The notes below the pieces were generated by a model. That model did no database searches, was not told where the DNA came from, and saw nothing but the letters and a program-made list of their open reading frames with translations. 64,000 bases of DNA. It comes from Mesoaciditoga sp. GTDB lineage: Bacteria; Thermotogota; Thermotogae; Mesoaciditogales; Mesoaciditogaceae. The stretch lies in contig WGFY01000013.1 in NCBI GenBank assembly GCA_015491995.1, forward strand, positions 1 through 64,000, read 5' to 3'. Positions 1 through 64,000 of the stretch are shown one piece after another; position 1 is the stretch's first letter, and each line of letters begins with the position of its first letter. The position numbers were made by a program, and so were the translations under genes.

Positions 1-4
1 ATTA

Positions 5-613
5 ATGAAGCGTGCATTTGAAGTGAATTATAAGATAGACATGTATTTAAAAGAAGGGAAAAAACTTTGGCAAAGAGATTTCATACGTGGTTATTTTAGA
101 GAATACCTCAAAACCTTTATCGTTAATGAAAGTGAATTCAACGAGCTGATCAATGGTATAGCAGAAGAAGATAAAAAATTAAGTTTGTGGTCAAACACTT
201 TTGATAGCGTTAAAGATACTCTGTTAATTTTGAAAATGAGAGGTTATTCCATGTCGGTCATTTCAAATTCGGATGGTAGGGTAAGTGATATACTCGAAAA
301 AATAGGCTTAAACGAATTTATGGAAAAAATTTATGATTCTTACGTGATTGGAATAGAAAAACCGGATTCCAGGATTTTTGACATGGCAATCAACGATCTC
401 AATCTTTCAAAATTTTCCACTCTCTTTGTTGGAGATATCTTTTACTTAGATGTCTTAGGTGCGAATAAAAGTGGAATTCCAGCTGTACATCTTGACCATT
501 GCAATCTTTACAAAGATTGGCCTGGAATTAGGATCAACAATATCGCTAATCTTCCCGACCTTTTAGAAACTTTAGTTCTAACAAGTTCAGACCTTTTTCC
601 ATTCAAAAATTGA
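5..613 (+). CDS. HAD-family hydrolase (N-terminus outside window, partial)
   Basis: HAD motifs II/III/IV seen (VISNSDGR, IGIEKPDSRIF, LFVGDIFYLDVLGANKSGI); N-terminal DxDxT motif missing, so the gene probably begins before the window. Confidence 0.75.
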   Translation: MKRAFEVNYKIDMYLKEGKKLWQRDFIRGYFREYLKTFIVNESEFNELINGIAEEDKKLSLWSNTFDSVKDTLLILKMRGYSMSVISNSDGRVSDILEKIGLNEFMEKIYDSYVIGIEKPDSRIFDMAINDLNLSKFSTLFVGDIFYLDVLGANKSGIPAVHLDHCNLYKDWPGIRINNIANLPDLLETLVLTSSDLFPFKN

Positions 614-774
614 GGATATGCCAAGATATTGCTGTAAATTCATTTCTGTATCCTTTAAGACTAATAAGACTAAAACAGCACTTATTGTACACTATCCGTT
701 GTAACAGACATTTCCAAAGCAACTAAACCAACACCGCAAGCATGAATGTTACACTTTTCAATGACCTTTAATAC

Positions 775-803
775 TTGCATAACTTGAGTTTGTGTGATAG
801 AAT
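775..803 (+). promoter_or_regulatory. Sigma-70-type promoter of the cobalamin riboswitch operon
   Basis: TTGCAT (775-780), 17-nt spacer, TAGAAT (798-803), just upstream of the riboswitch. Confidence 0.6.
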
Positions 804-805
804 TT

Positions 806-1015
806 CATCGTTACAGGTACGCAAGTTTAAAAGGGAAGACCGGTGAAAATCCGGCGCGGTCCCGCCACTGTAACCGGGGACGAAATCTGTGTCAATGCCA
901 CTGGGAAACTGGGAAGGTACAGATGGAGGACGATCCGGAGCCAGGAGACCTGCCTGTTTCGTTTCAAACCTGAGCACTCGGAAGAAGTGTTCGTGGCATG
1001 GTTAAAACCGGGAAA
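806..1015 (+). ncRNA. Cobalamin (B12) riboswitch
   Basis: Conserved core: gggaagaccggtgaaaatccggcgcggtcccgccactgtaaccgggga ... gagccaggagacctgcct (B12 box), upstream of cobalamin genes. Confidence 0.93.
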
Positions 1016-1017
1016 CC

Positions 1018-1050
1018 AAGTCGACCTTTTGAGGTCGACTTTTACTTTTT
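1018..1050 (+). terminator. Intrinsic terminator of the riboswitch expression platform
   Basis: Perfect 10-bp hairpin AAGTCGACCT-TTTG-AGGTCGACTT followed by TTACTTTTT. Confidence 0.8.
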
Positions 1051-1065
1051 GGGAATGTGTTCCTT

Positions 1066-1158
1066 AATATCTACGCGATCGACGAAAACCTTGTGTCACA
1101 ACCGGAAACCAAGATAATAAACATTCTGGAAGCCGCGTACAAAAACATAAATAGGTAA
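1066..1158 (+). pseudogene. Relic C-terminus of a BtuF-type corrinoid ABC-transporter binding protein
   Basis: In-frame NIYAIDENLVSQPETKIINILEAAYKNINR* resembles BtuF-family C-termini (V-Y-x-I-D-E-x-L-x-S-R-P-x-P-R-I-x-x-x-L-E); no upstream coding sequence or start. Confidence 0.6.
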
Positions 1159-1200
1159 TTCAAAGAGTGATGCCGTGCTGTGTGACATCGTTCGAAGGGA

Positions 1201-1698
1201 GTGATACGCTTGATCCTCGTTACGGGAGGGGAACGTTCTGGAAAGAGCTCTTTTGCACTCGAAAAAGGGCTTGACGTCGGAAACAAGAGAGCCTTCATAG
1301 CGACTGCCGAGCCGTTCGATGATGAAATGACAGATAGGATAAGGAAACACAAAGAAGAAAGGAAGGTTCTCTTCGAGACCTTCGAAGAGCCTGTGCGATT
1401 GGATAAGATCCTAAAGAAGACGGCGTCATACGACGTGTGCATCGTCGAGTGCCTTACGACATGGCTTGGAAACATCCTTTACAGGGAGCTCGATCCGATG
1501 GTAATGACAGATGGCCTGATCAAAGCCCTGAACGGCAACGAGATAATAGTGACCAACGAAGTCGGGATGGGTGTGATTTCGGCCGATCCAATGACGAGAA
1601 AATACGTTGACGATCTCGGAAGACTCAACTCTAAGATAGCGAAGATGGCAGATGAGGTGTACTTCATGGTGTCAGGTATTCCAGTGAAGGTGAAATGA
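1201..1698 (+). CDS. cobU: Adenosylcobinamide kinase/adenosylcobinamide-phosphate guanylyltransferase
   Basis: LILVTGGERSGKSSFAL P-loop, ECLTTWLGN, TNEVGMGVISADPMTRKYVDDLGRLN, VYFMVSGIPVKVK. Confidence 0.92.
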   Translation: MIRLILVTGGERSGKSSFALEKGLDVGNKRAFIATAEPFDDEMTDRIRKHKEERKVLFETFEEPVRLDKILKKTASYDVCIVECLTTWLGNILYRELDPMVMTDGLIKALNGNEIIVTNEVGMGVISADPMTRKYVDDLGRLNSKIAKMADEVYFMVSGIPVKVK

Positions 1699-1806
1699 CA
1701 GGCTCGACACGCTCAACGGGTTCCTGAGCCAGAAGGCGAGAGATTTGAAGATGGAGGTAATGTCGAAGTGCAACGTGGGAGTTTCCTTTCTGAAAGGGTG
1801 ATTTTT

Positions 1807-2012
1807 ATGGCAAAGGACGAAGTGGACATTCAGATATACACTGGAAGCGGCAAGGAAAAGGTGGAAGCTGATCACGAGCTCGTTCGCAAAGATCTCAAAT
1901 TGGCGAAGAAATCAGTTTTAAACGGTGAATACGATCTCATTACCGAGATGAGGGAAGTAAAGCGCTTCTATATCAGAAAGACATTCCGTCAAGAAAGGTA
2001 ATAGAGGAATGA
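1807..2012 (+). pseudogene. cobO: Decayed cob(I)yrinic acid a,c-diamide adenosyltransferase (CobO/BtuR)
   Basis: Collinear CobO fragments: IQIYTGSGKEK (P-loop region), HELVRKDLKLAKKSVLNGEYDLI (middle), TEMREVK (near C-terminus). A frameshifted tail reads QKDIPSRKVIEE*, whose TGA overlaps the cobQ ATG at 2009. The intervening P-loop and catalytic segments are missing. Confidence 0.78.
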
Positions 2013-3448
2013 AAAAAACCGCAACCGTCATGATTCAGGGCACCTCGTCTGGTGTCGGTAAATCGCTTATCGTCATGGCACTGTGTAGACATTTCCGAAA
2101 GAAAAGGTTGAAGGTTGTTCCCTTCAAAAGCCAGAATATGTCTTTGAATTCGGCTGTCAGCGCCGAAGGTGGCGAGATGTCGAGAGCGCAGTACGTTCAG
2201 GCGATCGCCTGTGGTGTGAATCCGTCGGTGAGAATGAATCCTATCCTTCTCAAGCCAGACGGACAAAAGACCCAGATCATTGTGAAGGGCATTTCCCGTG
2301 CGACCGTATCCGCAAGAGATTACATGACGGACAGAAAAAATGAGCTTTTGGAGATCGCTCTCGGAGAACTCAAAGCTCTTATGGTGGAAAACGACGTCGT
2401 TGTAATAGAGGGTGCCGGGAGTCCGGTCGAGATGAACCTGAAGGAAAGGGATATCTCTAACATGAAGGTCGCGAAAGCTTTCGGAATTCCGGTTGTCCTC
2501 GTCGCAGACATAGAAAAAGGTGGATCGTTTGCCCAGATCGTCGGAACCATGGAGCTTCTTGCCCCCAAAGAAAGAGAGCTTGTAATTGGGTACATACTCA
2601 ACAAGTTCAGGGGCGATCCTTCGCTTCTCGGAAGTTACCCAGACGAGCTTGCCAAAAGATATTCTTTCGGTTTCTTCGGGACGATGCCGTATGCGAACCA
2701 CAAAATTCCTGAGGAAGATTCTATGATCCCATGGGAAGGATCGATCGGGGACATATCAATAGACATAATTAGATTTCCGCACATATCGAACTTCGATGAC
2801 TTCGATCCACTCCTTTGGAACTCAGGCGTCAAATTCAGAGAGTCCGGCTCGCTTAACGGCGACGTGATAATTCTTCCCGGAACGAAAAGCACTCTTTCCG
2901 ATCTTTCCTGGATGATCGAGACCGGCCTCGCAGACGAGGTTGTTCGCGCGCACGAGCGAGGAAGCACGATCATCGGGATATGTGGAGGGTACCAGATGCT
3001 CGGTGAAGATATCGAAGAAGATGAAAAACACGCCCGGGGGCTCGGTCTTCTTCCTGTAAAGACACACTTTGATCCTCTTAAGATGGTGTCCAGGCTCAAA
3101 GGAACTGCGATGGTTGGAGAAAAAAATTTTGAAATCGATGGCTACGAGATCCACCACGGCGTAACAGAAGGATCAGTTGTACCGTTTGCGCGTGTCCACA
3201 AATCCAACTCCCAAAAGATAGATCGGTTGGACGGGGCGGTGTTTAGAAAAGTGATGGGAACGTATTTCCACGGTCTCTTTCAGAACTTGAAATTCACCGG
3301 CGCGTTCCTTAATTCTATAAGGGCGGAAAAGGGCCTTCCAGAAAAAATGATAGAGAACTGGCCGATCTTTGAAGAGATAGACAGATTCACCGAGCTTTTC
3401 GAAAAAAACGTCGATTTTTCTAAGATAGAAAGGAAGATGGGACTTTGA
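2009..3448 (+). CDS. cobQ: Cobyric acid synthase
   Basis: MIQGTSSGVGKSLIVMALCRHFRK, FKSQNMSLNS, GICGGYQMLG glutaminase motif, GTYFHGLF. Confidence 0.95.
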   Translation: MKKTATVMIQGTSSGVGKSLIVMALCRHFRKKRLKVVPFKSQNMSLNSAVSAEGGEMSRAQYVQAIACGVNPSVRMNPILLKPDGQKTQIIVKGISRATVSARDYMTDRKNELLEIALGELKALMVENDVVVIEGAGSPVEMNLKERDISNMKVAKAFGIPVVLVADIEKGGSFAQIVGTMELLAPKERELVIGYILNKFRGDPSLLGSYPDELAKRYSFGFFGTMPYANHKIPEEDSMIPWEGSIGDISIDIIRFPHISNFDDFDPLLWNSGVKFRESGSLNGDVIILPGTKSTLSDLSWMIETGLADEVVRAHERGSTIIGICGGYQMLGEDIEEDEKHARGLGLLPVKTHFDPLKMVSRLKGTAMVGEKNFEIDGYEIHHGVTEGSVVPFARVHKSNSQKIDRLDGAVFRKVMGTYFHGLFQNLKFTGAFLNSIRAEKGLPEKMIENWPIFEEIDRFTELFEKNVDFSKIERKMGL

Positions 3449-4317
3449 TCCTTTTCAAGCCTGAATTTCTTGTTTTTACCATAGCCGTATCGATAGACCT
3501 GATCTTTGGCGAGTGGCCAAACGCGATCCATCCGGTGGTGTGGATGGGAAGAATGGTAAAACTCTTCGACATTCCATCCAGATCCAAAGTCGCAAGATTT
3601 TTCATGGGAACAATTCTTCTAACTGCGGACATAGGGGTGTGGCTCACGATAGCGTTTTCTGTGTCCTCCGTTCCAGGGATAATCGGCATCGTTCTACGAG
3701 CCTTCCTTTTGAAATCGACTTTCTCTGTGAAAGCTCTGTACAGCCACGTCCGAAGGTGTGCACGCGAAGACACAGAAAAGATGAGAAAAGAAGTCTCGAT
3801 GATAGTCAGCAGGGATACAAAAGAACTCGACAGAGCCCATCTCGTTTCAGCAGCGCTTGAGAGCCTTTCCGAAAATACCTCGGACTCCGTTACAGGACCA
3901 TTTCTTTATTATGTGTTCTTCGGTCTTGCCGGAGCCGTTGTCTACAGAGTCGTCAACACCCTGGACGCCATTGTTGGGTATCGCACCGAAAAGTTCGAGT
4001 TGTTCGGGAAGGCCGCGGCGAGGACCGATGATCTTCTGAACCTGATCCCTTCAAGGCTGACCGGTATGGTTTTTGGGATTTTCTCCCCTGTTAGGGCCTT
4101 CGCGGCTATGAAAAAATACGGTCCTCTCAAGATCAATGCGACCTATCCCATGAGCGCCTTTAGCGGTGTTCTCGGCATATGGTTCGAAAAAATAGGGCTT
4201 TACAGTTTTGAAGGGAAGGCCCCGAAAATGTCAGATATCTTCCGAGGATTGAAAATATATTCCGCTTCGGTGGCAATCTTACTCGCCACTTTTATAGCGG
4301 TAACGGTGGTGAGATAA
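3445..4317 (+). CDS. cbiB: Adenosylcobinamide-phosphate synthase
   Basis: Membrane protein with HPVVWMGRMV, SENTSDSVTGPFLYY, YRVVNTLDAIVGY, NLIPSRLTG. Confidence 0.93.
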   Translation: MILFKPEFLVFTIAVSIDLIFGEWPNAIHPVVWMGRMVKLFDIPSRSKVARFFMGTILLTADIGVWLTIAFSVSSVPGIIGIVLRAFLLKSTFSVKALYSHVRRCAREDTEKMRKEVSMIVSRDTKELDRAHLVSAALESLSENTSDSVTGPFLYYVFFGLAGAVVYRVVNTLDAIVGYRTEKFELFGKAAARTDDLLNLIPSRLTGMVFGIFSPVRAFAAMKKYGPLKINATYPMSAFSGVLGIWFEKIGLYSFEGKAPKMSDIFRGLKIYSASVAILLATFIAVTVVR

Positions 4318-5318
4318 TGGAATTTCACGGAGGAACGCCGAGAGAGGATCTTCTCGATTTCTCGATATCCGTAAACCCTTATATTCCCAAATGGGCAGAG
4401 AAGATGTTCGAAGAGTGTCGCAGACTTTCGCCTAAATACAGCCACATCGATTGGCTCGACGAGATATTTTCGGAGGTGTACGGAAAAGACGCGGTCATTC
4501 TGGCCGGTGCGACTGAAGCTTTTCAGATAATCGGCTTCACTCTCATGAACGAAGCTGAGGTTGTAATACCCTTCCCATCGTACGGCGAGTTCAAAAGGGT
4601 AGCATCATTTCGTGCGATCAAAATCCATACAGGTTTGGATCTTTTTGACTCCTTCAAACTTTCCAAAAAAATATCTATAAGCGGAAAGAAGGTTATTTTG
4701 ATATTCTCAAGCCCGAACAACCCAACCGGTCTTTGTGTTCCAAAGGAAACGGCAGAATGGATTGAAGAGGCGGAAGAGGCCGGAGTAACGGTTGTCGTCG
4801 ACGAGGCATTCGGTGATTTCGTCGAAGAACCGGTCGAAATATGCACTTCGAAAACGATCAAAATCAGGAGCTTCACGAAATCTTATGGGATGCCGGGAAT
4901 ACGAGTAGGGTACGTAAAATCCAGTTTTTCGAAGTTGTTCAGGAAATATAGAGCACCATGGGCAATCGGAGCGTGTGGGTACGCCTTCGTCAGCTATCTC
5001 ATCAAAGACGGTGGAAAATTCCTACAAAAAACCATGCCTTCAATATGGAAGGAACGAAAAAGGTTCAAAGCGTTCGGAATGAAAACGGACGCGAATTTTG
5101 GGATGATTGAAGTCGGGAACGCAATGACATTTCAACAAAAACTCGACGATCTGGGGATACACGTGAGAAGCTGCGAATCCTTTGGTATCTCAGGCGCAGT
5201 CAGGCTTTCGGTAAGAACAAAAGACGAAAACGATAGATTATTCCAGGCGCTTGAAAAAAACGATTTTTTTGAAAGGAGAGATGATCTTGAAAGGAATGGC
5301 CTTTTTTTCGGGTGGTAA
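4317..5318 (+). CDS. cobD: PLP aminotransferase, threonine-phosphate decarboxylase (CobD)-like
   Basis: HGGTPREDLLDFSISVNPYIP, SSPNNPTGL, VVDEAFGDF, RSFTKSYGMPGIRVGY; follows cbiB. Confidence 0.85.
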   Translation: MEFHGGTPREDLLDFSISVNPYIPKWAEKMFEECRRLSPKYSHIDWLDEIFSEVYGKDAVILAGATEAFQIIGFTLMNEAEVVIPFPSYGEFKRVASFRAIKIHTGLDLFDSFKLSKKISISGKKVILIFSSPNNPTGLCVPKETAEWIEEAEEAGVTVVVDEAFGDFVEEPVEICTSKTIKIRSFTKSYGMPGIRVGYVKSSFSKLFRKYRAPWAIGACGYAFVSYLIKDGGKFLQKTMPSIWKERKRFKAFGMKTDANFGMIEVGNAMTFQQKLDDLGIHVRSCESFGISGAVRLSVRTKDENDRLFQALEKNDFFERRDDLERNGLFFGW

Positions 5319-5940
5319 AGACGGACTGTACGCCCTACATTTAGCTCAAGAGAGAGGACTTGATGTCCCTTATCTTCTGCTTATGAAGACGAGCCTTGGG
5401 AGATCTCCACATTATGTGAATATAGAAAGCCTCGAAAAAGTGGCGATATCAATGAAAAAAGAACTTCTCGTCTTTGACATGGCTCATGGAAGCGAAGAAC
5501 TTGCAAAATTCATATCCTCGCTCGGAATCTCTCACATCGTCGGAGGAGACGTCTTTCTCGACGTTCACTACAAGTGGCTCGAACATCTTTCCAAAGAGAG
5601 CGGTGCGATTGCCGTGGAACCTCTGTACGGGAAGAAATCTCTTGCTTTGACCGAAGAGATCCTTCAAAGCGGTTTTGAGTACTCGATAATTGCGACTGAT
5701 AGATCGAAACTTTCAAAGGATTTTCTCGGATATTCCTTCAAAACTACAGAAGACGTCAGGCAATTTGCAAGCAAAAATCCCGGAGTCGATCTGGTGGGAG
5801 AAGGTGGAGAGTTCCATACAATCGTCCTTACTTCTCCGCTTTTCGAAGAAAGCTTCTGTATGAAACATATGGAAATCGAAGAGGCGGAAAGGTACGATTA
5901 TCTGAAATTTTCTATTGAAACGGTAAAAGCGTCCGTATGA
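5281..5940 (+). CDS. DUF71/COG2102 ATP-binding PP-loop protein (B12 subgroup)
   Basis: MAFFSGGKDGLYALHLA PP-loop, GGDVFLDVHYKWLEHL, VDLVGEGGEFHTIVL; located in a B12 operon. The DUF71 B12-associated subgroup is described by comparative genomics. Confidence 0.87.
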   Translation: MILKGMAFFSGGKDGLYALHLAQERGLDVPYLLLMKTSLGRSPHYVNIESLEKVAISMKKELLVFDMAHGSEELAKFISSLGISHIVGGDVFLDVHYKWLEHLSKESGAIAVEPLYGKKSLALTEEILQSGFEYSIIATDRSKLSKDFLGYSFKTTEDVRQFASKNPGVDLVGEGGEFHTIVLTSPLFEESFCMKHMEIEEAERYDYLKFSIETVKASV

Positions 5941-6632
5941 AGAATTTTAGAAGGGACGCAGTGCTTACAGAATTCAACGATGGATACATTGTCCACACGT
6001 GTGACTCGTCAGGCGGTGTGGGAAAACTTACTTCCGACATCGTTCGGGTGGATATCCGAATCGTGGCTATGGCAGCTTTAAAGGTCGCCTTCCTCGAAAA
6101 TATGACTCTCGGCTCCAAAATTCTAAGTGTTAGCGCGACTTTTACGAACTCCCAGGAGTACGTCAACCTTGGGATAGAGAAGATTAAAGAATTTCTTGAC
6201 ACCAGAAAGATACCCATGGTTATTTCTACGGAAAAGAATTTTCAGACCATTCAGACCGGCGTTGGAATAGGCGTTGTGGGATTTTTGAAGAGGCTCAGGT
6301 TGGGTGGAGCGAAATCAGGAGACGGGGTGTACGTTATTGGAATTCCCAAGGTCGGAAAGGAAGTCGTCGAAGACGATGGAAAGATAGCCGAAATCAGAGA
6401 CATTGAAAGGATCATGAAGAAGGAAGAAATCGGAGAGATAATACCAGCAGGTTCGGGTGGAATAATTGCCGAAGCGGAGATTCTCGCAAAAAACAGCGAA
6501 CTCAATTTCATTTGCGAAGAGTCAGGTGAGTGGATCAAAAAAAGCGCCGGACCTGCGACCTGCTCCGTTTTCTGGGCGAGAAGATTTCGAGCGGATTCGA
6601 AGAAGATAAAAAGAATAGGATGGTTGGAATGA
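5937..6632 (+). CDS. cblS: AIR-synthase-like alpha-ribazole kinase
   Basis: DSSGGVGKLTSDIVRV, GIPKVGKEVVEDDGKIAEI, IIPAGSGGIIAEA, SAGPATC; directly followed by a cblT-like gene. Confidence 0.78.
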   Translation: MKNFRRDAVLTEFNDGYIVHTCDSSGGVGKLTSDIVRVDIRIVAMAALKVAFLENMTLGSKILSVSATFTNSQEYVNLGIEKIKEFLDTRKIPMVISTEKNFQTIQTGVGIGVVGFLKRLRLGGAKSGDGVYVIGIPKVGKEVVEDDGKIAEIRDIERIMKKEEIGEIIPAGSGGIIAEAEILAKNSELNFICEESGEWIKKSAGPATCSVFWARRFRADSKKIKRIGWLE

Positions 6633-7093
6633 AAACGAAGAAACTCACCTTGATGGGAATTTTGATAGCTCTCTCATTCGTTGGCTCTTTGATAAAAATA
6701 CCATCTCCACTCGGAACAATAGGTTTCGATTCAGCAGCCGGATTCTTCGCGGTTCTGTATCTCGGCTACATGCCAGGCGCTTTCGTGATTGCATTCGGGT
6801 ACGTGATAATTGCCGCTAGCGCATCCTTCCCACTTGGGATTCTTACAATCGTCGTGGCTATCGAGATGATGGCGACCGCTCTCGCCTTCCGATTTTTCTA
6901 CAAAATCAACTTCGTTCTTGCAATAGCAGTGGCAACATTCCTGAACGGCATTGCATCCCCTTTGATAGTCTTTCCCCTAGGAGGATGGGGGCTGTATGTT
7001 GGGTTGGTTCCGCCGCTTGTTGTCGCGAGTGTTGCGAATCTGATCGTTTCATCTATCGCATACGGTGTCATCAAAAGAGCAAAGCCACGTTGA
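6629..7093 (+). CDS. cblT: ECF-type S-component membrane protein, alpha-ribazole transporter-like
   Basis: About 155 aa, hydrophobic (MKTKKLTLMGILIALSFVGSLIKIPSPLGTIGFDSAAGFFAVLYLGYMPGA), translationally coupled to the cblS-like gene. Confidence 0.75.
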   Translation: MKTKKLTLMGILIALSFVGSLIKIPSPLGTIGFDSAAGFFAVLYLGYMPGAFVIAFGYVIIAASASFPLGILTIVVAIEMMATALAFRFFYKINFVLAIAVATFLNGIASPLIVFPLGGWGLYVGLVPPLVVASVANLIVSSIAYGVIKRAKPR

Positions 7094-7123
7094 GATCGAA
7101 GCTCAAAAAATGCAAGCACGACT

Positions 7124-7155
7124 AAGTACGCCATCATTTGCACGATGGCGTACTT
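7124..7155. terminator. Inverted repeat at convergent gene ends (probable bidirectional terminator)
   Basis: Perfect 12-bp stem AAGTACGCCATC ... GATGGCGTACTT between the cobalamin operon and the minus-strand alpha-glucosidase. Confidence 0.6.
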
Positions 7156-7160
7156 GGCGA

Positions 7161-8783
7161 TCACAGAATTTCTATTATGATAGACTCGAATGGTAGGAGC
7201 TTTACCTTTCCATTCACATCTTCGCCGGTATTTTTTCCACTTCCTGTTAGAACTTTCCCTTTTTCTTTTATGTTAACTTCTTTTTCAGATGAAGTGAAAT
7301 TGATCAGTATAACCGTACGCATGCTGAAAAAAGTCCGTGTGTAAAAAAGGACACCCTCTGGAGCGTCCCAAAATTCCAAATTCCCCCTTCTTAAGGGTAA
7401 GTTGTTTTTTCTAATTTTTAAAAGAATTTTGTAATAATTCAAAACTGAATTTCGATCTTTCATCTCGTTTTCCACGTTCACACAAGATTTGTTGGAATTC
7501 ACGGGAAGCCATGATTCAACATCAGAAAAACCTGCGTACTCACCATCATTCCATTGCATTGGCGTTCTGCATACATCTCGACCCGTTTTAGGCCAGAGAG
7601 CTTTTCCCCATGGATCAGCAATTTTGTCGTAGGGAATATGGGTGTTTTCCATGCCTATTTCTTCACCATAATATATGAATGGTGTCCCGCGAAGCGTGAG
7701 AAGCAACGTGGCGGCAAGTTTTGCGATTTTCTTTTTTGTGTCATGGTTTGCCTCCATTCCCTCGGTTAACCTGTTGATTATTCGAAAGTTATCGTGATTT
7801 CCAAGTACATAGCTTGGCCAGGCTCTATCTCCAAAGGAAGTATCAACATTTTTGATCAACTGTCTAACTTTTTCTGCATCAAGGGAGAGTTTCTCCATAA
7901 AATCGATGTTAAATGCCATGCTAAATCTTCCTGGTAAGGTGAAAAGCAAATACAGGCACAGTCCCATATCGGCCGAGATTTCTCCAACGCTAACTTTTTC
8001 ACCAGGATAAGAGTCCAAAAAATCTCTTATCTCTTCAACGGCCAAAAGTGTCTCAGGTCTTCCAGAAAATCTGTCCCAATAATAAACATCCCTTACGCTT
8101 TTAAAAAGGCTTTCCTTGATCTGCACACCTGTTGAGGCATCTCTGAATTTTGGATCTTTGTGATAATGCGCTGCGGCGTCAAATCTGAATCCATCGACTC
8201 CATGTTCAAGCCAAAATCGCATCGATTCAAAGATCTCGTGCTTAACATCTGGATTTTGCCAATTCAGATCTGGTTGCTCTTTTCCAAATAAATGAAGGTA
8301 GTACTGTTTTCTATTTTCATCCCACTCCCACATACTTTCTGCTTTTGTGCCAGAAAAAAGCGAGACCCAATTGTTAGGAGGCACTCCATCTTTCTTCGCA
8401 TCTTTCCATATGTACCAATCTGCTTTTGGGTTGTCACGAGAATTTCTGGATTCGACAAACCAAGGGTGTTGATCGGATGTGTGGTTGTAAACTTGATCTA
8501 TTATCACCCTCAACTTCTTCTTGTGCGCTTCTTCCACCAGATCGTCAAAATCAGACATGTTTCCAAAAATCGGATCCACATCTTTGTAATCGCTTATATC
8601 ATAACCAAAATCGTTCATTGGAGATTTGAAGAAAGGAGAAATCCACACCACATCGACGCCCAGCCAGGAAAGATAATCGATTTTTTCTGTTACGCCCTTC
8701 AAATCCCCAATACCATCTCCATTAGAATCTTTAAAGCTTCTTGGATAAACTTGGTAAAATACCGCTTCCTTCCACCAATTCAT
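7161..8783 (-). CDS. GH13 alpha-glucosidase (oligo-1,6-glucosidase family)
   Basis: WWKEAVFYQVYPRSFKDSNGDGIGDLKG, DGFRFDAA, VGEI, LGNHDNFR. Confidence 0.95.
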   Translation of the reverse strand: MNWWKEAVFYQVYPRSFKDSNGDGIGDLKGVTEKIDYLSWLGVDVVWISPFFKSPMNDFGYDISDYKDVDPIFGNMSDFDDLVEEAHKKKLRVIIDQVYNHTSDQHPWFVESRNSRDNPKADWYIWKDAKKDGVPPNNWVSLFSGTKAESMWEWDENRKQYYLHLFGKEQPDLNWQNPDVKHEIFESMRFWLEHGVDGFRFDAAAHYHKDPKFRDASTGVQIKESLFKSVRDVYYWDRFSGRPETLLAVEEIRDFLDSYPGEKVSVGEISADMGLCLYLLFTLPGRFSMAFNIDFMEKLSLDAEKVRQLIKNVDTSFGDRAWPSYVLGNHDNFRIINRLTEGMEANHDTKKKIAKLAATLLLTLRGTPFIYYGEEIGMENTHIPYDKIADPWGKALWPKTGRDVCRTPMQWNDGEYAGFSDVESWLPVNSNKSCVNVENEMKDRNSVLNYYKILLKIRKNNLPLRRGNLEFWDAPEGVLFYTRTFFSMRTVILINFTSSEKEVNIKEKGKVLTGSGKNTGEDVNGKVKLLPFESIIIEIL

Positions 8784-10300
8784 GTTCGACCTCCTTTTTT
8801 TGCTTTCCACAAGGTGCACACCGTATCCGATATGATGAAAAACATTGAAAGCCAATTTATCCAATTCCCGAAACGATCGTAAAAAGTATGCTTTTTATTG
8901 GGTACTATCGAGAAAATGCTTTCTTCTTTTTTTTCTATAGGAACTTTTTTGATCACACGGCCGTGCGGGTTGATCACACCTGTTATACCAGTGTCCGCAA
9001 CTTGAATTACCCATTTTCCGTTTTCAACTGCTCTGAACACACTTTGTGCAAAATGTTGTTCTAAGGCAGCTGGTTGAGAAAACCAGCTGTCGTTGGTAAC
9101 CGTCACCAAGAACTGAGCACCTTCATTCGTGAATTCTCTTGAAAGTTCGCTGAAATAGCTTTCAAAGCAAATCTGGACAGAAAATTTCGTGTCGCCCCAC
9201 TTAAAAACGGTGTTTTTCTTACCAGGGCTGAAAAACTGGGTGAGTTTTAGAAAACCGAACATACCAAAAAATCGTGGATAAGGCAGAGTTTCTGTAAATG
9301 GAACTAATATGTGTTTTGAGTAAGTATCTTCAATCCCTTTTGAGTCAAAAAGTCCAACGGTGTTGTAAAATTTATTTCCATCTATCGAAGGGTAACCTAT
9401 AATCGCGTGTACTTTGTGTATTCTCAACGTTTTTATAACATCTTTATATGCGGATGTTCTTACAAAATCCGATTGAAATGTTCCCTCAGGAAAGATCAAG
9501 AGAGATGCTTCTTTAGATAAAGAAGATATGCTTGAATCAACGCCTTTTGCAATTTGAAATGATGTCATCTCATATCTTTGAGCGACGGAGAGATTTGGTT
9601 GTACAACCCCAATCGTCAAATCATTTCCCTTCCGCGCGTTTGGAACAAGATAAGAGGAAAGATAAAATGCCAAAATCACGCCACTTGTTATCAAAAGCGC
9701 TGTGAATCTTTTTCGCTTCAGGGCAGAATAGATCGAGTAATTGATGAAGAATATCAAAAAGGTCAATCCAAGTGTGCCAACAAACGGCACGATCTGCAAC
9801 AGTCCCATCTGTGAGTAAAGTGCGTTGGAAATTCTGGCACCGGTGAATCCTATGTCGCCTATCCCCCTCAAGTACTCAATTAAAACGTATATGGAGGATA
9901 GAGAAAATGCACGCAATATCCAATAACTCTTTGAATATTTGGATTCCAATACGTAAAGAAGCCAAATGATCCCAAAGAAACTTCCTTCTATCACCAACGC
10001 GGCAAAAAAAGCTAGTACTCCCAAACTGGATGGAAAACCGTTGAATTCGGATATGTTACTCGTCAAAGTGGGTAAAAGCCAATAAAGCGCGATTCCAAGG
10101 TAGAGAATTCCCCAGCACCACCCCCATAAGAATCCCTTCCACCATTTTCTTCCTTCTAACACGTAAAAGAGTGGGACAATCCCAATCCAAACAAATACGG
10201 ATGAGACCATCCCTGGCATTGAAATGGCCAACAACACGGCCGAAATAACGGTAAGAACTAATCTTTTAGAAAATCCTCTATACTGTATTCTTTTTTGCAC
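8780..10300 (-). CDS. lnt: Apolipoprotein N-acyltransferase (start uncertain; longest ORF extends to 10369)
   Basis: N-terminal TM bundle plus nitrilase domain: LLIFPEGTFQSDF, FSVQICFESYF, VTVTNDSWF; ATGA overlap with downstream gene. Confidence 0.88.
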   Translation of the reverse strand: MQKRIQYRGFSKRLVLTVISAVLLAISMPGMVSSVFVWIGIVPLFYVLEGRKWWKGFLWGWCWGILYLGIALYWLLPTLTSNISEFNGFPSSLGVLAFFAALVIEGSFFGIIWLLYVLESKYSKSYWILRAFSLSSIYVLIEYLRGIGDIGFTGARISNALYSQMGLLQIVPFVGTLGLTFLIFFINYSIYSALKRKRFTALLITSGVILAFYLSSYLVPNARKGNDLTIGVVQPNLSVAQRYEMTSFQIAKGVDSSISSLSKEASLLIFPEGTFQSDFVRTSAYKDVIKTLRIHKVHAIIGYPSIDGNKFYNTVGLFDSKGIEDTYSKHILVPFTETLPYPRFFGMFGFLKLTQFFSPGKKNTVFKWGDTKFSVQICFESYFSELSREFTNEGAQFLVTVTNDSWFSQPAALEQHFAQSVFRAVENGKWVIQVADTGITGVINPHGRVIKKVPIEKKEESIFSIVPNKKHTFYDRFGNWINWLSMFFIISDTVCTLWKAKKGGRT

Positions 10301-12510
10301 TTTTGACAAAAAAGCACCTCTGATCCTTTTTTCTTTTTGTAGTAAAGCACTTCCCCATCTTGTGGACACTTGTAATCTGATGGTTCATACCAGCTTATGA
10401 AATCACAACTGGCAGGGTTGTTTTCACACATGTAGAAGATCTTTCCACGTTTGCTCTTACGCATCACGGTACGTGCACCACATTTTGGACAATGCCCTCG
10501 AGCGTATTTCACAATCGGTCTTGTGTAATCACACTCCGGATACCTGCTGCAAGATATGAATTCACCGTATCGCCCAATTCGTTTAACCAAAGGCGCACCA
10601 CATTTGGGGCATTTTTCATTCAACACTTCAGGAACGGAAAGTTCTACATGAACTATTTTGCCATCGAATTGAAGGTTAGAACCGTTTGGTATTTTCTTCT
10701 TTTCATCGCATTTGAGACATTCCAGGTAGGCGCCGTATCTTCCATATTTCAAAACCATCTTAGCTTTACACTTTGAACAATCAGCATCTGTGGGAAGAGA
10801 CAATTTGTGTTTTCCACTTTTGACTTCTTCTGAAACACGCTCCAAATTCTTGACAAAATCATCGTTGAATTCTTTCAATATTTTTTGCCAATCGCTTTTA
10901 CCTTCTTCTATTCCATCCAATTCCTTTTCCATGGAAGCCGTGAATTTCAAATTCACTATCCTCGAAAATTCTTTGGTCAAAAAATCGTTAACGAGCATTC
11001 CAAGGAATGTTGGGATCAGACTTCTTTTATCACGTTCAACATATTTTCTACTAAGAAGTGTTTGAATGATCGTGGCATATGTGCTTGGTCTTCCTATACC
11101 AACAGACTCCATTTTTTTAACGAGTGAAGCTTCTGTGTATCTTGATGGAGGCTTTGTTTCTTGTTCTGAAATTGATGGGCTTTCGATCTTCACCTCATCA
11201 GCATTGTGAACATTTGGAAACTCATTCGTTTCGTTTCTCGAAGGTACCACTTTTTCAAAGCCATCAAAGGTCCTCTTCTTGAATTCCATAACGAATAAGG
11301 CTCGCTCTTTTTCGTCAGAAACTTTGATAATTTGTTTATCATATAGAGAATCAGTCATCTGTGATGACATAAACCTTTTCCATATCAAAGAGTAAAGCGC
11401 ATAAAATTCTTTGGAAAGCTTACTTTTCAATGGTTCGGGATTTAATCCTGGATAAGTTGGTCGTATCGCTTCATGGGCATCCTGGGAAAGCGCACTCTTC
11501 TTCACGTTTTTTCTCTTAGCAGCGTACTCTTGGCCGTAATTTTTAAGGATGAACTCTTTTGCTTTTTCGTGAGCCACGTCCGATATTCTATAGGAATCCG
11601 TGCGCATGTACGTTATGAGCGCAATAGTCTCTCCCCCTATATCCACACCTTCGTACAATCTTTGGGCTATTTTCATCGTCCTTGAAACCGCAAATCCAAG
11701 TTCAGATGCCGCAGCTTGTTGAAGCGTACTTGTCTTAAAAGGCAGGGGAGCCTTGAGGCTGATCTTCTTGTTTTGAACGTCCAAAATCTTGAAAACGGAA
11801 GATGAAACGTACTTCAAAGCCTCTTGTGCTTTATTCAAAGAGTCAAAAGGTTCTTTTGAAAGGGAAAGCCCGTCAAAAAACTTCAATTTGGCTTTTGTGT
11901 TGAAAATTTCGGTAATGATCTCATAATATTTCTGTGGACGAAATTTTTGGATCTTCTTTTCCTGCTCGCATAATATTCTAAGCGCGACAGATTGGACCCT
12001 TCCCGCACTAAGACCGTATTTGAACACTTTCCACAGCACTGGGCTTACCTTGTATCCAACTATTCTGTCGAGAATACGCCTGGTAAGCTGAGAATTGACC
12101 ATGCTCATATCTACAGTTCGTGGCCTTTTTACCGATTCTCTTATGACCTTTTCCGTTATTTCATTGAATACAATTCGATTTTTTTTCTTCAAATCCAATT
12201 TCAATATATTTGAAAGGTGCCAAGCTATTGCTTCGCCTTCCCTATCGTTATCGCTTGCAAGAAGCACATCACATCCCCGAGCTTTTGCTTTGAGCTCTCT
12301 GACGATCTTTTCTTTCCCTTTTAATATCTCGAACTCAGGAATGAATTTTTTATCCATCTTGATACCAAATTTTGATGGCGGAAGATCTCTTACATGACCT
12401 TGGGAGGATAAAACCTTATAGCCCTTTCCCAAGTATTTTTGGATCGTTTTTGCCTTTGATGGTGACTCAACTATGACCAATTTTTCAACCATGAATTTTC
12501 TCCTTATCAT
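10258..12510 (-). CDS. topA: DNA topoisomerase I
   Basis: KLVIVESPSKAKTIQKYLG, ASDNDREGEAIAWHL, TYMRTDSYRIS, C-terminal four-Cys zinc fingers. Confidence 0.97.
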   Translation of the reverse strand: MIRRKFMVEKLVIVESPSKAKTIQKYLGKGYKVLSSQGHVRDLPPSKFGIKMDKKFIPEFEILKGKEKIVRELKAKARGCDVLLASDNDREGEAIAWHLSNILKLDLKKKNRIVFNEITEKVIRESVKRPRTVDMSMVNSQLTRRILDRIVGYKVSPVLWKVFKYGLSAGRVQSVALRILCEQEKKIQKFRPQKYYEIITEIFNTKAKLKFFDGLSLSKEPFDSLNKAQEALKYVSSSVFKILDVQNKKISLKAPLPFKTSTLQQAAASELGFAVSRTMKIAQRLYEGVDIGGETIALITYMRTDSYRISDVAHEKAKEFILKNYGQEYAAKRKNVKKSALSQDAHEAIRPTYPGLNPEPLKSKLSKEFYALYSLIWKRFMSSQMTDSLYDKQIIKVSDEKERALFVMEFKKRTFDGFEKVVPSRNETNEFPNVHNADEVKIESPSISEQETKPPSRYTEASLVKKMESVGIGRPSTYATIIQTLLSRKYVERDKRSLIPTFLGMLVNDFLTKEFSRIVNLKFTASMEKELDGIEEGKSDWQKILKEFNDDFVKNLERVSEEVKSGKHKLSLPTDADCSKCKAKMVLKYGRYGAYLECLKCDEKKKIPNGSNLQFDGKIVHVELSVPEVLNEKCPKCGAPLVKRIGRYGEFISCSRYPECDYTRPIVKYARGHCPKCGARTVMRKSKRGKIFYMCENNPASCDFISWYEPSDYKCPQDGEVLYYKKKKGSEVLFCQKCKKEYSIEDFLKD

Positions 12511-12516
12511 TTGAAA

Positions 12517-13551
12517 TCATTTAAAATTACTCCAATTCAACATCATTTTTCGACCAAGATATCTATCATAATCGCTCCATTCAGCTTTTCCATGTTTCTC
12601 TTTCAAAGAATTTATCTGCCCAATTTTCGAGTCTAAATCATCGGCATGATGAAGTATCATGGCCTCAAGTGTCTTTGGAACGGTGGGAGAGCCCCATTCC
12701 AATTCACCATGATGTGAAAGTATCATGTGTGTTAAGTGGTAAAGATCTTTTTTAGAAAGATTCGATACCTTTTTAGCCCAATCGTTAAGCATTTTAGTTC
12801 CCAAAACGATATGTCCAATGAGTTCGCCTTCCGTGGTTCTCTCTATTCCATACGGCTCTATCCTGTACTCATAAACCTTTCCAACATCATGTATGGCAGC
12901 CCCGGTTATCAGCAAATCTTTATCGGCAGATGGGTAAAGTTCAGCTATAGATTTAGAGAGCTTCATGACACCAAGAGTATGCTCTAAAAGTCCTCCGCGA
13001 TAAGCATGGTGAACGATTATAGCGGCTGGAGCTTTTATAAACTCTTGAATGAACTCTTGATCGTTAAAGGGAATCTTTAAAAGTTCCTTAAGAGGTTGAT
13101 TTTTCATCTCATCTGTCAAATCGTTGAATTCCATCCACATCTTGTTGATATCTTTTTTGGTTGTCAATATGAACAACTCCGGATCGTACTCATCATCTTT
13201 CAGTACAATTAAAGCGTCACGGTTTTTATCTATGTTTATCTGCAATTTGTCCATATACATAAAAATCCGACCATGAACTTTCACAATCGAATTTATTTTC
13301 AAATTGGAATCATTCTCGGCTGCGTTAAACCAATCTATTGCTCTAATCTCTCCACTTTTATCCGAGAGAGTTAACAGCAAAAATTTATTGCCATCTCTGG
13401 ATTCCTGTAATTTCTTGCTTACCACCTTTAGCTTCATCTCTATGACATCGTTTTCTGAAATATCAGCAACCATTTTTTGTCCAGATAAATTCTTCTTTGA
13501 CAATCCAAGTTTTTCTAAATACTCCTCGCTAAAAAGCTCACCGAATTTCAA
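12517..13551 (-). CDS. OB-fold/HD-domain 3'-5' exoribonuclease, YhaM family
   Basis: OB-fold N-terminus, HHAYRGGLLEHTLGV, AAIHDVGKVYEY, LSHHGELEWGSPTVP. Confidence 0.85.
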   Translation of the reverse strand: MKFGELFSEEYLEKLGLSKKNLSGQKMVADISENDVIEMKLKVVSKKLQESRDGNKFLLLTLSDKSGEIRAIDWFNAAENDSNLKINSIVKVHGRIFMYMDKLQINIDKNRDALIVLKDDEYDPELFILTTKKDINKMWMEFNDLTDEMKNQPLKELLKIPFNDQEFIQEFIKAPAAIIVHHAYRGGLLEHTLGVMKLSKSIAELYPSADKDLLITGAAIHDVGKVYEYRIEPYGIERTTEGELIGHIVLGTKMLNDWAKKVSNLSKKDLYHLTHMILSHHGELEWGSPTVPKTLEAMILHHADDLDSKIGQINSLKEKHGKAEWSDYDRYLGRKMMLNWSNFK

Positions 13552-13572
13552 TTCTAAACACCACTTTCACTT

Positions 13573-14667
13573 TTATTTTACGTAAAAACGGGGCACTCTA
13601 TCAGAAATCCCACAGACAATTTCATAATTCATGCCACCCACAAGAGATGCAATTTCTTCAGCGGTGATCTCTTCATCACCACTTCTTCCCAAAATAATAA
13701 CATCGTCTCCCATTTTAACATTTCCCACATGTGAAACATCCACCACTATTTGATCCATGCTCACTCTTCCCAAAACGTGTGCTCTTAACGAATTGATCAA
13801 CACACTGCCTTTGTTGGAAAGAGTGGTGGAAAATCCATCAGAATATCCAATTGGAATCGTGGCAACTTTCATATTTTTATTGGCAACAAAAGTGTGATCA
13901 TATCCAACGCTTTGTCCTTTTTTCAAATGTTTTACAAAGGCGACGGTTGAATGAACACTCATAACAGGTTCAATGTAATCAAGATGTCTTTTGGAAGAAG
14001 GTTGTAAACCATAGGATGCTATTCCAATTCTGCACATGTTTCCCATGGAATTTTCTAACATCGTAGAAGCGGCGCTGTTAGAAAGGTGGACATATCGTGG
14101 CCTTTTGATTTTTCTTAGAAACGATTCGAATTTCTCTAACTGATCATAATTCATCGTATCTTCCGGATCATCAGCCGATGAAAAATGAGTGTACACACCT
14201 TCAATTTTCACTCTTTTATCCTTTGATAGTAACTCGTAAAGTTCAAGAGATTCTCTCACATCAAGACCTAACCGGGACATACCCGTATCAACGTTGATAT
14301 GAACTTTCAATCTGCTGCCATCTTCGAGGTTCTTCAACACCTCATTCATCTGTTCAAAAGAGTAAACCGTGATTGCCAGATCATGAGCTACAACCTCTGT
14401 AACGTATTTAGGATCAAAATAATTCAAAAGGAGTATGGGAATAACTATTCCACTCTCTCTGAGCCGAACACCCTCTTCTAAAAAGGCAACCACAAGGAAA
14501 CCTATTCCATTTTCTTGACACACATGTGCCAACTCCACAGCGCCATGACCATAAGCATCTGCTTTTAAAACGGAAGCGATTGGGAGAGATACCTTTTGAG
14601 AAATTTCAAAAATATTGCGGAGGAATTTTGTGACATTTACCTCCGCATAGGTGTTCCTACTTCTCAC
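13573..14667 (-). CDS. alr: Alanine racemase
   Basis: ASVLKADAYGHGA, HINVDTGMSRLG, SMDQIVVDV, GISDRVPRFY. Confidence 0.96.
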   Translation of the reverse strand: MRSRNTYAEVNVTKFLRNIFEISQKVSLPIASVLKADAYGHGAVELAHVCQENGIGFLVVAFLEEGVRLRESGIVIPILLLNYFDPKYVTEVVAHDLAITVYSFEQMNEVLKNLEDGSRLKVHINVDTGMSRLGLDVRESLELYELLSKDKRVKIEGVYTHFSSADDPEDTMNYDQLEKFESFLRKIKRPRYVHLSNSAASTMLENSMGNMCRIGIASYGLQPSSKRHLDYIEPVMSVHSTVAFVKHLKKGQSVGYDHTFVANKNMKVATIPIGYSDGFSTTLSNKGSVLINSLRAHVLGRVSMDQIVVDVSHVGNVKMGDDVIILGRSGDEEITAEEIASLVGGMNYEIVCGISDRVPRFYVK

Positions 14668-14671
14668 GATT

Positions 14672-14863
14672 TTAAACTCTTTGAACTTTTCCAGCTTTAA
14701 GACATCTCGTGCAAACCATTAAACGTTTTACTTTGCCATCTTTACCCATAACCTTGACGGGTTGAAGATTTGGTTTGAAAGTTCTTTTTGTTTTTTTGTG
14801 TGAATGGCTGACGTTGTTACCAGTTGCCACGCCTTTTCCACAAATATCACATTTCCTTGACAT
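14672..14863 (-). CDS. rpmB: 50S ribosomal protein L28
   Basis: [36 protein letters not shown]. Confidence 0.96.
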
Positions 14864-14937
14864 CTTTCCAATTCCCCTTTCCAAAAGTGCAAGCATCTTG
14901 TGCTTTGCAAATGCAACGTCAACATTCAAACAGACAA

Positions 14938-14960
14938 AGGGCGGGAATCATTCCCGCCCT
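14938..14960 (-). terminator. Hairpin downstream of ferredoxin gene
   Basis: AGGGCGGGAAT-GA-TTCCCGCCCT inverted repeat followed by TTTGTCTGTTTG on the minus strand. Confidence 0.7.
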
Positions 14961-14969
14961 CAAAGTTCG

Positions 14970-15155
<186 letters not shown>

Positions 15156-15289
15156 TCAACACCTCCGCATTCTTTATAACCACATTTTCGCGAGTTTTCC
15201 ACTCCTCACGTCTTGTCAATGAGTACCACTAACGCACACATTATATCACAGGAAACAAGTCACCTACAAAAAATCTTATAACAAATTTT

Positions 15290-16447
15290 TCACATGTTGG
15301 CAACTTGTGGTACCTCTTTTTTAAAAATTTCATCCATAAAAATCTCTGTTGGTCCTTCAATACCGTTGAAATTGGTACTGTAATCCACCGTGTAAGCGCC
15401 TGCATTTAAAAAATAGACAACATCGTTAAGCGTTATATCCTCCGGTAGATCTACATCATCGTAGATAACATCCACGCTATCACAAGTTGGACCTGCTAAA
15501 GTGAAAGTTTTGGTAAGATGATCTTCTTTTCCATCCACGATCACTTTGTATTTCAAATCCTCTATCGTTTCCATCAAACCATGATAGACTCCAGCATCAA
15601 GGTACACCCAGTCTTTCATATCTTTTGTAGATCTCAAGATTACATGTGCTATCAGAGTTCCAGCATCACCGACCATCGATCTTCCTGGCTCAACAAATAA
15701 TGTTGGACGGTTCATGAAATTGAAATATTCCTCAACACTCTCATTTATGACTTCTCCTATCTCTTGCACCGTTGGAATGTCTCGCACATATTTAATAGGC
15801 ATTCCGCCTCCCAAATTTATCGTGCTCATTTTTATTCCTTGCAGACGCGCAAACCAAAAAACATCGGCAACTTTCATCAAAGCCACTTTCCAGCTGTATT
15901 TGTCATAACATTGCGAACCAACATGAAAGGAGACACCCATTGGTTCAAGCCCTAACGCATCCGCATACAAAACAAGATCTTTTACGTGTTCTATATTCGT
16001 GCCGAATTTCTTTGATAGGGGCCAATCACTATCCGTTTCACCAACGGATAGTCTGAAATAAACTTTTGAGTGTGGAGCGTTTATAGCGATTTTTTCGAGT
16101 TCCATTTCAGCATCCGCCGCAAAAAAATTAATACCCGATTCGTAGGCAAATCTTATATCTTCTTCTTTCTTAATGGTGTTCCCAAAGCTGAGTTTCGATG
16201 GATGAACTCCTATTCCCAAAAGTTTTTTTATTTCTCCTTTTGAAGCCACATCGAAGGATGAGCCCAAATTTTGTAACTTTTCAACGATTTTGGTATGAGA
16301 GTTAGACTTAACCGCGTAAAATATTCTCACATTAGGAATGGAATCCATCAAATTTTTGTAATTCCTTTCGACGATGTCAAGATCCATTAAAACAAATGGC
16401 TTCTTAACCTTTTTGGCAATTTCTCGAACCTCTTGGGTAATCTCCAT
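15290..16447 (-). CDS. PLP-dependent fold-type III decarboxylase (ornithine/lysine/diaminopimelate decarboxylase family)
   Basis: FYAVKSNSHTKIVEKL, SFHVGSQCYD, INLGGGMP, FVEPGRSMVG, GPTCDSVDVIYDD. Confidence 0.9.
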   Translation of the reverse strand: MEITQEVREIAKKVKKPFVLMDLDIVERNYKNLMDSIPNVRIFYAVKSNSHTKIVEKLQNLGSSFDVASKGEIKKLLGIGVHPSKLSFGNTIKKEEDIRFAYESGINFFAADAEMELEKIAINAPHSKVYFRLSVGETDSDWPLSKKFGTNIEHVKDLVLYADALGLEPMGVSFHVGSQCYDKYSWKVALMKVADVFWFARLQGIKMSTINLGGGMPIKYVRDIPTVQEIGEVINESVEEYFNFMNRPTLFVEPGRSMVGDAGTLIAHVILRSTKDMKDWVYLDAGVYHGLMETIEDLKYKVIVDGKEDHLTKTFTLAGPTCDSVDVIYDDVDLPEDITLNDVVYFLNAGAYTVDYSTNFNGIEGPTEIFMDEIFKKEVPQVANM

Positions 16448-16724
16448 GATGCCCCACCTCATTTTGATGAATTCGACAAATCATAGTATTGAACACGTTA
16501 CATTTTTAAGAACGTAAGTGTTAATTTTGTACGAAAATTTCACTTTTCCAATTTTTTGTAGAAATTCTACCGATAATGACAATAGACATAAGTTGAAGTT
16601 AAAAATTGATAAAAGTGAAAAGTCTTCTTACTATAAAGTCATTTTTAATTTATGAAAATTTTCTTCAAAAAGCGTTAGAATCAAGATGAAGTTTGTGTTC
16701 ATCATTACACTAGGAGGTTGCATA

Positions 16725-17978
16725 ATGGCAAATGAAGGCCTTTTTGAAGACGCCCTTCAACAGTTCAACAGGGCAGCGAGTTTGATGAAGTTGGACGATG
16801 GAATGCGCCAAATTTTATCCACGCACAAAAGGGGATTGCGAGTTCAATTCCCAGTCAAAATGGATAACGGCTCCGTAAGAGTATTTACGGGGTATCGCTA
16901 TCAACACAATACCACCAGAGGACCGGCGAAAGGTGGAGTAAGGTATCACCCAAATGTCAACGAAGACGAGATAAAAACCCTTTCGTTCTTGATGACATGG
17001 AAATGTGCTGTGGCCGGGATACCATACGGCGGATCAAAAGGTGGAATTAAAGTCGATCCGAACGAACTTTCTGAAGGAGAACTCGAAAGAATGTCCAGAA
17101 GGTATTTTTCAGAAATTTCTCCTTTCATAGGCCCTGAAACGGACATTCCTGCTCCGGATGTCAACACAAACCCAAAAATAATGTCCTGGTTCCTTGATAC
17201 CTATTCCATGGGAGTAGGGCATTCAGCACTTGGCATTGTCACTGGAAAGCCACTTGAATTGGGAGGTTCGCTTGGAAGAACGGAAGCAACGGGTCGTGGT
17301 GTTAGCATTATAACCAACGAAGCTATCAAATATTTTCTTGGTGATGAATTGAAGGGGAAAACAGTTGCCATTCAGGGATTCGGTAATGTTGGTTCTTATA
17401 CTGCTCTCATTCTTAATCAAGAATATGGAGCAAAAGTTGTTGCAATCAGTGACATTACTGGTGGATATTACAATCCAGAAGGTATAAACACGAAAGAAGC
17501 CTTTGACTATGCACTGGAGCATAAAAGCCTCGAAGGATACCATCAAGGACAGAAGATCACCAATGAGGAACTTCTCGAACTTGATGTTGATGTTTTAATT
17601 CCAGCGGCTTTAGAAAGAGCGATCACGGAAGATAACGCTGATAACGTAAAAGCAAAACTCATTATAGAAGCAGCGAATGGAGCTACAACCCCAGAAGCCG
17701 ATGCGATTCTTCGTTCAAGGGGCGTCAAGCTTGTACCTGATTTTTTAACAAATGCTGGTGGAGTGACCGTTTCTTATTTTGAATGGGTGCAAGGGCTCTA
17801 TTCTTATTTTTGGGATCTTGATGATGTTAGAAAGGCCCTTGATAGAGCAATGAAAAACGCATTTGAAGATGGCGTAAAAGTCCATGAAGAGTTCAATACA
17901 GATATGAGAACAGCTTTATACATAGTTGCAATAAATAAAGTTGCGACGGCAACAAGGCTTCGCGGAATTTTCCCTTGA
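16725..17978 (+). CDS. gdhA: Glutamate dehydrogenase (Glu/Leu/Phe/Val family)
   Basis: GGVRYHPNVNEDEIKTLSFLMTWKCAVAGIPYGGSKGG, VAIQGFGNVGSYTA; RBS aggagg upstream of ATG. Confidence 0.95.
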   Translation: MANEGLFEDALQQFNRAASLMKLDDGMRQILSTHKRGLRVQFPVKMDNGSVRVFTGYRYQHNTTRGPAKGGVRYHPNVNEDEIKTLSFLMTWKCAVAGIPYGGSKGGIKVDPNELSEGELERMSRRYFSEISPFIGPETDIPAPDVNTNPKIMSWFLDTYSMGVGHSALGIVTGKPLELGGSLGRTEATGRGVSIITNEAIKYFLGDELKGKTVAIQGFGNVGSYTALILNQEYGAKVVAISDITGGYYNPEGINTKEAFDYALEHKSLEGYHQGQKITNEELLELDVDVLIPAALERAITEDNADNVKAKLIIEAANGATTPEADAILRSRGVKLVPDFLTNAGGVTVSYFEWVQGLYSYFWDLDDVRKALDRAMKNAFEDGVKVHEEFNTDMRTALYIVAINKVATATRLRGIFP

Positions 17979-18000
17979 TCCTATATTGAATTCAGACTCA

Positions 18001-18026
18001 AAGAGGGTGCTTAAGCACCCTCTTTG
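18001..18026. terminator. Bidirectional terminator between gdhA and the YqhQ-like gene
   Basis: AAAGAGGGTGCTTAAGCACCCTCTTT perfect palindrome with flanking A/T tracts. Confidence 0.75.
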
Positions 18027-18937
18027 TATTCAACCTCTTCCAAATTTTCTTCTTTTTTTTCTTCATAATCAAGATTCAAAGCGGCTTTTAATGATATCAG
18101 TCCAACTTCAAGCTGTGCATCATCTGGCTCTTTCGTGGTGAGTTTCTGAAGCCAAAGACCTGGCGCCGCAAAAGGCTTTACAAATGGATTGCCAAGATGC
18201 TTTGCCGTAAAGCGCTGAAACTCGTAAGCAAGTCCAGCCACTATTGGAATGAGGACCACCCTCCAAAACATCTTCCACCAAATTGTCATTGGTCCAAAGG
18301 CACCAAGAATGCTAAAAACTATTATGGCAGCAACCATTGTGATCATGAGAAAGCTCGTACCACATCTTGGGTGCAATGTGGAATATTTTCTTGCATTTTC
18401 CACCGTTAAATCTTCTCCCGCTTCGTACGTATAAACTGACTTATGCTCAGCACCATGATACTGAAAAACTCTTTTTATATCCGCTATAAAACCTATAATC
18501 CAAACGTACAGCAAAAAGATCACCGTTCTGATCAGCCCCTCCACAAGTGCGAAAAGCACGCCGTTTTCTCTAAGGGGCTCGAATATAGATGTCACCAGCA
18601 CCGGTAAAATTGAGAACAGCCCTATCGCAAAGGCCAAAGCGACCAAAAGTGAAAGCACTATATCCTTTGTCGTCAGCTGATTGTCTTCATCGCTGGACAT
18701 GTTTGCAGAAAAGTTCAACGCTTTTATTCCGGTAACAAGCGCATCGTACAACACGAAATTTCCCCTTATCAAAGGCCAACCTTTCCAACCCTTTGGACGT
18801 TCCATATTTCCATAGTCGGAAACGGAAATGGTACCATCTGGCTTTCTAACAGCCACAACGGTCTTCAATCCCTTCATCATCACGCCTTCTATGACCGCTT
18901 GTCCTCCTACACTTAAACCTGTTGGGTAATTTGCCAT
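18011..18937 (-). CDS. DUF1385 (YqhQ-like) membrane protein
   Basis: GGQAVIEGVMMKG, FQYHGAEHKSVYTYEAGEDLTVENARKYSTLHPRCGTSFL. Confidence 0.9.
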   Translation of the reverse strand: MANYPTGLSVGGQAVIEGVMMKGLKTVVAVRKPDGTISVSDYGNMERPKGWKGWPLIRGNFVLYDALVTGIKALNFSANMSSDEDNQLTTKDIVLSLLVALAFAIGLFSILPVLVTSIFEPLRENGVLFALVEGLIRTVIFLLYVWIIGFIADIKRVFQYHGAEHKSVYTYEAGEDLTVENARKYSTLHPRCGTSFLMITMVAAIIVFSILGAFGPMTIWWKMFWRVVLIPIVAGLAYEFQRFTAKHLGNPFVKPFAAPGLWLQKLTTKEPDDAQLEVGLISLKAALNLDYEEKKEENLEEVEYKEGA

Positions 18938-18941
18938 CTTT

Positions 18942-19187
18942 TCAACTTCCTTTCAAACGCTCAACGATGATGCCTCTAATTCCATCGTTGAGCAACAACT
19001 CAAAAAATTTGTAAGCTTGCGCCTCAAGGCTGGATTTTTGGGAAAGGAAGTAAACATTCACCTTCTTCAAAAATTCCTCCCGCTGCTTACAATTCATCTC
19101 GTTTATATTCAAGACAACGCGCCGAAGCTCTTCATCCCCGGCGCAGGATCTCACAATTTCATTTATTTCTTTTTGAAAACCATCCAT
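18942..19187 (-). CDS. Small conserved-type protein of unknown function
   Basis: 81-aa ORF in tight spacing between YqhQ-like and SpoVS genes; no family recognised. Confidence 0.5.
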   Translation of the reverse strand: MDGFQKEINEIVRSCAGDEELRRVVLNINEMNCKQREEFLKKVNVYFLSQKSSLEAQAYKFFELLLNDGIRGIIVERLKGS

Positions 19188-19195
19188 TCTACCTT

Positions 19196-19495
19196 TTATT
19201 CTTCTTTGTTAGGTGATTCCGCTTTTACTTCTTCTCCAACGATGAAGACTTTTATCGAAATTCCCGTTCTCTTTTCTCCTCCTATTTCGATATCGACGAA
19301 TCCTGGAATCATTCCGATATCCTTTCCACCTTCATTTAGAAAGCGACGTGCCACTGCCACAGCTTTTACAGCTTGATTTACGGCACCAGCACCAATTGCT
19401 TGAAGTTCAACCATTGGCTCTTTGCTTAAAGCACCGGCAATAGCCCCTGCCACCGAGTTGGGATTAGATTTCGAACTAACCTTTAACGTTTCCAC
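19196..19495 (-). CDS. Stage V sporulation protein S (SpoVS)-like
   Basis: ETLKVSSKSNPNSVAGAIAGALSKEPMVELQAIGAGAVNQAVKAVAVARRFL; GTG start with aaggagg RBS, overlapping dusB. Confidence 0.9.
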   Translation of the reverse strand: METLKVSSKSNPNSVAGAIAGALSKEPMVELQAIGAGAVNQAVKAVAVARRFLNEGGKDIGMIPGFVDIEIGGEKRTGISIKVFIVGEEVKAESPNKEE

Positions 19496-20435
19496 GTTTA
19501 ACGCCTCCTTGTTCGCATGAGATAAGTTGATCAAAGTAATCGTTAACCATCTTTCTGAGAAAGTTCACGTCTTTCACTTGGAGAGCCTCGATTTTCACAT
19601 CGTGTGAATTAGGCAATCCTTTAAGATAAGCAATTAAAAATTTTCTGAAAATTATTATACCATGAATGCCATGTTCTTCCATCGTTTCGACCAAGTGACG
19701 ATTAAAAATATCCCGACGTTCTTCAAGTGTAACAATCGTAGGCTCTTTTCCCGTAGAAATTTTTTTAACGGCACGAAATATCCATGGATTCCCAATGGCT
19801 CCCCTTGCTATCAGCACCATATCAGCACCTGTGAATTCCTGTGCCCTTACAGCATCATATGCGGTAAAAATATCTCCAGACACACCTACTTTTACTTTGA
19901 GATTTTCTTTCAAGAGCTTTGCGCTGTTCCAATCTGCACTTCCGGAATATCCTTGTTCTACAGTTCTACCATGTATTGAAATTAAAAATGCTCCACCATC
20001 AGATGCCGCACGTGCAACGTCCAAAAAATTTTTCTCTTTTTCCCACCCCATCCTGATTTTGACAGAAACTTTGATACCCTTTTTTGATAAGATTTCAACT
20101 ATTCTCCTAACAAGGAAAGGATCCCTCATTAAAGCCGCGCCGTAGCCATGTTTTACAACCTTAGGAACGGGGCAAGCAGCATTCAAATCAACCCAGTTCG
20201 TTCGATCTCTCATCAAATCAAGGGCACATGAAAAGTATTCCGGATCATTTCCAAACAACTGAACGACGGTTCTTTTTTCAGATTCAGGAAGCATTTTGAA
20301 ACTCTTTTTATTCCCACTTATCAATCCATTCACGCTTATCATTTCAGTAAACACCATGTCCGCACCCATTAAAAGACATAAACGCCTAAAGCTTTTATCG
20401 TTTATACCTGCCATTGGTGATAGTACAACTTTCAA
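19476..20435 (-). CDS. dus: tRNA-dihydrouridine synthase
   Basis: LSPMAGINDKSFRRL, VDLNAACPVPKVVKHGYGAALM, VKIRMGW, GADMVLIARGAIGNPWIF. Confidence 0.94.
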   Translation of the reverse strand: MKVVLSPMAGINDKSFRRLCLLMGADMVFTEMISVNGLISGNKKSFKMLPESEKRTVVQLFGNDPEYFSCALDLMRDRTNWVDLNAACPVPKVVKHGYGAALMRDPFLVRRIVEILSKKGIKVSVKIRMGWEKEKNFLDVARAASDGGAFLISIHGRTVEQGYSGSADWNSAKLLKENLKVKVGVSGDIFTAYDAVRAQEFTGADMVLIARGAIGNPWIFRAVKKISTGKEPTIVTLEERRDIFNRHLVETMEEHGIHGIIIFRKFLIAYLKGLPNSHDVKIEALQVKDVNFLRKMVNDYFDQLISCEQGGVKRGNVKG

Positions 20436-20466
20436 AAAACCACCCCTGTTTTAATGATACCATCAT

Positions 20467-21861
20467 TTACTTGGAAAGTGCATTTACCTTTGAAAGATCT
20501 AAAGCTTTTTTTGAGATGTTTTCCAAACTTTTCCCCTTTGGCTCGGGTAGAAGCAAAGTTGTTACGATTCCAGCGAAAGCTATGATCGAAACAAGAATAA
20601 GAGTGCCGCTCAACCCAATGGATTTTGTTGTTATCGGAAATAGAAATACTCCAGCAAAGGCTCCAAGCTTTCCTATACCAGCAGAGAAACCATGGCCAGT
20701 TGCCCTGTATTCAGTTGGAAATAGCTCCGAAGGCATGACAAAAGTTGTGGTGTTTGGCCCAAATTCGGTGAAAAAATAACTTAATCCGTAAAATGTTAGA
20801 AAAAGAGAGAAATGATGTTCTACACCTGGTACAATTCCAAGAATGAAAAACGATGTTCCCATAACTGCAAACCCCACAATTTGAATGAATTTTCTACCTA
20901 TCTTATCTATCAAAAAAATGGAACATATATAACCGGGAAGTGCGAAGACCAAAAAAATCAAAAGTAAACTCAGTATTTTGGATTCAAGTGTCATCTTCGA
21001 AGAAATTGAATTTATCATTATTGGAGTTGATATGGTATTACCATAATACGCATAATCCAACAAAAACCAACTGCCAGCAGTCCCCATAAGTGTAAGCATA
21101 TACTTTTTATTCGTTATGAAATCAAAAAGAGTATTACTTTTTTTCTCGTTTTCATAGTGGCTTTTTCCCGCATTTTGGACTTCCACTTCTCCTATAAAAT
21201 CTACCGCCGCTTTTGTAGCCGTTTCCATATCTCCGACTACCTGAGCAGTGTATCTTGGAGATTCAGGGATCTTTCTTCTCAAATATATGACCATTAAGGC
21301 AGGGACAGCTCCAAGTCCTAACATAAAGCGCCACGCGAAATCGGTAGAAAAATTCAAGGAAAGCAGTCCAAGTGCTATGAGTGGACCAATTATGAGCCCC
21401 ATAGCTTGCATTGAAAAAACCATGCTTACCAGTTTTCCGCGATCTTTTTTGTTCGAATACTCGCTCATTATAACAGCACTTACCGGATAATCGCCTCCAA
21501 TGCCTATTCCAAGTAAAAACCTTGCAAAAATTAACCATGTAAGATTGGGTGAAATTGCCGATAACAAGGCCCCTATTGCCATTATCATCGCTTCAATACC
21601 GTACAGCTTTTTTCTTCCTTTTTTGTCGGCAATCCTTCCAAAAACAAAAGATCCTATCAAAGCGGAAATCAAAGACACACTTCCAAGCAATCCCGTTTCA
21701 ACACCGCTCAACTTCCATAATGGATCTATTAAAGATATGGCTATTCCTATCGTGAAAAGATCGTACGCATCCGTGAAGAATCCCATTCCAGAAACGAACA
21801 TGGCCTTGAAATGATATTTCCCGAGTTTTGCCTCATCAAGATACTCCTCTACTTCTTTCAT
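20467..21861 (-). CDS. MFS transporter (sugar/phosphate/aromatic-acid porter-like)
   Basis: Twelve-TM-like protein; FGRIADKKGRKKLYGIE, FLLGIGIGGDYPVSAVIMSEYSNKKDRGKLV. Confidence 0.88.
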   Translation of the reverse strand: MKEVEEYLDEAKLGKYHFKAMFVSGMGFFTDAYDLFTIGIAISLIDPLWKLSGVETGLLGSVSLISALIGSFVFGRIADKKGRKKLYGIEAMIMAIGALLSAISPNLTWLIFARFLLGIGIGGDYPVSAVIMSEYSNKKDRGKLVSMVFSMQAMGLIIGPLIALGLLSLNFSTDFAWRFMLGLGAVPALMVIYLRRKIPESPRYTAQVVGDMETATKAAVDFIGEVEVQNAGKSHYENEKKSNTLFDFITNKKYMLTLMGTAGSWFLLDYAYYGNTISTPIMINSISSKMTLESKILSLLLIFLVFALPGYICSIFLIDKIGRKFIQIVGFAVMGTSFFILGIVPGVEHHFSLFLTFYGLSYFFTEFGPNTTTFVMPSELFPTEYRATGHGFSAGIGKLGAFAGVFLFPITTKSIGLSGTLILVSIIAFAGIVTTLLLPEPKGKSLENISKKALDLSKVNALSK

Positions 21862-21963
21862 ACAATCACCTCAAGGCCATCCTACAATTCGTTCTTTATC
21901 TCATCTTTATCCACTTTTACATTTCAGTTGAGTTTTTTAGTTCTTTCATGTAAACTTGATGCC

Positions 21964-23235
21964 TCAAACTGCATATGCGTTTAAATCAAGCAATCCATGA
22001 CCGCTGAAATTGAAAACTATGACTTTCTTTTCTCCCGTTTTTGATGCTTCACGTGCATATCGTATTGCTCCAGCAATTGCATGACTTGTTTCTGGCGCAG
22101 GTATGATCCCCTCAACGACGCTGAAAAGCTTTGCAGCCTTAAAAGCCTCCTCTTGATCGATGGTTATGGCTTTAACAAGTTTTTCATGTACCAATCTACT
22201 GATTATGGGAGAAGCTCCATGGTATCTTAAGCCTCCTGCGTGAATTGGCGGTGGAACAAAATCTCTTCCCAACGTGTACATTTTCAGTAACGGGGTCAAT
22301 CCGGCCGCATCGCCGGAATCATATCGATATTCACCATTCGTTAAGGAAGGGCAAGCGACTGGCTCACAGGCAACCATTTCCAACTCACGGTTTTTCAATT
22401 TTTCCGGAAAAAATGGTAACATGAATCCTCCAAAATTGGATCCACCTCCGAAACATCCTAACAGCACATCCGGCCCTTCTCCAAAGATTTCCATTTGTTT
22501 CTTTGTCTCCAAGCCTATCACCGTCTGATGAAGTAAGACGTGATCGAGCACGCTGCCAAGAGAGTAATTGGTGTTTTTAGATTTTAGCGCAACTTCGACA
22601 GCCTCACTTATCGCCATTCCAAGACTTCCTGTTGTGTTAGGATCTTTGGCCAAGAATTTCTTGCCTCTTTCCGTCAATTCGCTCGGGCTTGGATGAATGC
22701 TTCCATCGAAAAGATTGACCATATTTTTTCTGAACGGTTTTTGTTTAAAACTGACCTTCACCATGAAAACTTCAACGTTCATATCAAAAAGCTTTGTGGC
22801 GTAAGCAAGTGCACTTCCCCATTGACCTGCACCCGTTTCCGTGGAGAGGTTGATCACACCTTCGAACTTGTTGAAATAAGCTTGAGCAATGGCGGTGTTA
22901 AGCTTATGACTACCTGTTGGGCTGACAGACTCATTTTTGTAGTATATGTGTGCAGGTGTTTTAAGCGCTTGCTCAAGTCCAACGGCCCGTACAAGAGGAG
23001 TTGGCCTGTAAATGGCATAAGCTTCTCGAACTTCTTTAGGTATGGGAATATCTTTGTCCAACGTAGCCTCCTGATTGATCAACTCTCTTGGAAATATGGC
23101 GTGCAATTTCTCCGGATCTATCGGTTTCTCGGTTTCGGGATCCAGCGGTGGATCTAATTCAAATGGCAAATCGGCTTTAACGTTGTACCAGTACTTTGGA
23201 ATATCTTCAACTTCAAGATACACTCTTCTTCTCAT
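21964..23235 (-). CDS. trpB2: Tryptophan synthase beta chain, TrpB2 type
   Basis: [65 protein letters not shown]; TrpB2-type N-terminal extension; aggaggt RBS before ATG at 23235. Confidence 0.93.
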
Positions 23236-23259
23236 TCTTCTCACCTCCTGATGAAATAG

Positions 23260-23294
23260 AAAAAGCCGGAGATCCTTGAAAAAGAATCTCCGGC
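23260..23294 (-). terminator. Attenuator terminator in the trpB2 leader
   Basis: Minus strand GCCGGAGAT-tctttttcaagg-ATCTCCGGC followed by TTTTT, immediately upstream of the trpB2 RBS. Confidence 0.85.
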
Positions 23295-23339
23295 GTTCTG
23301 ACCTTTTGGCGTTATATGAAAATCAAAAACCAATACACG

Positions 23340-23420
23340 TCAAGTGTTGCGGCCAGTACACCGGTCGCTCCACCACCATCTATTCAACTTTGAAAAACTT
23401 TGAATCCTAAAAGAGCTCAT
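23340..23420 (-). CDS. Candidate Trp leader peptide MSSFRIQSFSKLNRWWWSDRCTGRNT*
   Basis: ATG with GGGAG 8 nt upstream; three consecutive TGG codons at 23378-23370; stop upstream of the intrinsic terminator that precedes trpB2. Confidence 0.75.
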   Translation of the reverse strand: MSSFRIQSFSKLNRWWWSDRCTGRNT

Positions 23421-23513
23421 CTCAACTACTCCCAACTAATGTGGCCAAAATTGAAGCCATCTCTTTCACACCAACAAAACATCCCATGATCAAATCATCT
23501 AAGATACACCTAA

Positions 23514-23543
23514 ATGATATCATAATACAAGCGACAAAGTCAA
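23514..23543 (-). promoter_or_regulatory. Promoter of trpB2 leader transcript
   Basis: Minus strand TTGACT, 18-nt spacer, TATCAT. Confidence 0.6.
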
Positions 23544-23571
23544 GTAGTATAATGGTAAAGAGGTGGTATAT

Positions 23572-24507
23572 ATGCGATTTGTGATCATAAAAGATTCTCA
23601 TTCAGAAGAAGCCAGTCTAAGAACGATTGAAAATGTCGTGAAGAGTTTAAAAACCATTGCCGAAGTAAAAATTTTGAATTTCACACCTTCCTTGATCGAA
23701 AAGTTGAAAAAGAACGATGTTGTGTTTAGCTTGGCAATTGGGAAACGCCACGATTTTATTCAAGGAAATATCGCCGCGATGTTGGAAGGCTTAAACGTGA
23801 CTTTCATAGGTTCTCCAGCGTATACTCATTACATATGTCTCGATAAATTCACAACAAAATCCCTGCTGAGAGCTTATGGTATCTCAACACCAGAATGTGC
23901 ACTCTTCGATGGAAAAGAGTTCAAAGGGTCTATGCCCACACCGCCGTTGATCGTGAAACCAGTTGCGGAAGGATCGGGAATCGGTGTTGACTTAGAAAGT
24001 TTGTGTGGAAATGTTGATTTGGCAAAAGAAGTGGCAAAAAAGAAGTTTGAAAGATTCAACGAACCTATCCTAATAGAGAAATATGTTGAAGGTCGAGAGT
24101 TAACGATTGGATTGATAGGATTTGGAGAACATTTGAAAACGCTTTCTCCTCTTGAAATAGACTTTTCGAATTTACCAAAAGGGGTGGAAAAATATTACAG
24201 TCAAAGGGTGAAAAAAGAATACACAAAGCAAACGATTTACAAATGCCCCGCTCCGTTAAAAAATGAAACGATTCAAAAAGTTCAAAAAGTTGCGAAAGAA
24301 GTTTTTGAAATTGTCAAAGCTAAAGATTATCTTAGAATAGACATGCGCTTATTTAAGGATGTTCCTTACGTTATAGAAGTGAATTCAATGCCTGGCCTGG
24401 ATCCCGAATCAAGCGATATCCCAAAGATGATCAGGGCGATGTCGAAAGACTACGACTGGCTGATAAAGCACATAATCAGAAAAGCTTTGGAATTCAGGGG
24501 GACATGA
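23572..24507 (+). CDS. ATP-grasp ligase, D-Ala-D-Ala ligase-like
   Basis: GSPAYTHYICLDKFTTKSLL, LIVKPVAEGSGIGVD, LIEKYVEGRELTIGLIG, IEVNSMPGLDPES. Confidence 0.88.
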   Translation: MRFVIIKDSHSEEASLRTIENVVKSLKTIAEVKILNFTPSLIEKLKKNDVVFSLAIGKRHDFIQGNIAAMLEGLNVTFIGSPAYTHYICLDKFTTKSLLRAYGISTPECALFDGKEFKGSMPTPPLIVKPVAEGSGIGVDLESLCGNVDLAKEVAKKKFERFNEPILIEKYVEGRELTIGLIGFGEHLKTLSPLEIDFSNLPKGVEKYYSQRVKKEYTKQTIYKCPAPLKNETIQKVQKVAKEVFEIVKAKDYLRIDMRLFKDVPYVIEVNSMPGLDPESSDIPKMIRAMSKDYDWLIKHIIRKALEFRGT

Positions 24508-24508
24508 T

Positions 24509-25609
24509 ATGGAAGAAAAAGATTTGATTTTCGCCATTATAGGTGCTGGAAATACCGGTCAGGCATTAGCGGGTTATTTGAAATTGAAAGGGTACACTGT
24601 CAGACTTTACGATAGATCATCATGGCGTTTCCATTATCTCAAACACCATGATATGAATCTTGGAGATGTGTTTTCAAGCACCCAGCATATAGACATGCTC
24701 ACAACCGACTTAAAAGAAGCTGTGAACGGAGCCGATGTGATAATCGTTTCGACAGTTTCAACCGCTCACGCTGAAGTGGCCCAAAAACTGGCTCAGACTT
24801 TAGAAAACGATCAGGTGGTTCTCTTACATCCAGGAAGAACCGGTGGTGCCCTTATATTTAAAAAAGTTGTTGAAAATACAAAAAAAGATCTTAAAATCAC
24901 AATAGGAGAATTTGAAACGTCTCTTTTTGCAACGCGCGTCACACAAGATGGAGCAAAAGTGAGATATTACGGCGTTAAGAAGAACGTGCACATGGCTACG
25001 ATACCTTCTGAAAAATCCCTTGAAGTAAACATCATGATGAAAAACATCTTTCCTCAGATAGAACTCGCCTCAAATGTGCTCTACACTTCTCTAAGTAATT
25101 ACGGTGCAATGTTACACCCTGCACCGGTGGTTTTCAATGTCGGAAGAGTTGAAAATGGATTGAATTACACTCATTATGTTGAAGGTATAACTCCATCGAT
25201 AGCAAGATTCATAGAAAAACTTGACGCAGAAAGAATAAAACTCGGTCAATGTTTCGGAATTCGCCTTAGACCTATAACGGTATGGTTGGCAGACGTATAC
25301 GGCTCAAAGGGAAACAACCTCTTTGAACTCCTTCAAAATACAAAAGCGTATCACTCTATTTTAGGTCCGGATACTTTGCAACACAGATATCTTATAGAAG
25401 ACACCATTACAGGTTTGGTGCCCATGATCCATCTCACCAAGAAATGTGGAGTGAGACTTCCTGCAATTGAAACTCTCGTGAATTTGATCAATTATTTAGT
25501 TGATATAGACGTTATGGCGTTTGGAAGAAATCTTGAAGATATGGGAATAAGAAAAATGAAAATCGATGAAATATCTCAATACATCACAAGTGGGGTGAGG
25601 ACAAAGTGA
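24509..25609 (+). CDS. NAD/NADP octopine/nopaline (opine) dehydrogenase family protein
   Basis: FAIIGAGNTGQALAGYLKLKGYTVRLYDR Rossmann motif, HPGRTGGALIFKK, NYGAMLHPAPVVFNVGRVENG. Confidence 0.87.
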   Translation: MEEKDLIFAIIGAGNTGQALAGYLKLKGYTVRLYDRSSWRFHYLKHHDMNLGDVFSSTQHIDMLTTDLKEAVNGADVIIVSTVSTAHAEVAQKLAQTLENDQVVLLHPGRTGGALIFKKVVENTKKDLKITIGEFETSLFATRVTQDGAKVRYYGVKKNVHMATIPSEKSLEVNIMMKNIFPQIELASNVLYTSLSNYGAMLHPAPVVFNVGRVENGLNYTHYVEGITPSIARFIEKLDAERIKLGQCFGIRLRPITVWLADVYGSKGNNLFELLQNTKAYHSILGPDTLQHRYLIEDTITGLVPMIHLTKKCGVRLPAIETLVNLINYLVDIDVMAFGRNLEDMGIRKMKIDEISQYITSGVRTK

Positions 25610-27221
25610 AGATCATTGGCGCTGCTGTTGGAAATTGTGTTCATGTAGCGGGAATACTGTCCTTTTTGGGTTTGGCAAGCTCTCTTGGACACGATACGAT
25701 CTTTTTAGGACCTGCGACGTCTGTTGATAAACTTTTGAATGCGGCAGTAGAGACAGGAGCTGACATGATAGCCGTGAGCTACAGGCTTACTCCTTCTACT
25801 TCCCGAAGAATTTTTGAAGAGATAAAAAGGAAAATATCAAAATATGGATTGACTAACTGCCTTTTCGTATTCGGTGGAACTCCTAAAGTTGGCAAAATTG
25901 CAGAAGAGTTTGATTTCTTCGACAAGATATTCTCGAAAGCAGATCAAAGAGAAGTTATAGATTACTTGAATGGAAACAAAAAAAGACGATTGAAGGGCGA
26001 AATGCCGGCTCAGACACTTGTCAAAAGAATTGAAGAAAGCGCTCCCTATCCACTTTTAAGGCATCATTTCGGCCTTTCGAATCTTGATAAAACGGTAGAA
26101 GGGATAAAAAAACTTTCTAATTCCGGGATTTTAGATATCATATCGCTTGCTCCAGATCAAAATGCTCAACAATTTTTCTTCGAACCCGAGAAGATGAAAA
26201 AAGAACTTTCAGGTGCCGGTGGCGTTCCGCTTAGAAATGAACAAGATTTTTTAAAAGCCTATGAAGCCAGTAGAAGTGAGAACTACCCTCTTATGCGTTG
26301 TTACTCAGGCACAACGCATATCATCGAAATGGCAAAACTTCTTCATGAAACGATAAACAACGCCTGGGCTGCAATACCTCTTTCGTGGTACAACGAACTT
26401 GATGGAAGAAGCGAGAGGAAATTTGTGGATGCGTTCAAAGAAAATATGGAAGGAATAAGATGGAATGCAAGACAAGGCCTTCCAGTGGAGATCAACGAAC
26501 CTCATCAATGGAGTTTGAGAAACGCTCATGACACCATTTTCGTCACGATGGCATACATCGCAGCGTACATCGCAAAAAAACTTGGGGTGAAAAATTACGT
26601 TTCTCAATACATGATGAACACCCCAGCAGGTCTCAGTCCAAGGATGGATCTTGCAAAGATGCTTGCCGTCAAAGAGTTGATGCGTACTTTAGAAGATGAA
26701 AATTTCCATGTGATAACTGAAGTTAGGCCGGGCCTTATGGCATTTCCACCGGATATGGACGAAGCAAAGGGTCAACTGTCTTTTTCGGTGGCCGAAGCGA
26801 TGTTTTTAAACCCTCAAATCGTTCACGTTGTGGCATTTACAGAGGCCGATCATGCAGCACATGCCGATGAAATCATTCAATCTCTGAAAATCGCTCGAAG
26901 GGTAATAGAGGAAAGTGTAAAAGGATTGCCTGACATCTCCAAAGATCCTGAAATTCGCGAGAGAATTGAAATTCTTAAAGAGGATTCTCTCTTTCTAACA
27001 GAGAAAATCCGTGAACTTTCAAGCTCAAAAAATTCCCTCTTGGAACCGAAAACATACTACAAAGCGTTGAGAATTGGTTATCTCGATACGCCTAATTTTA
27101 TAGGTTCTTCGGTTGGATTGGGAAAGATATCGACAGCCATAGTAGATGGGAAATGTGAAGCTGTGGATCCCAAAAACGGTAAAGTGATAAGAGAGCAAGA
27201 AAGGATCAAAAAACTGCACAG

Positions 27222-27234
<13 letters not shown>
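25606..27234 (+). CDS. B12-binding-domain protein fused to a glutamate-mutase-E-like TIM-barrel domain
   Basis: N-terminal GNCVHVAGILSFLGLASSLGHDTIFLGP (His of DxHxxG retained, Asp replaced by Cys), GADMIAVSYRLTP, FVFGGTPK; then a barrel-like region PLSWYNELDGRS ... PVEINEPHQWSLRNAHD ... NTPAGLSPRMDLAKM. Confidence 0.72.
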
Positions 27235-29821
<2,587 letters not shown>

Positions 29822-29878
29822 AATAGGTCATTCTCCTTTGAAATTCAACACCTACATCAAACGTATCTTATCATGAAA

Positions 29879-30415
29879 TCATCTCAAATAGAATTTTTTC
29901 TCTCCGAAGTTGAAAATGATGTGTGAATCCCCGACAATTTTGAAATCGACACTTTCCTTTCCGCTGTAAATCGTGTTAAACCCGCTAAAGTGCGTGTTAA
30001 CGTAATGAAGGCCAAATTTAATGGAGCATAATCTTGAAAAGCTCAAATTCCCCTTTGCCACGATTCTTCTAATCGTACTAACTTCTCCACTCAAAATTTC
30101 AAACCCGACAACAGGCTCTTCATTCAGCAACAAGATGGACCAGTTGGCATGCCGTATTAAAGAAAAAACTTTTCCATGTGTTTCTTTGTTAAGATAAAAC
30201 ATTATATTTTCAAACTCTTCTACCTTCTGCTGTTCACCAGAAATCATCAAAGTATTTCGGGATAAAATCGAAACGGATTCAAAAACGATCGTCAGTGCGA
30301 TCGTGTAAATCGTAAGTGCCACGAGCAGTTGCATTAGAATCGTGCCGGATTTGAAAAAAAAGCCTCTTTCCATCGGATTTACAGGTGTATTCGTACAAAG
30401 CCCCCCCACTTGCAT
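29879..30415 (-). CDS. Pseudopilin-like protein (GspJ/PulJ-like N-terminus)
   Basis: MERGFFFKSGTILMQLLVALTIYTIALTIVFESVSILSRNTLMISGEQQKVEEF: hydrophobic N-terminal helix and downstream amphipathic helix. Overlaps the neighbouring pilin ORF; start uncertain. Confidence 0.5.
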   Translation of the reverse strand: MQVGGLCTNTPVNPMERGFFFKSGTILMQLLVALTIYTIALTIVFESVSILSRNTLMISGEQQKVEEFENIMFYLNKETHGKVFSLIRHANWSILLLNEEPVVGFEILSGEVSTIRRIVAKGNLSFSRLCSIKFGLHYVNTHFSGFNTIYSGKESVDFKIVGDSHIIFNFGEKKFYLR

Positions 30416-30638
30416 CGTGAAATGTTACCAACTCTTTTTTCATATCAGTCGGGATATCAGCATTTGGAATCGAAAAAACATTTGAAGCGGATATCAAGAA
30501 AGCAAGGTCTTGAGAATTCATCTCTATGATCTTTTGACGATGCCACATTCCATCCATTGCATCCATCACCAATGAAAATAAAAGAAAGGATAACAGCATA
30601 AAAATCATTGATTCAAGAAGAATGCTTCCTTTATTCAT
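30279..30638 (-). CDS. Pseudopilin-like protein
   Basis: MNKGSILLESMIFMLLSFLLFSLVMDAMDGMW: short basic leader, G, E at about +5, hydrophobic stretch. Confidence 0.6.
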   Translation of the reverse strand: MNKGSILLESMIFMLLSFLLFSLVMDAMDGMWHRQKIIEMNSQDLAFLISASNVFSIPNADIPTDMKKELVTFHDASGGALYEYTCKSDGKRLFFQIRHDSNATARGTYDLHDRTDDRF

Positions 30639-30641
30639 TTT

Positions 30642-31616
30642 TCATTTCCAAAAGAAAAAGTAGATTAAAATCATCACGACTAACACCACTCCGCTTACCA
30701 AGATTAGAGCAACTGTGAGATCCAAAATATTGAGTTTTTCTTTTTCTATCTCCAATTCTTCACGTTTTCGTGAATCATAAGTATTTTTTTTCATTTTTTC
30801 TCTTACCTTAGGAACTCTTACACTTTCTTCCATGATATTCACGCCGTTGTAAACAACGGATTTGAAACGTACGCCCTCACATTCTATCTTTATCAAAAAG
30901 AAATCATTTCCAGCCAGTTCTTTTGATACGATCATTCCAATCAAAGGGTTAAGATTTTCTCCGGATTCGTTAAAATCATTTGGAAACGCTTCTAAAATTC
31001 TACTTTTCGAATCATCATCAGAAAACTTTAAAATCGTGAAGTAGATCTGTTCTCCCACACCAAAACGATTTATGGGCTTTCCATTAATTGGATCCACTAT
31101 TGGATAAGCCTCGGAAAGTCCATTTAAATCACCACGTTCTAACAAATTCATCACATCATCAGGTGTGTTAAATCTCGAAAACTGCTTTGAAAATTCTGAA
31201 TAATTCACCTCTTCGATTTCGATGTTCAAACTCAAATCTTCGACCCAGTCTTCGAAGAAGTCTTTTACGAGTGTTCTTATCACCTCTTTATCTTTTATTT
31301 TATTCGCGGTCAACAATTTGGCTCCAAAAGCCATATCCTTGATCGTTTTTCCCTTCACATATCTGTTGAGCTCGTAATTAACCGATTTGAATTGAGATGA
31401 ATCACGCGTCAATTTCGTTGTAGAATCAGATAGCTTTCTTTGAAACACCTTAAAAGACTCTTTCACATCGCAATTTACAATAGATGAGAATGACATCGGA
31501 TATTGTAACACCTTATACTTTATACCACTGTTCTTCTTTATAACAAAATAACCGGCATATCCTTCAACCGTGATCTTACTCCGGCCTTTGAATTTCAATA
31601 TGAGTAAATCTTTCAA
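30642..31616 (-). CDS. Membrane-anchored protein of unknown function (possibly DUF4899-like)
   Basis: 324-aa ORF with a single C-terminal TM (LDLTVALILVSGVVLVVMILIYFFFWK); family recall tentative. Confidence 0.6.
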   Translation of the reverse strand: MKDLLILKFKGRSKITVEGYAGYFVIKKNSGIKYKVLQYPMSFSSIVNCDVKESFKVFQRKLSDSTTKLTRDSSQFKSVNYELNRYVKGKTIKDMAFGAKLLTANKIKDKEVIRTLVKDFFEDWVEDLSLNIEIEEVNYSEFSKQFSRFNTPDDVMNLLERGDLNGLSEAYPIVDPINGKPINRFGVGEQIYFTILKFSDDDSKSRILEAFPNDFNESGENLNPLIGMIVSKELAGNDFFLIKIECEGVRFKSVVYNGVNIMEESVRVPKVREKMKKNTYDSRKREELEIEKEKLNILDLTVALILVSGVVLVVMILIYFFFWK

Positions 31617-31640
31617 GCAAGACCAACCCTTTCTTCGATC

Positions 31641-32735
31641 TCAAAGAAACATCACTTTGTTCTTTCCCCGTTTTTTACCAGTTTCTATAAGCTTTTCACC
31701 TGTGTCAAGCAAATTGGAAAGCTGCGTTTCATCATCAGGAAAATATACGATTGAAACTGTACAAGTGAATTGTAGTGATGCGGCGCCGGCTTTGAATTTT
31801 CTTTCGGAACAACTCATGTTGATCCTTTCGGCTACGTTGATAGAGTCTTGCTTTGAAATTTCAGTTAACAATATAAGAAATTCATCATTTCCAAGCCTTG
31901 AAATCGTGTCAAGGGGAACTCTCACCATTTCTTTTAAAAATTTTCCGATCTCCCTTAGCACAAGTTTCTCGTCCTCTTGGCTTAGTTCGGATGTTTTCTT
32001 TTCGAAATCATCTATGTCAACAAATATCAAAGAGTACTTTATATCTTCTTGAAAGGCTTTAGAATGAAAGAAATTCAAATAATTCAACATGTGATCCCTT
32101 GAGTAAACACGTGTTACCGGATCGATGACTTCGCGAGTCCCCATTCCCCCCACGACATTTTCCACATTGTCGAATTCTTTTTTTACCAGATCGTTGTATT
32201 GTCCAATGAGTTCTTCCATTTTTTGAGACTGTGATTCGTACCACTCTGCCCTTTTTCTTAAAGAAGCGTTCTCTCTTTTGAATTTTTCAACTTCTCTTTG
32301 GACATCTTCTTTTTTAGCACTTTCTTTACTCCTTAAATCTGGAAAAAACCTCTTTATTTCTCTCTTCGCAGCCTCGATCGAATCAGATGCATGGATGGTG
32401 TTGGCAGGCTCCTGAACGGATAAATCACCTCTTATAGTTCCTGGTAACGCTTCAACCGGATCGGTTGCGCCACAAAGAGTTCTCACAACTTTCACGGATT
32501 CTCTACCTTCTACCACTATCGCGATTATAGGGCCACTTGTCATGAATTTCACCAATTTTTCGTAAAAAGGTTTCCCTATGTGTTCCGCGTAATGTTCTTC
32601 AGCCAGCTTTCTCGACATTTTCATCATTTTCATAGCCGTTATATTCAAACCTTTTCTTTCAAGTCTCCCGATTATTTCCCCAATAAATCCCCTTTCAATT
32701 CCATCAGGCTTTATAAGAATCAGAGTGCTTTCCAC
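31641..32735 (-). CDS. Fusion: nucleoside diphosphate kinase + coiled coil + degenerate GGDEF domain
   Basis: NDK: LILIKPDGIERGFIGEIIGRLERKG, PFYEKLVKFMTSGP, LCGATDP, PGTIRGDL, NTIHASDS. GGDEF: DPVTRVYSRDHM, SLIFVDIDDFEKK, ISRLGNDEFLILL. Confidence 0.92.
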   Translation of the reverse strand: MESTLILIKPDGIERGFIGEIIGRLERKGLNITAMKMMKMSRKLAEEHYAEHIGKPFYEKLVKFMTSGPIIAIVVEGRESVKVVRTLCGATDPVEALPGTIRGDLSVQEPANTIHASDSIEAAKREIKRFFPDLRSKESAKKEDVQREVEKFKRENASLRKRAEWYESQSQKMEELIGQYNDLVKKEFDNVENVVGGMGTREVIDPVTRVYSRDHMLNYLNFFHSKAFQEDIKYSLIFVDIDDFEKKTSELSQEDEKLVLREIGKFLKEMVRVPLDTISRLGNDEFLILLTEISKQDSINVAERINMSCSERKFKAGAASLQFTCTVSIVYFPDDETQLSNLLDTGEKLIETGKKRGKNKVMFL

Positions 32736-33531
32736 GTTTATTCCTCCTTTTCAGATAATTCATAAGGCTCTCCTCAAACAGCATGGCAAACCCCCTGTCT
32801 GCAAAAATAGGCTCCTCACCGAATTTATCGACCACTTCTTCAATTCGCTTTAATTTTAACAGAGAAGAAAGCGATTTGAATTTTTCAAGATACGTTATCA
32901 TATCGTTTATATCCCCAATTCCACCTGTAGGTCCATGTCCAGGGACGATCCACTTCAAAGGTTTTTCTCTTATCTTCTTCAATTTTTGAATCCATTTACC
33001 AACGTCCGATTCCGTCTCTATTTCAGCATGATATTTTGAAAAAACAAGATCTCCACAAAAACAAACTGCATCTGGCCACACGTAAACGATACACGAATCA
33101 GGTGTATGTCCACCAACATGAACGATCTCAACACTTTTATTTCCCAGATCAAACGTGATCTTGTTCTTGAATGTGACAGATGGCAGCACAAATTTCGCAT
33201 TCTTCAATTCTTTTTGGATCATAGGCTCAAGCGAAAATTTAAAGGATTCTAAGTCAAAATTCTCAAGATACTCTTTTGTCAAAACATTTCCAACAACTGG
33301 AGCATCAACTGCACAATTTCCAAGAGTATGATCAAGATGATAATGTGTGTTAACCACGTACAAAAGCACTTTGGATGTAATGGTTGAAAGGAATTCTGCA
33401 ATTCTTTTTGCCTTTGAAGGAAAAAACGTGGAGTCAACCATCATAACCCCTTTATCTCCTATGATGAGACCAGAATTCGCAGCTCCATTTGAATTTTCAG
33501 TAACAAATATAGAATCTCCGATAGAGAACAT
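32704..33531 (-). CDS. Metallo-beta-lactamase-fold hydrolase
   Basis: VNTHYHLDHTLGN, VGGHTPDSCIVYV, CFCGDLVF, VPGHGPTGG. Confidence 0.92.
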   Translation of the reverse strand: MFSIGDSIFVTENSNGAANSGLIIGDKGVMMVDSTFFPSKAKRIAEFLSTITSKVLLYVVNTHYHLDHTLGNCAVDAPVVGNVLTKEYLENFDLESFKFSLEPMIQKELKNAKFVLPSVTFKNKITFDLGNKSVEIVHVGGHTPDSCIVYVWPDAVCFCGDLVFSKYHAEIETESDVGKWIQKLKKIREKPLKWIVPGHGPTGGIGDINDMITYLEKFKSLSSLLKLKRIEEVVDKFGEEPIFADRGFAMLFEESLMNYLKRRNKRGKHSDSYKA

Positions 33532-33539
33532 TCAACACC

Positions 33540-34556
33540 TCAATATTCAAAAATCGTCGCTTCCATGGGAGAAGCGTTACCATATTCATCTTTTATCAAA
33601 CGCGTAATCAACGTGTGCTTGCCCCTTTTAAGCTTTTCAGAGAAAAGTACGATCAAATCATTTCCATCCACTTTTGTGGATTTGATCTTCCCATTTGTAA
33701 CATTCAAATTCAATCTCAACATCACCGGAGGCACTATTCTTTTGTTGAATTTCACGATTATTTCATATGCATTCTTAACCGTAATTTTTTCAACTTTTGG
33801 TGGTATCAAATACACATACGTGTTCGTGGATTTACCGCTGGCAAGCCAATAAACTGAATTGCAGGCTAAAACAGAATCATCACCCGTGTTCCATCCATCG
33901 TAAAGAGATTTCCAAGGAGATCCACTCCCATCATCAAATGGGGAGCTATCGCCAATGGCAACAAATCTGCCTTTGCCATATTTTCCATACAAAACGTATA
34001 TTTGATGCGTGTAAAGCTCAACTGCAGGATGAACGGATGAAGAATTCAGTACCTTCAAAGTGGAACCAGACCATTCCCCAACATTTTTTACACCGTTGGT
34101 AATTGGAGACTTGAGAACGTATTGAACCGGGTATTCCGTCATGTTATCTTTCACAAATTCAAAGCCGAGTGGTTTTACAAAATCATCGAATATAGAAACG
34201 GCGTCCCACCCGTTCTCGTTTCTGTCTGCTCCCTCATGATCGGCTATAAAAAACACTCCACCTCCATCTTTGATGAATTGAATGATGGCTTCCTCTTCAT
34301 TCGATGTAAAAGGGTAGTTTGGTTCCGGAATGACGAGAACGGAATAGCCCTTCAGCATCGAATAAGTTAGCGGCTCGGATGTTTGCTTCACAGCGAAAAA
34401 TCTACGAAGTGCGTTGCCAAAATTTGAATAAGCCCCAATTATAGTCCAATCTGCATTACCGACCGTTTGACCATGACCAGCATCAAAAAGCACAGCAGAC
34501 GCAAACACAGTTAATACCGAGAAAAATATCAAAATGAAAATTAAAAATTTCTTCAT
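33540..34556 (-). CDS. Secreted protein with GATase-like/DUF4350-type domain and C-terminal Ig-like region
   Basis: Signal peptide MKKFLIFILIFFSVLTVFASA; VLFDAGHGQTVGNADW, VLVIPEPNYPFTSNEEEAIIQFIKDGGGVFFIADHEG. Confidence 0.7.
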   Translation of the reverse strand: MKKFLIFILIFFSVLTVFASAVLFDAGHGQTVGNADWTIIGAYSNFGNALRRFFAVKQTSEPLTYSMLKGYSVLVIPEPNYPFTSNEEEAIIQFIKDGGGVFFIADHEGADRNENGWDAVSIFDDFVKPLGFEFVKDNMTEYPVQYVLKSPITNGVKNVGEWSGSTLKVLNSSSVHPAVELYTHQIYVLYGKYGKGRFVAIGDSSPFDDGSGSPWKSLYDGWNTGDDSVLACNSVYWLASGKSTNTYVYLIPPKVEKITVKNAYEIIVKFNKRIVPPVMLRLNLNVTNGKIKSTKVDGNDLIVLFSEKLKRGKHTLITRLIKDEYGNASPMEATIFEY

Positions 34557-35281
34557 GATCGTTCATCTTCTAAAATACGAGCAAAATCTCCGGATTCTCT
34601 TACACGCTTAAAGCTCACAATCTGCCCACTGTCAATTCTAAGGATGGCAGTTGCATACTCGATGATCTTTTCATCATGTGTGACTATGACAAATGTTTGA
34701 TGATTCTTTTCATTCAATTCTTTCATAAAATCCATAACCATAAACGAAGTTTTCGTGTCAAGTGCTCCAGTAGGTTCATCTGCCCATATTATTTCAGGCT
34801 CTCCGGCAAGGGCACGAGAAACAGCCACTCTTTGGCGCTCGCCTCCGCTTATTTGAGAGGGAAATTTGTTTATCACATGATCCAATCCATGTGCTTTCAA
34901 CACTTCAATGGCTTTTTCATTTGCGATTTTTTCAGCTAAACCACGTGCAAGAAGTGGCAGCGCCACATTCTCTTTGACAGTCAAAACGTTTATAAGATTA
35001 TAAGCTTGAAAGACAAATCCCATGTTTTCCGCACGAAACTTCGTTTTTTCACCATCCGAAAGACTCGCGATATCAACACCGTTTATCAATATCGCCCCAG
35101 AGGTAGGCTCATCTATTCCAGAAAGACAGTTCAGTAACGTAGTCTTTCCACTACCTGAAGGGCCCAAAATCATGAACATATCTCCTTCTTCGACTTCAAA
35201 ATTCATACCTTTAAGTGTTTCGTACTCTATCTCAGCAGTTTTGTAAACTTTTCTCAAATTCTCAATCTTCACAAGTGCCAA
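34553..35281 (-). CDS. ABC transporter ATP-binding protein (LolD/MacB type)
   Basis: ILGPSGSGKTTLLNCLSGIDEPTSG, SGGERQRVAVSRALAGEPEIIWADEPTGALD; TTG start inferred at 35281. Confidence 0.93.
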   Translation of the reverse strand: MALVKIENLRKVYKTAEIEYETLKGMNFEVEEGDMFMILGPSGSGKTTLLNCLSGIDEPTSGAILINGVDIASLSDGEKTKFRAENMGFVFQAYNLINVLTVKENVALPLLARGLAEKIANEKAIEVLKAHGLDHVINKFPSQISGGERQRVAVSRALAGEPEIIWADEPTGALDTKTSFMVMDFMKELNEKNHQTFVIVTHDEKIIEYATAILRIDSGQIVSFKRVRESGDFARILEDERS

Positions 35282-35349
35282 TGCAATCGCTCCTTTATCT
35301 TTCACATAAGTAATTCTACAACATTCACACCTAAAAACATAGAGAAGTG

Positions 35350-35381
35350 AAAAAAAAGAACGGACGCCACATCTGGCGCCC
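35350..35381 (-). terminator. Intrinsic terminator downstream of the sigma-like cassette
   Basis: Minus strand GGGCGCCA-gatg-TGGCGTCC hairpin followed by gttcTTTTTTTT. Confidence 0.7.
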
Positions 35382-35385
35382 TTGA

Positions 35386-35733
35386 TCATTCGTACAATTT
35401 AGTCGCTTTTGTATGAAGTAATGTGAATGTTCCCTTCGTTTGTGGGAGATTTGTACCTCTCCAAAAGTGATCTCTCAATTTCATATCCGCGTAGTAATAC
35501 ACCCAAGCTTCAAACGGTATCTTTTTGACCGGATCGTATTTTGATTTTGACACAAAAATCAAGTACCATATCGTTTGCTTCAAATCCTCTCTTTCATATG
35601 GATAAACTGAATAAAAATATTTATTTGTAAGAGCTGCCGCAACCCTTTCAAGATCTTTCATTTCATTTTTATCAGGACTTGGGTGCAAAACTTCATTTGT
35701 TTTTGCCTTTTTCCTTTTTCCACAAATTATCAT
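35386..35733 (-). CDS. Sigma-70 region-2-like protein lacking region 4 (RsoA/YvrHa-like)
   Basis: YEREDLKQTIWYLIFVSKSKYDPVKKIPFEAWVYYYADMKLRDHFWR resembles sigma-70 region 2 (DLxQxxxLgl...kYDPxxgxpFxaya...irgaixdyxR); ORF ends before any region 4. Confidence 0.6.
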   Translation of the reverse strand: MIICGKRKKAKTNEVLHPSPDKNEMKDLERVAAALTNKYFYSVYPYEREDLKQTIWYLIFVSKSKYDPVKKIPFEAWVYYYADMKLRDHFWRGTNLPQTKGTFTLLHTKATKLYE

Positions 35734-35950
35734 TAATCCATCCTACCATAAAATCGATCGCTTCTCCGATGAACCATTCTACCATGCTGCTAGGGAAAGG
35801 AAAAGCAATTCCGTTTTTTTTGATGAAGTCCTCAACAATTCGTATCACCTTTTTCCTTTTGCTGGCTCCATCGCCGGGATGTTCAACTAAAATAACCGCG
35901 GAATCTATGACAAGCTTAACATCTTTTAAAACGTTCAAAGTTTCTTCCAT
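35693..35950 (-). CDS. Small protein, possibly phage-holin-related
   Basis: 85 aa; GDGASKRKKVIRIVEDFIKKN ... SSMVEWFIGEAIDFMVGWIND pattern seen in some holin-like proteins. Weak. Confidence 0.4.
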   Translation of the reverse strand: MEETLNVLKDVKLVIDSAVILVEHPGDGASKRKKVIRIVEDFIKKNGIAFPFPSSMVEWFIGEAIDFMVGWINDNLWKKEKGKNK

Positions 35951-35963
35951 TTGATCACCTCCA

Positions 35964-35994
35964 TATCAAAAGGGGGCTTTCACCCCCCCTTTGA
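35964..35994 (-). terminator. Intra-cassette hairpin after the DUF2922 gene
   Basis: ATCAAAGGGGGG-TGAAAG-CCCCCTTTTGAT-type inverted repeat directly after the stop codon; no long T tract. Confidence 0.5.
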
Positions 35995-36237
35995 TCATTG
36001 AATCAGGTTGAACAGCTCGTCGTTATTTCTGTCTATCACGTTGGCAGAATCTACGGTGTCGCAAAGAGATCCCTTGGACGTGTAAAAAAGTTGTTTTGAT
36101 ACGGCGGCGTTCATAACGCTTTGGACCTCAGAATCAGTCAAGCCATCTTTTGGATCGGCAAGTCTGATCACCTTCGAGGAACCATCAGATGACGCTATGA
36201 ACTTCATGGCCAAATATTTAGTCGTTGTGGTTGCCAT
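35995..36237 (-). CDS. DUF2922 family protein
   Basis: MATTTTKYLAMKFIASSDGSSKVIRLADPKDGLTDSEVQSVMNAAVSKQLFYTSKG. Confidence 0.8.
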   Translation of the reverse strand: MATTTTKYLAMKFIASSDGSSKVIRLADPKDGLTDSEVQSVMNAAVSKQLFYTSKGSLCDTVDSANVIDRNNDELFNLIQ

Positions 36238-36253
36238 TATCACATCACCCCTT

Positions 36254-36496
36254 TCAGTTTATGGGACCGAGTTGAGTTGCCGTCCTAACATCGATCGCAT
36301 CAACGGTTTTAGAAGTTAGTCCAGCCAATTCGTACGCGAAATCGTATTTGTCCTGCTCTTGTGCCGCTGGGCTTACACCGTTTATCGTCACATGATCGAT
36401 GATTGCCTTTCCATTAGCGTCCGTTTGTCCGGTGTTGAGAGAAACAACAAGAGCTTGAGTTTTATCCAATTCACTTACAGTATCACCTGCTGCCAT
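36254..36496 (-). CDS. DUF1659 family protein
   Basis: ALVVSLNTGQTDANGKAIIDHVTINGVSPAAQEQDKYDFAYELAGLTSKTVDAI. Confidence 0.8.
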   Translation of the reverse strand: MAAGDTVSELDKTQALVVSLNTGQTDANGKAIIDHVTINGVSPAAQEQDKYDFAYELAGLTSKTVDAIDVRTATQLGPIN

Positions 36497-36556
36497 TACC
36501 TACCATCTCCTTTGTCGAAATTTTGAGGCCTCCATATATAGGTACAACTTTTTGCC

Positions 36557-36571
36557 ATGACCGTATGTCAT
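36557..36571. repeat. Operator-like palindrome in a divergent intergenic region
   Basis: ATGAC-CGTAT-GTCAT between DUF1659 (minus) and the DUF4900 gene (plus). Confidence 0.4.
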
Positions 36572-36646
36572 ATACCAAAATAATCAAGAATTTCATCTTG
36601 ATTTTTGATCCATTTTGTCCGATAATATGAGTGGAGGTGTTGATTT

Positions 36647-38638
36647 ATGAAGATGAGAGATGGGTATTTGTTGGTAACCGCTCTTGTACTGTTGGCAGCG
36701 GTGGGGATTTTTGTTGCCGTGATCACCAATGCCATTTCAAACACCTCTTGGCTTCGCGTTTCAAAAGAAGAATTGTTCATGGCTTCTTCCGATTCGATGA
36801 ACGGTTTACAAATGGGGACATCCTACATGGCGCATTTTGCCAACTCTATAGGTGGATTTGACATAGATCAAAGCTTATTCAACGTGCCTTTTTCTTCCAT
36901 TAGCTGGCTTCAGCCAAACTCTTCAAATGGTTTCTTCAATTCCATTTATTCTTCAATAGATGGAGACGCGTGGAAGAAAACTCTATCCATTTTGGCCACG
37001 AATTCAAATGTTTTGGTGCTAAACAATTTATCCAAAGTTGAAAATATGTTCGCATCTCTTAAAGCTTCAGGGGCTTTGCACGCAATTCCACAAGTTGTCG
37101 TTATTCAAACGAAAGATCCCAATACCAATGAAAACAGCAAATACAAATATTTTATCGTGTCACGCGCGGTTGTTGGAAACAAAGTCGCTTATTCGAGCGG
37201 ATTCGTGGTAGCGAACGCGTTGAATAGATATGTGTATTTCACGCAAGAAGAACCTCCATATTCTTCTCCATCCTACAATGTTACTTTCATGACGGGAGAT
37301 ACAATTAATGGACCTGTAAGAACCAACGGAACTTTGGTAACGTTTGGCACTCCTGACTTTAAAGGGCGTGTTTGGTACGACGGACTTTACAAAGTGCCTG
37401 GTTACGGCTCACCAAATTTTGAAAGCGGCGATTCTCAACTTTCAACCGAAGATATCGCTGAAATGAACATGTCAAAGATAGCGTCTTCATATTCCGCTGA
37501 AATAAATTCCGAAATTGCTTCTCCTTCTAAGATAAAATCAGAGGGTGTGACTTCAACGCCTGTTGGACTGAATCTTTCTCTCAGTTTAGCACCAATGCTT
37601 GAAAATGATCTTTATAAGTGGCTAAACAATAATAATTATTCTTATAATGATTTACCTCAATATGTTAAGAGTAAATATGAAAAAGCATATAGTGCTCTTT
37701 CTTTAGTCAGACCCGAAAGTATAAAAGTTACATTCACTTCAAACGGCAATTCAAAAACGATGAACGTTTATTACTCTAACAACGTTGATGTAGCAGTTGA
37801 AAGGGCACTTGAGGCGATATACGAACTTGAAAATGATGGTTATTGGTGGTGGTGGTGGTATTACGGCCCCGATTTCAGCGATGTTACAAATATACTCAAA
37901 AATGCGCAATCTAATGAAAATAATGAATGGAATTTACTTTTCACGATAAAACCAAAAAATGCTGATTCATCTGTTCCAGGTATTGTTACTCTAAATCCAA
38001 ATGGAGATGATGCAGCAAAACTTATGGGGTTGTCTTCACCATCCTCATTTGATTTCAATTTCAACGGCATATTAAAAACATCGTCCGATTTGTACATTAG
38101 CGGTAAGAAGAATCAGCAAGGTAATGATGATAAAACTGCGTACGTTTCAGGGAAGTATACTTTATACACAACACAAAGTGCCTATATCCAATCTAATATT
38201 GTTTACAATGACGCTAACAAACTTTTTAGTACAACGGATAAAGATTGGCTAACTTCTAAAGTTTCAACGTCTATGGTAAAAGAGTTGAGAAATTCAACAT
38301 GTAGCGATTTTCTCAACATCGTTGCCAACAAAAATATTGTTCTAAAGGATGATGTACCAGATGATCTTAAACTCATGGCAAGCCTTTATGCCTTTACTGG
38401 AAGCTTTTCATATGAAGGTTATGATAAATATCTAAAGGATCAGTTATTTTTATACGGCTCCATGATGCAGCACGAAGGTGGATTGACTGGCACATATTCT
38501 GGTAATCAGCTTTCAACTGGTTATCACTCTTATTACGCTTTCGATTGGCGCATTCTAAATGGGTTGCCGGCTAACATGTACGGAACGCCATCCGCAAGAG
38601 AAAAGGCGCTGCTCCTTTTTGTAAGGACGGTGTTTTAA
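36647..38638 (+). CDS. Large pilin-like/DUF4900-type surface protein
   Basis: Short basic N-terminus plus hydrophobic helix (MKMRDGYLLVTALVLLAAVGIFVAVITNAISNTSW), long extracytoplasmic region with GYWWWWWYYGP; followed by two prepilin genes. Confidence 0.7.
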   Translation: MKMRDGYLLVTALVLLAAVGIFVAVITNAISNTSWLRVSKEELFMASSDSMNGLQMGTSYMAHFANSIGGFDIDQSLFNVPFSSISWLQPNSSNGFFNSIYSSIDGDAWKKTLSILATNSNVLVLNNLSKVENMFASLKASGALHAIPQVVVIQTKDPNTNENSKYKYFIVSRAVVGNKVAYSSGFVVANALNRYVYFTQEEPPYSSPSYNVTFMTGDTINGPVRTNGTLVTFGTPDFKGRVWYDGLYKVPGYGSPNFESGDSQLSTEDIAEMNMSKIASSYSAEINSEIASPSKIKSEGVTSTPVGLNLSLSLAPMLENDLYKWLNNNNYSYNDLPQYVKSKYEKAYSALSLVRPESIKVTFTSNGNSKTMNVYYSNNVDVAVERALEAIYELENDGYWWWWWYYGPDFSDVTNILKNAQSNENNEWNLLFTIKPKNADSSVPGIVTLNPNGDDAAKLMGLSSPSSFDFNFNGILKTSSDLYISGKKNQQGNDDKTAYVSGKYTLYTTQSAYIQSNIVYNDANKLFSTTDKDWLTSKVSTSMVKELRNSTCSDFLNIVANKNIVLKDDVPDDLKLMASLYAFTGSFSYEGYDKYLKDQLFLYGSMMQHEGGLTGTYSGNQLSTGYHSYYAFDWRILNGLPANMYGTPSAREKALLLFVRTVF

Positions 38639-39145
38639 ATGAAAAGCGGCTTTACATTGGTAGAACTTTTGGTTACCATGGCAGTTGGATTGATAGCATT
38701 GGGCATCATAATTTTAGCCATGAATCAGTTTACGATAATTGGCCCAAAAGCTCTTACAAAGGTAAATCAAGCTTCTAAAGCCATGTTGATAGATGAAAAG
38801 CTTCAGTCTCAGCTTATGAAAATGGGACCAAATGTTGAAGACGTGAAAACAGACGAAAGTAAAGAATGGTCTCCCTATATTTCATACATTATTGAAGTTG
38901 GAAGCGATCCGAAAAATACGATTTCCTACCGTGCCACCATTACAACTGCCGGCAGCGACGTTATCATGCTTGTAAAAAATGAAAACGTTTCAAATTCGCC
39001 CGTTCAAAGGTTAACGATGGCAAAGGGCATAAAATCCCTTGATTTTAAATTTTCAAAAGGAACGGCAAAATATAGACTTGTACTTTGCAAAGACGACGTT
39101 ACCTCAACGTTTGTTTCTGCGGTAACAACTATGAATTTGAGATGA
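38639..39145 (+). CDS. Prepilin-type N-terminal cleavage/methylation domain protein
   Basis: MKSGFTLVELLVTMAVGLIALGIIILAMNQF. Confidence 0.92.
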   Translation: MKSGFTLVELLVTMAVGLIALGIIILAMNQFTIIGPKALTKVNQASKAMLIDEKLQSQLMKMGPNVEDVKTDESKEWSPYISYIIEVGSDPKNTISYRATITTAGSDVIMLVKNENVSNSPVQRLTMAKGIKSLDFKFSKGTAKYRLVLCKDDVTSTFVSAVTTMNLR

Positions 39146-39146
39146 G

Positions 39147-39539
39147 ATGATGAAGATGAAAAAAGGCTCTTTAATAGTAGAGGCAATGATAGCTATGGTA
39201 GTGGTGTTACTGGGGGTCATGATGGTTATGGCCATAACTTCGGCGACGATAGGAAGAAGCGACAGGATGGTATCAATCGCTAAATTGCATGATTTTGAGG
39301 AATACGTTTCTCAGTACATTCTCAGGCAAGGAATTTCCGTTTCAGCTTCTTCTTTAGAAAACGCGACAAGTGAAATAAACGCCTTTTTTGTGGGAACGGA
39401 CACATCTTACATGAAGCTTTTAAAGATAACGGTTGAACCGACGATAACGCAGGCGGATATCACAGTTAGGCCTGTTAAATTCGTTGTTAAGGCGGGAAAT
39501 GTTACGAGAAAAGACGTGGTTTTGCAAGGCTCATACTGA
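39147..39539 (+). CDS. Prepilin-like protein
   Basis: MMKMKKGSLIVEAMIAMVVVLLGVMMVMAITSATIG. Confidence 0.8.
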   Translation: MMKMKKGSLIVEAMIAMVVVLLGVMMVMAITSATIGRSDRMVSIAKLHDFEEYVSQYILRQGISVSASSLENATSEINAFFVGTDTSYMKLLKITVEPTITQADITVRPVKFVVKAGNVTRKDVVLQGSY

Positions 39540-39540
39540 A

Positions 39541-41088
39541 TTATTTATCCTTTGAAAGAAATTCTTTTGCCTTCTCAACAACGCTATCGGGCAGACCAAG
39601 AATTTCTGCGAGTTTTATCGCATCGCCTAATTCCACTTTCGCACCATCGATGAGGTGATGATCTATTTTTGAATAAACGTTTTCTGATGTGATCTCACCT
39701 TCAAAGTTTATACGGCCCATCGTGTATTTTTTGCATTCCACATCTTCTATTGTTTTTCTGTAATGTGTAACCATTATCGAAAAGTCATTTCTTTTGTTAA
39801 GCTCTTTGGCCAAGGCAGTTGCCAAGGCCTCACCTTCATATGGGTTCGTTCCGGCTCCAAATTCATCCACGAGTATAAGACCTTCACCTCTCATTTTAAA
39901 CACTCTCGCCATTGTGTCCATCTGTGTGGCAAAGGTAGAAAGCCCATCTTTTCCATCACTTATTCCGACATATCGTATCCAATCTATTTTTGGTAAAACA
40001 GCACTTTGAGCTGGCACGAGAAACCCATACATTGCCAACGCACAAACAAGGCCAACCGTTCTCAAAACGGTCGTTTTCCCGCCCATGTTTGGTCCAAATA
40101 TCATCGTGAGTCCTTTGTGAAAATTTCCATTGAGATGCATGTAAGAAAATCCACTTTCTTCTACGTTTTTTTGAATTAAGGGATGAAAGGTATTTTCCAA
40201 TTCCATACAAGAGTCTAATTTCGGAAACACGTGGTTGCTTTTTAAGGATCGAAGCTGTGCAAAAGCTATGTCAAATCTTGATATCCTATATATCTCTTCT
40301 TTTATCCTGTCAACGCTTTTAGATATCTCGTTTGAAATCCGTTTAAGTTCTTCATTCTGAGCATCTTTCAATCTCTCTTCGAATTCTAAGAGTTTGGATT
40401 GAGATTCAAGTATTTCATCGGTTGGCTTTAGAGTGAATGTGTAAGATTTTATCCCTTCACGTTCTATCATGAAAAGGTCTGAATTCAAAAGGGCTTTAGC
40501 TTCGTTTCTGCCAATGACAAAACGTTTATTCTCCGGAAGAAATCCGAATTTTTCTTTTATCTTTTCAGCCTGTTTTCCATACAATAAAGATATTCTGACC
40601 TGTAATACTTCACATTCTTTTGTTAAAGTGGCTATTCTTTTGTTGTAGGGCGCAAAAGCGTATGATCCACTGTTTTGTGGATCGAGTACATCCCACAGAT
40701 CGTCGAGTGAATTTAAAAAACTTGGAAGGCACTCTTCGATCATGGATTTCAATATTTTGTGATGATGGATGAAACGCTTCACTTCGAAGAGATCTGTGGC
40801 ACTTGCCCTGCCAGAATTCACCGCTTCAAGGCTTGCGGATATTTCGTGAAAATCTTCAAGAACGTGTTCAATTCTCTGACGGAATTTTTCACATTTCTCT
40901 ACCTTTGCAAGGAAATTGAAATGCAACTCAATTTCTTTTTCATTCAAAGGCTTAAGACTTAAAAAATCTTTTTTTCCAAAGATGCTGAGTGGTTTATACA
41001 CCTCGATGATTTTTGAAAACATCAGAAAAGATTCGGTTTGCGTGTCAAAAAAGGTCGGAGTCAAAGGCTCCGACGCTTTCGTTATCAT
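39541..41088 (-). CDS. MutS-family ATPase lacking mismatch-recognition and Smr domains
   Basis: [70 protein letters not shown]; only about 516 aa. Confidence 0.88.
41046..41074 (-). terminator. Intrinsic terminator-like hairpin inside the 5' end of the MutS-like CDS
   Basis: Minus strand GTCGGAG-CCTTTGA-CTCCGAC followed by CTTTTTTG, encoding [10 protein letters not shown]. Confidence 0.65.
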
Positions 41089-42518
41089 TCTTCCTTCCAC
41101 CTCAAAACCGGATATCTCGCGGCACGTGTGTCATCCAACCGCCCAACTGGTGTGGTGTGAGGCGCCTCTTTGAGTATCTTTGGATCTTCGTTGGCCTCAT
41201 CGTATATCTTTTTGACGATTTCCACGAATCTGTCAAGTGTATCTTTGGATTCTGTTTCCGTAGGCTCTACCATGATGTCTTCATGGACGATGAGTGGAAA
41301 GTAAACCGTCGGCGGATGAATTCCATAGTCGAGCATGCGTTTTACGAAATCAAGCGCTTTGATTCCTTTTTCTTCCAAAGGCAACGTTGTGGCCACGAAT
41401 TCGTGCATACATATGTTGTTATGAGGCACTTTTAATATCTTTGAGATTTCCGTTCTCAGATAATTGGCGTTGAGTACCGCCATTTCGCTTGCGTGCTTTA
41501 TCCCTTCTTCACCCATGGTGAGTATGTAAGCGTAGGCTTTAACGAGAACGGTGAAGTTTCCGTAAAAGCTTCTCACTCTGCCTATTGTTTTTTTGTGTGA
41601 AAAATCAAGAACGTATTTATCTTTCTTTTTGTCGATAGTTGGAACTGGAAGGAAGTCTTCAAGAAACTTTTTAACTCCAACGGGACCGGCACCAGGGCCT
41701 CCCATTCCGTGAGGAGTGGAGAAAGTCTTATGAAGATTAAGATGGACAACATCAAATCCCATGTCTCCAGGTCTAACCTGTCCCATTATAGCGTTAAGAT
41801 TGGCACCGTCGTAGTACATCAAACCACCAGCGTCGTGGATTATCTTAGAAATTTCGAGTATATTTTCCTCAAATATTCCCAGCGTGTTTGGATTTGTCAA
41901 CATCATTCCAGCCGTATTAGGACCGATCACTTTCTTAAGCTCATCCACATCGACCATTCCGCGATCGTCCGATTCAACGACTATGACTTTGAATCCGTTC
42001 ATCGCAGAAGATGCGGGGTTCGTTCCATGGGCCGAATCGGGAACTATCATTTCGTTCCTATCGAAATCTTTCCGGCTTCTGTGGTACTGACGCATTATGG
42101 CAATGCCTGTGTATTCACCGTGCGCACCAGCGGCAGGTTGAAGGGTCATCGCGTCCATACCTGTTATTTTTTTGAGTGATTCTCCAAGATCGTACATCAA
42201 CTTGAGCGCACCTTGAACGGTTTTTGAATCTTGATAGGGGTGTATTTCTGAAAATCCAGATAAGCTGGCCACCCTTTCATTCAACTTAGGATTGTATTTC
42301 ATCGTACAAGATCCCAAAGGATAAAATCCTGTATCGACGGCGTAGTTAAGACGTGACAAATTGGTGTAGTGCCTTACAACATCTCCTTCGGTAACTTCAG
42401 GAAGCTTTGGTGCGTTTTTTCGTGTGTACTTCGATTCTATTTTGTAAGGTTTCACATCCATTTTTGGAGGTATGAACCCTCTCCGACCTTCTTTTGATAT
42501 TTCAAATATAAGTTCCAT
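41085..42518 (-). CDS. gcvPB: Glycine dehydrogenase (decarboxylating) subunit 2
   Basis: [55 protein letters not shown]. Confidence 0.97.
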
Positions 42519-42519
42519 T

Positions 42520-43884
42520 TCACATCGCCTCCACTACTGAAAGAAGACGTTCTATATCTTCAGCCGTGTTCGCTTCTGTCGTACAGAATAAAAGGTCGTT
42601 TTTGGAAAGCAGCTTTCTTAACTTGTTTTTTGTTCCCCCAAACATTCCAAGATCTATTGGGCCTATTATGTTGTTCTTCAGAAGTTTTCTTTTGAGTTTG
42701 AATATGTTGAGATCTGTTTCAACAACGAATTCGTTGAAAAACTCTCCGGAGAACTTTCTCTTGAAATGACCAGTTTTCTCAAGTTTTTCAAGAAGATAAT
42801 GGGATTTTGCCAAGTTATTTTCTCCTATTTCCTTAAGACCTTGAGGACCCACCAACGAAAGATAAGTCGCAGCGTAAAGAGTCCCTAAAGCGTGGTTGGA
42901 ACAGATGTTAGATGTTGCTTTTTCACGGCGTATGTGCTGTTCTCTTGCTTGAAGCGTCATAACGAAACCGCGCTTACCTTTCACATCCACCGTTTCGCCT
43001 ATGATTCTTCCAGGCATCGTTCTGACCAGTCTTCTGTCATCACGTATTGCGAATATTCCAAAAGAGGGACCACCGAAATTCATGGGGATTCCAAGCGGTT
43101 GTCCATCGCCAGTGACTATGTCAGTCCCAAAGGCCCCAGGAGTTTCAAGGACACCCAAGGAAATAGGATTAACGGCGACGATCATGAGAATGTCTTTTGA
43201 AACTTCCCTGATCGCTTTCAAATCTTCTACAACACCAAAAAAATTGGGATATTGCACGATCACCGCAGCGGTTTCTTCGTCTATCTTGTTTCTCAAATCG
43301 TTTAAAGACAGGGTGCCGGTTTCATCATGCTCGACGATTTCAACTTTCACTTCAGGCCCCGAGGCATAGGTTTTCACCGTTTGAAGATATTCAGGATGAA
43401 GCGTGTCGGCGATCAAGACTTTGTATTTTTTGCTAAAACGCGCGGCCATCAAAGCGGCTTCCGCGGTTGCCTCTGCACCATCATACATCGAAGCGTTGGA
43501 TATTCCCATGCCAGTTATCTCACATATCATCGTTTGAAATTCAAACATCGTCTGAAGAGATCCCTGGGAAACCTCAGCTTGATAAGGTGTGTATGCAGTG
43601 TAAAAATCTCCTCTTGATACTATTTGATGAACGGCTGACGGTATCACGTGGTTGTAAATTCCACCTCCCATGAAGTAAGAATACCTTTGGGCATCGGCAT
43701 TTTTGTAAGCTAATTTCCTTAGATTTGAAAACACGCTGAACTCGTCCAAAGATTCTGGTAGTCCCATTTTTTTTACTCTTTTTTCTTGGGGAAGTGGAGA
43801 GAAAAGATCGTCTAAGCTTTTGACACCTATTTTACTTAGCATTTCCTCCACTTCATCATCTGTATGAGGAATATAAGGATTCAT
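42520..43884 (-). CDS. gcvPA: Glycine dehydrogenase (decarboxylating) subunit 1
   Basis: [56 protein letters not shown]. Confidence 0.97.
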
Positions 43885-43936
43885 TTTTCATACCTCTTTT
43901 CTCTAAAAACTTTTCCAATTTGAAAGTTACGACAGA

Positions 43937-44308
43937 TCATTTCTCCTCTTCGACTAACTTATCATACGACGATTTGTCAAATAAGACGTCAAATTCTTTG
44001 GGATCGGAAGCCTCTATCTTCACAATCCATCCATCACTTTCAGCCGCTTTGTTGATCGTTTCTGGAGCATCCTCGAGGGCTTCGTTAACTTCAACGATCT
44101 TTCCACTCACTGGACTGTACATATCACTTGCGGATTTCACCGATTCGATGGAACAAAGAACTTCTCCGGCTTTGATCTCTTTTCCAACTTCTGGAAGATC
44201 AACGTAAACTATGTCTCCTAATTCGTCTTGAGCATGCTCGGATATTCCAACGGTTGCGACCTTTCCTTCCAATTCTACCCATTCATGTGTTTTTGTGTAT
44301 CTTATCAT
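43937..44308 (-). CDS. gcvH: Glycine cleavage system H protein
   Basis: YTKTHEWVELEGKVATVGISEHAQDELGDIVYVDLPEVG, CSIESVKSASDMYSPVSG. Confidence 0.97.
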   Translation of the reverse strand: MIRYTKTHEWVELEGKVATVGISEHAQDELGDIVYVDLPEVGKEIKAGEVLCSIESVKSASDMYSPVSGKIVEVNEALEDAPETINKAAESDGWIVKIEASDPKEFDVLFDKSSYDKLVEEEK

Positions 44309-44352
44309 TTAAATCCCTCCTGATTTTTGAAATGTGTTACCTGCATCCTGCA

Positions 44353-45459
44353 TCACTTTCCTGATTTTACACTGCCTCTATAAAATGGGGTCTTGATGAC
44401 CTTTGCTTCAACACGCTTTCCATGAATAACAACAAACACTTCGCTACCACGCTTCGTATGCCCTTTGGACAGATAAGCCAGAGCAAATGATTTTCCAACG
44501 GTTAAAGACTTATTTCCGCTGGTAACATATCCGATCTCTTTACCATCTTCAGAAAAAACTTTATAACCATGGCGGGCAATACCCTTGGAAATTTCCAACC
44601 CTTTAAGTCTTCTCTCAAGACCGTTTTCTTTTTGAGAAACAAGAACATCTTTACCGTTAAAATCTTTCTTATCAAAATCTATCGTCCACTTAAGCCCAGC
44701 TTCCATTGGAGTGGTCGTGTTGTCTATGTCATTACCGTATAACATATAGCATGATTCAAATCTTAAAGTGTCCCTGGCGCCAAGACCACATGGTTTTACA
44801 TCGTAAGGCTGGCCTATTTCGAGAAGTTTCCTCCACATGGCAACGGCTGCATCTGATTCAAAATACAACTCAAACCCGTCTTCACCCGTATATCCAGTTC
44901 TGGAAACTACACATTCAATGCCGTTCACCCTGCCAGTGGTAAAATGATAGAACTCTATTTCCGACAGATTTACACCTGAGATACTTTTAAGAATTTCTTC
45001 TGCTTTAGGTCCTTGAAACGCAAGTTGCGCGTATTGATTTGACATGTTCGTAACCATTACCCTGTACCCTTTGCTTTGCTTTTTTATCCATTCAAAATCT
45101 TTGTCACTGTTGGATGCGTTGACAACCAACAAAATCTTCACATCGGAAAATCTGTATGCCAGCAAATCATCCACAATGGTTGCGTTCTCGTAGCACATAG
45201 GGCTGTAGCAAATTTGACCATTTTTGAGATTAGAAACGGAGTTCGCAATTAGGTGATCGACGAAAGGCAAAGTATCCGAACCTTCAACCAATACTTCTCC
45301 CATGTGTGAAACATCGAAAAGTCCAATCCTTTCCCTCACAGCTTTATGTTCTTCAATTATTGAAGTGTATTGTACCGGCATTTCCCACCCGCCAAATTCG
45401 ACGAGCTTTGCACCAAGTATTTTGTGCTCTTCATAAAGTGGTGTTCGCTTAAGTCCCAT
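44353..45459 (-). CDS. gcvT: Glycine cleavage system T protein (aminomethyltransferase)
   Basis: KRTPLYEEHKILGAKLVEFGGWEMPVQYTSIIEEHKAVRERIGLFDVSHMGE, SRTGYTGEDGFEL. Confidence 0.97.
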   Translation of the reverse strand: MGLKRTPLYEEHKILGAKLVEFGGWEMPVQYTSIIEEHKAVRERIGLFDVSHMGEVLVEGSDTLPFVDHLIANSVSNLKNGQICYSPMCYENATIVDDLLAYRFSDVKILLVVNASNSDKDFEWIKKQSKGYRVMVTNMSNQYAQLAFQGPKAEEILKSISGVNLSEIEFYHFTTGRVNGIECVVSRTGYTGEDGFELYFESDAAVAMWRKLLEIGQPYDVKPCGLGARDTLRFESCYMLYGNDIDNTTTPMEAGLKWTIDFDKKDFNGKDVLVSQKENGLERRLKGLEISKGIARHGYKVFSEDGKEIGYVTSGNKSLTVGKSFALAYLSKGHTKRGSEVFVVIHGKRVEAKVIKTPFYRGSVKSGK

Positions 45460-45494
45460 ATTTTTTTCCTCCTCCTGGCGTGCTCAAAGCACCT

Positions 45495-45725
45495 TTACAT
45501 GTTATCCTTTTCTTCAAGAAGTTTTTGCGCTTCTTCCAATTCGTCTTCTAAAACCAACACTTCTTTAGGTCCTGTTTGTCCAAAATAAGCCGTTCCACCA
45601 TATGGAGTTGTCGAGCCTCTTACTCTTGAAGTTATTCCGTTTTCTTCTAAGAATCCTTTGACTATCTCAGCCTTCACACCATTTTCAAACACATTCAACA
45701 CGACCCATTTTTCCTCTTTACTCAT
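45495..45725 (-). CDS. DUF2007-like small signal-transduction protein
   Basis: WVVLNVFENGVKAEIVKGFLEENGITSRVRG ... KEVLVLEDELEEAQKLLEE. Confidence 0.8.
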   Translation of the reverse strand: MSKEEKWVVLNVFENGVKAEIVKGFLEENGITSRVRGSTTPYGGTAYFGQTGPKEVLVLEDELEEAQKLLEEKDNM

Positions 45726-45894
45726 CGCTCACCACCCTTCTCATTTACGGCAATTCGATCTCACTAATTCACTTGTCGAAAAGATATTCATCGTTGTCCA
45801 ATAGGGCCTACATGCGAAAAATATTTGCCCTGAACTTTTTTATCATTGAAATGATATCACAAAATGTGAACTCCAGAACCCTTAGAAAAAAGTA

Positions 45895-45923
45895 CTTGAC
45901 TTTTTTTGAAATCGATGATATCA
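45895..45923 (+). promoter_or_regulatory. Promoter of the PerR-like operon
   Basis: TTGACT, 17-nt spacer, TATCAT; coordinates approximate within 1-2 nt. Confidence 0.6.
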
Positions 45924-45929
45924 TATTAA

Positions 45930-45944
45930 TGATAATCATTATCA
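45930..45944. promoter_or_regulatory. Fur/PerR box (7-1-7 palindrome)
   Basis: TGATAATCATTATCA, exact 7-1-7 inverted repeat just downstream of the -10 of the Fur-family regulator gene. Confidence 0.9.
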
Positions 45945-45968
45945 ACAATAATAGCAAAGGAAAAAAAT

Positions 45969-46400
45969 ATGTTGCAAAAAAAATGGAGAATGACAAATCA
46001 AAGAAAAGTCATACTTGACGAGTTAAGAAAATCAAAAGAACATCTATCGGTAGATGAGTTGTACATTCGTGTTAGAGAAAAAATGCCAGGCATAAGCATA
46101 AGCACGATTTACAGGAATCTTGAAGAGCTTTCTAAACATAGATTGGTAAGAAAATTGGAACCTTCAAGCACTCAAAAAAGATTTGATGCCAACGTTCAAC
46201 CACATTTTCATATTCTATGTGTTAAATGTGGAAGGATTGATGACGTGCCATTTTCCATGGTTTCAAAGATCAACGAGATGGTCAGAAGTTCCGAAAAACA
46301 AATCGAAAAAATGACTGGTTACGACGTTGTTGGGTATCATTTGGAGTTTCTTGGTATATGTCCAAAGTGTAAAAAAGAGGAAGAAAAACAACATAATTGA
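45969..46400 (+). CDS. Fur-family regulator, PerR-like
   Basis: MTNQRKVILDELRKSKEHLSVDELY, ISTIYRNLEELSKHRLVRKL, RFDANVQPHFHILCVKCGRIDDV, GICPKCKK; metal-ligand pattern matches PerR (RFD, HFH, D after CGRI). Confidence 0.9.
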   Translation: MLQKKWRMTNQRKVILDELRKSKEHLSVDELYIRVREKMPGISISTIYRNLEELSKHRLVRKLEPSSTQKRFDANVQPHFHILCVKCGRIDDVPFSMVSKINEMVRSSEKQIEKMTGYDVVGYHLEFLGICPKCKKEEEKQHN

Positions 46401-46419
46401 AGACAGAGAGGTGATTAAC

Positions 46420-47610
46420 TTGACATTCAGGAAATTGAAAGAAAATGTTTACTCCGTCGGAGCTATAGATTGGGATAGAACTATCTTTGACGAGTTGATA
46501 CCTTTGCCAGATGGTACAAGCTACAATTCATATTTGGTAAAGGGAAGTCAAAAGATCGCTTTGATAGATACGGTTGATCCTAAAAAATCGGATGAACTCT
46601 TCGAAAATCTTGAAGATCTCGGAATTAATCGTATAGATTACGTGATCTCAAATCATGCCGAACAAGATCATTCCGGAACGATTCCAATGGTTTTAAACAA
46701 ATTTCCAGAAGCAAAAGTCATAACCAATAAAAAGTGTAAAAACTTGGAAAAAGATCTTCTTGCGATATCAGATGAAAAGTTCATAACTGTTGAAGATGGA
46801 GAAACCCTTTCACTTGGAGATAAAACCCTGAAATTCATTTTCACGCCTTGGGTTCATTGGCCTGAAACCATGTCAACGTATTTGATGGAAGACAAGATAA
46901 TGTTCACCTGTGATTTTTTTGGTTCTCACATAGCTTCCAGTGATCTTTTCGTTGACAATGAATCCAAAGCGATTGAAGATGCCAAACGTTACTACGCTGA
47001 GATAATGATGCCGTTTCGCGCCGTTATTCGTTCTGACCTTAAAAAGGTAAAGGGCTTCGATGTTGACTTCATAGCACCAAGCCATGGACAGGTTTACAAT
47101 CACCCTAAGTTGATAATGGACGCTTACGAGGATTGGATCTCGGATAAGGTAAGAGATAAAGTTGTTATCATTTACGCCTCGATGCATGGAAGTACGAAGA
47201 AGATCGTGGAGCATCTTACAGGATCTCTCATGAAAAAAGGAGTGAAGGTTAAACCTTTCAACGTGATAACGGCGGATGTAGGAGAGATAGCCATGGCACT
47301 TGTAGACGCCGCCACCGTTGTGGTAGCTTCTCCCACTGTTTTGATCGGATTACATCCAAAAGTTGCTTATGTCGTTTCTTTTGCCAATGCCATAAAACCA
47401 AAAGTGAAGTTCATGTCCTTTGTAGGCTCTTACGGATGGGGTGGAAAAGCGATCGAGCAGCTGAAAGGCTTGACACCGCATCTGAGCGCCGAAATAATCG
47501 AACCCGTCCTTATAAAGGGTTTCCCAAGAACGGAGGATTTTAATTCATTGGATGAATTGGCACAAAAGATATCCATTAAACATAAAGAATGTGAATTCGT
47601 TAAAAAGTAA
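46420..47610 (+). CDS. fprA: Flavodiiron protein (FprA / rubredoxin:oxygen oxidoreductase)
   Basis: NHAEQDHSGTIP, FTPWVHWPETMSTY, FTCDFFGSH, flavodoxin domain [18 protein letters not shown] start inferred from RBS. Confidence 0.95.
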   Translation: MTFRKLKENVYSVGAIDWDRTIFDELIPLPDGTSYNSYLVKGSQKIALIDTVDPKKSDELFENLEDLGINRIDYVISNHAEQDHSGTIPMVLNKFPEAKVITNKKCKNLEKDLLAISDEKFITVEDGETLSLGDKTLKFIFTPWVHWPETMSTYLMEDKIMFTCDFFGSHIASSDLFVDNESKAIEDAKRYYAEIMMPFRAVIRSDLKKVKGFDVDFIAPSHGQVYNHPKLIMDAYEDWISDKVRDKVVIIYASMHGSTKKIVEHLTGSLMKKGVKVKPFNVITADVGEIAMALVDAATVVVASPTVLIGLHPKVAYVVSFANAIKPKVKFMSFVGSYGWGGKAIEQLKGLTPHLSAEIIEPVLIKGFPRTEDFNSLDELAQKISIKHKECEFVKK

Positions 47611-47640
47611 GAAAAACAACTGAGAAGGAGTGATGTAAAA

Positions 47641-48300
47641 ATGGAAGAAAAAAGAATGCCTTTAATAGGCGAAAGATTTCCGGAATTAAATGTTCAAACG
47701 ACCCACGGAAAGATAAAGTTACCAGATGAATTCGACGGAAAATGGTTTGTACTGTTCAGTCATCCCGCGGACTTCACTCCGGTGTGTACGACGGAATTCG
47801 TAGCTTTTCAAACTAGATACGAAGAGTTCAAAAAGATCGACTGTGGACTAATAGGGCTTAGCATAGATCAAGTGTTTTCTCACATCAAATGGATTGAATG
47901 GATAAAGGAAAATCTGGACTATTCCATAGAATTCCCAATTATAGCGGATGATACGGGAAAAGTCGCGAGTAAGCTTGGTTTGATTCACCCGGCAATGGGT
48001 ACGAATACCGTGAGAGCGGTTTTCATAGTCGATCCAAAGGGAATGATTAGGGCCATGCTTTACTATCCACAAGAACTCGGTAGAAATATGGATGAAATTC
48101 TCAGAATGGTGAAAGGCTTACAACTTTCTACTGAAAAAGGTGTTGCCATACCTGCGAATTGGCCAAACAACGAGATAGTAAAAGATGAAGTTATAGTATC
48201 ACCAGCCAGCTCTTTCAAAGAGATAAAAGAGAGAGAAGAGGCCCAGGCAAAGGGAGAAATAAAATGCTTTGACTGGTGGCTTTGCCACAAAAAAGCTTAA
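47641..48300 (+). CDS. Peroxiredoxin (Prx6-type)
   Basis: [59 protein letters not shown]. Confidence 0.95.
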
Positions 48301-48314
48301 AGGAGGACGACTAA

Positions 48315-48698
48315 ATGACTGAAAAAAAACAAATTTACAAGTGTGAAATTTGCGGGAACATCGTTGAAGTATTGCATGAAGGAAATGGAAAATTGGTGTG
48401 CTGTGGCAAACCGATGGAATTGTATGAAGAAAAGACCGCAGACTCAACTAAAGAAAAGCACGTTCCTGTCATAGAAAAGATGGGTGACAAAGTAAAGGTC
48501 AAAATTGGAAGCACTCCTCATCCAATGGAAGAGAAACACTTCATAGAATGGATAGAGCTTATCGTTGATGGAAAATCTTATAGACAGTTCTTGAAGTCAG
48601 GGGATTCTCCAGAAGCTACCTTTGATGTTAAAGTAGATGATGGCATGAAGTTAGAAGCGAGAGAATATTGCAACATTCATGGTTTATGGAGAGGGTGA
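48315..48698 (+). CDS. Desulfoferrodoxin / superoxide reductase
   Basis: [52 protein letters not shown]. Confidence 0.97.
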
Positions 48699-48704
48699 AA
48701 AAAT

Positions 48705-49223
48705 ATGAAATTAAGTACGAAGATGGTTGACACCATCAACAAGCAGATAAATGAAGAGTTTTATTCAGCTTATCTTTATTTGTCCATGGCGTCTTATTTG
48801 GAATCTCAAAAATACAAAGGTGCCGCAAAATGGATGGAAGTTCAATATCAAGAGGAAATCGGCCATGCTATGAAATTCTACGCTTATGTGAACGGAAGAG
48901 GAGAACATGTGGTTCTTAAGGAGATAAAAGAACCTCAAAAGGAATGGAAATCGCTTTTAGACGTTTTTGATGGAGCTTACAAACATGAGCAGTACATAAC
49001 CAAATTGATAAACGGAATTGCCGATTTGGCAATGGAAGAAAAAGATCATGCCACTTTGGCACTCTTACAATGGTTCATAAACGAGCAGGTGGAAGAAGAA
49101 GCAAACACTTCCGAAATAGCAGACAAGCTCAAGCTTATAGGAAACACCAAGAATGGCCTTTACATGATCGATCGCGAGCTTGGTCAACGTGGAATGACAA
49201 CGCCAACGTCTGAGGGGGAATGA
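48705..49223 (+). CDS. Ferritin
   Basis: INKQINEEFYSAYLYLSMASYLESQKYKGAAKWMEVQYQEEIGHAMKFYAYV. Confidence 0.96.
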   Translation: MKLSTKMVDTINKQINEEFYSAYLYLSMASYLESQKYKGAAKWMEVQYQEEIGHAMKFYAYVNGRGEHVVLKEIKEPQKEWKSLLDVFDGAYKHEQYITKLINGIADLAMEEKDHATLALLQWFINEQVEEEANTSEIADKLKLIGNTKNGLYMIDRELGQRGMTTPTSEGE

Positions 49224-49226
49224 TCA

Positions 49227-49742
49227 ATGAGGAATATGACAGAACAATTTTTGAAAGATGCTTTTGCCGGAGAATCACAGGCACATATGAAGTACACCAT
49301 TTTTGCAGAAGAGGCAAAGAAAAAAGGACTCAAAAATCTCTCCAACATGTTTAAAGCTATCGCATACGCGGAATTCGTTCATGCAAAGAATCATCTTAAT
49401 GCTCTTGGACAAGTTGGAAGCACGATTGACAACATTCAATCCGGAATCAACGGAGAAACATTTGAGATTGAGGAAATGTACCCTGTGTACAACAACACGG
49501 CTGAATTTCAAGGTGAAAAAGAGGCAGTTCGCACCACTCATTTCGCGTTGGAAGCAGAAAAAATACATCAAAAGATGTACATAAAGGCCAAAGAATTGGT
49601 CGAAAAGGGAAAGGATTACGCTTCAGAAAAAGTGTTCATTTGCCCAGTTTGCGGATATACGCATGAAGGCGGAGGTCTTCCGGACAAATGCCCAGTTTGT
49701 GGAGCTCCAAAGGAAAAATTTGTCGAATTTTCCGCTCAGTGA
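49227..49742 (+). CDS. Rubrerythrin
   Basis: [23 protein letters not shown]-terminal rubredoxin-like [29 protein letters not shown]. Confidence 0.97.
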
Positions 49743-49756
49743 ACTTTCAGATTAAA

Positions 49757-49794
49757 AACGAAAAGCCACTCTTTAAAAGAGTGGCTTTTCGTTT
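49757..49794 (+). terminator. Terminator of oxidative-stress operon
   Basis: AAACGAAAAGCCACTCTTT-aa-AAGAGTGGCTTTTCGTTT hairpin. Confidence 0.85.
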
Positions 49795-49840
49795 GTGCAA
49801 GTTGGCTACATGTACAAAAAGCTTATACTCAACAAATTTT

Positions 49841-50308
49841 TCAGCCAAGTTCGGCCAGTTTTTTCTCTATTTCTTCATAGTCGGGTTCGACTGCAGGATC
49901 ATTTGAGACCCATTTGTAAGTGATGACGCCTTCTTTGTCTAAAATGAAAACAGAGCGTTTTGCCACAGAATATTCTTTTATGTTGAAAAAATTTCTATCG
50001 AGTACTTCATAAGATTCAGCGGCTTTCCTTTCAAAATCACATAGAATTGGAAATCTTATGTGATTCTGTTCTGCAAAAGCTTTGTTCGCAAAAGGACCGT
50101 CCACACTTATTCCAATTATTTGGGCATTAAGTTTTTCGAATTTTGAAAGGTTATCCCTCAAAGTACACATTTCTTTTTGACAAACACTCGTAAAAGCTCC
50201 AGGATAAAATGCAAGTACCACTTTTTCCCCAAGGAATTTTTTTAGAGATGTTATTTCCAAATTCGTGCTGTAAAGATGAATTTCAGGTGCTTTTTGACCA
50301 ATTTTCAT
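49841..50308 (-). CDS. Peroxiredoxin (AhpC/TSA, Bcp type)
   Basis: VVLAFYPGAFTSVCQKEMCTLRDNLSKF. Confidence 0.93.
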   Translation of the reverse strand: MKIGQKAPEIHLYSTNLEITSLKKFLGEKVVLAFYPGAFTSVCQKEMCTLRDNLSKFEKLNAQIIGISVDGPFANKAFAEQNHIRFPILCDFERKAAESYEVLDRNFFNIKEYSVAKRSVFILDKEGVITYKWVSNDPAVEPDYEEIEKKLAELG

Positions 50309-50422
50309 ATTTTTCTCTCCTTTTTTTAGTTCTCTTTCTCTTCGTACACTACATCTACTATATCATCATACACAAATTATGCAAGTCTAAAAAACACACG
50401 AGATTTCTGCTAACGTCTTTTT

Positions 50423-50486
50423 GTCATTCCGGCCTACGAGCCGGAATCTCATCCTTGTGGAGATCCCGGATCAAGTCCGGGATGAC
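50423..50486. repeat. REP/RPE-like palindromic intergenic element
   Basis: GTCATTCCGGcctacgagCCGGAATctcatccttgtggagATCCCGGAtcaagTCCGGGATGAC: two hairpins and GTCAT/ATGAC terminal inverted repeats. Confidence 0.6.
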
Positions 50487-50570
50487 CTTCGCAACAGGTT
50501 GTTACGCTGAATTTAAAGTGTATAATACGCCTGTGAACTATCTCACCATTTGAGAGTAGGAGGGTGAAAT

Positions 50571-51251
50571 TTGCTTAATTTAGGAGTCCTGTTCAACACC
50601 TTTGCGGTGATATTGGGAAGCATCATTGGAATACCTTTAGGTTCGAAATTGGCCGAGAGGTACAAGGACACCCTTTTCATCTCCATCGGGGCGATTACCA
50701 TTTTGATAGGTGTCAAGATGGGAATCGATGCCGACAATTTTCTTATAGTGCTCGGAAGCCTTGCGATTGGAGGGCTGATCGGTGAGTGGCTGAAAATAGA
50801 GGAGAAGATCACACACCTTGCCGGCCGCTTTTCAAAAAAAGATGAGAGCACTTTTGCCGCTGGGTTTGTTTTTGCAACGGTCCTCTTCACAGTAGGTCCA
50901 ATGACGATTTTAGGTTGTATCGATGCGGGAGTGACCAATAACAATCAACTGCTTTACGTAAAATCCACCATGGACGGTATTAGCTCGATGATCCTTGCCT
51001 CTGTTTATGGAAAGGGCATCTTAGCCTCTTCTATAGGTGTTTACCTTATAGAAGGTGGCTTGGTTATGTTTTCATCTTCACTTCATTTTTTGACATTTCC
51101 AATTTACATTCATGATTTTACAGCAGTTGGTGGTGCCATTCTCATAATGATCGCAATCAGACTCTTGAAAATAAAAGAAATAAAAGCGGGAAATTTTCTC
51201 CCCGCTTTAGTCATTGTACCAATATTAGATCTTGTCAAAAACATACGTTGA
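50571..51251 (+). CDS. DUF554 family membrane protein
   Basis: LGVLFNTFAVILGSIIGIPLGSKLAERYKDTLFISIGAITILIGVKMG; TTG-type start. Confidence 0.9.
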   Translation: MLNLGVLFNTFAVILGSIIGIPLGSKLAERYKDTLFISIGAITILIGVKMGIDADNFLIVLGSLAIGGLIGEWLKIEEKITHLAGRFSKKDESTFAAGFVFATVLFTVGPMTILGCIDAGVTNNNQLLYVKSTMDGISSMILASVYGKGILASSIGVYLIEGGLVMFSSSLHFLTFPIYIHDFTAVGGAILIMIAIRLLKIKEIKAGNFLPALVIVPILDLVKNIR

Positions 51252-51265
51252 ATTAATATGAAAGC

Positions 51266-52237
51266 CTATTTCAAGATACCTTTTATTATGAATTCCGTTG
51301 CTTCATCTTCAGACATACCTTTTGCCATAAGGGTGTTTAACTGCTTGGAGTTAACTCGGCCAATGGAAGCCTCATGCGTTAACTCGGCCAGATCGTTGGT
51401 AACTTTCAAAACCGGTAAAGTGGAAACATCGACTTTTTCACCTTTTGTGATCTCGTTGCACTCTATATGACCCTTCGAATATGGCGCATTACCAAAAGCC
51501 TCATTAACTATCCTTGCATGTGTTTCATCAGTGGCGACAACCGTGGATTTTGCTATTCCACGAGCTCCTCTACCGTTCAATCCCAAACTCTCGATTATGG
51601 CTATTTCATCATTCTTTTTTCCTCGTATTTTACTCTCAAGCTCCGCAACCGCATTTTTTTTCAAATCGACATCCACACGAACTTTCAAAGTTCCAACCCT
51701 CGTTTTCGTCAATTCAAATGAATTCTTGTACTCTCCACCATCATCGACAACAGCATGTGTGTCCGAAATCAGGGTAATACCGCCCGCTTCGGAATGAAAA
51801 TGCTCATCTTCGTAAATCATGCTGGCGTTCTTTCCAATTTGAACCGTTGCAACCATTTTGTGAGTCAACTTTGTAGACCAAGGAAAAGAGCAATGTGATA
51901 TGAATTTCACGCTTGCTCCGTCTTCCACAACGAAGTCGAAATTCACACGTTGTTCTCCTTCTTTTCCAAGAAAGCCCGTACACAGATGTATTGGCATGTC
52001 TATCTTTTTGCCTTTTAATATTTTTATCTTTGCCCATACTCCTTTTTCTTGACTTCCAGACTCTATCTTAACGCCATCAACACTGTTAAGTCCTATGATC
52101 TTATTCCCGCTTATTATTATGGAAGCCACGCGCTTGTCCAAAAGTTTTGAAGTGTCTCCGCCACTTTTTTCATAGGCTTCCGCAAGTTTTTCAAATTCTT
52201 TCGAATAATTAGGAGCTATGATATCCACTTCACTCAC
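51266..52237 (-). CDS. sufB: SufB/SufD-family Fe-S scaffold protein
   Basis: IHLCTGFLGKEGEQRVNFDFVVEDGASVKFISHCSFPW, THEASIGRVNSKQLNTLMAKGMSEDEATEFIIKG. Confidence 0.92.
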   Translation of the reverse strand: MSEVDIIAPNYSKEFEKLAEAYEKSGGDTSKLLDKRVASIIISGNKIIGLNSVDGVKIESGSQEKGVWAKIKILKGKKIDMPIHLCTGFLGKEGEQRVNFDFVVEDGASVKFISHCSFPWSTKLTHKMVATVQIGKNASMIYEDEHFHSEAGGITLISDTHAVVDDGGEYKNSFELTKTRVGTLKVRVDVDLKKNAVAELESKIRGKKNDEIAIIESLGLNGRGARGIAKSTVVATDETHARIVNEAFGNAPYSKGHIECNEITKGEKVDVSTLPVLKVTNDLAELTHEASIGRVNSKQLNTLMAKGMSEDEATEFIIKGILK

Positions 52238-52965
52238 CTCCTTTCAATACTCTCAAGAATTTCGTTTGGATGATCGCAACGATCGCAAAGATGCTTGTAA
52301 TACTCGGACATCTTTTCAGGAGAACCCTGGTTTAAAATCATTCCAGCACACATAAGGTAAGCGTAATCGCTGTTTTGCAGTACTTCTTCTCGGTGAGTTA
52401 TGGTTATCGTTGTTGTCCCGTTAGAATTCAGGGTGTTTATTATCTCAGATATCGTGTCAAGAGACATCATATCTATTCCGGAGTCAGGCTCGTCAAGAAT
52501 AACGTATCGCGCGTTCAACATGAGAACAGAAGCGAGTTCTATTCTCTTTCTTTCTCCTCCGCTTAACGATTCATCCACTTGACGTTTTAGATACTCTTCA
52601 TTCAATCCGGAGAGTTTAAGGATTTTTTTGGTCTCTTCATAGGAAGATTTTACTTTGCCGCCGAGCGTTAAATAGTCAAAAGTCGTGATGCCTTCAAATC
52701 TTACACTTTCTTGAAAAGATATCGTTATACCAAGCTTGGCTCTTTCATATATGCCCAATTGGGTGATATCTTTGCCATCAAGTAGAATCATTCCCTTCTG
52801 AGGTTTGTACCTTTCAATTCCCATGATCAAATTGGCAACCGTGGATTTTCCAGTTCCGTTGTTACCGAGAATGACATAGCGCTTTCCGTTTTCAAAATTC
52901 ATGCTAAGATTCTTCAGTATTGGTTTTCCCTCAATAAAAAGATGTATGTTTTTTAATTCAAGCAT
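52234..52965 (-). CDS. sufC: Fe-S assembly ATPase SufC
   Basis: ILGNNGTGKSTVANLIMGIERYKPQKG, LSGGERKRIELASVLMLNARYVILDEPDSGIDM. Confidence 0.94.
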   Translation of the reverse strand: MLELKNIHLFIEGKPILKNLSMNFENGKRYVILGNNGTGKSTVANLIMGIERYKPQKGMILLDGKDITQLGIYERAKLGITISFQESVRFEGITTFDYLTLGGKVKSSYEETKKILKLSGLNEEYLKRQVDESLSGGERKRIELASVLMLNARYVILDEPDSGIDMMSLDTISEIINTLNSNGTTTITITHREEVLQNSDYAYLMCAGMILNQGSPEKMSEYYKHLCDRCDHPNEILESIERR

Positions 52966-53237
52966 ACCAAACTCTCCTTTTTTAGTCTAAAAAAAGTATA
53001 AACCCACCTTATGTAGGTATAATTTCAAATCACTTACTTTTTGTGAACGACTTTCAAAGAAAAACTCATCCTCTATAATATTGTAGGATGAATTTAAAAA
53101 TACGCTTGCATTATACAACCATTTTGTGTCAAAAATGTCTGAGACGAATAAATGCTTAGAGATATCAAAATCACTTGAAATATCTAAAACTCTTTTTTAA
53201 ATTTAGGTAACTTTTCAAAGCATGTGATATTACCATG

Positions 53238-53266
53238 TTGACTATTTCGAACTCATGTTGTACAAT
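53238..53266 (+). promoter_or_regulatory. Promoter of the str/S10 ribosomal operon
   Basis: TTGACT, 17-nt spacer, TACAAT upstream of rpsL. Confidence 0.65.
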
Positions 53267-53314
53267 ACAATAGCTTTGATTTGTTAAATTGAAAGGAGGC
53301 AAGTGATCCGACAA

Positions 53315-53695
53315 ATGCCTACAATAAATCAGTTGATAAGAAAAGGTAGGAGCACGAGTAAGTCGAAGACCAAATCACCAGCTCTTGGTGGGAACCCACA
53401 AAAGAGGGGTGTTTGTGTACGTGTTACCACTCAAACTCCTAAAAAGCCTAATTCCGCTTTACGAAAAATTGCGAGGGTAAGATTGACAAACGGAATTGAA
53501 GTGACAACTTACATCCCTGGAATAGGACATAATCTCCAAGAACATTCGGTAGTTCTCGTAAGAGGTGGAAGAGTTAAGGATCTTCCTGGTGTAAGATATA
53601 AGATAATAAGGGGAACGTTAGATACTGAAGGAGTCGAGGGAAGAAGAAAGGCCAGAAGCAAATACGGCATGAAGCGCCCGAAGAAGAGCGCATGA
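53315..53695 (+). CDS. rpsL: 30S ribosomal protein S12
   Basis: [12 protein letters not shown] ... [20 protein letters not shown]. Confidence 0.98.
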
Positions 53696-53714
53696 GTTTC
53701 GGAGGTATTGTGAT

Positions 53715-54182
53715 ATGAGAAGACGAAAAGCTGAAGTGAGAGTTGTTTCTCCCGATCCAGTCTATCATGATGTGCTTGTGACTAAGTTTATAAATAAGAT
53801 CATGTGGGACGGTAAAAAGTCCAAAGCCCAGAAGATCTTTTATGGAGCTATGGATAGTGTTGCCAAAAAAACAGGAAAAGAGCCTTTGGAGGTTTTCAAG
53901 AAAGCTTTTGAAAACGTCGCACCTGTTTTGGAGGTAAGGCCAAAAAGAGTTGGTGGAGCAACCTATCAAGTCCCAATAGAGGTCAAAGAGCCAAGGAGAA
54001 CATCACTTGGTATCAGATGGATCGTTGGAGCCGCTCGCGCCAAAAAAGGTAAGCCTATGAGTCAAAAATTGGCAGAAGAGCTTTTAAGTGCTTACGAAAA
54101 TTCTGGAGTAGCAGTTAAAAAAAGAGAAGATGTTCAGAAGATGGCGGAAGCTAACAGGGCTTTTGCACATTACAGATGGTGA
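53715..54182 (+). CDS. rpsG: 30S ribosomal protein S7
   Basis: [36 protein letters not shown]. Confidence 0.98.
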
Positions 54183-54190
54183 TGTAACGT

Positions 54191-56257
54191 ATGGCGGAAC
54201 GCACGCTTTTACTTGATAAGCTTAGAAATATAGGTATAATGGCACATATTGACGCTGGTAAAACCACGACTACTGAGCGTATACTTTTTTATTCCGGAAA
54301 GAAACACGCCATTGGGAATGTGGATGAAGGAAACACCACAACCGATTGGATGGTTCAAGAAAAAGAAAGAGGAATTACGATCACGTCGGCTTCCATATCT
54401 TTTGATTGGGAAGGGTACCGTGTTAATTTGATCGATACGCCCGGGCACGTGGACTTTACAGTTGAGGTAGAACGCGCATTGAGGGTACTTGACGGTGCAG
54501 TTGCTGTTTTTGACGCTGCAGCTGGAGTAGAACCGCAGTCTGAAACTGTTTGGAGACAAGCAAATAAATATGACGTCCCTAGAATTGCTTTCATGAACAA
54601 AATGGATAAAATGGGTGCCGATTTTGACATGTCTGTTAAATCCATGGTCGATAAGCTTGGAGCAAATCCAATTGCCCTTCAATATCCGATAGGTGTTGAA
54701 AACGAGTTTGAAGGCGTAATAGATCTTATCAGGATGAAAGCCGTAAAATGGGATGATGATCTTGGACTTGAAATTAAGTACGCAGAGATTCCGGACAGCC
54801 TTAGCGAAAAAGCAGAAGAACTCAAAGATGAACTCATAACACAACTTGCAAATATAGATGATGAAATACTCCAAATGTATCTTGATGGTGAAGAAATTCC
54901 GATGGATAAGGTGAAATCCGTCATTCGTAAGGGAACTATCGAATCGAAATTCGTTCCGGTGTTTTGTGGTTCTGCCTTCAAAAACAAAGGAGTTCAACCT
55001 TTGATAGATGCAATAGTGGATTATCTTCCATCACCGCTGGATATGCCCCCCATTAAAGGGAAAACAGTTGATGGTGATAAGGTAGAACGTCATTCTTCTC
55101 CAAACGATCCGTTCTGTGCTTTGGCTTTCAAGATCATGTCCGATCCATATGTTGGAAAATTAACCTATTTCAGAGTCTATTCAGGAAAGCTAAACAAAGG
55201 AAGTTATGTCTACAACTCAAGTAGAAATATCAAAGAACGAGTTTCAAGGCTGATGTTCATGTTCGCCGATAAAAGGCAGGATGTCGATTACGTTGCCGCT
55301 GGTGACATAGTTGCAGGCATAGGAATGAGGTCAACCACTACCGGAGACACCCTTTCTTCAGAAGACAATCCGGTGATCCTTGAGTCAATAGAGTTTCCTG
55401 AACCGGTCATATCAATAGCCGTGGAACCAGAAACAAGAAACGAGGAGTCAAAGCTCGATGCGGCTTTAACCCGGCTTATGGATGAAGATCCTACTTTCAG
55501 AGTTTCCACAGATAAGGAAAGTGGCGAAACGATTCTTTCTGGAATGGGCGAATTGCACCTTGAGATAATAATAGACAGACTCAAAAGAGAATTCAACGTT
55601 CAAACAAGGGTCGGACAACCACAAGTTGCGTATCGTGAAACTATAACGGTTCCTGTGGATACTGAAGGAAAATATATTCGACAAAGTGGTGGACGTGGAC
55701 AGTACGGACATGTTAGAATACGTTTTGAACCACTTGAACGTGGAAAAGGAATTGTCTTTGAAAACAAGGTTGTAGGAGGATCCGTTCCTAAGGAATACAT
55801 TTCTGCTGTGGGAGCCGGTGTAAAAGAAGCGTTGATGATTGGAATGTTGGGAGGATATCCTGTTGTAGACGTTAAGGCTACTTTATACGATGGTTCTTAT
55901 CATGAAGTTGATTCCTCAGAAATGGCTTTTAAAATAGCAGCTTCTATGGCGGTGAAAGAAGCTCTCTCTAAGGGAAAATCGAGGCTTATGGAGCCAATTA
56001 TGGAGATCGAAATTACGACACCTGAGGAATACATGGGAGACGTAGTTGCAGATCTCAATTCCAAGAGAGCTCAAATTCTTGGTTTCGACACACGCGGAAA
56101 TGCACGCGTTATAAAAGCGTATGCTCCGCTTGGAAGGCTTTTTGGATATGCGACCATTTTAAGGTCCTTAAGCCAGGGAAGATCGATTTACATGATGAAA
56201 TTCTCACATTATGCGGAAGTCCCACAAGACTTCGCTGATAAAGTACTAAACAGGTAA
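54191..56257 (+). CDS. fusA: Elongation factor G
   Basis: [49 protein letters not shown]. Confidence 0.98.
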
Positions 56258-56292
56258 TAACCTTTAAAAACATTTAAGGAGGTTGAATTTCA

Positions 56293-57489
56293 ATGGCAAA
56301 AGAGAAATTCGTAAGAAACAAACCACACCTCAACATTGGAACGATAGGACATATCGATCATGGTAAGACAACTTTAACGGCAGCGATTACCAAAATACTT
56401 GCCATGAAAGGTGGAGCCGATTTTATACCATTTGATGAGATTGACAAAGCTCCGGAAGAAAAGGCAAGGGGTATAACGATAAACACAGCGCACGTTGAAT
56501 ACGAGACAGATAAAAGACACTACGCTCATATCGATTGCCCTGGACACGCTGACTACATCAAGAACATGATCACCGGCGCTGCTCAGATGGACGGTGCCAT
56601 ATTGGTTGTAGCGGCGACTGATGGCCCGATGCCTCAGACGAGAGAACACATATTGCTTGCTCATCAGGTTAACGTTCCAGCGATGGTTGTCTACATCAAC
56701 AAAGTTGATATGGTTGACGATCCAGAACTCATCGACTTGGTTGAAATGGAAGTCAGGGAACTTCTTTCCAAATACGAATATCCTGGTGATGATGTTCCGG
56801 TTATTCGTGGAAGTGCTCTAAAAGCCCTTCAGTCTGACAGCATAGATAACGAATGGGCAAAGAGTATCATCGAACTTATGGACGCCGTCGACAGTTACGT
56901 TCCAAATCCAGTTAGAGATGTTGATAAACCTTTCCTCATGCCCATAGAAGATATTTTCACCATCACAGGTCGTGGAACTGTTGTCACCGGTAGAGTGGAA
57001 CGTGGAAAGATTCATGTCAACGATGAAGCAGAGATTATCGGCTTAAGACCAACAAGAAAAACGGTTGTTACCGGTGTTGAAATGTTCAGAAAACTTCTTG
57101 ATGAAGGTATGGCAGGAGATAATATCGGATGTCTTCTTAGAGGAGTAAAAAAAGAGGAAGTTGAAAGAGGGCAAGTTCTTGCCAAAACAGGATCTATAAC
57201 CCCTCATACGAAATTTGAAGCCAACGTTTACGTTTTGAAGAAAGAAGAAGGCGGAAGGCATACTGCATTCGTAAAAGGGTACAGACCACAGTTCTTCATC
57301 AGAACTGCAGATGTTACCGGAACGATCGCAGGCCTTCCTGAAGGTGTCGAAATGGTTATGCCTGGTGACAACACCGTCATGAAAGTTGAACTCATTAAGC
57401 CTGTTGCCCTTGAAGAGGGAATGAGGTTTGCAATACGTGAAGGTGGAAGAACAGTCGGTGCCGGTGTTGTTTCTAAGATAGTTGAGTGA
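56293..57489 (+). CDS. tuf: Elongation factor Tu
   Basis: [60 protein letters not shown]. Confidence 0.98.
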
Positions 57490-57497
57490 TCAAGCTT

Positions 57498-57518
57498 AAG
57501 GGGGTTCGCTCCCCCTTT
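57498..57518 (+). terminator. Hairpin between tuf and rpsJ
   Basis: AAGGGGG-ttcgct-CCCCCTTT; only a short T run, so possibly partial terminator or processing site. Confidence 0.5.
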
Positions 57519-57542
57519 GGCTCTTGAAGGAGGTTTATTTGA

Positions 57543-57851
57543 ATGGCAAAGTCTAAGATTCGAATAAAGTTAAAGGCATACGATCACGAATTGCTTGATC
57601 AATCGGCTAAAAAGATCGTAGAGACAGTAAAGAAGACAAACGCCAAAGTATCAGGTCCTATACCCCTTCCAACGGAGAGAACCGTTTACTGTGTCTTGAG
57701 GTCTCCTCATGTCAACAAAGATTCAAGGGAGCATTTTGAGAAGATTGTTCATAAAAGATTGATTGACATTCTTGAAACGCAACCTCAGACAGTGGAATCG
57801 TTGATGAAAATGGATCTCCCGGCCGGCGTGGAAGTGGAGTTAAAACTTTGA
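57543..57851 (+). CDS. rpsJ: 30S ribosomal protein S10
   Basis: [27 protein letters not shown] ... [26 protein letters not shown]. Confidence 0.98.
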
Positions 57852-57877
57852 CAGAACGGCTGGAGGTGCTTTAAATT

Positions 57878-58504
57878 ATGAAAGCGTTAATTGGGAAAAA
57901 AATAGGGATGACGATGATATACAAAGATGGTATTGCCGTACCAGTTACCGTCGTCAAAGCAGGGCCATGCGTGGTTGTGCAAAAAAAGAACGACAAGACA
58001 GATGGATATAATGCCATACAGATAGGTTTTGAAGATATTTCATCTAAACACACGAATAAGCCTATGGAAGGACATTTTAAAAAAGCTGGGATCAAATCTC
58101 AGCGTTACCTTAAAGAAGTCAGACTCGATAACATCGATGATTACAAAATAGGTCAGGTTGTTGATGTTTCAGTCTTTGAAGAAGGCGAATTGATAGACGT
58201 ATCCGCCAAAACAAAAGGAAAAGGGTTTCAGGGTGCTGTGAAGAGATGGAATTTTAGAGGTCATGATAGAACACACGGTACGAAATATCCAAGGCATGGT
58301 TCTACTGGAATGCATACTTATCCTGGAAGAGTTTTAAAAGGCACAAAAATGGCCGGACACATGGGAGACGTTAACAGAACTATTCTTAACCTTGAAGTTG
58401 TTAAGGTTGATAAAGACAACTCTCTTTTAGCTGTAAAAGGTGCTTTGCCAGGTGCCAGGGGATCTCTTGTTTACCTGAGAACTGCCGTACGAGAAGGAAA
58501 GTGA
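57878..58504 (+). CDS. rplC: 50S ribosomal protein L3
   Basis: KALIGKKIGMTMIYKDG ... GKGFQGAVKRWNFRGHDRTHGTKYPRHGST. Confidence 0.98.
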   Translation: MKALIGKKIGMTMIYKDGIAVPVTVVKAGPCVVVQKKNDKTDGYNAIQIGFEDISSKHTNKPMEGHFKKAGIKSQRYLKEVRLDNIDDYKIGQVVDVSVFEEGELIDVSAKTKGKGFQGAVKRWNFRGHDRTHGTKYPRHGSTGMHTYPGRVLKGTKMAGHMGDVNRTILNLEVVKVDKDNSLLAVKGALPGARGSLVYLRTAVREGK

Positions 58505-58509
58505 TTGCT

Positions 58510-59181
58510 ATGGCTGAAGTTGGAGTGCTTAATTTAGAAGGTCAAAAAGTTGGGGAACTTTCTCTGTCTGATAAAATTTTTAACATCGAACCGAATACCG
58601 ATTTACTTTTTAGATACATTCATAAACAATTGGCAGATAGAAGAAAAGGAACAGCTTGTGCTAAGACAAAAGCAGAGGTTTCTGGCGGTGGAAGAAAGCC
58701 ATGGGCACAAAAGCATACTGGTCGCGCGCGAGCTGGATCGAACAGATCTCCTCTATGGAGACATGGCGGAGTAACTTTTGCGCCGAAACCAAGAGATTTT
58801 TCAGAGAGCCTAAACAAAAAGATGAAAGCTGGTGCGATTAAATCTGCCCTTTCGGCTAAATTCAGAGATGGAAAACTTGTTGTGGTGGAAGGCATCGAAA
58901 TGAACGAGCCAAAGACCAAGCAGCTCATCGATCTTTCTAAAAAAATACTGCCGACCATGAACGCATTGTATGTTCTTGATAGCAGTGTTAAAGAACAGTT
59001 GAATGTGAAGAGATCTGCCAACAACATCCCCAAATTGAAAGTTATCGTTGCAGACAACACGGGAAAAGATAAAACAAATGTTGATGGGCTGAACGTGTTC
59101 GATATCATGAAGCATGAATGGCTTGTTCTTACGAAAAACACCGTAAAAAAAATAACGGAGGTGTATGAGAATGGCAAGTGA
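58510..59181 (+). CDS. rplD: 50S ribosomal protein L4
   Basis: RKGTACAKTKAEVSGGGRKPWAQKHTGRARAGSNRSPLWRHGG. Confidence 0.97.
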   Translation: MAEVGVLNLEGQKVGELSLSDKIFNIEPNTDLLFRYIHKQLADRRKGTACAKTKAEVSGGGRKPWAQKHTGRARAGSNRSPLWRHGGVTFAPKPRDFSESLNKKMKAGAIKSALSAKFRDGKLVVVEGIEMNEPKTKQLIDLSKKILPTMNALYVLDSSVKEQLNVKRSANNIPKLKVIVADNTGKDKTNVDGLNVFDIMKHEWLVLTKNTVKKITEVYENGK

Positions 59182-59470
59182 TATCACACCACACGATGTT
59201 ATACTGCGGCCAATAGTAACTGAAAAATCGACTTCCAACATAGAAAATGCCACGTACACCTTTGAAGTTGACTCAAGAATGAACAAATATCAAATCAGAG
59301 ATGCTATTGAGAAGTTGTACAATGTCGAGGTCGCCAATGTCAGAGTGATGAATTACAAAGGAAAACCCAAGAGATATGGGAAGTCTGAAGGGTATTCTCG
59401 TTCATACAAAAAGGCCGTCATCAAATTAGAAGATGGGTTTAAGATACAAGAATTCGAGGGATTGATTTGA
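59171..59470 (+). CDS. rplW: 50S ribosomal protein L23
   Basis: DVILRPIVTEKSTSNIENATYTFEVDSRMNKYQIRDAIEKLYNVEVANV. Confidence 0.97.
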   Translation: MASDITPHDVILRPIVTEKSTSNIENATYTFEVDSRMNKYQIRDAIEKLYNVEVANVRVMNYKGKPKRYGKSEGYSRSYKKAVIKLEDGFKIQEFEGLI

Positions 59471-59503
59471 TGAATTACGAATTGCTGAAAGGAGAATCTC
59501 CAT

Positions 59504-60337
59504 ATGGGTCTTAAGAAGTACAAACCCACTAGCTCTGGAAGAAGACATATGATCTCATCTGACTTCAGTGAGATAACAAAAGATAAACCAGAGAAATCTC
59601 TTACCAAAGCGTTGAAATCAAAGGCTGGAAGGAATTCATATGGTCGAATCACGGTAAGACATCAGGGCGGTGGAAATAAAAAGAAATACAGAGTAATAGA
59701 TTTTAGAAGAGATAAGTTCGGTGTTCCCGCAAAGGTCTTTTCCATAGAGTACGATCCGAACAGAAGCGCAAGGATCGCCTTGCTTCATTATGCAGATGGA
59801 GAGAAAAGATACATACTTGCTCCGAAAGGTTTAAAAATTGGAGAAGTTGTGAAATCTGGACAAGATGCGGAGATAAAAAACGGCAATGCTCTTCCGTTGA
59901 CGAGCATACCCATTGGTACGTTTGTTCACAACGTTGAATTCAAGCCAGGGCTTGGTGGCAAAATAGCAAGGAGTGCTGGTTCATCTGTGCAGCTTATGGC
60001 TCGTGAAAGCGGGTATGCCCTTCTTAAAATGCCTTCTGGGGAACTTAGAAGGGTGAAAGAGGCGTGCATGGCAACAATCGGTGTTATTGGAAACGAACAA
60101 CACTCTAACGAATCCTATGGAAAAGCTGGAAGAAAGAGATGGCTTGGCATAAGGCCTACCGTTCGAGGTATGACCATGAACCCGGTAGACCATCCAATGG
60201 GTGGAGGAGAAGGAAAAACAAAAGGCGGTAAGATACCTCAAAGTCCGTGGGGAGTGCCAGCAAAAGGGTACAAAACTCGAAGAGGAAAAAGACCATCTGA
60301 TAAATTGATAGTTAGACGTAGGAAATCCGGCAAGTGA
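59504..60337 (+). CDS. rplB: 50S ribosomal protein L2
   Basis: [30 protein letters not shown] ... [18 protein letters not shown]. Confidence 0.98.
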
Positions 60338-60356
60338 TTGAAAGGAGGAAAGAAGT

Positions 60357-60644
60357 GTGAGTCGCTCGACCAAAAAAGGGCCTTACGTTGATTTGAAACT
60401 TCTCAAAAAAGTGCAGGCTCTTAACGAAACGGGTCAAAAGAAGGTCATCAAGACATGGTCAAGAGCGTCGATGATCGTTCCTGAGATGATAGGACATACG
60501 ATAGCCGTTCATAACGGAAGGAAACATATTCCGGTTTATGTAACAGAGGCAATGGTTGGTCATAGATTAGGTGAGTTTTCTCCAACTAGACGTTTTGGTG
60601 GGCATGCCGATAGGCGCGCCTCTAAGGGAGAAGTGAAGAAATGA
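60357..60644 (+). CDS. rpsS: 30S ribosomal protein S19
   Basis: [19 protein letters not shown] ... [39 protein letters not shown]. Confidence 0.98.
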
Positions 60645-60658
60645 GGAGGATGATTTGA

Positions 60659-61117
60659 ATGCCAGAAAACAAAAAAAGACCTAAGCGTTCAATCTTCCAC
60701 AGGATGAGGAAAGCCTCCGAGCAGCCTCCCATAGAGGCCAAAGCTGTTGGAAGATATCTTCAGGTGAGCCCTTATAAAGTAAGGCCTGTTTTAAATGCAA
60801 TTCGTGGTAAGAGCGTTAGCGAAGCTCTTCAAATTTTGGAATTTTCCAACAGAAAGGGTGCTAAACTTACGGAGAAAATTTTGAATTCGGCTATAGCAAA
60901 TGCTGAAAACAATTTTGATCTCAACGTTGACTCTTTATATATTTCCAAGTGCAGTGCTGATGATGGCCCAAGATTGAAAAGAATGAATCCTATGGCCCGC
61001 GGGCGTGCTTCGTTGATACTTAAAAGACAATCGCACATAACGATCGTTGTTAAAGACAGATCAAAAGAAGAATCTTTGAAAGAAATCAATACTTCCGACG
61101 AGAGCGAGGTGCAATGA
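60659..61117 (+). CDS. rplV: 50S ribosomal protein L22
   Basis: [31 protein letters not shown] ... [18 protein letters not shown]. Confidence 0.97.
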
Positions 61118-61118
61118 A

Positions 61119-61763
61119 GTGGGTCAAAAGGTACATCCAAGAGGATTCAGACTGGGAATATCAACCAATTGGCAGGCAACATGGTTCAACGAAAAAAATT
61201 ACTCGGACTATCTGATCGAAGACGAACAAATTCGAAAAATCGTGAAAAAAAATTATTACCATGCTGGAATTTCTGAAATAAGAGTCGCCAGATCTGGAAA
61301 GCGTGCAAATGTCACCGTTGTTACTGGTAGGCCTGGTATATTGATAGGTAAAAAAGGGTCTGAAATAAAGAAAATCAGAAGTCTAATTAAGTCCATTGTA
61401 CCTTCTGAAAGGGATATCAGTATCAGCATCGAAGAGGTCAAAACGCCCGAAGTAGATGCACAACTTACAGCAGAGTTTGTAGCTTCAAGGATAGAAAAAC
61501 GGGCTTCTTACAAAAGAACTATGAAACGTAGTATTCAAATGGCTCAAAAAAGAGGAGCAAAAGGCATCAAAATAATGGTAAGTGGAAGAATAAACGGGGC
61601 TGAAATTGCACGAACAGAGTGGTACAGAGAAGGCAGGGTGCCACTTCAAACGCTCAGAGCTAAGGTGGATTACGGTTTTGCCGTTTCTAAAACAAAGTAC
61701 GGTGTTCTTGGTGTGAAGGTTTGGATCTTCACAGGTGATAAATCAACGGCGAAGTCCGCTTGA
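61119..61763 (+). CDS. rpsC: 30S ribosomal protein S3
   Basis: [42 protein letters not shown] start. Confidence 0.98.
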
Positions 61764-61780
61764 CTCGTTGATAAGGAGGT

Positions 61781-62215
61781 TTGAAGATGCTTATCCCTAA
61801 AAGGGTTAAATATAGAAAACAACAACGTGGAAGAATGCGAGGCCTTGCGAAGGGTGGAACTGAGATCAATTTCGGTGAATGGGGTCTCAAAGCGTTGGAA
61901 CCATCGTGGATTACCAACAGACAAATAGAGGCTTGTCGTGTAGCCATAACAAGGAAATTAAAAAGAAATGGAATGATTTGGATAAGAATTTTCCCAGACA
62001 AGCCTATAACCAAACATCCCGCAGACAGTAGAATGGGAAAAGGTAAAGGCGCACCCGAAAAGTGGGTGGCGGTTGTCAAGCCTGGCAAGATCATGTTTGA
62101 AATTGGAGGAATAAACAAAGAACTTGCTCAAGAAGCTTTGAGATTGGCTGCAGCGAAACTTCCAATAAAGACTCGGATTGTCTCGCGACCGTCATTCGGA
62201 GGTGAATCAATGTGA
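61781..62215 (+). CDS. rplP: 50S ribosomal protein L16
   Basis: [49 protein letters not shown]. Confidence 0.98.
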
Positions 62216-62445
62216 AGGCGAAAGATCTTCGTGAGATGACAGCAGAAGAATTAAAGATTCTTGTGCTTGAACAAAAAGAAAAGCTGTATAAGCTAAGATT
62301 TCAATTGGAATTATCCCAATTGGATAACACCTCTCAAATTAGAGAGGTCAAAAGGGATATAGCAAGAGTAAAGACTTTGATAAGAGAGAAAGAGCTCGGC
62401 CTTGGGAATATGAGAAAAAAAGGCATTAGAGCCACCTCTGATTGA
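62212..62445 (+). CDS. rpmC: 50S ribosomal protein L29
   Basis: [57 protein letters not shown] start. Confidence 0.97.
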
Positions 62446-62459
62446 AGGGAGAGGTGAAA

Positions 62460-62750
62460 ATGAAAAAACAACTTGTTGGAAAAGTCGTAAGCGATAAGAT
62501 GAATAAGACAATCGTTGTGGCAGTTGAAAACACAACACACGACCGAAGATTCGGCAAAACTATTTCGAGAACTTCAAAGTACAAAGTTCACGATGAAAAC
62601 AACGAATGTCATGAAGGCGATATCGTGAGGATAGAAGAAACAAGACCCCTTAGCAAGGAAAAAAGCTGGAAGCTTGTTTCTATAATAAAGAAGAACATCC
62701 TAACTTCCGAAGAAGAGAAAGCCAGTGAGGGAGAAGGTGTTCCAGAATGA
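62460..62750 (+). CDS. rpsQ: 30S ribosomal protein S17
   Basis: [49 protein letters not shown]. Confidence 0.97.
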
Positions 62751-63115
62751 TCCAGCAGGAAAGTGTTTTAAATATTGCTGACAACTCTGGAGCAAAAAGA
62801 ATACTCGTCATCAGAGTTATGGGTGGCTCGAAAAGGAAATTCGGAGGCGTTGGCGATGTTGTCATAGGAACTGTTAAGGAGGCAATTCCCCGTGCTGAAG
62901 TCAAGAAAAGTGAAATAGTAAGAGCCGTTATAGTAAGGACAAAAAAAGAGATCAGAAGAAAAGACGGTTCATACGTACGCTTTGATGACAATGCGGCAGT
63001 CCTTATAAGTAAAGAGAACGAGCCACGGGGCACCAGAATTTTTGGGCCAGTTGCTAGAGAACTTAGGGAAAAGGGATACATGAAGATCATCTCTTTGGCC
63101 CCAGAAGTGCTGTGA
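62747..63115 (+). CDS. rplN: 50S ribosomal protein L14
   Basis: [54 protein letters not shown]. Confidence 0.98.
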
Positions 63116-63125
63116 GGTGGTTTAT

Positions 63126-63464
63126 GTGAATAAAAGAAAACATGCCCTAAACGTTAGAAAAGACGACACAGTTGTGATTTTAAGCGGAAAAGACAAGGGA
63201 AAGAAAGGTAAAGTACTTCGAGTACTTCCTAACGAGGACAAAGTCGTCGTTCAAAATGTTCATATGATGAAGAAACATCAAAGACCGACTGCCACCGTCA
63301 GAGAAGGTGGAATAGTTGAACGAGAAGCTCCAATATACGCTTCAAAAGTTCAAGTTGTTTGCCCAAATTGTGGAAAACCTACAAGAGTTGGACACAGAGT
63401 CGTTGAGTATGGCAAAATGGTCAGATATTGCAAGAAGTGCGACGAGATCATAGACAAAGAGTGA
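63126..63464 (+). CDS. rplX: 50S ribosomal protein L24
   Basis: [49 protein letters not shown] start chosen by RBS spacing. Confidence 0.96.
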
Positions 63465-63490
63465 TCTCCGTGAAAGGAGGAAGGTTTTGA

Positions 63491-64000
63491 ATGTCCGTAG
63501 CTCTTAAAGAAATCTACGAACGCGAAGTCGTCCCAACACTCATGAAAGAGTTCGGCTATAAAAACAAATTAGCCGTGCCGAGACTTCACAAAGTGGTCAT
63601 TAACATGGGAATTGGAGACGAAGCGAGAAGCCAAACCGTTGTGGAAAAACACGCTGACGAGCTTACGCTGATCGCGGGTCAAAAGGCGGTTGTAACTCAA
63701 GCTAAAAAGAGTATATCAAACTTTAAAATTAGAAAGGGAATGCCCGTAGGTGCAAAAGTTACGCTTCGCGGAGAACATATGTACAATTTTTTGTACAAGT
63801 TTTTCAACATATCCCTTCCAAAAGTTCGCGACTTTAGAGGTACAAATCCCAACGCTTTTGATGGACGTGGAAATTATTCCATGGGTCTATCGGAACAGAT
63901 GATATTTGCAGAAATGTCTCCCGAGAATGTTACCAGAACGCAAGGAATGGATATTGTGATAGTGACAACCGCTAAAACCGATAGAGAATCAAGGGCGTTA
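63491..64000 (+). CDS. rplE: 50S ribosomal protein L5 (partial, runs off window)
   Basis: MSVALKEIYEREVVPTLMKEFGYKNKLAVPRLHKVVINMGIGDEARSQ ... RGTNPNAFDGRGNYSMGLSEQ. Confidence 0.97.
   Translation, partial: MSVALKEIYEREVVPTLMKEFGYKNKLAVPRLHKVVINMGIGDEARSQTVVEKHADELTLIAGQKAVVTQAKKSISNFKIRKGMPVGAKVTLRGEHMYNFLYKFFNISLPKVRDFRGTNPNAFDGRGNYSMGLSEQMIFAEMSPENVTRTQGMDIVIVTTAKTDRESRAL

Follow-up and report, generated by a model that had tools for sequence, protein, structure and literature searches.

The window, the 64,000-nucleotide stretch of Mesoaciditoga sp. DNA analysed as a whole, contains a continuous minus-strand open reading frame (32735..31641) of 364 aa, which starts at GTG, 7 nt after an AGGAGG ribosome-binding site, and in which a nucleoside diphosphate kinase (NDK) is joined to a degenerate GGDEF domain. 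The same-strand run around it includes a metallo-beta-lactamase (MBL)-fold hydrolase gene upstream and, downstream, genes for a tail-anchored DUF4899 protein, two pseudopilin-like proteins, neither of which has a Pfam match, a YhaM-like HD-domain protein and, last, the CTP synthase PyrG (Table 1). The first-pass annotation had read the frame as a single NDK and GGDEF fusion that overlaps the MBL-hydrolase gene by about 32 bp and lies upstream of a TM-anchored protein and two pseudopilin genes. Each of these points was borne out, with both Pfam domains in one 364-aa frame that has orthologues in five more genomes, a 32-bp overlap between the hydrolase gene and the fusion start at 32735, and DUF4899 followed by two prepilin-like N termini on the same strand.

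Table 1. Features of the locus (coordinates of the window).
Feature	Position	Strand	Basis
Metallo-beta-lactamase-fold hydrolase, 275 aa, 32-bp overlap with the fusion start	32704..33531	-	position shared by every fused or split relative
Shine-Dalgarno AGGAGG of the fusion gene	32743..32748	-	sequence
NDK - helical linker - pseudo-GGDEF fusion gene, 364 aa	31641..32735	-	ORF, Pfam, orthologues, AlphaFold model
NDK domain, aa 1-133, phospho-acceptor His115 at 32391-32393	32337..32735	-	Pfam, NCBIfam, Foldseek
Coiled-coil helix, aa about 134-203	32127..32336	-	alignment, AlphaFold model
Degenerate GGDEF domain, aa 204-364 (FVDIDDFEKKTSE, GNDEF)	31644..32126	-	Pfam PF00990, structure comparison
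VRVPLDTISRLGNDEF, aa 271-286, family hallmark: RxxxD, then GNDEF	31878..31925	-	20-member alignment
DUF4899 (PF16240), tail-anchored, C-terminal TM segment	30642..31616	-	Pfam, neighbourhood
Pseudopilin-like small protein 1	30279..30638	-	prepilin-like N-terminus, weak ComGE match, conserved order
Pseudopilin-like small protein 2	29879..30415	-	prepilin-like N-terminus, conserved order
YhaM-like HD-domain protein (3'-5' exoribonuclease-like)	28847..29821	-	domain matches; position conserved in L127
CTP synthase PyrG (UTP to CTP), last of same-strand run	27235..28842	-	position conserved in L127

The N-terminal half covers the full NDK domain (PF00334, aa 2-133, 180.4 bits against a cut-off of 27, E 1.9e-53; NF001908, 189 bits against a cut-off of 155), aligns with the M. 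tuberculosis NDK at a TMt of 0.94 in Foldseek and has 46-61% identity to crystallised NDKs in structural alignments. The phospho-acceptor and substrate-binding motifs of NDK are all there, namely IKPDG (aa 8-12), PFYEKL (56-61), LCGATDP (87-93), PGTIRGDL (98-105) and NTIHASDS (112-119), the last including His115, in agreement with the earlier description of an apparently complete NDK; judging from these residues, this half would be a working, catalytically active enzyme. The fusion is the sole NDK match in this MAG, which is 88% complete and in which a search for a second NDK found none, and the other fused genomes likewise have one NDK each. Most other Thermotogota have an NDK match; in families f8 and f10 (e.g., G056-G065 and G086-G099) there was none at E<=1e-20 to 1e-25, and these organisms probably balance their NTPs by another enzyme.

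Between the domains, the AlphaFold model (mean pLDDT 90) predicts one continuous helix (aa 132-196), so that, of the charged coiled-coil linker described before, the helical stretch stands as a prediction; the pTM of 0.52 makes the relative placement of the domains unreliable. The C-terminal half matches PF00990 (aa 204-360, 77.2 bits, E 1.6e-21) above the curated cut-off and compares with single-domain GGDEF structures of the PDB at a TMt of 0.83-0.88. This fold and score would suit an active diguanylate cyclase that draws its GTP from the attached NDK; however, such a role is highly improbable, with GG(D/E)EF and the Lys and Asn/Asp of FKxxND all substituted. The signature reads GNDEF (282-286) and the guanine/phosphate-contact motif reads FEKKTSE, with DIDDF kept (within 238-247). 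Close relatives, fused and split, have G(E/T/A/V/F)(D/N)EF, the second Gly varying freely among the fused proteins (N, E, T, A), and in genus g4 the sequence is GANEF, so the metal-ligand position is lost too. The catalytic positions are degenerate in all aligned pseudo-GGDEF members. Six other GGDEF proteins encoded by this MAG retain GG(D/E)EF together with the FKxxND Lys and Asn/Asp, so the degeneracy is peculiar to the pseudo-GGDEF family, and with at least six such canonical proteins c-di-GMP is probably made. Loss of diguanylate cyclase activity is well supported by the missing signature residues, as had been anticipated from GNDEF and FEKKTSE. The accompanying proposal of a GTP-binding module fared worse: the guanine contacts are gone, as is the metal ligand in g4, and most standalone relatives have lost DIDDF and the C-terminal hairpin as well, which leaves a weak case for GTP binding by this half.

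The geometry of the pocket and the I-site was assessed at the sequence level. In place of the I-site RxxD, which canonically precedes GGDEF by five residues, an RVPLD-type RxxxD is present in 20/20 aligned members, and the R, P, D and second R of this hallmark are invariant among them. The motif might be a modified c-di-GMP I-site, and a ligand sensor has to be weighed, in which the pseudo-GGDEF would bind an NTP, ppGpp or c-di-GMP through a remodelled pocket or I-site and tune the NDK allosterically. The probable synthesis of c-di-GMP and the placement of RxxxD where RxxD would be are consistent with it, as are PDB 9g85/9g86, described as PleD complexed with c-di-GMP and ppGpp/pppGpp, and the retention in the fused members of DIDDF and a C-terminal GKxxGKN motif, lost from most murA-linked relatives; GKxxGKN takes the position of the phosphate-contact residues in canonical GGDEFs. 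However, the guanine contacts are absent, the metal-ligand equivalent is N in g4, RxxxD is one residue longer than RxxD and contains an invariant Pro, and the murA-linked relatives keep the same hallmark surface without most of the pocket, so a sensor role appears rather unlikely.

Homologues of the linker and GGDEF domain were found in 58 of the 103 Thermotogota genomes, although the match in G044 is weak and probably represents a GGDEF protein of a different kind. In genomes without the fusion, the pseudo-GGDEF is a standalone protein of about 200 aa with a coiled coil and common residues, and the family hallmarks DPxTRVYS, KAFxE (KAFQE in the fusion) and a VRVPLDS(V/I)GR-type motif (VRVPLDxxxR) are all found in the fusion. 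In the tree, the GGDEF half of the fusion groups with the murA-linked proteins, apart from the diguanylate cyclases of the same organism; by its sequence, it is a member of this Thermotogota family and not a random diguanylate cyclase. PDB 6khu also belongs to the family by its match (E 8e-41), and a literature search for this entry or for Thermotoga mreB/murA/GGDEF returned nothing. The linker of the fused and split proteins is exactly one heptad (7 aa) longer than that of the murA-linked relatives.

Outside Mesoaciditogaceae, 49 of 50 genomes have murA directly downstream of the pseudo-GGDEF in the same orientation (48 by script plus G055, with a 19-bp overlap; the exception is the weak G044); the arrangement occurs in 0/8 of the Mesoaciditogaceae (f1) genomes having the domain. 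In most f9 and two f11 genomes, mreB (PF06723) is found just upstream of the pseudo-GGDEF, within about 0.8 kb in 16 of the 17 genomes checked; the gene between them encodes an OsmC-like protein in f11; in f9 its product is a small membrane protein that matches no Pfam family and may be MreC. In none of the 10 Mesoaciditogaceae genomes was MreB detected, and all of them have murA elsewhere. The pseudo-GGDEF is missing from all f6 and g30, most f7 and two g2 genomes, and its function is therefore dispensable. As a separate observation, the order mreB - small membrane protein - pseudo-GGDEF - murA recurs in several genera (L123:6571-8813 and the murA-linked loci L044-L063), where the small membrane protein and the pseudo-GGDEF look like unstudied cell-wall genes; in G081-G084 (g30), mreB and murA are still close with no pseudo-GGDEF match, an apparent natural deletion.

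Full-length orthologues of the fusion (67-73% identity) were found, among the 103 Thermotogota genomes, in five others of genera g3 and g4, the gene studied here being from g1. The fused form is thus present in six Mesoaciditogaceae genomes of three genera, on several independent contigs, which rules out an assembly artefact or frameshift. Production of a separate GGDEF protein by internal restart was also rejected, as no start codon preceded by a ribosome-binding site is conserved at the junction. In two g2 genomes, including that of the cultured Athalassotoga saccharophila NAS-01, the halves are separate adjoining genes, the NDK stop and GGDEF start overlapping as ATGA and the ribosome-binding site lying inside the NDK end. 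This arrangement points to a fusion of operon neighbours, and because the genes are separate in Athalassotoga and all other families, the fusion is best read as derived. The simplest history has adjacency first and then a single in-frame fusion on the branch ancestral to g1, g3 and g4; the tree is compatible with it, with weak support for the fused group (50/21). Mesoaciditogales have been described as the deepest branch of the phylum (PMC7163026), and for this reason it is not certain that the pseudo-GGDEF was first at murA; its place beside ndk could be the earlier one.

The same features allow a neutral fusion, in which the overlapping stop was lost and two co-translated genes became one, the halves kept their old jobs and the link itself does nothing. 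A small indel in the ATGA overlap would suffice, and the distribution agrees with one origin inside a single clade. The only NDK gene has, however, kept the fusion in three genera, and where dS is unsaturated the dN/dS of NDK, linker and GGDEF is 0.03-0.14, indicating strong purifying selection; selection on each half would also account for this. A neutral origin is accordingly given perhaps one part in four of the credence and, with the sensor role, is the main rival of the scaffold proposed below.

Family genomes carrying the domain keep the order MBL - NDK/pseudo-GGDEF - DUF4899 - pseudopilin-like genes, the pseudo-GGDEF of Mesoaciditogaceae being located between ndk and DUF4899. Such an order would suit a pilus or surface module in which the fusion serves the two downstream pseudopilin-like genes, as first suggested under the name of a nucleotide-responsive surface or pilus module. 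That suggestion drew on the neighbourhood, and the stronger phylum-wide association of the domain is with murA and, in some genera, mreB; the surroundings of the murA-linked copies inspected showed no recognisable pilin-like genes. Furthermore, G010 and G011 (g2) lack both the pseudo-GGDEF and DUF4899 and keep ndk directly before both pseudopilin-like genes. In this event at least, the domain went with DUF4899 and not with the pilin-like genes, so a pilus module seems most doubtful. Across the phylum, the presence of DUF4899 and pseudo-GGDEF correlates (53/4/23/23, with the kinship of genomes ignored); DUF4899 often occurs without the pseudo-GGDEF, and four genomes have the latter without DUF4899. 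The distance from ndk to DUF4899 is <6 kb in 18 of the 19 f7 genomes compared and also in G002, and among 14 control genomes DUF4899 was present in Thermotoga maritima only. In families f7, f9 and f10, DUF4899 also immediately follows a pair of ADP-glucose pyrophosphorylase-like genes whose sequences resemble glgC/glgD (L121:4003-7425, L123:14606-17998, L124:2021-5445, L128:5648-9017), which suggests that it is linked to glycogen or sugar-nucleotide metabolism.

Here it is proposed, with a probability of about 0.5, that the fusion is the sole housekeeping NDK carrying a permanent C-terminal pseudo-GGDEF scaffold, which tethers it to an envelope partner. The C-terminal half would be a non-catalytic, probably dimerising coiled-coil protein, usually encoded at the murA locus, with mreB as well in some genera; in Mesoaciditogaceae, where no mreB was found, its gene is part of the ndk-DUF4899 operon and is fused in frame to ndk in three genera. 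It would likely bind a membrane protein through the conserved surface around VRVPLD(S/T)xxR, the best candidate being the tail-anchored DUF4899 protein, and so cluster or localise the NDK, with NTPs made near envelope synthesis, including UTP and CTP for UDP-GlcNAc and lipid-linked precursors. A protein-protein module fits because what is conserved is the former I-site region (RVPLD, with its invariant Pro) and a coiled coil differing by one heptad, and a scaffold is favoured over a sensor because the wider family keeps the hallmark surface and loses the pocket. Counting against it, many Thermotogota lack the domain, DUF4899 is often present where the domain is not, adjacent co-translated genes can fuse without gain and standalone NDKs manage without such a tail. 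A broader and far more tentative idea is that the pseudo-GGDEF is an unrecognised cell-wall component of Thermotogota acting at or near MurA (and MreB where it occurs), rewired in the MreB-less Mesoaciditogaceae so that the sole NDK is physically part of it; if true, nucleotide supply would be coupled directly to envelope growth in these bacteria.

That the only detected NDK of a cell should be attached to an inactive signalling domain is uncommon and open to direct test, and the fusion, together with the murA setting of its relatives, points tentatively to a not yet described connection between nucleotide supply and the cell envelope in the heat-loving Mesoaciditogaceae. It also exposes a phylum-specific pseudo-GGDEF with a solved structure for which no description was found, located at murA in nearly every other carrier genome, and thereby offers a concrete way into the cell-wall regulation of a deep-branching phylum.

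NDK is normally a stand-alone soluble enzyme. The fusion has the same full domain (PF00334; NF001908) and active-site motifs as bacterial NDKs but differs by a 230-aa C-terminal extension, and an NDK-only search of 390 genomes gave no comparable extension outside Mesoaciditogaceae among the matches listed; the two longest NDK open frames, in G131 and G238, were upstream read-through and not fusions. The whole fusion was likewise absent outside the family at E<=1e-50 in these 390 genomes of 299 genera, a search that a distant fusion to an unrelated GGDEF could escape, and from 72,556 plasmids at 80% query coverage. No published description of the architecture was found, in line with the earlier remark that no characterised protein of this kind is known, and it is a new combination of two known domains that, within the genomes sampled, is confined to a single family.

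The murA-linked proteins have the coiled coil, DPxTRVYS, KAFxE and VRVPLDxxxR in common with the fusion, whereas the latter is joined to NDK, has one additional heptad, keeps DIDDF and the C-terminal GKN hairpin and has no adjacent murA. The GGDEF cyclases PleD, SiaD and tDGC of T. maritima have the same fold and coiled-coil plus GGDEF layout; the fusion, in contrast, is without the catalytic signature and the I-site RxxD. LapD and PopA are degenerate GGDEF receptors or adaptors that use a non-catalytic GGDEF for regulation or protein contacts; the fusion has no EAL or receiver domain, and its GGDEF is attached to a metabolic enzyme. In eukaryotes, NME7 and NME8 contain NDK within a larger multidomain protein, but with different partner domains and an unrelated origin. 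Elsewhere in the window, a DUF2922 and DUF1659 small-protein pair (35995-36496, minus strand) lies beside two uncharacterised small ORFs (35386-35950), and a 663-aa protein (36647-38638, plus strand) has a prepilin-like N-terminus and a sub-threshold DUF4900 match only.
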